Of a stretch of DNA of 24,072 nt, positions 1 to 24,072 are shown one piece after another. The stretch is taken from IMG/VR virus record IMGVR_UViG_3300005519_000013, positions 1 to 24,072 of that record; one strand, 5' to 3'. The stretch comes from a virus. Position numbers and translations under genes: made by a program. Under the pieces are notes generated by a model. That model had not been told where the DNA came from. It did not search any database and worked only from the letters and a program-made list of their open reading frames with translations. How positions within the stretch are numbered: the first letter of the stretch is position 1; each line of letters starts with the position of its first letter.

Positions 1-567
1 CTCCAAGCCCTCGAGAACAAATGGGTAAATCGTGGACATTTCGCCGACGACCGCTGCAGCGCCGATGTAGTGCGCTCCAGCGGCACTGAAACCGACCGCC
101 ACCGACAGCGTGTCGCGCTCGCTCTTCGCGTCCGACAGGCGCCGATCGAGGCGGGCATCGATCTCGGTGCTGTATGGCTGCTCAGAAAAGGCCCTTACCG
201 AAAAGGTGTAGGGTTGCCCGACTGGCGTCTGCTCGTACCAGGCGCGCACCTCCGGGATCAGTTGCAACCCCTTGACCGCGCTTTCCAGCGCCTTGCGGGT
301 GCCTGCCTGGCGCTTAGTTGGCCAGGCCAGCGCAACCGTCAGCCGTTTTTCAGCTTCCGGCGCCGTGGGGCTCCACTCGCTGACGCCACGATCGGCCGCC
401 AGGTACGGCAAAAAATCGACCGGCGTCTGCTGGGGATCCATCAGCTCAGGAAATGGCGGATCGATCCGCTCCAGAAGCTTGGCAAAACCGAGATCGAGCG
501 CAGCCTCGAGCGGCGATTGATTGGCAGGCAACAACGTCGGCCGCACAGACTCAAGGTCATCACTCAT
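1..567 (-). CDS. I: Baseplate/tail protein I (P2 gpI-like), 3' end cut by window
   Basis: P2-type tail protein I, a baseplate component placed after J in P2-like gene order. The ATG at 567 overlaps the TGA of gene J as ATGA. The frame is open for 189 codons to the window edge, so the C-terminus is missing. Near the N-terminus it reads LLPANQSPLEAALDLG, then ERIDPPFPELMDP and VDFLPYLAADRGV, the conserved opening of the tail protein I family: a short helix, the 'allowed positions' segment and the L-P-W/Y-L-A motif. A W-x-Y-E-Q stretch follows around residue 105. The protein is known from P2 to be needed for baseplate assembly. Order V-W-J-I on one strand with tight junctions supports the call. 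Confidence 0.88.
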   Translation of the reverse strand, partial: MSDDLESVRPTLLPANQSPLEAALDLGFAKLLERIDPPFPELMDPQQTPVDFLPYLAADRGVSEWSPTAPEAEKRLTVALAWPTKRQAGTRKALESAVKGLQLIPEVRAWYEQTPVGQPYTFSVRAFSEQPYSTEIDARLDRRLSDAKSERDTLSVAVGFSAAGAHYIGAAAVVGEMSTIYPFVLEGLE

Positions 568-1559
568 AACGTGCGGACCTCGACCTCTACAGCCGTGCAA
601 TACGGGGCCTGTGACGCCGTCGTGGCGATCGGGGCAAGCGGCTCGAGGATCTCAAGCCGAACAGCCCCGGCGCTGTGCAGGGTGTAGTCGATCCATGTCA
701 GATCGACACGCCCCTCGAGCCGATGGCACGCATCCGCATATTTCTGAAGCTGCGCCTCAGCCGCGGACTCCGTAAGCCCCGCGTCAGGCCCTGAATTGAT
801 GTAAGCAACCGCCCTGATCTTGTAGCTGACAATCTGCGCGCTCTGGACGATCACTTGATCGGTTTCCGGCCTCACGTCTGGCCTGGCAAAGTGCGCTCTG
901 ACAGCGGCGAGCAAGCTATCAGACGCCACGCCGCTACCCGCGCGCGACAGCACGGTCACAGTAACCTGACCCGGCGCAGTGCGTCGGCCATTTCCATCCT
1001 TGACCTGAGCGGCAAAGCCATCAGGGTCGAACGTGTACGTCACATTCACAACACCGGCCGCGATCGGCTCGACCGAGACCCGAGGGCGCTCACCAAGCGT
1101 CAGCACCTCGCGGCGGTACTGCATGCGCGAGCCAGCGGCCGGCGCATGAGGCGCCAAGTAGTAGCGTAGCCTGGCGTCATCGTCGGACTCCATCACCGGC
1201 TGCACCGGCGGAAAGGCCAATTCATCGCCAGGCGCAATCGTCTGCCGCTCGAGACCCATGTCCGCGAGCCTGGCGTCGAGGTTCTTGCCCTCAGCCCACC
1301 ACGCGAGCATTTGCTTGATACGAGCGTTGTATTTGCGCTCCTGCGTCTGCAGGCGGACTGTAAAGGCCTCCAGGGCCACGGTCAGCAGCTCACCCTCATT
1401 CTGCAGACTCACCTCGAGCTTTGCGGCACTCTCAGGCGAGCGCGCCGCGACATACTCGACAACAAACGCCTTGAACTCAGCGAGCAGCGCTTCGAACGCC
1501 TCGACCTTTACGATCTCAGGCTCGGCCAACTGATTTTGACCGGGTATGAGCATGCTCAA
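564..1559 (-). CDS. J: Baseplate assembly protein J (P2 gpJ / T4 gp6-like)
   Basis: 331-residue baseplate wedge protein of the P2 gpJ family, close to the usual ~300 residues. It carries the long N-terminal helical part, a central segment with SMLxxxR-like GSRMQYRREVLTLG (about residues 139-152), and the C-terminal GRVTVTVL...RPETDQVIVQSAQ pattern typical of gpJ. The start is probably the TTG at 1559: on the coding strand a GAGG lies seven bases ahead of it, whereas the ATG two codons later is about thirteen bases away. The TTG overlaps the TGA of gene W, a coupling-type junction, and the gene's own TGA overlaps the ATG of gene I. Part of the leftward late operon. Confidence 0.9.
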   Translation of the reverse strand: MSMLIPGQNQLAEPEIVKVEAFEALLAEFKAFVVEYVAARSPESAAKLEVSLQNEGELLTVALEAFTVRLQTQERKYNARIKQMLAWWAEGKNLDARLADMGLERQTIAPGDELAFPPVQPVMESDDDARLRYYLAPHAPAAGSRMQYRREVLTLGERPRVSVEPIAAGVVNVTYTFDPDGFAAQVKDGNGRRTAPGQVTVTVLSRAGSGVASDSLLAAVRAHFARPDVRPETDQVIVQSAQIVSYKIRAVAYINSGPDAGLTESAAEAQLQKYADACHRLEGRVDLTWIDYTLHSAGAVRLEILEPLAPIATTASQAPYCTAVEVEVRTL

Positions 1560-1888
1560 GTGGCCACCTCAAAGGACATTTTTCGGTTATGCCAGGTGCC
1601 CGACAGCTTCAATTTCAGGCCGGCGCCGTGGCGGACAGCCACCACCACATCGGGAACGAAGTCCCCGATGCCGTTGGCCTCGTTGTAAAAGGCTGCCACC
1701 GCCGCGCTCTGAGCCAGAATCAGCAAGTCATCGCCGAGGTTCTTGCCCAGCAGCAGGAGCAACTCAGAGCCGTACAGCGGGCGCTTCTGGCGGGTTCCTA
1801 TGGGAGTTGTCAGCGCGCGCGTGGCCCGCTGCACGAATTGAGGCCAGTCATCGACAGTAGCCCCAGTGTTCCTGTCGATTCCGATCAT
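1556..1888 (-). CDS. W: Baseplate protein W (P2 gpW / T4 gp25-like)
   Basis: 110-residue baseplate wedge protein of the gp25-like family, which in T4 is a wedge component associated with the sheath. Features seen are the opening MIGIDRNTGATVDDW, the conserved TRxxxRPLYGSELLLLLG (tip of the family motif, about residues 34-48) and a C-terminal hydrophobic strand. P2 W is 115 residues, so the length fits. AAGG lies about eight bases before the ATG. It is placed between V and J exactly as in P2-like phages, nine bases after V and overlapping J. Confidence 0.9.
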   Translation of the reverse strand: MIGIDRNTGATVDDWPQFVQRATRALTTPIGTRQKRPLYGSELLLLLGKNLGDDLLILAQSAAVAAFYNEANGIGDFVPDVVVAVRHGAGLKLKLSGTWHNRKMSFEVAT

Positions 1889-1897
1889 TCTTAGCCC

Positions 1898-2509
1898 TTA
1901 GGCAGTGCTCATAATCTTGCCCTGATGGTCGATCAGGGGGCCGGAGAAGTGGACGCCCTCCTCATCGATCAGCAAGCCCGTGAGGCCGAGCATCAGCTCA
2001 ACACTGTCAGGCTTGAGAGCTATGCGCGCCTCACCGACCTTGAGCTCGACGCCCTCACGGCTGGCCGATAGAGCGACAGGGCCGCTCTTCCACGCCAGAA
2101 CGTGCGCTGCGTGGTCGTAGCTGCTTTCGGTGCCGTCCTTGTAGAGGCGCCGTGTCAGCTCGGCCGTGGCCGATGTCAGCGGAAACGCATCGGTTGAAAG
2201 CCCGAACAGGGCCACCGACTGGGCGCTGCTGTCACCGCCGCCGTAATTGAGCAGCACGCACTGCTCACCCTTCGAGGGATGCCGCGTTTCGCTCTGCTCG
2301 CCGGCGCTGGGGTTGAAATACTTGATCTGCGGCGTTTTCAGATCGCCGTGGGTAACCACGCACCGGCCAGCTCCAGGGTCCACCGACTCACAGGTGCCTA
2401 TCCTGATGAAACTGTCGGCGCGACGATTCAAGTCCTCGAGGTGCTCCTCGATCTCGAGCAGCCGATCAATGATCGGCCCGAGCTGCGAATTTAAAAGCTG
2501 CGAAAACAT
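1898..2509 (-). CDS. V: Baseplate assembly protein V, tail spike (P2 gpV-like)
   Basis: 203-residue homologue of P2 gpV (211 residues), the membrane-piercing spike at the tail tip. The N-terminal helix has heptad character (residues 1-30). It is followed by the OB-fold with IGTCESVDPGAGRCVV and the family motif PSKGEQCVLLNYGGG near residue 85. The C-terminal third is made of short alternating strands ending with HQGKIMSTA, as expected for the trimeric beta-helix. I do not see the H-x-H iron-binding tip of P2 itself, so the tip may differ. GAGG is eight bases upstream of the ATG. First gene of the V-W-J-I baseplate block. Confidence 0.88.
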   Translation of the reverse strand: MFSQLLNSQLGPIIDRLLEIEEHLEDLNRRADSFIRIGTCESVDPGAGRCVVTHGDLKTPQIKYFNPSAGEQSETRHPSKGEQCVLLNYGGGDSSAQSVALFGLSTDAFPLTSATAELTRRLYKDGTESSYDHAAHVLAWKSGPVALSASREGVELKVGEARIALKPDSVELMLGLTGLLIDEEGVHFSGPLIDHQGKIMSTA

Positions 2510-2512
2510 GGC

Positions 2513-3052
2513 TCACACCTCGAGCTGCTGATACTGGCCAGGATCATCGAAGCCGGTCACTTCCCAGCTACGGGCCACCAACGGCGGCGCCCTGAACTCC
2601 ATCACCGGATCCTCGAGCAGAACCGCGCCGATGCTTATGAACTGCTGAAAGTTGACGCCCCAGGCCTCATAACCGCCCTGGCCACCCTCGAACATCGTCG
2701 GGCCACTCGACAGGCGATCAGGTAACCCACATTGCACGCTGGGCAGGCCCCAACGATTATCCGTAGCCAGCCGCTCGAGAAGCGTGGCCAGGTTGGCCGC
2801 CTCGAGGTTGGCATGCTTCCGCCAGCGCCCGACTACCGCGTGCAGCGTCACAGTGACAATGTGCGACTTGCGCCCGTCCTGCGACCTGACCCCGGCCTGG
2901 GTATTTTCGATCTCGATCAGCACAGTCGAGTCGCCGACAGTGCCATCGAAGTCGTTGTAGTTGCCGACAAGCACACCAATGTCGGCTGCAAGAATCGCGT
3001 CGCCGATCGCAAAGAACAGGTCGGAAAGGTTATTCAAATTCCTTGAGGACAT
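2513..3052 (-). CDS. Phage tail protein of unknown family, possible tail terminator/completion protein
   Basis: 179-residue protein, just upstream of the baseplate spike gene. The frame stays open further upstream, but the ATG at 3052 is chosen because it has a GAGAGG ribosome binding site six bases ahead; the upstream part only shadows the preceding gene. The protein starts MSSRNLNNLSDLFFAIGDAI. It contains a mid-protein segment that aligns by eye with tail-terminator-like proteins: strand, 'RKSHIVTVTLHAVVGRW', helix. The C-terminus is rich in aromatic residues. It overlaps the preceding gene by 23 bases. Position suggests tail completion, as for P2 R/S or lambda U. This is inference from order, not from a recognised motif. 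Confidence 0.6.
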   Translation of the reverse strand: MSSRNLNNLSDLFFAIGDAILAADIGVLVGNYNDFDGTVGDSTVLIEIENTQAGVRSQDGRKSHIVTVTLHAVVGRWRKHANLEAANLATLLERLATDNRWGLPSVQCGLPDRLSSGPTMFEGGQGGYEAWGVNFQQFISIGAVLLEDPVMEFRAPPLVARSWEVTGFDDPGQYQQLEV

Positions 3053-3560
3053 GCGAAGCCTCTCGCTCAAACAGATCTGCAAAGCGCTCCATGGCGCGCT
3101 TTTCCCAGCGCCCAAGGACGTTTGTGGCGGGCCCGTCCCAGTCTTCTTTGACCGACTCGATACCCAGCCTTGCGCGCCCCTTGCGCCGAAAAACCAGCGA
3201 CTTGCCATTTCGGCCGGTACCGATGAAGGCATCCTCATAAAAGCGATGCCCCACCGCCACACCGCCGGGCACTTCCCTGGGCGTACCCAGGTAATGCACC
3301 AATAGCGGCTCAAGGCCTATCCACAGCTTGATTTCGTTCCCGCGGCCCCGGGTAAACAGGTTGTATCGGTGACGCACGGGGCTTTGAGATATCCGCAGCT
3401 CTTTCGCGATCTCCCGCGTGCTGTGCGTGCGCAGCCACTGGGCTGTTTTTCGCAGCGCCCGGGCGGCCGCTATATCGAGCTTTCGAATGATCTCCCCTGT
3501 GCGCCCGTTGAGCAGCACAGCCGCCCTGTCAGCCTCAAGATTGAGTTGGAAGCCAGCCAT
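3030..3560 (-). CDS. Minor tail protein Z / virion morphogenesis-like protein
   Basis: 176-residue basic protein resembling the GPZ-type minor tail / HK97 gp10-like neck proteins. The segment from about residue 33 (AAARALRKTAQWLRTHSTRE) followed by IAKELRISQSPVRHRY matches the family pattern: a long amphipathic helix carrying an R-T-x-x-x-R core, then a basic segment. Beta-rich sequence follows with LWIGLEPLLVHYLG and an aromatic-Gly turn. The C-terminal helix ends in REASHVLKEFE. The gene overlaps its upstream neighbour by 26 bases and its downstream neighbour by 23. The ribosome binding site is weak, so translational coupling is likely. Confidence 0.65.
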   Translation of the reverse strand: MAGFQLNLEADRAAVLLNGRTGEIIRKLDIAAARALRKTAQWLRTHSTREIAKELRISQSPVRHRYNLFTRGRGNEIKLWIGLEPLLVHYLGTPREVPGGVAVGHRFYEDAFIGTGRNGKSLVFRRKGRARLGIESVKEDWDGPATNVLGRWEKRAMERFADLFEREASHVLKEFE

Positions 3561-3927
3561 TCTGTTTAGCGTCCGAGGCGCGAGCCTTGCGGCTGCCGTG
3601 GGGTATCAGGGTCAGCAGCTTTTGCAGCCGGCCGTGGGGAACGATCTCAGTAATCGAGTAGGCATTACCCTCCTCGTCGATCACCTTGACCGCCGTCCTG
3701 TCTGCAGGGGCGTCAGCGTTGGGCAACTGCAGCAGGCGCTCATCTGGCGATGCACGCAATTGAGCCGCCGACCGAAGAGCACTGGCGCGCTGCATGCGGC
3801 CGAGGCCAATTGGCACACCCCACATGCCATTTACATCCCGGTCATCCCGCCCATCCTCGACGAGCTTGACCGTACAGCCGAACTCTTCAGGGTCAAAGAA
3901 CGACGCTAGGTCGTCATCACCGATCAT
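3535..3927 (-). CDS. Head-tail joining protein candidate
   Basis: 130-residue acidic protein sitting after the capsid region, where lambda-like phages encode FII-type head-tail attachment proteins. It opens MIGDDDLASFFDPEEFG, with a following TVKL strand. This resembles the short 'DDLxxFFDxxDFA' opening of small head-tail connector proteins previously labelled ATP-binding sugar-transporter-like in related prophages. The rest contains a turn-rich stretch and a hydrophobic strand ('YSITEIVPHGRLQKLLTLIP'). The ATG overlaps the TGA of the preceding gene (ATGA). Assignment rests on the N-terminal pattern and the gene order. Confidence 0.55.
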   Translation of the reverse strand: MIGDDDLASFFDPEEFGCTVKLVEDGRDDRDVNGMWGVPIGLGRMQRASALRSAAQLRASPDERLLQLPNADAPADRTAVKVIDEEGNAYSITEIVPHGRLQKLLTLIPHGSRKARASDAKQNGWLPTQS

Positions 3928-4376
3928 GCAGCGCCCTTAGCGGCCGCCTTCTTGTTAGCCGTCTCGAGTGCCTTCGCCTGGGCCGCGTTGGCCGTCCTGA
4001 GATCGCCGGCCTCGATGAGCAGCTCGTCGCGCTCCTTGGTCAGTTCTCCGTTGACTTTCTGCAGATCCGCGACTTGCGTCTCGAGGCCCTGCGCGGCTTC
4101 TGCCAGCGTGGCGAGTTGGGCTTTCGCCGCACCCAGCGCGGCAAGGGCTTCGGCTGCATCGAGAGGCTCCTCCTCACTAGGAGGCGGCAGCCCCCGGAAT
4201 TCTGCGATTTCCGCGTCAGTAGCGTCGCGGGCCACCTGGCCAGCAACCAGATTGTTTCGCTCGGAACGGCTCACCTCGAGCAGCGTACCGACCGCGATTG
4301 GCCGGTCGACGCCTTGCTGCCAGAACTGGTGCAGGACGTACATCACATAGCCAAGGGCCATGGTTACTTCATTCAT
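3924..4376 (-). CDS. Hypothetical head-region protein with C-terminal coiled coil
   Basis: 150 residues. The N-terminal half is short and folded (MNEVTMALGYVMYVLHQFW). The C-terminal half, about residues 70-145, is a continuous Ala/Leu/Glu/Lys-rich heptad region (AALGAAKAQLATLAEAAQG onward) that should form a coiled coil and ends in an AANKKAAAKGAA-like basic tail. GGAG lies eight bases before the ATG. The gene follows the capsid gene after a 57-base gap containing a GC-rich hairpin. Such genes after the capsid protein are often DNA-packaging (lambda FI-like) or head-decoration accessory proteins. lambda FI is also Ala-rich, but I cannot show homology, so the function is left open. Confidence 0.6.
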   Translation of the reverse strand: MNEVTMALGYVMYVLHQFWQQGVDRPIAVGTLLEVSRSERNNLVAGQVARDATDAEIAEFRGLPPPSEEEPLDAAEALAALGAAKAQLATLAEAAQGLETQVADLQKVNGELTKERDELLIEAGDLRTANAAQAKALETANKKAAAKGAA

Positions 4377-4405
4377 CGCCGGATCTCCGGTTGAATTGAG
4401 GAACA

Positions 4406-4424
4406 GGGGGCGAGAGCCGCCCCC
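4406..4424. other. GC-rich hairpin after capsid gene
   Basis: Inverted repeat GGGGGC / GCCCCC with a seven-base loop, ten bases past the capsid stop codon on the transcribed (minus) strand. No T-run follows, so it is not a classical terminator. It may stabilise or process the capsid mRNA. Confidence 0.5.
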
Positions 4425-4433
4425 ATGCCCGCC

Positions 4434-6299
4434 TTAGGCCGCCTTTTTCTTGGCCAGGCAGAAGCTCGACAGGTTGCGATAACCGGCGTCGGCGTCTTGG
4501 AAGACGCGAACGACCAGGCCATCGCTGTCGGCCTGTGCGTATGGGTCCGGCTTGAGATCCAGCGCGCCCCACATGGCCACGATTGCCTGCGACCAGTCGC
4601 CGAACGCCCACGGGTCGCCCTGCACCTGATTCGTGGCCATGGCGGTGTAGCCGTTGACCTCGTTGTTACGCCAGATTCTGGTGCTGTCAGCACCGGCCGG
4701 GTCTTCCTTGCGCTTCTTGGCGTCGCCGCGCTGCGTGACGCTGGTCAGGTACTTCAATGCACCGACGTCGCCGTTGAAGGTCGCGATTTTGGTTTCCATG
4801 TCGACCAGATCGTCGAACGTGATACCGCTGGCCGCGTACTCCAGACCCGGAACGCCGGTTTGGTTGAACAGGCCCAGCGGCTGCGAATCCTGACCAGTAC
4901 CGAACAGCATCGCGCGGTCCAGGGCGACAGCCAGGCCGTTGATGAGGTCGGAGATGATGAGGGCCTCGACGCTCATCGAGGATTGCAAGCGCAGCTTGCG
5001 CGAGACCGGGATCGCACCGGCAATGGTCTTCGGCTTGAGCGGCAGATTCGTCAAGTCCATCTTGGACAGGGGAACCGAGCCGTTCTCGGGGATCCAGTAG
5101 AAGTTGGCACCCGCCACCTTTTTCGGGATCGAGACGTCGCCCTGCAGGCCGCCCAGGACGCGAGCGCCGAGCAGGCCCATCACAGCCTTGTTGCGAACCA
5201 TGTCGATGAACTGATCGACGCGCAGGTCGTTCGAGACCAGCTCGCCACCAGCACCGGCGCCCGTGGTCATACCCACACGCTCGGCCAACAGGTCATGCGG
5301 GACGTAAATGCCGCGCGCTTCCTTGCCCATGGCGTCGGCGATGGCGATGGAGACCTCGCGCTCGAGGCCCGCCTCCTTCCATTCGCCACTGGCCGAGGCG
5401 TTCAGGGCACGCAACAGCGAGTAACCACGGCGCTCCTTGTCGTTCAGACCCAGGCCGCGAGCAGTGACGTCGATCTTCTCGCGGAAGCTCGGCAGGTCGC
5501 CGTTACGGCCCGAGGTGTCAGGGGCCTGAGAGGTTGGGTTCGGGTTCATCTTGTCGAGAATCTTGGCGCGGACCTGATCGGCGCTCAGGCCGCCAGAGAG
5601 CGCCTCGCCGATCATGTCCATCGCACCATGACGCTGGCACAAGGCGAAAATATCAGCCGAGCGCTGACGCTCGTTGGCCTCGACGGCGGCAGTGTCGGGG
5701 AGGCCGTTGGTGTTTTCTTTAGGCATTTCAATTCCTTGAACGGGTTGATTCACTTGCACAGGCTCAGGGAGCGCGCGGTCTACCCCGACAGTCGGGTCGG
5801 CCGGAATGGATACGCTGGAAACCTCGTAGGGTTCCCAGCGGGTGACGCGGTAATACTTGAGGTCGCCCTCGGTGCGATCGAGGGCCATCTCTTGCGGGTC
5901 GTAGCCGACAGAGATGTTTTGTCGGATCTTGTCGACAACGTCCTGCCAGACCTCCTCGGCATGGGCGTTTTTCGAGAAGCGCACCCGAGCTCGCAGCTTT
6001 TTGTCATCGTCGAGCCAGGCCTCCTCGACGACGCCGATTTGCGTCCAGCGATCGTGCATGTCGAGCAACGGCGCACCGGCATTCATCCGGGCCAGGCTGA
6101 CCGACTCGGGCGAGTGATCGAGGATCTCCATGCCGAACCAGCGCCGGACGGGGTACTCGCTCGAGACCGCGACCTCGACAGTTCGGGCGTCAACGTCCAG
6201 CGTCGAATGGTCGACCGCCATGGAGCGGTGCAGCGGCTTGCCGCCGAGCTCGCGCAGCAAAATCGACGGGTCAGTCGTCTCCGGCTTCTTTTTCGTCAT
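4434..6299 (-). CDS. Prohead protease fused to major capsid protein (HK97 fold)
   Basis: 621-residue fusion that supplies both the capsid-maturation protease and the coat protein. Residues about 20-175 match the S78 prohead protease family: nucleophile Ser in NISVGYD (Ser130), His in LLDMHDRW (His82), and the family ending WEPYEVSSVSIPADP. A linker at about 180-255 could serve as the scaffold/delta domain. Residues about 260-621 read as an HK97-type major capsid protein with VPHDLLAER, the E-loop-like FYWIPENGSV segment, and the conserved ALDRAMLFGTG and MGALDLKPDPY stretches. The start at 6299 (ATG, GGAA seven to eight bases upstream) overlaps the portal gene by 29 bases. A TTG at 6341 is an alternative. 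Protease-capsid fusions are known in phage families, including phiHAP-1-like ones. Confidence 0.9.
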   Translation of the reverse strand: MTKKKPETTDPSILLRELGGKPLHRSMAVDHSTLDVDARTVEVAVSSEYPVRRWFGMEILDHSPESVSLARMNAGAPLLDMHDRWTQIGVVEEAWLDDDKKLRARVRFSKNAHAEEVWQDVVDKIRQNISVGYDPQEMALDRTEGDLKYYRVTRWEPYEVSSVSIPADPTVGVDRALPEPVQVNQPVQGIEMPKENTNGLPDTAAVEANERQRSADIFALCQRHGAMDMIGEALSGGLSADQVRAKILDKMNPNPTSQAPDTSGRNGDLPSFREKIDVTARGLGLNDKERRGYSLLRALNASASGEWKEAGLEREVSIAIADAMGKEARGIYVPHDLLAERVGMTTGAGAGGELVSNDLRVDQFIDMVRNKAVMGLLGARVLGGLQGDVSIPKKVAGANFYWIPENGSVPLSKMDLTNLPLKPKTIAGAIPVSRKLRLQSSMSVEALIISDLINGLAVALDRAMLFGTGQDSQPLGLFNQTGVPGLEYAASGITFDDLVDMETKIATFNGDVGALKYLTSVTQRGDAKKRKEDPAGADSTRIWRNNEVNGYTAMATNQVQGDPWAFGDWSQAIVAMWGALDLKPDPYAQADSDGLVVRVFQDADAGYRNLSSFCLAKKKAA

Positions 6300-7797
6300 C
6301 AGGGATTTCCGTTTTTGCGGTGCCAGTGACTGGCGTTTCAAACGAGAGGTTGAGCTCGCGTAGGCGGGCCTCCTCCTCGGCCATTTCGACGAATACCTCG
6401 TCGGGATCGAGGCCCTGGGCGCGGATGTACCAGCCCCGGGTCCGCGTGCGGTTGCCGATGGATTCGGTCGCCGCTTTCGAGTCCTTGCTCGGGTCGACCC
6501 AGTCCCAGCCTCGAGGCGCCCAGTCGATCTCGCGATAGAGATGGAACTCGCGGGGCGGTAGCCGCAAAGCGCCCTTGAGCAAAGCCATTTCCAGCCAGGC
6601 TTTACCCACGAACTTGTGCAGCTCGGTAATCACAAACTGCTGCGTATCCTTGTAGAAATCCCGCTCATCGAGCTCACCGGACCGCAGCGAGGAGAAGTTC
6701 ACGCCCTCGAGATCCTGGGCGAGCTTGTTGTAACTTGGACCCCAGCCAGCGGACACGCCGCGTAGCCCCGACTTGGTGAAGGGCGCGAAGTTGCTCGACG
6801 GGTGCGTGTTGTTGTAGGGCTTCCACGTCACCCCGTAGGGGAGCAACTTGCTCGATCCTGACTCGATGACCTCATCGATTTCGCCGTCGTCCTCATCGCC
6901 AGGGTCCTCAACAAACTCGGCGTTCTGCTCATAGACGCCGGTGATCTTGGCCCCCATCTCGGCGGCCACCATCTCGGCACCCCGGTACTCGCCCAGGTGG
7001 TGAAGGTCTAATGCCCCCGCATGCGTCCAAGTGAAACCGCGCGATTGATGCGGGCGCCACGGGTCGAAGCTATGCCGCAGCTCGCTCGCAGGGATCCGCT
7101 CATACTTTTCTTCTGCGCGGGCCTGGTAGGTGTCCCCTGGGTGCGATTTGAGCAGCCAGTAAGCGACCGGCGCCTCCCAGGCGTTGCGTTCGACCCCCAT
7201 ACGGATTCGATTGCCGTTGCTCAGCCAGGTGTTGAGCGTCACGTCCAGGCGATCAACCTCGAGGATCTGCAGAGCAAACCCCCAACGGTTGGGGAAATTA
7301 CGCACCATCCGGACCATCACCTCGCCGTCACGGGCGAGGGTCTCGAGCCAAAGGCGCTGGAACTGCCAGAACGAGTACGATTCGGTGACGTCGCAGTTCC
7401 CTTTCTCGCACCATTCCCAAAACTCGTTTTCGATCAGGCGGCGGCGCTCGCGGTCCGGCTTACCGTCCGGCGTCTTCGCCTTCGACATCATCTGAATCCC
7501 GAAGGAACCGATGACGTTTTGCTTGAGCAGCCGATAGAAGCGCTTCGCATAGCCGTTGTTGATCGACTGCTCGCGCGCCCTGGCCATCAGTGACTGATGA
7601 TCGGCATAAATCTCTTGGTTCGCATCGCCGTAGCCGGTGCGCTGGCTCCAGCTCTTGGTTAGGCGCGTATGCCTGGCCATTTGAAAAGCACGCTGGCCAC
7701 CCTGCTCGCGGGGCGCCTTCGGCACGGCGAGAGTGGGCTCCTCGCGGACCCGCACGGGCCGCGAGCGCACCCTCAGTAGGTCGCTGAATAAGCCCAT
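6271..7797 (-). CDS. Portal protein (lambda gpB family)
   Basis: 508-residue portal of the lambda family. It forms the dodecameric ring at the capsid vertex through which DNA is packaged and ejected. Recognisable blocks are the N-terminal MARAREQSINNGYAKRF (the SRDLxRNNxxA-type helix), NVIGSFGIQM, the WLETLARDGEVMVRM strand-helix, LEVDRL, and the long C-terminal stretch with GWDWVDPSKDSKA and SIGNRTRTRGWYI, which is characteristic of this family. GAGG is seven bases before the ATG at 7797. It follows the gpW-like gene after one base. The last 29 bases overlap the protease-capsid gene. Confidence 0.95.
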   Translation of the reverse strand: MGLFSDLLRVRSRPVRVREEPTLAVPKAPREQGGQRAFQMARHTRLTKSWSQRTGYGDANQEIYADHQSLMARAREQSINNGYAKRFYRLLKQNVIGSFGIQMMSKAKTPDGKPDRERRRLIENEFWEWCEKGNCDVTESYSFWQFQRLWLETLARDGEVMVRMVRNFPNRWGFALQILEVDRLDVTLNTWLSNGNRIRMGVERNAWEAPVAYWLLKSHPGDTYQARAEEKYERIPASELRHSFDPWRPHQSRGFTWTHAGALDLHHLGEYRGAEMVAAEMGAKITGVYEQNAEFVEDPGDEDDGEIDEVIESGSSKLLPYGVTWKPYNNTHPSSNFAPFTKSGLRGVSAGWGPSYNKLAQDLEGVNFSSLRSGELDERDFYKDTQQFVITELHKFVGKAWLEMALLKGALRLPPREFHLYREIDWAPRGWDWVDPSKDSKAATESIGNRTRTRGWYIRAQGLDPDEVFVEMAEEEARLRELNLSFETPVTGTAKTEIPDDEKEAGDD

Positions 7798-7798
7798 G

Positions 7799-8314
7799 TC
7801 ACATCCTCACGCGAGTGAACCGACCAAAAGGCGATTTCCCTCTCCGGCTTTCGGCGGCAACCTCCCGGCGATACCGGGTGCGCAGCGCCTCGAGACGCTC
7901 CACCGGGATCCGGTCGAGCTTCATCCCGTCGATTTCGTAGCTCTGCTGATCCTTGGGGATCCGCTTCTCGAGCGCCGCCTCGATCAGATCGAGCATGCGG
8001 CGCGCATGACTGCGCCCGTCGAATGTCTCGACCTGCTGCAGGTCGACGAGGACCTCCAGACGACCTGACCCCAAGGTCTGCCGCTCGTCTTCACGAACGG
8101 CATAGCAAGCCCAGTGATAAGCGCCTGGCGGCAATGTCCGCGTCTGACTCGAGGTCATGCGGAACTGATACGGCTCGCCGTCAGTGCTGGCCACGTCCAG
8201 GGAGCCAGGCCCCCGCAGTGAAAAGCTAAGCGCCCAGCCATCAGCCGAGGGATAGGCGCGCGCCTCCCGCGCCCAGGTGACAGAGTCACCAGCGTGCAGT
8301 TTTGTCGGTTCCAT
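7799..8314 (-). CDS. Head-tail joining protein, gpW-like with N-terminal beta domain
   Basis: 171 residues between terminase large subunit and portal, the position of lambda gpW (68 residues). The C-terminal part (about residues 105-155: ARRMLDLIEAALEKRI, then YEIDGMKLDRIPVERL) has the helix-hairpin-helix pattern of gpW, including the 'dG.kl.ri....L..l...y' core, ending RRYREVAAE-like. The first ~95 residues are an extra domain made of strands (VTWAREARAYPSADGWALSF...), reminiscent of the small beta domains seen before gpW-like regions in many prophages. No clear ribosome binding site is seen, and the start is nine bases after the terminase stop, so coupling is likely. Confidence 0.7.
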   Translation of the reverse strand: MEPTKLHAGDSVTWAREARAYPSADGWALSFSLRGPGSLDVASTDGEPYQFRMTSSQTRTLPPGAYHWACYAVREDERQTLGSGRLEVLVDLQQVETFDGRSHARRMLDLIEAALEKRIPKDQQSYEIDGMKLDRIPVERLEALRTRYRREVAAESRRGKSPFGRFTRVRM

Positions 8315-8323
8315 GAGGGGTTA

Positions 8324-10351
8324 TCACTTACGGTTGATCTTGAAGCGGCCACCGCGCTTGGGCGGGGCCGATGGCTTGGCGGGCTCAGGATCGGGCGTGG
8401 CCACCGCCGAGGCAGGGGCTGGAGAACCAACCGCGGCTGATTCCGGCTCGATCTCCAGCGGCTCGCCCTGGGCGACCTTGATCGCGGCTTTAAGCTGGGC
8501 CTTGGTCAGTACACCGCGCTTGCGGCGGTGCAGCTTTTCGCGCAGGGCGAGGATGTATTGCATGCCCTCACAGTCGAGGTAATGGTTCTCCCCGACCTTG
8601 TTGAACTTGCCCTCCTCCTCGCTCCACTCCTCGCCTACGATCTGCTTGCAGTAGTCGTTGCTCACCTGCTGGTGCAGCAACCACCACCCGGGGCGGTTGT
8701 CAGGGACGCCGATGCGGCTATGTACCCATCGTTTCGCGAGTGTTGTGTCGAACGCCCAGCGGCTGTCGCCACGCTTGCGGACCTTGCCGAGCTTGTTCTG
8801 CTCGACCAATTCCTTTTTGAACGGCATGGGCAGCGATTCTCGGCCCCGCATGGCGATAACTCGGCCCGGGTGGCTATGAATGAAGTTGTAAACCTCATCA
8901 TCTCGATAGCCGATGTCGACGCCCATCAACGTGATCGGGTAGCCGTCGAACTCACGCTCGAGCACATCGCCCAGGGCGTCCCACACCTCCTCGCGATCGG
9001 TATCACCCACCAGATAGTCATGCTCCAAAAGAGCCGAGCCCATCGCCGGATACCAGGCCCTTACCACGTAATACAGGCCACGTTTCTGCACGTCGACCGT
9101 GCAGAAAATCCGCTCAGGCGGCAGTAGGACGCGCCCCTCGGGGTAGCCGTAGCGCTCGCCCTTGACCGCTTCCCACGTTGGCACGTCGCCAACTTCGGAG
9201 TAACACTCGCCGAAACCGGTGTTGTACACGCCCTGCAGGGTCGCGGCATCGCCACTGCGCATAGCGCCGAGCAGCTTTTTCGCAAGGAAGCCGTAGGACT
9301 TCTTTGCCGCGAAGCTGCACAGCCCCGAGATCCAGATTGAGTAATGCGTAAACCCCTCGGTGTCGGCGAGGCCGCTTAGCGCTGGCTTGCCGTCCACAGC
9401 CTTGACGCTCTCGCCAGGGGCTACAGCCTGGCCGCGCTTGTTCATCCAGGGGCGCCACTTATCCTCGATCATGCAGCCGCTGTTCGGGCAGGTCAGCCGA
9501 GCATGCTGCTCAGCCTCGTCGGGCGAGCACTCCTCGGCAGTGCCCTTGCCTGGCCACCACAGCAGATCGCTCCAGGGCACGAAATATTCGCCGCAGTGCG
9601 GGCACGGGACCACCCACTCGTGCCGGGTTCCGCTCTGCCAAAGTTTCCAGATTTTCGAGCCGACAGCCTCGGGCTTTGCGATATCCCAATGCCAAAGACC
9701 GGTGCGCTCGTCGAGGCTCTTGCTGATCTTGCCGCGCAGCGGGGTAGCCGTGTAGCCGACCTTCGAGTCGACATAGGCATCGCCACGGGCCTCGATGATC
9801 TCGAGCGTGTCGCCCTCTTTCGTGTTGACGATCCGGTCGACCTCATCGACCAGAATCAAGCCCGCCGAGTCGGCGGCCAGCTCGGTCGGCGAACCGGCCC
9901 AGGCGAATCGCAGCTTGGCGGCGCCGATCCACTTGACGAATGTCGACGAGGCGGCCTCGCGGTACTTCTTGAGCAGCGACTCACAGCCGTTAATCATGTC
10001 CATAAACTTCGGGACAACGGTGTTTTTGAGGAGCGGCGCCGTGGGCGCAACGTACATGATCGGCGTCGGGTCCTCGTCAAGCCGGTGGCCACAGACGTTT
10101 TCCATGGTGACCGACTTGCCCATCTGCGTTCCCATCACAAACGTGACCCGGGAGAAACAGGGCTGCGCGAACGCCCAGGCCACGGGGCGCATGTACGGGT
10201 TCGCGTCAGGGTTGAACGGTCCGGGAATCGGCGCGGTCGATGGCATAACCCGGCTGTCTCGAGCCCACTCGTCAGCCGTCCGCCTCGGCGGTGCTTTCAC
10301 CGTCTTCGATAGTGTCGATATCGAGACTGCCAGCTTGAGCAACGAGCTCAT
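8324..10351 (-). CDS. terL: Terminase large subunit (lambda gpA / GpA family)
   Basis: 675-residue packaging motor ATPase and nuclease. The N-terminus TADEWARDSRVMP lines up with the lambda gpA opening. The Walker A-like segment is VMGTQMGKSVTM (Lys79) and Walker B is LILVDEVDRI (Asp169/Glu170). A Cys-rich zinc-ribbon region follows (CPHCGEYF...CPNSGC), a hallmark of GpA. The C-terminal nuclease has LMGVDIGYRDDEVY and NHYLDCEGMQY. The last 50 residues are Pro/Ala/Lys-rich with a basic end. Length is near lambda gpA (641). The ATG at 10351 gives about 29 residues before ADEWA, as in lambda; no strong ribosome binding site is present and the gene overlaps terS by 80 bases. Further upstream codons are possible starts. 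Confidence 0.95.
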   Translation of the reverse strand: MSSLLKLAVSISTLSKTVKAPPRRTADEWARDSRVMPSTAPIPGPFNPDANPYMRPVAWAFAQPCFSRVTFVMGTQMGKSVTMENVCGHRLDEDPTPIMYVAPTAPLLKNTVVPKFMDMINGCESLLKKYREAASSTFVKWIGAAKLRFAWAGSPTELAADSAGLILVDEVDRIVNTKEGDTLEIIEARGDAYVDSKVGYTATPLRGKISKSLDERTGLWHWDIAKPEAVGSKIWKLWQSGTRHEWVVPCPHCGEYFVPWSDLLWWPGKGTAEECSPDEAEQHARLTCPNSGCMIEDKWRPWMNKRGQAVAPGESVKAVDGKPALSGLADTEGFTHYSIWISGLCSFAAKKSYGFLAKKLLGAMRSGDAATLQGVYNTGFGECYSEVGDVPTWEAVKGERYGYPEGRVLLPPERIFCTVDVQKRGLYYVVRAWYPAMGSALLEHDYLVGDTDREEVWDALGDVLEREFDGYPITLMGVDIGYRDDEVYNFIHSHPGRVIAMRGRESLPMPFKKELVEQNKLGKVRKRGDSRWAFDTTLAKRWVHSRIGVPDNRPGWWLLHQQVSNDYCKQIVGEEWSEEEGKFNKVGENHYLDCEGMQYILALREKLHRRKRGVLTKAQLKAAIKVAQGEPLEIEPESAAVGSPAPASAVATPDPEPAKPSAPPKRGGRFKINRK

Positions 10352-10844
10352 GTGATCTTTGTTCGAGACGGTCGGCAGTAGACGCGCGGATCCGCCGCAT
10401 TTCGTCAAATAGCTTTGCTCGGATTTCGGCAGGGTCATCGATTACCGCCAGGTCGCTTGCCAAGCGGCTCGCCACAGCGTCGAGCTGCGTCGCATAAACC
10501 GCGGCAATGGTATTCAGGAAGAACACGACCCCGTCGACCGGCACCAGACGGGAGCGGGCAAGGTCGATTTCGATTTGCAGTTTTTCGCGGCGCGCCCGTT
10601 TGAGCAGGCGATCCTCAGATTTGGCCCCGCCACCCGAGCCGTCCTCGTCCTCGTCGTCGCCGATCTCATTCCGCAGCGCCTGCGTGATGAGCCACTCGAT
10701 GGCCCGCTGACTATCGATCTGCAGGGGGTTGCCCTTGCCGCCACCTCCGGCGACAGGGAGCCCGTCCTCGATCAGTTTGCTAACCCACCGCTCGGATTTC
10801 CCGATCAGGTCAGCCAGCTCCTTTCGGCTGATGATCTTGCCCAT
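10272..10844 (-). CDS. terS: Terminase small subunit (Nu1 family)
   Basis: 190-residue DNA-recognition subunit. The N-terminal winged helix-turn-helix reads SRKELADLIGKSERWVSKLIEDGLP followed by the Gly-rich turn GGGGKGNPL and the strand DSQRAIEWL, exactly the layout of lambda Nu1 (ADIFGxSxRTIxxWxxxGxPxxxGGGKGxxxxYD). The central helix (residues about 80-145) is likely the oligomerisation part and the acidic Glu/Asp-rich ends flank it. It would bind cosB-like sites, which should be in the gene-free DNA just upstream (10845-11023). The ATG at 10844 has only GAGG at longer distance. Confidence 0.92.
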   Translation of the reverse strand: MGKIISRKELADLIGKSERWVSKLIEDGLPVAGGGGKGNPLQIDSQRAIEWLITQALRNEIGDDEDEDGSGGGAKSEDRLLKRARREKLQIEIDLARSRLVPVDGVVFFLNTIAAVYATQLDAVASRLASDLAVIDDPAEIRAKLFDEMRRIRASTADRLEQRSHELVAQAGSLDIDTIEDGESTAEADG

Positions 10845-11023
10845 TGGTAGAAAGGACCTCGACGGCTAAACGCATAAACGTAAAAACGCAATTGGTCCTT
10901 TGCGTTTTTACGTTTTTGCGCTTTTACGTGAATACGCAAAACCGCGCCGCGCCTGGCCTCACGGTCAGGTGGGTCGCTGGGCGGCGGGTTTCGGGTATTG
11001 AAGAAGGGACCGGAAAAATCCGA
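10845..11023. other. Gene-free region upstream of terS, expected cos region
   Basis: 179 bases between the last lysis-side ORF and terS. In lambda-like phages cos and the terminase binding sites lie here. It holds a long inverted repeat and 8-bp arrays (separate entries), then GC-rich sequence including GGGCGGCGGGTTTCGGG near 10979-10995, which by eye recalls the GGGCGGCG...GGGTTTTCG of lambda cosN. That resemblance is short and not proof. No ORF here is convincing. Confidence 0.4.
10871..10940. repeat. Long inverted repeat plus 8-bp-period array (locus 1 of 3)
   Basis: Arms 10876-10891 and 10900-10915 are a perfect 16-bp inverted repeat around an eight-base loop; allowing one mismatch the arms extend to 10871-10891 and 10900-10920. 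The right arm continues as units of eight bases of the form RCGTTTTT (10902-10941). It ends with TTTACGT-gaat-ACGCAAA (10923-10940), a near-palindrome shared with the loci at 14395 and 18067. Confidence 0.85.
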
Positions 11024-11248
11024 TCAGACACGAGCGAACGCGGCGGTGTTTCGCCCCGTGAGAGGCCCCCCGCCCGGGGAGGACCCAAAATTCCAGGCCG
11101 GCGCACCATGGTGGTGCATCAGCCCGGCAGGCCGCGGCGACCCCGTTCCCTCGAGCAGCTCGCGGGCCAGCGCCTCGAGGAAGCTCTCCAGCTCCTCTGT
11201 CTGCACGTCCTCAGGGTTGAGGCCATGCACCTTGCGCGGCCGACTCAC
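11024..11248 (-). CDS. Small hypothetical protein
   Basis: 74 residues, no recognised family. It starts with GTG at 11248, overlapping the TGA of the gp49-like gene as GTGA; GGGGG lies about eight bases ahead. The N-terminal half contains an acidic helix (VQTEELESFLEALARELLEG), followed by a His-rich turn and a Gly-rich tail, which may be disordered. It is the last ORF of the lysis block before the putative cos region. Coding status rests on the tight overlap and ribosome binding site. Confidence 0.55.
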   Translation of the reverse strand: MSRPRKVHGLNPEDVQTEELESFLEALARELLEGTGSPRPAGLMHHHGAPAWNFGSSPGGGPLTGRNTAAFARV

Positions 11249-11670
11249 GCTGACGCCCCCGCATCCTGTGAGTCGACCGCATCCACGGCCGGGCGGCCAA
11301 GGACTGTTCGGATCTGCTGCAGCGCGGCGCTGGCCTTGTCGTGGCGCGTCTCGTACAGCGCCTGGGACAGGCGATAACCCTCGTGATGCCAGATTGCATC
11401 GCGCGCCAGGTCGCGGGCCTTGCTGATGGCCCGCTCGATGCCGAGCGCCGGATTGAAGTTCGCCGGGTCTGCCGAGGCTGCCTGGCCAGTTGCCAGGACA
11501 AAACCGCTGGGCAGGATGGCCACCGCCTGCGTGCAGGTGGTGCCCTTGATAACGCGAGTGTCATAAGTGACCGTGGCGAGGATCTCCTCAACCATTGCCA
11601 GCGTTACACGCGGGCCGGGAAGACCCAGGCCGGCAAGGACTGCCTCGAACTTCTGATCGGCGTCATTCAT
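11245..11670 (-). CDS. Phage gp49/Sf6 gp66-like protein
   Basis: 141 residues resembling the N4 gp49 / Sf6 gene 66 family of unknown function. Matching features, in order: a VTxxxxEEIL helix, the TTCTQAVAILPSGFVLATG strand with conserved Cys, then ADPANFNPALGIERAISKAR and DAIWHHEGYRLSQ, which follow the family pattern of '...C.lt..nGf.v.G.sa..dp.nf....G...A...A...iW..eGy.L'. GGAG is eight bases before the ATG at 11670, which overlaps the end of Rz by eight bases. The family occurs in many prophages near lysis genes or in head regions. No function is assigned. Confidence 0.75.
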   Translation of the reverse strand: MNDADQKFEAVLAGLGLPGPRVTLAMVEEILATVTYDTRVIKGTTCTQAVAILPSGFVLATGQAASADPANFNPALGIERAISKARDLARDAIWHHEGYRLSQALYETRHDKASAALQQIRTVLGRPAVDAVDSQDAGASA

Positions 11671-12181
11671 CGCCTGAACTCCCTTTTCCGTTATTCACTT
11701 TGGCGTGAGTCTCACGCACCCAATCGCGCAGGCTTACGAGCTGATTTCGGGTCGCGTGGCAGGTGGCATAGTTGTCGGCGACGACTTCGGTTGCGCCAGA
11801 GAGCGCAACTCCGGCGGGTCCTGCATCAGCAGGCTCGGCGGGTCCGGGAAGTACATTTGCGGCGGCGGCGTCGTGCAGCCGGACAAAGCCGCGAGTAAGA
11901 GTGCAGGCTGCATCAGCTGCCGGAGTGACATAGACGGGAACCTCTTTGGTGATGGTCTTGCCGGTCTTGTAGATGATCCGATCGCGGTCGACGTACTTGG
12001 TGACGACCACGTCGCGCACGGTGCCGGCCGCCCGGCCCTGTTCGAAGGCCTCGCGCAGTTGCTTGACCTCGGCGTCCTTGGCCTTGCCCTGCTCGTTGGT
12101 TACGCCGTTGACGTAACCGCAGAGATAGAACACGCCGAGGAGCGCCGCCAGGGCGATAAGCCCTGCGATCAATCGATTCAT
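11663..12181 (-). CDS. Rz: Spanin, inner membrane subunit (Rz-like)
   Basis: 172-residue i-spanin that links the inner membrane to the outer-membrane lipoprotein at the final lysis step. The N-terminal membrane helix (LIAGLIALAALLGVFYLCGY, residues 4-23) is followed by a charged helical periplasmic region typical of Rz (NEQGKAKDAEVKQLREAFEQ), then a mid-protein variable segment and a C-terminal helix. It lies directly after the endolysin (ATGA overlap), and a separate lipoprotein ORF is nested inside it in another frame. Two lines agree: position and the nested Rz1. Confidence 0.88.
   Translation of the reverse strand: MNRLIAGLIALAALLGVFYLCGYVNGVTNEQGKAKDAEVKQLREAFEQGRAAGTVRDVVVTKYVDRDRIIYKTGKTITKEVPVYVTPAADAACTLTRGFVRLHDAAAANVLPGPAEPADAGPAGVALSGATEVVADNYATCHATRNQLVSLRDWVRETHAKVNNGKGSSGDE
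11734..11931 (-). CDS. Rz1: Spanin, outer membrane lipoprotein (Rz1-like), nested in Rz
   Basis: 65 residues in an alternative frame wholly inside Rz. It has a short signal sequence (LMQPALLLAALSGC) with lipobox LSGC, so Cys19 would be lipidated and the mature chain about 47 residues. The mature part is Pro-rich (TTPPPQMYFPDPPS...), exactly as in Rz1. GAGG is nine to ten bases ahead of the ATG at 11931. Nested Rz/Rz1 pairs are well known in lambda-like phages. This ORF is easily lost in automated annotation because it overlaps Rz completely. Confidence 0.88.
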   Translation of the reverse strand: MSLRQLMQPALLLAALSGCTTPPPQMYFPDPPSLLMQDPPELRSLAQPKSSPTTMPPATRPEISS

Positions 12182-12726
12182 AGGCCCACCAGAAATAGAG
12201 AACGCTGCACCTCGCGGCGCTTTGGAATGCCAGGGCACTTGTTCGCCGGGATTCGACAGTCAAGGCCCGCGACGAACGTCCAGCGCCGGAACTGCTCAGC
12301 GGCGGCCGGCCACTGGCCAGCGATCGCCAGCCGGTACATCGTCGACTTGATAAAGGCCGAGGCCCCGACGTTGTAGACAAAATCGGCCAGCGCAATCTTT
12401 TGCCAGATCGTCGCCCTGGGAACGGTACGCATGACAAAGTCGACTGCGCCGCCCATGTCGCCCTGCAGGTATGCGGCGCACTCGGTAGGGGTGGCCACGT
12501 CGCCGCGCCGCACGCCTTTCGTGTGGCCGGTGCAGATCGTCCAGACACCACCCATATCGGGATAGGCCTCGTAGACCGTGCCCTCCATTTCAGGCGTGAG
12601 GACCATCAGGCCCGCGATGATTGCGGCACGTTCGACCGGCGCAGGCAGGCCGGTCTCGTTGACGGTGAAGCCCGCTGCCGCCAGCGATAACGTGACGGCA
12701 GCAACGATTCTCTGCAGGAGGTTCAT
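12178..12726 (-). CDS. Endolysin, GH24 lysozyme, SAR-type
   Basis: 182-residue muramidase that degrades the peptidoglycan. The catalytic block is LTPEMEGTVYEAYPDMGG (catalytic Glu48, Asp57) followed by VWTICTGHTKGV, the GH24 T4-lysozyme-type signature. An N-terminal weakly hydrophobic stretch rich in Ala/Gly (RIVAAVTLSLAAAGF, residues 6-20) looks like a signal-anchor-release segment, so the enzyme may be exported inactive and released by membrane depolarisation. Cys65 in TICTGHT next to the active site, plus Cys83 and two more Cys near the C-terminus, would allow thiol-based control as in P1 Lyz; this is inference. AGGGGG lies eight bases before the ATG at 12726, which overlaps the holin stop. 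Confidence 0.92.
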   Translation of the reverse strand: MNLLQRIVAAVTLSLAAAGFTVNETGLPAPVERAAIIAGLMVLTPEMEGTVYEAYPDMGGVWTICTGHTKGVRRGDVATPTECAAYLQGDMGGAVDFVMRTVPRATIWQKIALADFVYNVGASAFIKSTMYRLAIAGQWPAAAEQFRRWTFVAGLDCRIPANKCPGIPKRREVQRSLFLVGL

Positions 12727-12962
12727 TCGGCGGCCCCCTGCGCTTTCCGACGCCTTCCCTTGATGAATCGCGCAAGGGGCAGAACCCACTTACTCATCAC
12801 GAAATGAACGATCAACAGGCCCGAGTAGGCCGCCGCGAGCACATAAGCCAAGTCAAAGGCAGTGAGGCCCCCAATCATGAAGCCCGCCGCGAGGGGCGCC
12901 GCCTTCGCCGCCTCGGTTCCGAGCGAGAAATTCGCGGCAGTGGTAACGACTTCCTTGCCCAT
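12723..12962 (-). CDS. Holin candidate
   Basis: 79-residue membrane protein opening the lysis cassette. It starts at the ATG at 12962 with GGAGG eight bases ahead; longer upstream extensions lack support. There is one clear transmembrane helix (about residues 36-56, FDLAYVLAAAYSGLLIVHFVM) and one weak hydrophobic segment before it (AAPLAAGFMIGG). The C-terminus is strongly basic (RFIKGRRRKAQG), as in holins. The TGA overlaps the endolysin ATG. With a SAR endolysin a pinholin or a canonical holin would both do. No sequence family is recognised; the call comes from size, topology and order. Confidence 0.78.
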   Translation of the reverse strand: MGKEVVTTAANFSLGTEAAKAAPLAAGFMIGGLTAFDLAYVLAAAYSGLLIVHFVMSKWVLPLARFIKGRRRKAQGAAE

Positions 12963-13048
12963 TTGCGGGCCTCCAGAAACGACAAAGCCCCGCACGATGG
13001 CGAGGCTCAGAAGAAGGTGGCCAGGCTTTCCTGGCGTGTAGAAACGCG

Positions 13049-13072
13049 AAAGCCCGCAACCTGGCGGGCTTT
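13049..13072 (-). terminator. Hairpin terminator just upstream of lysis genes
   Basis: Perfect 9-bp stem AAAGCCCGC / GCGGGCTTT with a six-base loop. The best T-run is on the plus side (CTTTTC); on the minus side CTTT follows. It lies about 20 bases after the candidate late start site and 87 bases before the holin start. Confidence 0.7.
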
Positions 13073-13097
13073 TCATCGGTTTTATGACAGCATGGAC

Positions 13098-13138
13098 AAT
13101 CTAACCATTAAATCTAACTTTTGCAAGCATATTGGCAA
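13098..13138 (-). promoter_or_regulatory. Candidate late promoters (two overlapping)
   Basis: Two overlapping sigma-70-like elements on the minus strand: TTGCCA (13138-13133), 16 bases, TAGATT (13116-13111); and TTGCAA (13126-13121), 17 bases, TAGATT (13103-13098). The stretch is AT-rich within otherwise GC-rich DNA, lies after the methyltransferase stop and drives toward the lysis and structural genes. Confidence 0.55.
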
Positions 13139-13142
13139 TAAT

Positions 13143-14354
13143 TCACCAATAATCTCGGTAAATTGCCTTGTGAATCCTGGCGCCTAGCCATTTTATGACA
13201 GGAACCGCCTTACTGTTACCAAGCGCCTTATAGCGGTGGCCATCAGGGCAATCGGCCGCCTCCTTTCCCGCCCAGGGTATAAGCGTGTAGTCATCCTCAT
13301 AACCCATCAGGCGCTCATATTCACGAGGCGTCAGGCGCCGCGCCTGGCGGCCCTGAAAGACCGCATTCTCAAGCCCCCAGTTTGAAGCCAGCGGGTGCGC
13401 GATCTCGACCGAGACATCTGGATCCTGGGTGCCATGGACGACAAACGTCTCTGACTCTGCATCGTTCCTCGCGCCGTGCGCCGTCAGGGTCGCCGATTGG
13501 AACAATGGCCCGCCAGCGGTCAAGCCGTGACCTCCGTAGGCCGGCTGACCAGCCATGACCTCGACCGCCGGCCCATCCTCCCCCTCGCAATTCGGGCAGC
13601 CCCAGACGCCTAAATCTTCTCCGTAGAGGTGCCCGCACCCGCAATGGAAAGCAGGACCGAATGGAGCTCTTCCGGCAAGGTCTTGCCCCTGGCCTCGGCA
13701 CGGCGGAGTATCCCGGCGCTCGCCTTCGCGCTCAAATAGAACCGAGGCGGGATCGAAGTCGTCTCGAGCACTTGCGACAACGAACACACGGCGCCGTCGT
13801 TGGGCCAGGCCGAAATATTCGGCGTTAAGAACCCGCCACGCGATTGCTCTTTTGGGTCCATACACACAACCAGCGTGCGACCACGTTTTCCCTGCAGGCT
13901 GCAGCGGGCAGTCTTCCCCAGCAAGCGCGCCAAGAAAACATCCGAAGGCGTTGGCCTTGTCCTCGAGGACTCCGACGACGTTTTCCCACACGATGACGCA
14001 CTCGTCATCTCCTCGCTGGACTCTAACAAGGTCAATTGCATCTGCGATCTCCACGAATTTGACGGTTAAGGCCCCGCGATCGCCGGCAAGGCCCTCGCGG
14101 AATCCGGCGACACTGAAATCCTGACAGGGAGTTCCGCCCACGAGAACGGCAGGCGCGGCCGCCTCGCCCGAAAGGATCTTTCTGACCAATCCCATGGCAT
14201 CTCCAAGGTTTGGCACCTGAGGGTGACGGTATGCCAGCACAGCGCACGGAAACGGCTCGGTCTCACTCAGCCAGGCAGCACGCCACCCCAGCGGCCGCCA
14301 CGCCACTGAGGCAGACTCGATGCCACTGCATACGCTTGCATAATCGATTTGCAC
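13143..14354 (-). CDS. C5 cytosine DNA methyltransferase (Dcm-type)
   Basis: 403-residue C5-methyltransferase; it transfers a methyl group from S-adenosylmethionine to cytosine. Motif I is YASVCSGIESASVAW, motif IV carries the catalytic Pro-Cys loop GGTPCQDFSVAG (Cys77), motif VI is WENVVGV, motif VIII is QRRRRVF and motif X is ALGNSKAVPVIKWLG. The target-recognition part contains a Cys pattern (C-x-C at 238-240 and C-x2-C at 253-256) resembling a zinc ribbon. The start is taken as GTG at 14354 because AGGGGA lies seven bases ahead; a GTG at 14375 is upstream. No restriction endonuclease partner is in the window, so it is an orphan, plausibly protecting phage DNA. It has its own promoter and operator. 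Confidence 0.9.
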   Translation of the reverse strand: MQIDYASVCSGIESASVAWRPLGWRAAWLSETEPFPCAVLAYRHPQVPNLGDAMGLVRKILSGEAAAPAVLVGGTPCQDFSVAGFREGLAGDRGALTVKFVEIADAIDLVRVQRGDDECVIVWENVVGVLEDKANAFGCFLGALAGEDCPLQPAGKTWSHAGCVYGPKRAIAWRVLNAEYFGLAQRRRRVFVVASARDDFDPASVLFEREGERRDTPPCRGQGQDLAGRAPFGPAFHCGCGHLYGEDLGVWGCPNCEGEDGPAVEVMAGQPAYGGHGLTAGGPLFQSATLTAHGARNDAESETFVVHGTQDPDVSVEIAHPLASNWGLENAVFQGRQARRLTPREYERLMGYEDDYTLIPWAGKEAADCPDGHRYKALGNSKAVPVIKWLGARIHKAIYRDYW

Positions 14355-14386
14355 AGCAGAATCCCCTATCAACACTCGATATGGGG

Positions 14387-14415
14387 ACTATATGCGTCTT
14401 TGCGTCTTTACGCAA
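14387..14415 (-). promoter_or_regulatory. Methyltransferase promoter with overlapping palindrome
   Basis: On the minus strand TTGCGT (14415-14410), 17-base spacer, TATAGT (14392-14387; 5 of 6 to consensus). Start would be near 14380, 26 bases ahead of the GTG. The palindrome TTTGCGT-N4-ACGCAAA (14399-14416) covers the -35 and spacer, so a bound protein would block the polymerase. Confidence 0.65.
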
Positions 14416-14443
14416 AGACGTTTTTGCGTTTTTACGTTTTCGA
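14395..14443. repeat. 8-bp-period array with palindrome (locus 2 of 3)
   Basis: Successive eight-base units of RCGTNTTT type (GCGTCTTT twice, then ACGTTTTT, GCGTTTTT, ACGTTTTC) around a perfect 11-bp inverted repeat CGTCTTTGCGT / ACGCAAAGACG (14395-14405 and 14410-14420, loop CTTT). The stop codon of the Lar-like gene lies inside the array. Confidence 0.85.
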
Positions 14444-14752
14444 GCTTCTTGATTCCCGCATCCAGCCGGCGACAGCGCCCTCGAGCGTTGCATAGCCGGT
14501 TGCCGCGAAGCCGCAGGCCTTGCAGCCATAGCCCCACGCACCGGAGGCCTGGACAAAGCGGGGGTAGGTTCCGTTTCTGCAGCCGTGGCGGGGCAGGGTG
14601 TCGTCGTTGACGATCTCCCAGGAGATCCTGGCGCGGGCCTCATGGAGAGCGACATCGCCACGAGCCTTGCACTCAGGGCAGATCATCAGCATGCGCGCAG
14701 TAGCAGTATCGCGGCGCAGTACCGGAGCGGTTCCGCAGTGGATGCAGGCCAT
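14432..14752 (-). CDS. Lar-like zinc-ribbon protein (possible restriction alleviation)
   Basis: 106 residues with three Cys pairs: C-x2-C at 3-6 (ACIHCG), C-x2-C at 25-28 (MICPECKA) and a third near the C-terminus (GYGCKACGFAATG) followed by ATLEGAVAGWMRE. The last segment has the 'A..aW/GW..R' ending of Lar-family restriction alleviation proteins of prophages. lambdoid Lar proteins reduce type I restriction and can enhance modification. The ATG at 14752 overlaps the preceding TGA (TGATG) and has AGGGGG close by. It lies next to a methyltransferase gene, so a role in host-defence evasion is plausible. Generic zinc ribbon is the alternative. Confidence 0.65.
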   Translation of the reverse strand: MACIHCGTAPVLRRDTATARMLMICPECKARGDVALHEARARISWEIVNDDTLPRHGCRNGTYPRFVQASGAWGYGCKACGFAATGYATLEGAVAGWMRESRSSKT

Positions 14753-15585
14753 CACACCCCCCTGTCAACGATCACAAAATCGAAGTCACCCAGGGCGATG
14801 GCCAGGGCCGACAGGGCGTCTCGGTCGAGTCTCGCAACCTGATCGGCGTAGAGCTTCCAGCGCGGAGCCCAGTGCATGTCGAAGTTTCCGCGAGCCACCT
14901 GCAGCAACTGCATCAATTTCTCGCTGCCGTGAATCTCACGGCCACTATTCATCCGCTCTTTGCCAGCCTGTACAGCCAGGTGTGACAGGGCGCGTACGCG
15001 CTGCAGCGTCTTTGCCTGCAGTTTGCCGAGCAGAGGCTCGACGCGCGCCCACAGCGCCACGACAGAACCCTGCTCGTCGTCCCACACGCGGGAATCGCCG
15101 TAGGCGTAGCGCAGCCACTGGCCGTACTCAGGCGCAAGAGCGCCGATGGTCTTGATTACGTGCGCGTCCTGATAAGCGAACGGACCCAGCAGCACGGCTC
15201 CTTTCTTCTTGGGGCGCGTCTCGCTGGCAACTACTCGGGTCGTGCTACGGGCCAGGCTGGCCACGTAGTCAGCCGGCAGCCGACCGGCCGGACCGCCCTC
15301 GGTGATGCATTCCCCCAGTTCCTCGAGGAGGCGGCGCGGGAATGCATCCCGGGTTTTCTCGGTTGTGTACTGCGCAACCCCGGCATGATCCCGCTCGTCT
15401 GCGAACTGCGCGCCCAGGTAGGACACGAGCACCAGATCGCGCATGGATCCGATGATTTGGGCATCAATTTCCCGACGAGCCTGGCGACGAGCTCGCAGCG
15501 GCGCCGGCGACGGCACTGGCTCATCAACCAGCACGAATGCTGGGCCTCCAGCAGCCACTTGAGGCGCACCGCCGGACCAGCCCAT
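14752..15585 (-). CDS. Conserved phage protein, possible late regulator
   Basis: 277 residues, no firm family. The start chosen is ATG at 15585, which has GAGG eight bases ahead and follows the previous stop by ten bases; ATG at 15609 is the alternative. The N-terminus is Gly/Pro-rich, then charged helices (ARRQARREIDAQIIGSMRDL), a basic region (ETRPKKKGAVLLG), and a helical C-terminal half with KTLQRVRALSHLAVQ and NFDMHWAPRWKLYADQ. Being the largest protein of the early operon, upstream of the late promoter and the hairpin terminator before the lysis genes, it is the best candidate in the window for a Q-like antiterminator. That is inference from position only; no Q motif is recognised. Confidence 0.6.
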   Translation of the reverse strand: MGWSGGAPQVAAGGPAFVLVDEPVPSPAPLRARRQARREIDAQIIGSMRDLVLVSYLGAQFADERDHAGVAQYTTEKTRDAFPRRLLEELGECITEGGPAGRLPADYVASLARSTTRVVASETRPKKKGAVLLGPFAYQDAHVIKTIGALAPEYGQWLRYAYGDSRVWDDEQGSVVALWARVEPLLGKLQAKTLQRVRALSHLAVQAGKERMNSGREIHGSEKLMQLLQVARGNFDMHWAPRWKLYADQVARLDRDALSALAIALGDFDFVIVDRGV

Positions 15586-15595
15586 GGTTAGAACC

Positions 15596-15826
15596 TCACG
15601 CGCACCCATACAGCACCCCCAGGCGCTCGGCCTTGGCCTGGCAGCGCGTGCAACGATATGTGCCAGGCATGGCAGCGAGGCGAGCCGGCGGAATTGTCTC
15701 GCCGCAGATACAGCGGCCGTTCAGGTTGACGGTGATACTGTCGGCCAGTTTTGCCAGACGAGCCTTGGAAAAGTCATCGGCAGCCTTGAGCTGCAGGTCA
15801 GTAGCGAAATCGCCGGCGTCAGGCAT
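15596..15826 (-). CDS. TraR/DksA-type zinc-finger protein, small
   Basis: 76 residues similar to the TraR/DksA C-terminal zinc-finger family, which binds RNA polymerase in the secondary channel and alters promoter choice. The family tail is visible: CICGETIPPARLAAMPGTYRC then TRCQ (about residues 39-63), cf. 'CxxCGxxIPxxRLxAlPgaxxCxxCQ'. The first pair is C-x-C (39-41) rather than the usual C-x2-C, an oddity. The second pair is a normal C-x2-C (59-62). The acidic tip Asp residues of DksA are replaced by an N-terminal DAGDFATDLQ segment. The start at 15826 has GGAG nine bases ahead; an in-frame TTG at 15835 also exists. Confidence 0.75.
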   Translation of the reverse strand: MPDAGDFATDLQLKAADDFSKARLAKLADSITVNLNGRCICGETIPPARLAAMPGTYRCTRCQAKAERLGVLYGCA

Positions 15827-16082
15827 GGCTGGCAACTCCGTTTTTGAGGTCGCGGGCCATGTTGATCACCCAATCAATTGCATGCGACAGGCCCAGGTAC
15901 TCGAACGCACTGTCGGCCGCCTGCACATCCTTCATGGCAGTGCTGTAGATAACCACTCGCCCATTGAGGCGAAGCTCAGCGCGAATGATCGGCTGACCAA
16001 TTTGCGGCTGCTCGCGGTGCTCATTGACCAGCAGCACCACGGCACGAGGGGCGACCTTGAAAACTTTCATCCAGTCAGCCAT
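15819..16082 (-). CDS. Small hypothetical early protein
   Basis: 87 residues, no recognised family. Predicted strands (APRAVVLLVNEHREQP, LRLNGRVVIYSTAM) and a C-terminal helix (SHAIDWVINMARDLKNG) suggest a compact alpha/beta fold. It overlaps both neighbours by eight bases, consistent with a co-translated early operon. Coding status is supported by the overlaps. Confidence 0.6.
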   Translation of the reverse strand: MADWMKVFKVAPRAVVLLVNEHREQPQIGQPIIRAELRLNGRVVIYSTAMKDVQAADSAFEYLGLSHAIDWVINMARDLKNGVASHA

Positions 16083-16392
16083 GCCACACCTCCGGCAACG
16101 GCTTGTGATCGGTCAGCGCCGCGAAGGCTACGGGGTCACGGTCCAGCAGCTCGCGCATGCGATGGGCCATATTGACGAGAACCTCGATCTCCTCGGCCCC
16201 AGTCGCCGCGACCAAGGCCTCGAGACAGTCCGAGGTCCCCTTGTAGATCTCGCCCTTGATCTCGCGCATACCGAGGGACATCGCCCGCTCGCGCTTGCGC
16301 TCTTCGGCGGCCTGCTGGCGCTTGCGGTCCTGCTCACGGATCTTGTCGGTTCGCGCTGGGCGTTTGCGCGGGGCCTTGGCTTGCTCGCTCAT
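16075..16392 (-). CDS. Small hypothetical early protein, basic N-terminus
   Basis: 105 residues. The first ~45 are strongly basic and helical (PRKRPARTDKIREQDRKRQQ), suggesting nucleic acid contact or disorder. Residues 55-100 are a folded helical part with LVAATGAEEIEVLVNMAHRM. No family is recognised. The ATG overlaps the TGA of the upstream gene (ATGA). Second gene of the early leftward operon. Confidence 0.6.
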   Translation of the reverse strand: MSEQAKAPRKRPARTDKIREQDRKRQQAAEERKRERAMSLGMREIKGEIYKGTSDCLEALVAATGAEEIEVLVNMAHRMRELLDRDPVAFAALTDHKPLPEVWHG

Positions 16393-16991
16393 TGGGCGCC
16401 TCGCACGACCACGAATGCCTTACCGAGGGGGAGCTCGAAGCCAACGCCGGCCGCGAGCGCCGTAATCTCGGAGATGATCGCGCCCACCGCATCGAAGCCC
16501 TTCTCGACCATTTCGGACGCATCAGCATGATCGTCTCGATCATAACGACCGTCCTGGGCAGGATTCGCTGCAGCCTGAAAGAACTCGGCGCACTCGATCA
16601 TCACCTCGGCAATACGAGCCCTCGAGGACTGCACACCGTTGACGGGGCGCAGCTCAGGGCGAATGACAGGGATCATGCCGGCGAACAATTGCAGGTCTTT
16701 CAGCATCTCAGAACGGAACGGTTCCGAGACACTATTGATCCAAGGCCACTTCCACTCGAGTGGGAAGGGCTGCGAGGCATTGAAAATTCGGTCTACACGC
16801 TGGCGCCATGCTTTGCGCGCCTTGATGTAGGTGTCGCCATCACTGGCAATGACCAGACCCTCAACGAGGCCCGCGGCTTCAAGAGCAGGCGCCAGCAGCT
16901 CATGGGCAAAACGCTCCATGGACCACTCGGAATGCTGAAACCACTGCAAGGTATGGGCGAGGATGATTTCCTTTTCAGTTTTTTGTGACAT
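16389..16991 (-). CDS. First early gene, possible YdaT-like phage regulator/toxin
   Basis: 200 residues, divergent from the repressor, so this is the first lytic gene of the leftward operon (the place of cro/ydaS-ydaT in many prophages). The longer frame reaching upstream to 17186 would cross the operators; the ATG at 16991 is the sensible start although its ribosome binding site is weak. The sequence is acidic/helical with ARKAWRQRVDRIFNASQPFP and WPWINSVSEPFRSEML near residues 58-96, which by eye resemble the middle of YdaT-type proteins of Rac-like prophages. This similarity is weak. I see no helix-turn-helix, so it is not an obvious Cro. Confidence 0.6.
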   Translation of the reverse strand: MSQKTEKEIILAHTLQWFQHSEWSMERFAHELLAPALEAAGLVEGLVIASDGDTYIKARKAWRQRVDRIFNASQPFPLEWKWPWINSVSEPFRSEMLKDLQLFAGMIPVIRPELRPVNGVQSSRARIAEVMIECAEFFQAAANPAQDGRYDRDDHADASEMVEKGFDAVGAIISEITALAAGVGFELPLGKAFVVVRGAQ

Positions 16992-17138
16992 AGCAGTTTT
17001 GATTCTCTGGATGCGGGGTATGTAGAGATGTCTACATTCTCGATATACAGAGAAAAATTTGCAAGAGAATCCCTCTATTGAGAGTGGATGCAGACTGCAT
17101 CCAGAGAGGACAATAGGCGCAAGGAGGACCATGTCCAT
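16992..17138. promoter_or_regulatory. Immunity control region with palindromic operators
   Basis: Divergent 147-base region between the early operon and the repressor. Palindromes seen: TGTAGA-gatg-TCTACA (17021-17036); TTCTC-N8-GAGAA (17037-17054); and TGGATGCAG-a-CTGCATCCA (17085-17103, perfect 9-bp arms). An 11-bp inverted pair TCTCTGGATGC (17004-17014) / GCATCCAGAGA (17097-17107) spans the region. A leftward promoter is possible: TTGCAA (17064-17059), 17 bases, GAGAAT (17041-17036), with its start inside the first palindrome. No clear rightward promoter is seen. Confidence 0.7.
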
Positions 17139-17804
17139 ATGAGAAAGCCAATCACCATCGGACCGGCCATCACCCGCCGCCGACAAGCACTCGGCTGGAC
17201 GTTGCAGCGAGTTTGCGATGAGACCGGCGGCGTCCTTTACACCGGCTACCTGAGCGACATCGAAAAAGGGAAATCCACACCCTCAATCGATAAGGCTCAC
17301 GCCATCGCGACGGTCCTTGGGACGACCATCGACCAACTCATCGACGAAAGCACAAGCGGCACCACGCCAATGGCACCGACCGAGCACGCTACCAGGGCGC
17401 CAGTCGTACCATGGACCCAGGCCGCCCAATGGGCGCAAGATCCTGATATATCAAGGCTTCCAAGCGGTACTCCATGGGAGGTTCAACTCGACAGCAAGAG
17501 TCCTCGAGGCTTCTTTCTGCGCCTGACAGATGAGTCGATGCACGCACCTGCAGGGCCGGCCTTTCCGAACGGTGCCCTTATCTTTGTCGACCCAGACCTC
17601 GAGGCTCAGCTCAACGACTTCGTGGTCGGCTACGACACCGACCCAACCGCGCCGACCTTCAAGAAACTTGTGAAGAACGGATCGCAAAGCTATCTGCAGG
17701 CTCTCAATCCGCAATTTCCCGTAAGCCAAATTGATGGAAATTTCCGCATAATTGGGGTAGTCATAGGGATGACGATGAGGACCTCGAGGGGGCTCATTCG
17801 ATAA
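17139..17804 (+). CDS. cI: CI/LexA-type prophage repressor (XRE HTH + S24 peptidase)
   Basis: 221-residue lysogeny repressor. Residues 6-68 are an XRE helix-turn-helix (ITRRRQALGWTLQRVCDETG then SDIEKGKSTPSI). Residues ~115-215 are the S24 peptidase domain with nucleophile Ser133 in LTDESMHAP and base Lys175/176 in PTFKKLV, spaced 42-43 apart as usual. The start at 17139 has AAGGAGGA ten bases ahead; an ATG at 17131 is out of frame. The hinge segment is PWTQAAQW (residues 91-98), where related repressors have 'WVQAGEW': the Gly of the autocleavage Ala-Gly bond appears as Ala. It lies just after the palindrome 17085-17103, suggesting autoregulation. Terminators follow it. Confidence 0.93.
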   Translation: MRKPITIGPAITRRRQALGWTLQRVCDETGGVLYTGYLSDIEKGKSTPSIDKAHAIATVLGTTIDQLIDESTSGTTPMAPTEHATRAPVVPWTQAAQWAQDPDISRLPSGTPWEVQLDSKSPRGFFLRLTDESMHAPAGPAFPNGALIFVDPDLEAQLNDFVVGYDTDPTAPTFKKLVKNGSQSYLQALNPQFPVSQIDGNFRIIGVVIGMTMRTSRGLIR

Positions 17805-17845
17805 ACAGAGACAACTGTTTCACTGAATAGAGAGAAACGGATAGA

Positions 17846-17876
17846 CTAGCGCCCAACCGCTAGCTTTTTCTTTTTT
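17846..17876 (+). terminator. Repressor gene terminator
   Basis: Stem CTAGCG / CGCTAG with a six-base loop, followed by CTTTTTCTTTTTT, 42 bases past the cI stop. Strong intrinsic terminator for rightward transcription. Confidence 0.85.
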
Positions 17877-17885
17877 CGCGCAAAC

Positions 17886-17920
17886 GCAAAAAAGCCGGGG
17901 TTACCAGCCCCGGCCTTTTT
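17886..17920. terminator. Bidirectional intrinsic terminator
   Basis: Perfect stem GCCGGGG (17894-17900) / CCCCGGC (17908-17914) with seven-base loop, flanked by a run of A on the left and CTTTTT on the right, so it works in both directions. A second terminator this close to the first suggests its main job is to end leftward transcription from the repA side. Confidence 0.85.
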
Positions 17921-17965
17921 GCTTGGCTCACCCCCTAAAGGGGGAACCTTCCAACCTGATTTGAT

Positions 17966-17993
17966 CGTTTAGACTGTTTTAGCGGGCAGTCAA
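17966..17993 (-). promoter_or_regulatory. Leftward promoter-like element 2
   Basis: TTGACT, 16-base spacer, TAAACG on the minus strand; the same layout as the element 68 bases to the right. The two could instead be iterated binding sites GTTTAG-N15-AGTCAA read on the plus strand. Confidence 0.4.
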
Positions 17994-18033
17994 AGCGGCA
18001 GGCGGACGATGTGAATACGTCTACAACGCCGAC

Positions 18034-18061
18034 AGTTTAGGTCTGTGATGGGGTGAGTCAA
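18034..18061 (-). promoter_or_regulatory. Leftward promoter-like element 1
   Basis: TTGACT, 16-base spacer, TAAACT on the minus strand (5 of 6 and 4 of 6 to consensus). Faces the bidirectional terminator. Confidence 0.5.
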
Positions 18062-18066
18062 GCTTA

Positions 18067-18097
18067 TGCGTTTTTGCGCTTTTGCGTATTTACGCAA
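18067..18097. repeat. 8-bp-period array with palindrome upstream of repA (locus 3 of 3)
   Basis: Units GCGTTTTT, GCGCTTTT, GCGTATTT, ACGCAAGG; the last two form the palindrome TTGCGT-attt-ACGCAA (18082-18097), abutting the repA ribosome binding site. Confidence 0.82.
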
Positions 18098-18105
18098 GGG
18101 GCACC

Positions 18106-21100
18106 ATGACGGACAAGAAGCACCAGAACGCCTTAGCAGCGTTCTATCAGGAACGATTCCACTCTCGGCCCGAAGACCTGGCTGACTACTGCTTTGGCGA
18201 TATTTCGTCGATTGCGGCAGAGGTCGGCGTCGATTGGTCATCAATCTCTAATGGCGTGAGATTCACGGCAGGCCCGAAATCGGCGCCCATCGGCGGCAAA
18301 ATAGGCTGGACCGACAAAAAGCACCGGGGCAAGCTCGCTGTATGGGCCGACGAGCGTGAGATCAAGCTCGATGACGGCATTAAGCTCAAGCTGCCTTTCC
18401 TGACGTTCAACCACAACAACACGGCGATCGGCTCCAGTAACTGGAGCGGATGGCAGGCCCTGCTCGAGCTGTACCGCATCCAAGGCGGTAAGGTGCCGTC
18501 AGCAGAGCAAGTTAAATGGCGTGAAGCGCAGGAATCCCGGGCCGCCGAACGCGCCCGGCGCCAAGAGGAGGCAGAACAGCTTGAGCGTGAGGCTCACGCC
18601 CGCAAGATTGCCGAGCGTGATGCCTTCGAGGCCGCTTGGTTCAAAGGTGGCCGCCACGAGTTCCCGATCATTGCATACGGGAAACCAGCCACGGGCTCGG
18701 TCGAAGTCCTGGGCGAAGAGGATGGCTCGGCGCCTTACCTGCAGAAAAAACAGATTGGCGAGATTGCCCAATTCTGCCGCCTACAGCGCATGCGCGACCG
18801 AGGCGGCGAGTTTACTGCTCTGCCATTGTTCGACATCCACGGCCAGTTCGGCGGCGTGCAGCGTCTTTATGCTGACAAAAAGCTGCAGGGCACCGGCGTC
18901 CAGATGGACGGCCTGCACTTCATCATCGGCGATCTCGAAAACGCTGATCGCATCTACAGCGCGGAAGGCTTCGCCACCGGCGCCAGCATCTACCTCGCAG
19001 AGCAGGCAGCAGGGAAAACAGTTGCCGTGATTATCACGCTAAGCGTCGGCAACCTCGTCAAGGTGCTCGCGCTGTACAAGCGCCACCGGCCCGAGCTCAA
19101 GATCGTCAACGCGGCCGATGAGGACCAGTGGAAGCGAGTCGGCAACGCCGGGCGCCTGGCGGCCCTCGAGATCCACCGCGACCACGGCTATCGCGCCATC
19201 CTGCCCGACTTCATTTTTGCAGGAATGCCCCCCGAAGAAGTGGCCGAGGCACGACGCACCCAGAACGGCCCGACCGACTGGAACGACTTCCACATCCGCC
19301 ACGGCCTCAAGGCTACCGCGAAGGCCCTGCGCTCCCACGCCTCGCTCAAGGCCGAAAAGGACTATTTCGCCTATTGCCTGCAGCGCGTCATGGCGGGCAG
19401 CACGACCGAGGAGGCGGCAGCCCTCACCGCCATCGGTGCAGGCATGATGCTCGCCCCGATCAAGTACGGCACCAAACAGGTTATTTCGCTCGTCCTCAAA
19501 GCGCTCCCGGCTGGCTTCTCCGGCAATATTTTCAAGATAAAGCGCCGGGCCTTGTGGCTGGCCAAGATCAAACTTTCAGAGGCCCAGCAGTTGCGCGGCT
19601 TCTCGCCGACCGCCCTGGCTCGCCCAGGTATCCGTCATATCAAGATCAAGGGCATCCGCGCCAGCCACGGCGGCACGCTTATCCCGAACCACGTCGCCGA
19701 CCTCGTCGAGGGGCTCGAGGGCTGCATCATCGTCCGATCGCCAATGGGCAGCGGCAAAACCGACAACCTGATCGGCCCAGTGATGCGCAACTCGAAGCGC
19801 GCGGGCTACCTGGCTCACCGCATCACCCTCATGGACGACGCGGCGAACCGCCTGCAGATCCGCCATTACTCGGACGTCCTAGCCGTTGAAATGCGCGACG
19901 TCACGCACATGGCCTGCTGCGTCAACTCGATTACCAACTCCCGCTTTTACAGCACCGCGACCGACCGAAACTGGTTTACCACGCTCGAAACGCTCTGCAT
20001 CGACGAGGCCAGCCAAGTTATCCGCCACGTCACCAGCGGCCCAGTAGAGGGCCCGGTCCGGGTGATGGATACCATGCTCGAGGCGATGGCCAAGGCTAAG
20101 CGCGTGCTGCTCTGCGACGCCGACGCCAACGATTCAGTCATCAGCCTTTGCGAGGAGGCGTGCCCAGGCACCCCGATCACTATCATCGAAATCGAAGGCA
20201 CCATGGATCACGTCGCGGTGCGCTTCGGCGACGCCGACGAGGTCTGGCAGAAGGCTCTCGAGCTGATCCACGGCGGCAAGCGCGTCCTTGTGGCCAGCGA
20301 CTCCGCGGAGAGCGCAAAACGCCTGGCCGTCCTCGCCCTGGAGAAAAACCCCAAGCTGCGCCTGCTGCTGATTTTCCGCGACTCCAAGTCAGATCCGGCG
20401 GTCGAGGCGTTCCTCGCCAACCCGAGCGAGGAGGCTGTCAACTATGACGTGTTGATCTACTCGCCCGCGATCAGCTCCGGCGTGTCGATGACTCGCCCAC
20501 ATTTCGAGCACCATATCGGCCTATTCAGCGGCAACACCGTAGGCCCAAGCGACGCCGTGCAGATGCTTCGCCGCGACCGTACCGCGCGCAGCTATCTGAT
20601 CGGCATCGGGCACAGCAACGTGCAGCGCGATACCGACCGCGAGGCGATCTATCGTGGCCTAGTGGCGGCGGATGAGGTCGCCTGCTCATTCGAGGAGACC
20701 ACCGACGAGATCCTGCTGCGCCGCAAGAAAACCGCGTTCGATGAGCTCTATCTCTCGTGCGTCACCAACGAGAACCGCGCCAAGAACAATTTCGCGAACA
20801 ACCTGCTGCTGATGCTCTACGCCGACGGCTATCAGGTCTCCCGCATGGATGGCGACGCGCTGCTCGCGAAACTGTCGCGCACCAACCGCAAGCGCGCAGG
20901 CGAGCTGGTGTTCGCCCAGCGCCTCGAATTGATCGAAAGCGTCACCACGCCGACCGAGGAGGAGTTCGCCCGGTTGAACCGCATGGAGATCCGCAGCGAG
21001 GCCGAATCAGCCCGCGTCGACCGCTTCCAGATCGAGCACCAGCTCGGAGTCGAAACCATCCGCGCCGACGACGTCGCTTTCTACGACGACGGTGGGATCT

Positions 21101-21879
21101 CGAAGGTAGTCGCCCTTGAGCTGCTCCAGGCCGACGAGGCGCAGGCTCTCGCCTTCGATAAGGCGCAACGCAAGTCCAAGGTCACCTTGACCAAGACGCG
21201 CTTTAAAACGCCTGCCAGGGCCTTCCTGCGCGATGTCTTCGAGATCCTTGGTGTAGACCCAATGACCGGCGAGGGGGAGTTCACCTCGGCAGCCTGCCGC
21301 CAGGTCCTGGCCAAGATCACCGCGACCCAGGCCTCGGCGGAAATGTACAACGCTCTGCGCCTGGGCAAGTTGGTCAAGTTCGGGGCCAAGCGCTGCTGCG
21401 CGACCACCGTTGTGCAATCGATCCTGCGCCGCCTCGGTCTCGACGTGTCGAAGCGTAAGAGCCGTGGCCAGCATCTCTACTGCATCAACCCCGAGCACTG
21501 GTCATTCATCACAGGTTACGTCAACAACCGCGCCGTCGCGGGCGTTCACTCCCTTGCCACTCACGAGCACCCGTGCCCGCACGAGCCCCGCCTTGCGATG
21601 GAGAACGTCGATTCGGCCGTTACCCTCGATGCGAGGGATACTTCGCAGAGTGTTGATATAGCACCAGATGAAAAGTATCCCTCGCTGCAGATCCGCGAAC
21701 GTATCTACGCCGCCGCCCGCTCTGCCTTCGATCCTCTCGGTAATTCTCTGTCGATGTTGATCGAGATCCTGACGCCTGAGGTCGCACGTAGTTTCGCGAA
21801 GGAGGGGGCCGACAGCAGCATGATTCGATTCATCTTGCAGCACGCGGACAGAGCTCTAAGCTCGGCGGTTGAGGCCTGA
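18106..21879 (+). CDS. repA: RepA, N15-type primase-helicase replication initiator
   Basis: 1257 residues, close to N15 RepA (1324), the multifunctional replication protein of linear phage-plasmids. The ATG at 18106 has AGGGG just ahead. Domains: an N-terminal helical/primase-like part with a coiled-coil segment around 140-180; a toprim-like part with Glu287 in SAEGFATG and acidic residues in NAADEDQW (338-340); an SF2 helicase with Walker A SPMGSGKT (Lys551), DEAx box LCIDEASQ (Asp633/Glu634), SPAISSGVSMTR (786-797) and motif VI QMLRRDRTAR (819-828); and a ~400-residue C-terminal part of unknown fold. In N15 the origin lies within repA, and the same may apply here. A possible weak terminator is at 21886-21905. 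Confidence 0.93.
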   Translation: MTDKKHQNALAAFYQERFHSRPEDLADYCFGDISSIAAEVGVDWSSISNGVRFTAGPKSAPIGGKIGWTDKKHRGKLAVWADEREIKLDDGIKLKLPFLTFNHNNTAIGSSNWSGWQALLELYRIQGGKVPSAEQVKWREAQESRAAERARRQEEAEQLEREAHARKIAERDAFEAAWFKGGRHEFPIIAYGKPATGSVEVLGEEDGSAPYLQKKQIGEIAQFCRLQRMRDRGGEFTALPLFDIHGQFGGVQRLYADKKLQGTGVQMDGLHFIIGDLENADRIYSAEGFATGASIYLAEQAAGKTVAVIITLSVGNLVKVLALYKRHRPELKIVNAADEDQWKRVGNAGRLAALEIHRDHGYRAILPDFIFAGMPPEEVAEARRTQNGPTDWNDFHIRHGLKATAKALRSHASLKAEKDYFAYCLQRVMAGSTTEEAAALTAIGAGMMLAPIKYGTKQVISLVLKALPAGFSGNIFKIKRRALWLAKIKLSEAQQLRGFSPTALARPGIRHIKIKGIRASHGGTLIPNHVADLVEGLEGCIIVRSPMGSGKTDNLIGPVMRNSKRAGYLAHRITLMDDAANRLQIRHYSDVLAVEMRDVTHMACCVNSITNSRFYSTATDRNWFTTLETLCIDEASQVIRHVTSGPVEGPVRVMDTMLEAMAKAKRVLLCDADANDSVISLCEEACPGTPITIIEIEGTMDHVAVRFGDADEVWQKALELIHGGKRVLVASDSAESAKRLAVLALEKNPKLRLLLIFRDSKSDPAVEAFLANPSEEAVNYDVLIYSPAISSGVSMTRPHFEHHIGLFSGNTVGPSDAVQMLRRDRTARSYLIGIGHSNVQRDTDREAIYRGLVAADEVACSFEETTDEILLRRKKTAFDELYLSCVTNENRAKNNFANNLLLMLYADGYQVSRMDGDALLAKLSRTNRKRAGELVFAQRLELIESVTTPTEEEFARLNRMEIRSEAESARVDRFQIEHQLGVETIRADDVAFYDDGGISKVVALELLQADEAQALAFDKAQRKSKVTLTKTRFKTPARAFLRDVFEILGVDPMTGEGEFTSAACRQVLAKITATQASAEMYNALRLGKLVKFGAKRCCATTVVQSILRRLGLDVSKRKSRGQHLYCINPEHWSFITGYVNNRAVAGVHSLATHEHPCPHEPRLAMENVDSAVTLDARDTSQSVDIAPDEKYPSLQIRERIYAAARSAFDPLGNSLSMLIEILTPEVARSFAKEGADSSMIRFILQHADRALSSAVEA

Positions 21880-21885
21880 ATCATG

Positions 21886-21905
21886 ACCGTTCGTCGGTAT
21901 TTTTA
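21886..21905 (+). terminator. Weak possible terminator after repA
   Basis: ACCG / CGGT four-base stem with loop TTCGT, followed by ATTTTTA, seven bases past the repA stop. The stem is short. The rest of the gap to 22040 shows nothing else convincing. Confidence 0.35.
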
Positions 21906-22040
21906 GCTGGCGAGTATGGTGGCGTCCGGCCCGCAGAGCAGGGGCGTCACCAGGCAGCTACTCGGATTGAGGCAAGCGGTTTAAACTGTACGAGCATACA
22001 GGAATCAAAAAGCCATTAGTCACAGGAGGGACTTATCAGA

Positions 22041-22328
22041 ATGCAACAGTTGGACAGAATCGACGGGGCCACCACAGCCCTGCGAAGGATTGACGCTGTA
22101 CTCAGTATGATCCTGCAAGTCGGGCCAGACGCCCGCCTTAGCGAGGTCATGGAGGCGAATAGTTTGATTCGAGATGAAGTGACGCGGGCTCTTTCGATCC
22201 TCGAGGATGGGGATCACATCGAGAGCGCCTGCATAGAAGAAGGGCCGGTGCCGTCAGCGGTTCAGCCTTCAGCGCCAGCCCAGGGAGGGGCAGCGGTGGT
22301 AACCCTTAGGCCTTCTCTGCGAGGGTAA
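22041..22328 (+). CDS. Small hypothetical protein between repA and tel
   Basis: 95 residues, no family recognised. The ATG at 22041 is preceded by AGGAGGG at a rather long spacing of about 11. Residues 1-58 form two helices (ATTALRRIDAVLSMILQ and EVMEANSLIRDEVTRALSIL), and the C-terminal third is Pro/Ala-rich and probably disordered. It runs toward the convergent protelomerase gene and overlaps its 3' end by 23 bases. The two-helix pattern is common in small Pseudomonas-type hypothetical proteins, but a match is not claimed. Confidence 0.55.
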   Translation: MQQLDRIDGATTALRRIDAVLSMILQVGPDARLSEVMEANSLIRDEVTRALSILEDGDHIESACIEEGPVPSAVQPSAPAQGGAAVVTLRPSLRG

Positions 22329-23904
22329 AGGCCTCCCGCAAAGCCGTCATGCGGTCCGGACTCTTGCAGGTCGCGACCTCAATCCCGTTAACGCTGGCCA
22401 CTGCAACCCACTCACCATCGTCTGCCTTGTGCGATGTCATGTGCGGCTTAGCCTTGGCCACCACGGAGGGAACCTCGGCCATCGTATTTGCCGCGTGGGC
22501 CGGTACTCCCAGGGCATCCGCTGCGATCTCAAAATATTCTTTGATGTTGGGCCGATAGCTACCAACGTTGACCGAGATAGCCCGCTGATTGATCTTGGCG
22601 AGGGGATCCGCCTCGATCGCCGATTTAACCCAATCATGGATCCGCTCGAGGCCAGCCCGACCTTTTATTTTCGGGTGATCGTCCAGAGTTTTCAGGCCCT
22701 CGAGGCGACTCGCGAACTTGTGAGCGGCGGCCCTTGGCGGCTCGTCCTCATAGTGAATCTTGAACTGCTTATAGCTTTCCTGGGTCTCGAGATCCTCATG
22801 CCCGAGCATCTCGCGCCAGAACACCTCGGCGCTCTTTTTCGCCCAGCGAGGGTCGTGCGTGAAATGAGTCTCGAACATGATCCGTGCCCAAATCGCGCGG
22901 GTGTCCTTGAAAACGCGGGTCTCGTCGTTGAAGGTCCGTTTTGCGAGCATGTTGAGCGTCTTCGCCGTGCGGCGGTTCACTTCGGTCGCGTCCATGCCCT
23001 GCAGGCTTGAGCCCTCGGGCAGTGACCGCAGACGATCAATCGCCGCGAGCACCACGTCCGCGGCAACGAGGGTGTAAATGCGGTAGCTCGAGCCGTAGTC
23101 GACCCCGAGGCGCTGTTTCGCCTGGCCACTGAACTCGAGCTCGAACTCGCCGACCTTCTTGAACCGGCCCTGCGTCAGAACCTCGAAGGCTCGGCGACCG
23201 GTGGCCATGGCCACGCCCAAGGCGAGGTGCGAGAAGGTGCTCGAGGAGAGCATCTCGGCAGCGGTGGCCACGTACCAGTGATAGCCGATGTCGATAGTGT
23301 TGAGGGCCTTCTCCTCGAGGATCGCGGCCGCATGGTCGGCCATTTGGTCACGGGTAACCGATGGCAGGTTCAAGTGGCGCATGATCTCGTGGTCGATTTT
23401 CATCGCTTTCACGTCGAGATAGGCCGCCTCGTTGCCGTCGCGCTTGATCTTGTCCTTGAGGGCCTTATAGGCCAGGCGTAGGGGGACGATGTCCGTCATT
23501 TCCGCCATGGCATGCAGCTCGGGGGTGTACTCCGGGTGATGCTTGGCCATCCGCCGACAGGTCTCCTCGATCGCATGGTGCCGCCAGTTCTGCGCCTGGA
23601 CTGCGTTGCGCAGCCTGGTCAGGTAACGGCGATAGCTCGAGGCCTTGAGCTTGTCCTCGGGGGCCTTGCGGCCGTCCTCGTACAGTTTCGTTTTGATGCG
23701 CTGGGCCAGGCGCCCGATGCGTTTGGTTTTCTCGCCGCGACTGGTGCTCTCGTCGCAGTCGATCTTCTCGACCTCCTCAATCATCCATTTGATGATGTCG
23801 CTCAAAACGACCTTCTGGCGGACCTGGCCACCGTAATTGCCGTAACCTGATTCTGGATACTCGAGCGGCGTGCGTGCCTCCTCGATGCTCTTTGCGTTGA
23901 CCAT
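22306..23904 (-). CDS. tel: Protelomerase (telomere resolvase, TelN/TelK family)
   Basis: 532 residues; this enzyme cuts the replicated telomere palindrome and rejoins strands into covalently closed hairpins, so the prophage persists as a linear plasmid. The tyrosine-recombinase-like active site is readable: Arg in MATGRRAFEVL (237/238), Lys in SGQAKQR (263), K-x2-R in FKDTRAIW (333/336), His in LGHEDLETQ (369) and nucleophile Tyr in ESYKQFKI (378). These match in order the R-K-K/R-R-H-Y set of TelK/TelN. Length fits phiHAP-1 and VP882 Tel (about 530-540; N15 TelN is 631). The ATG at 23904 has GGAGGGG ahead; the upstream ATG-like extension at 23946 overlaps the promoter. The C-terminal ~45 residues form a separate small domain. 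Confidence 0.93.
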   Translation of the reverse strand: MVNAKSIEEARTPLEYPESGYGNYGGQVRQKVVLSDIIKWMIEEVEKIDCDESTSRGEKTKRIGRLAQRIKTKLYEDGRKAPEDKLKASSYRRYLTRLRNAVQAQNWRHHAIEETCRRMAKHHPEYTPELHAMAEMTDIVPLRLAYKALKDKIKRDGNEAAYLDVKAMKIDHEIMRHLNLPSVTRDQMADHAAAILEEKALNTIDIGYHWYVATAAEMLSSSTFSHLALGVAMATGRRAFEVLTQGRFKKVGEFELEFSGQAKQRLGVDYGSSYRIYTLVAADVVLAAIDRLRSLPEGSSLQGMDATEVNRRTAKTLNMLAKRTFNDETRVFKDTRAIWARIMFETHFTHDPRWAKKSAEVFWREMLGHEDLETQESYKQFKIHYEDEPPRAAAHKFASRLEGLKTLDDHPKIKGRAGLERIHDWVKSAIEADPLAKINQRAISVNVGSYRPNIKEYFEIAADALGVPAHAANTMAEVPSVVAKAKPHMTSHKADDGEWVAVASVNGIEVATCKSPDRMTALREAFTLAEKA

Positions 23905-23920
23905 GTTACCCCCTCCAAGT

Positions 23921-24053
23921 GCATACACACATAACCCTAGCACCAATTATACAATAGTCAACACATACACATCAAGCCCTCTCTACTAGTTAATACACAT
24001 TTAGCCCTCTCCCACACTTAGTTAGCATGGTAGAGAGGGCCTCATGTGTATGC
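23921..24053. repeat. Telomere-proximal repeat cluster
   Basis: Four related elements with core (G)CATACACAT then AGCCCTCTC: R4 23921-23940 (degenerate), R1 23964-23986, R2 23992-24012 (partial), R3 inverted 24052-24030. R1 and R3 form an inverted repeat with 23-bp arms and two mismatches around a 43-base non-palindromic centre. Similar flanking repeats surround the telO core in N15. The core palindrome itself is not seen inside the window and may lie beyond 24072. Confidence 0.75.
23946..23975 (-). promoter_or_regulatory. tel promoter
   Basis: On the minus strand TTGATG (23975-23970), 18-base spacer, TATAAT (23951-23946; perfect -10). Start near 23939 leaves a leader of about 35 bases. The -35 lies inside repeat R1, so a protein bound there would repress tel. 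Confidence 0.7.
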
Positions 24054-24072
24054 ACATTTCCGCATTCTATAC

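Follow-up and report, generated by a model that had tools for sequence, protein, structure and literature searches.

The repeats that surround the promoter of a putative protelomerase gene at one end of an uncultured phage raise the question of which protein binds them, and to what end. The window analyzed here, entered as a complete virus contig of 24,072 bp, otherwise has the gene content typical of a temperate phage: baseplate J, capsid, portal, GpA-type terminase, lysozyme, Q antiterminator, C5 methylase, S24 repressor, CII-like protein, and RepA. RepA is the usual neighbor of the protelomerase gene (tel) in linear plasmid phages. In the window, a RepA-like replication protein (18082–21879, plus strand; phrog_4913 replication, 6.8e-291; same order in phiHAP-1) likewise adjoins tel. 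A 95-aa ORF with no family match (22041–22328, plus strand) is convergent with tel and overlaps its 3′ end; L019, a relative, has a similar ORF, and an ORF occupies the same place in phiHAP-1. The C5 cytosine DNA methylase gene lies at 13143–14375 (minus strand), where phiHAP-1 instead has an annotated DNA adenine methyltransferase. A ParA-like gene, marking the partition side, was seen only at the left ends of relatives, and the window lacks that side. Because a 39,001-bp relative (IMGVR_UViG_3300042934_000449) is collinear with the window at 66%–78% identity, and its other end begins with GGGAAATGTGCATACATGTGAGGCCC, matching the window half-site, followed by the ParA-like gene, the window most likely represents the right-hand ∼24 kb of a temperate telomere phage of ∼39 kb, present as a linear plasmid prophage.

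The tel gene occupies 22306–23904 on the minus strand and encodes 532 aa from the ATG at 23904. A TTG start at 23946 (546-aa frame) was rejected, as it falls at the −10 hexamer of the promoter, and the ATG is preceded by the Shine-Dalgarno-like GGAGGGGG (23909–23916, minus strand). The product matches the Pfam domains ResT-TelK_cat (3e-32), TelK_stirrup (1.2e-8), and TelK_N (5.8e-7), and its best solved relative is TelK (2v6e, 3.9e-55). Residues R237, K263, R336, H369, and Y378 are invariant in nine homologs and, when aligned with TelK and with the TelA active-site residues listed in PMC3558466, correspond to a tyrosine-recombinase-like active site. This sequence evidence for membership in the TelK family is decisive. 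The first-pass annotation had named the gene correctly, and the window carries a TelK/TelN-type enzyme, as do the N15/phiHAP-1-like telomere phages.

The same annotation had assumed that the telomere core lies unseen, further on. Half of the core is in fact present at 24063–24072, and the record ends on its dyad axis. The window's reverse complement begins with GTATAGAATG, a 10-mer that occurs once in the window. Pseudomonas linear plasmid-prophages have exactly this stretch as their half palindrome, the full axis palindrome reading CATTCTATAC|GTATAGAATG. The half palindrome of phiHAP-1 and VP882 (GTATAGTATG) differs from it by one change; in these two and in Halomonas-type phages the full palindrome is CATACTATAC|GTATAGTATG. 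In relatives with longer records, a palindrome centered on TATAC|GTATA precedes tel. Because the reverse complement of the window starts with half of the relatives' whole palindrome, base 24072 is, by sequence comparison, the dyad axis and the end of the right telomere (telR). The target palindrome thus lies just upstream of tel, with one half in the window and the other outside the record. Other contigs of the family likewise end at the axis or a few bases beyond. In a single member (L025, IMGVR_UViG_3300034196_000044) the center is the odd TATAC-A-GTATA, which may be real or may reflect a sequencing error; TATAC|GTATA is found in every other member.

The physical end of the linear DNA is probably a hairpin, and both the sequence order and the contig ends are consistent with a hairpin-ended linear form. 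The record could instead stop at 24072 through an assembler break at the palindrome of telRL in a circular or virion form. Assemblers commonly stop at palindromes, several relatives' contigs run 2–35 bp past the axis, and virion-form genomes such as phiHAP-1 carry an intact telRL mid-genome. We consider such a break rather unlikely, given that the opposite end of one relative's contig carries a telomere half in the order of a linear prophage, and that assemblies of public Pseudomonas plasmids are head-to-head dimers, the form predicted for hairpin read-through. The identity of the site is unchanged by either explanation.

Outward from this axis, repeats of the motif AGGGCT-nnn-TGTGTATG were located by motif and profile scans; their register is counted from the axis in the orientation of tel. 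The inverted element GAGAGGGCCTCATGTGTATG (24033–24052, plus strand; motif match 24036–24052) is in register 20−/21−. It is followed on the minus strand by GAGAGGGCTAAATGTGTATT (23992–24011; motif match 23992–24008) in register 64+/65+, GAGAGGGCTTGATGTGTATG (23964–23983; motif match 23964–23980) in register 92+/93+, and CTAGGGTTATGTGTGTATGC (23921–23940; motif match 23922–23938) in register 134+. The four copies described in the first-pass annotation are therefore all present. A fifth, weaker copy had been overlooked: GGAAATGTGCATAC (24048–24061, minus strand) lies beside the axis, inside the telomere half-site, and aligns by position with an element at 8+ in relatives, although it is 1 bp nearer the axis and scores below the profile threshold in the window itself. 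The 23-bp inverted pair was also borne out (23964–23986 and 24030–24052, 91% complementary), and the direct copies at 23965–23983 and 23993–24011, 28 bp apart, are 89% alike.

In the whole 24-kb record only four sites are within two mismatches of AGGGYTNNNTGTGTATG, all in the last 151 bp. When the last 168 bp were shuffled and sites with up to three mismatches counted, a mean of 0.05 sites and a maximum of 2 in 5000 shuffles were obtained, compared with the 4 observed. When all positions of the window are scored with a profile built from other phages only, the three direct copies take ranks 1–3 and the inverted copy rank 5. Every motif match with at most two mismatches in eight related contigs is no more than about 200 bp from a telomere. 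A scan of viral contigs for exact ATACACATNNAGCCCTCTC returned one match, in an unrelated contig (L008), and this was judged to be chance. Because the repeats look like the outer telomere half-site with the axis box missing, the copies would be expected to be bound by Tel but not cut.

The spacing of the elements is shared well beyond this phage. In most relatives, elements are found at 8+, 21−, 65+, 93–97+, and 134–138+. The window has them at 20−, 64+, 92+, and 134+, with a weak match near 8+, so that the positions 20/64/92 are shifted by 1 bp relative to 21/65/93. Phages with longer arrays have extra copies further out but keep those at 65 and 93. Identity between elements in register is 0.40, compared with 0.29 at random register (maximum 0.33), and the spacer sequence between elements has a pairwise identity of 0.31, near chance. 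The elements keep nearly fixed distances from the axis across phages whose spacers are alike only at near-chance level. The layout had been thought unlike any known telomere. This does not hold: when the telomeres of phiHAP-1 and VP882 were compared, as had been proposed, they showed much the same register as the window, which dozens of Pseudomonas- and Halomonas-type relatives share.

The outermost elements enclose the tel promoter. As reported from the first reading of the sequence, a perfect TATAAT (23946–23951) and a TTGATG (23970–23975) are present on the minus strand. Their spacer is 18 bp, they match at 10/12 positions, and together they form the only sigma-70-like site found in 22300–24072. 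The −35 hexamer lies inside the 23964–23983 element, the −10 hexamer is 121 bp from the axis, and the 23921–23940 element covers the predicted transcription start of tel. The proposal that the promoter is embedded in telomere repeats is upheld, as the repeats belong to the telomere of Tel and embrace the promoter. The same sandwich was found in 45 loci, which reduce to 22 distinct ones at 90% identity (the loci share descent, and the counts are not independent), with the −35 inside one element, a spacer of 17 or 18, and the next element starting 7–8 nt after the −10. Of 17 cases in which the distance could be measured, 15 have the −10 at 121–125 bp from the axis and two at 189–190 bp; in longer arrays, the promoter shifts outward along with the last two elements. 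The strict promoter pattern was not matched in L040, L043, L047, L012, and others, which have element pairs about 40 bp apart near their tel starts.

Our preferred interpretation, to which we assign a probability of roughly two in three, is that the repeats form a Tel-binding telomere array whose outermost pair is an operator that shuts down tel. The repeats would be sites at which the phage's Tel binds, each copying the outer half-site but lacking the axis box. Those near the tip (8+, 21−, 65+, and 93+) would assemble a telomere nucleoprotein array of fixed spacing. The two outermost copies, about 41–42 bp or about four helical turns apart, would hold the tel promoter, one over the −35 and the other over the transcription start. 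Once there is enough Tel to occupy the telomere, the outermost sites would fill and tel transcription would be shut down. Both the identity of the binder and repression from the outermost elements are inferred.

Tel may instead occupy the repeats solely for end protection or architecture, as a loop or filament of the kind proposed for TelN, leaving tel outside Tel control and the promoter among the repeats merely because the gene abuts the telomere. The elements at 65+ and 93+ are indeed kept even where the promoter lies further out (L010, L012, L031, and L040), and PMC12624138 proposes that TelN assembles on the N15 repeats to protect against Mre11-Rad50. Copies also occur at the left telomere (telL) of a relative with no promoter close by, and therefore promoter control cannot be the only role of the repeats. 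Against a purely architectural role, the outermost pair travels with the promoter in longer arrays, with the start-site element 7–8 nt after the −10, and Tel bound at the −35 and the transcription start would presumably exclude RNA polymerase. Mainly because the promoter and the last two elements move together, an operator role for the outermost pair is preferred, and architecture alone appears improbable. It is much harder to sustain that the repeats are an origin, centromere, or operator for another phage protein, such as RepA, a ParB-like partition protein, or a repressor. Proteins of these kinds often act on direct repeats close to replication and partition genes, and RepA is the next large gene. 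However, the motif recurs in the telomere half-site, which is a site for Tel; close matches are confined to telomeres, with none near repA or the repressor; and where another lineage has a different telomere core, its repeats are different too. RepA, partition proteins, and the repressor were mostly rejected as owners of the repeats on these grounds.

This covariation bears directly on the proposal that Tel binds the array. In N15, phiKO2, PY54, MAR, and the GTAACGTT group the element sequence is different, and the core motif again recurs toward the tel promoter. Telomere core arms are more similar to their own promoter region than to the promoter regions of clades with other motifs. With non-overlapping core and promoter stretches, L025 left out, and 11-base windows, a permutation test by clade gave a self similarity of 9.58 versus 8.50 (SD 0.21; p = 5e-5), the clades being our own grouping and related phages not being independent. 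Similar values were obtained with 9- and 13-base windows (p about 1e-4 or less). Because the repeat motif changes with the core between clades, the natural reader of both would be the protelomerase, an assignment that the covariation supports but does not prove. The distant lineages L075–L082 and L096 differ in their telomere motifs (the axis TTTAC|GTAAA together with GTAACGTT elements, and TGTACA elements in MAR), but an array of this kind again extends to the tel promoter.

The closest described systems share this organization to different degrees. In the Hapunavirus telomere phages phiHAP-1 (Halomonas) and VP882 (Vibrio), tel lies beside the TATAC|GTATA palindrome, and the order of elements, promoter sandwich, tel, small convergent ORF, and RepA is that of the window. 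Their Tel proteins are 48% and 44% identical to that of the window, respectively; their axis box is GTATAGTATG rather than GTATAGAATG, and a different element at 38–42+ replaces some copies. The Pseudomonas linear plasmid-prophages pNY5520-NR, pPcorr-B21-055, pPHPALO418, and pSTW0522-72-1 have the axis box GTATAGAATG and register of the window, a CyRepA1-type RepA adjoining tel, and Tel proteins 52%–57% identical over the aligned part; their elements read GGTGTATG where those of the window read TGTGTATG, and some arrays are longer. The promoter sandwich of the window is also found in pNY5520-NR and pPcorr-B21-055. Three public "circular" plasmids of 75–79 kb (NZ_CP096940, NZ_CP102178, and NZ_AP022474; L009, L010, and L012) carry tel twice, divergently, around a long perfect palindrome, as if read-through had joined two ∼38-kb linear plasmid prophages head to head. 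Judged by its Tel and telomere, a contig assigned to the cyanobacterium Spirulina subsalsa (L089, NZ_JAIHOM010000047.1) is a telomere phage of the Halomonas type and probably comes from an associated bacterium. In Escherichia phage N15 (telRL/TelN), phiKO2, and PY54, tel is also beside its palindrome and motif copies reach the tel promoter region, but the core is centered on CGCGCG rather than TACGTA, the element sequence is different, and over the aligned part Tel shares about 31%–36% identity. N15 and relatives have degenerate flanking-motif copies on both sides, and for the 310-bp N15 target with its degenerate repeats a possible higher-order TelN assembly has been discussed (PMC12624138).

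Telomere phages, telRL sites, and flanking repeats are already known, and Pseudomonas relatives of VP882 and phiHAP-1 have been noted (PMC12042878). No paper on protelomerase autoregulation, the fixed register, or the promoter sandwich was found in the open-access papers searched, and older phiHAP-1 or N15 papers may describe such repeats; the fixed register and promoter sandwich may be an unreported comparative observation.

The analysis places an uncultured phage among the hairpin-telomere phages, with its telomere half known to the base. Of wider use is the comparative result that, in dozens of phages, probable Tel sites are held at fixed distances from the tip and the last two flank the tel promoter. 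More tentatively, the fixed-register array of half-sites might be a shelterin-like end complex with the outermost pair as operator, through which Tel would gauge how fully its telomere is occupied and adjust its own level, an arrangement that might also operate in telomere-phage lineages with unrelated motifs. If true, this would constitute a feedback loop between the state of the chromosome end and expression of the resolvase. Why protelomerase targets far exceed the stretch needed for cutting, and how the level of the resolvase is kept in check, would become directly testable questions.
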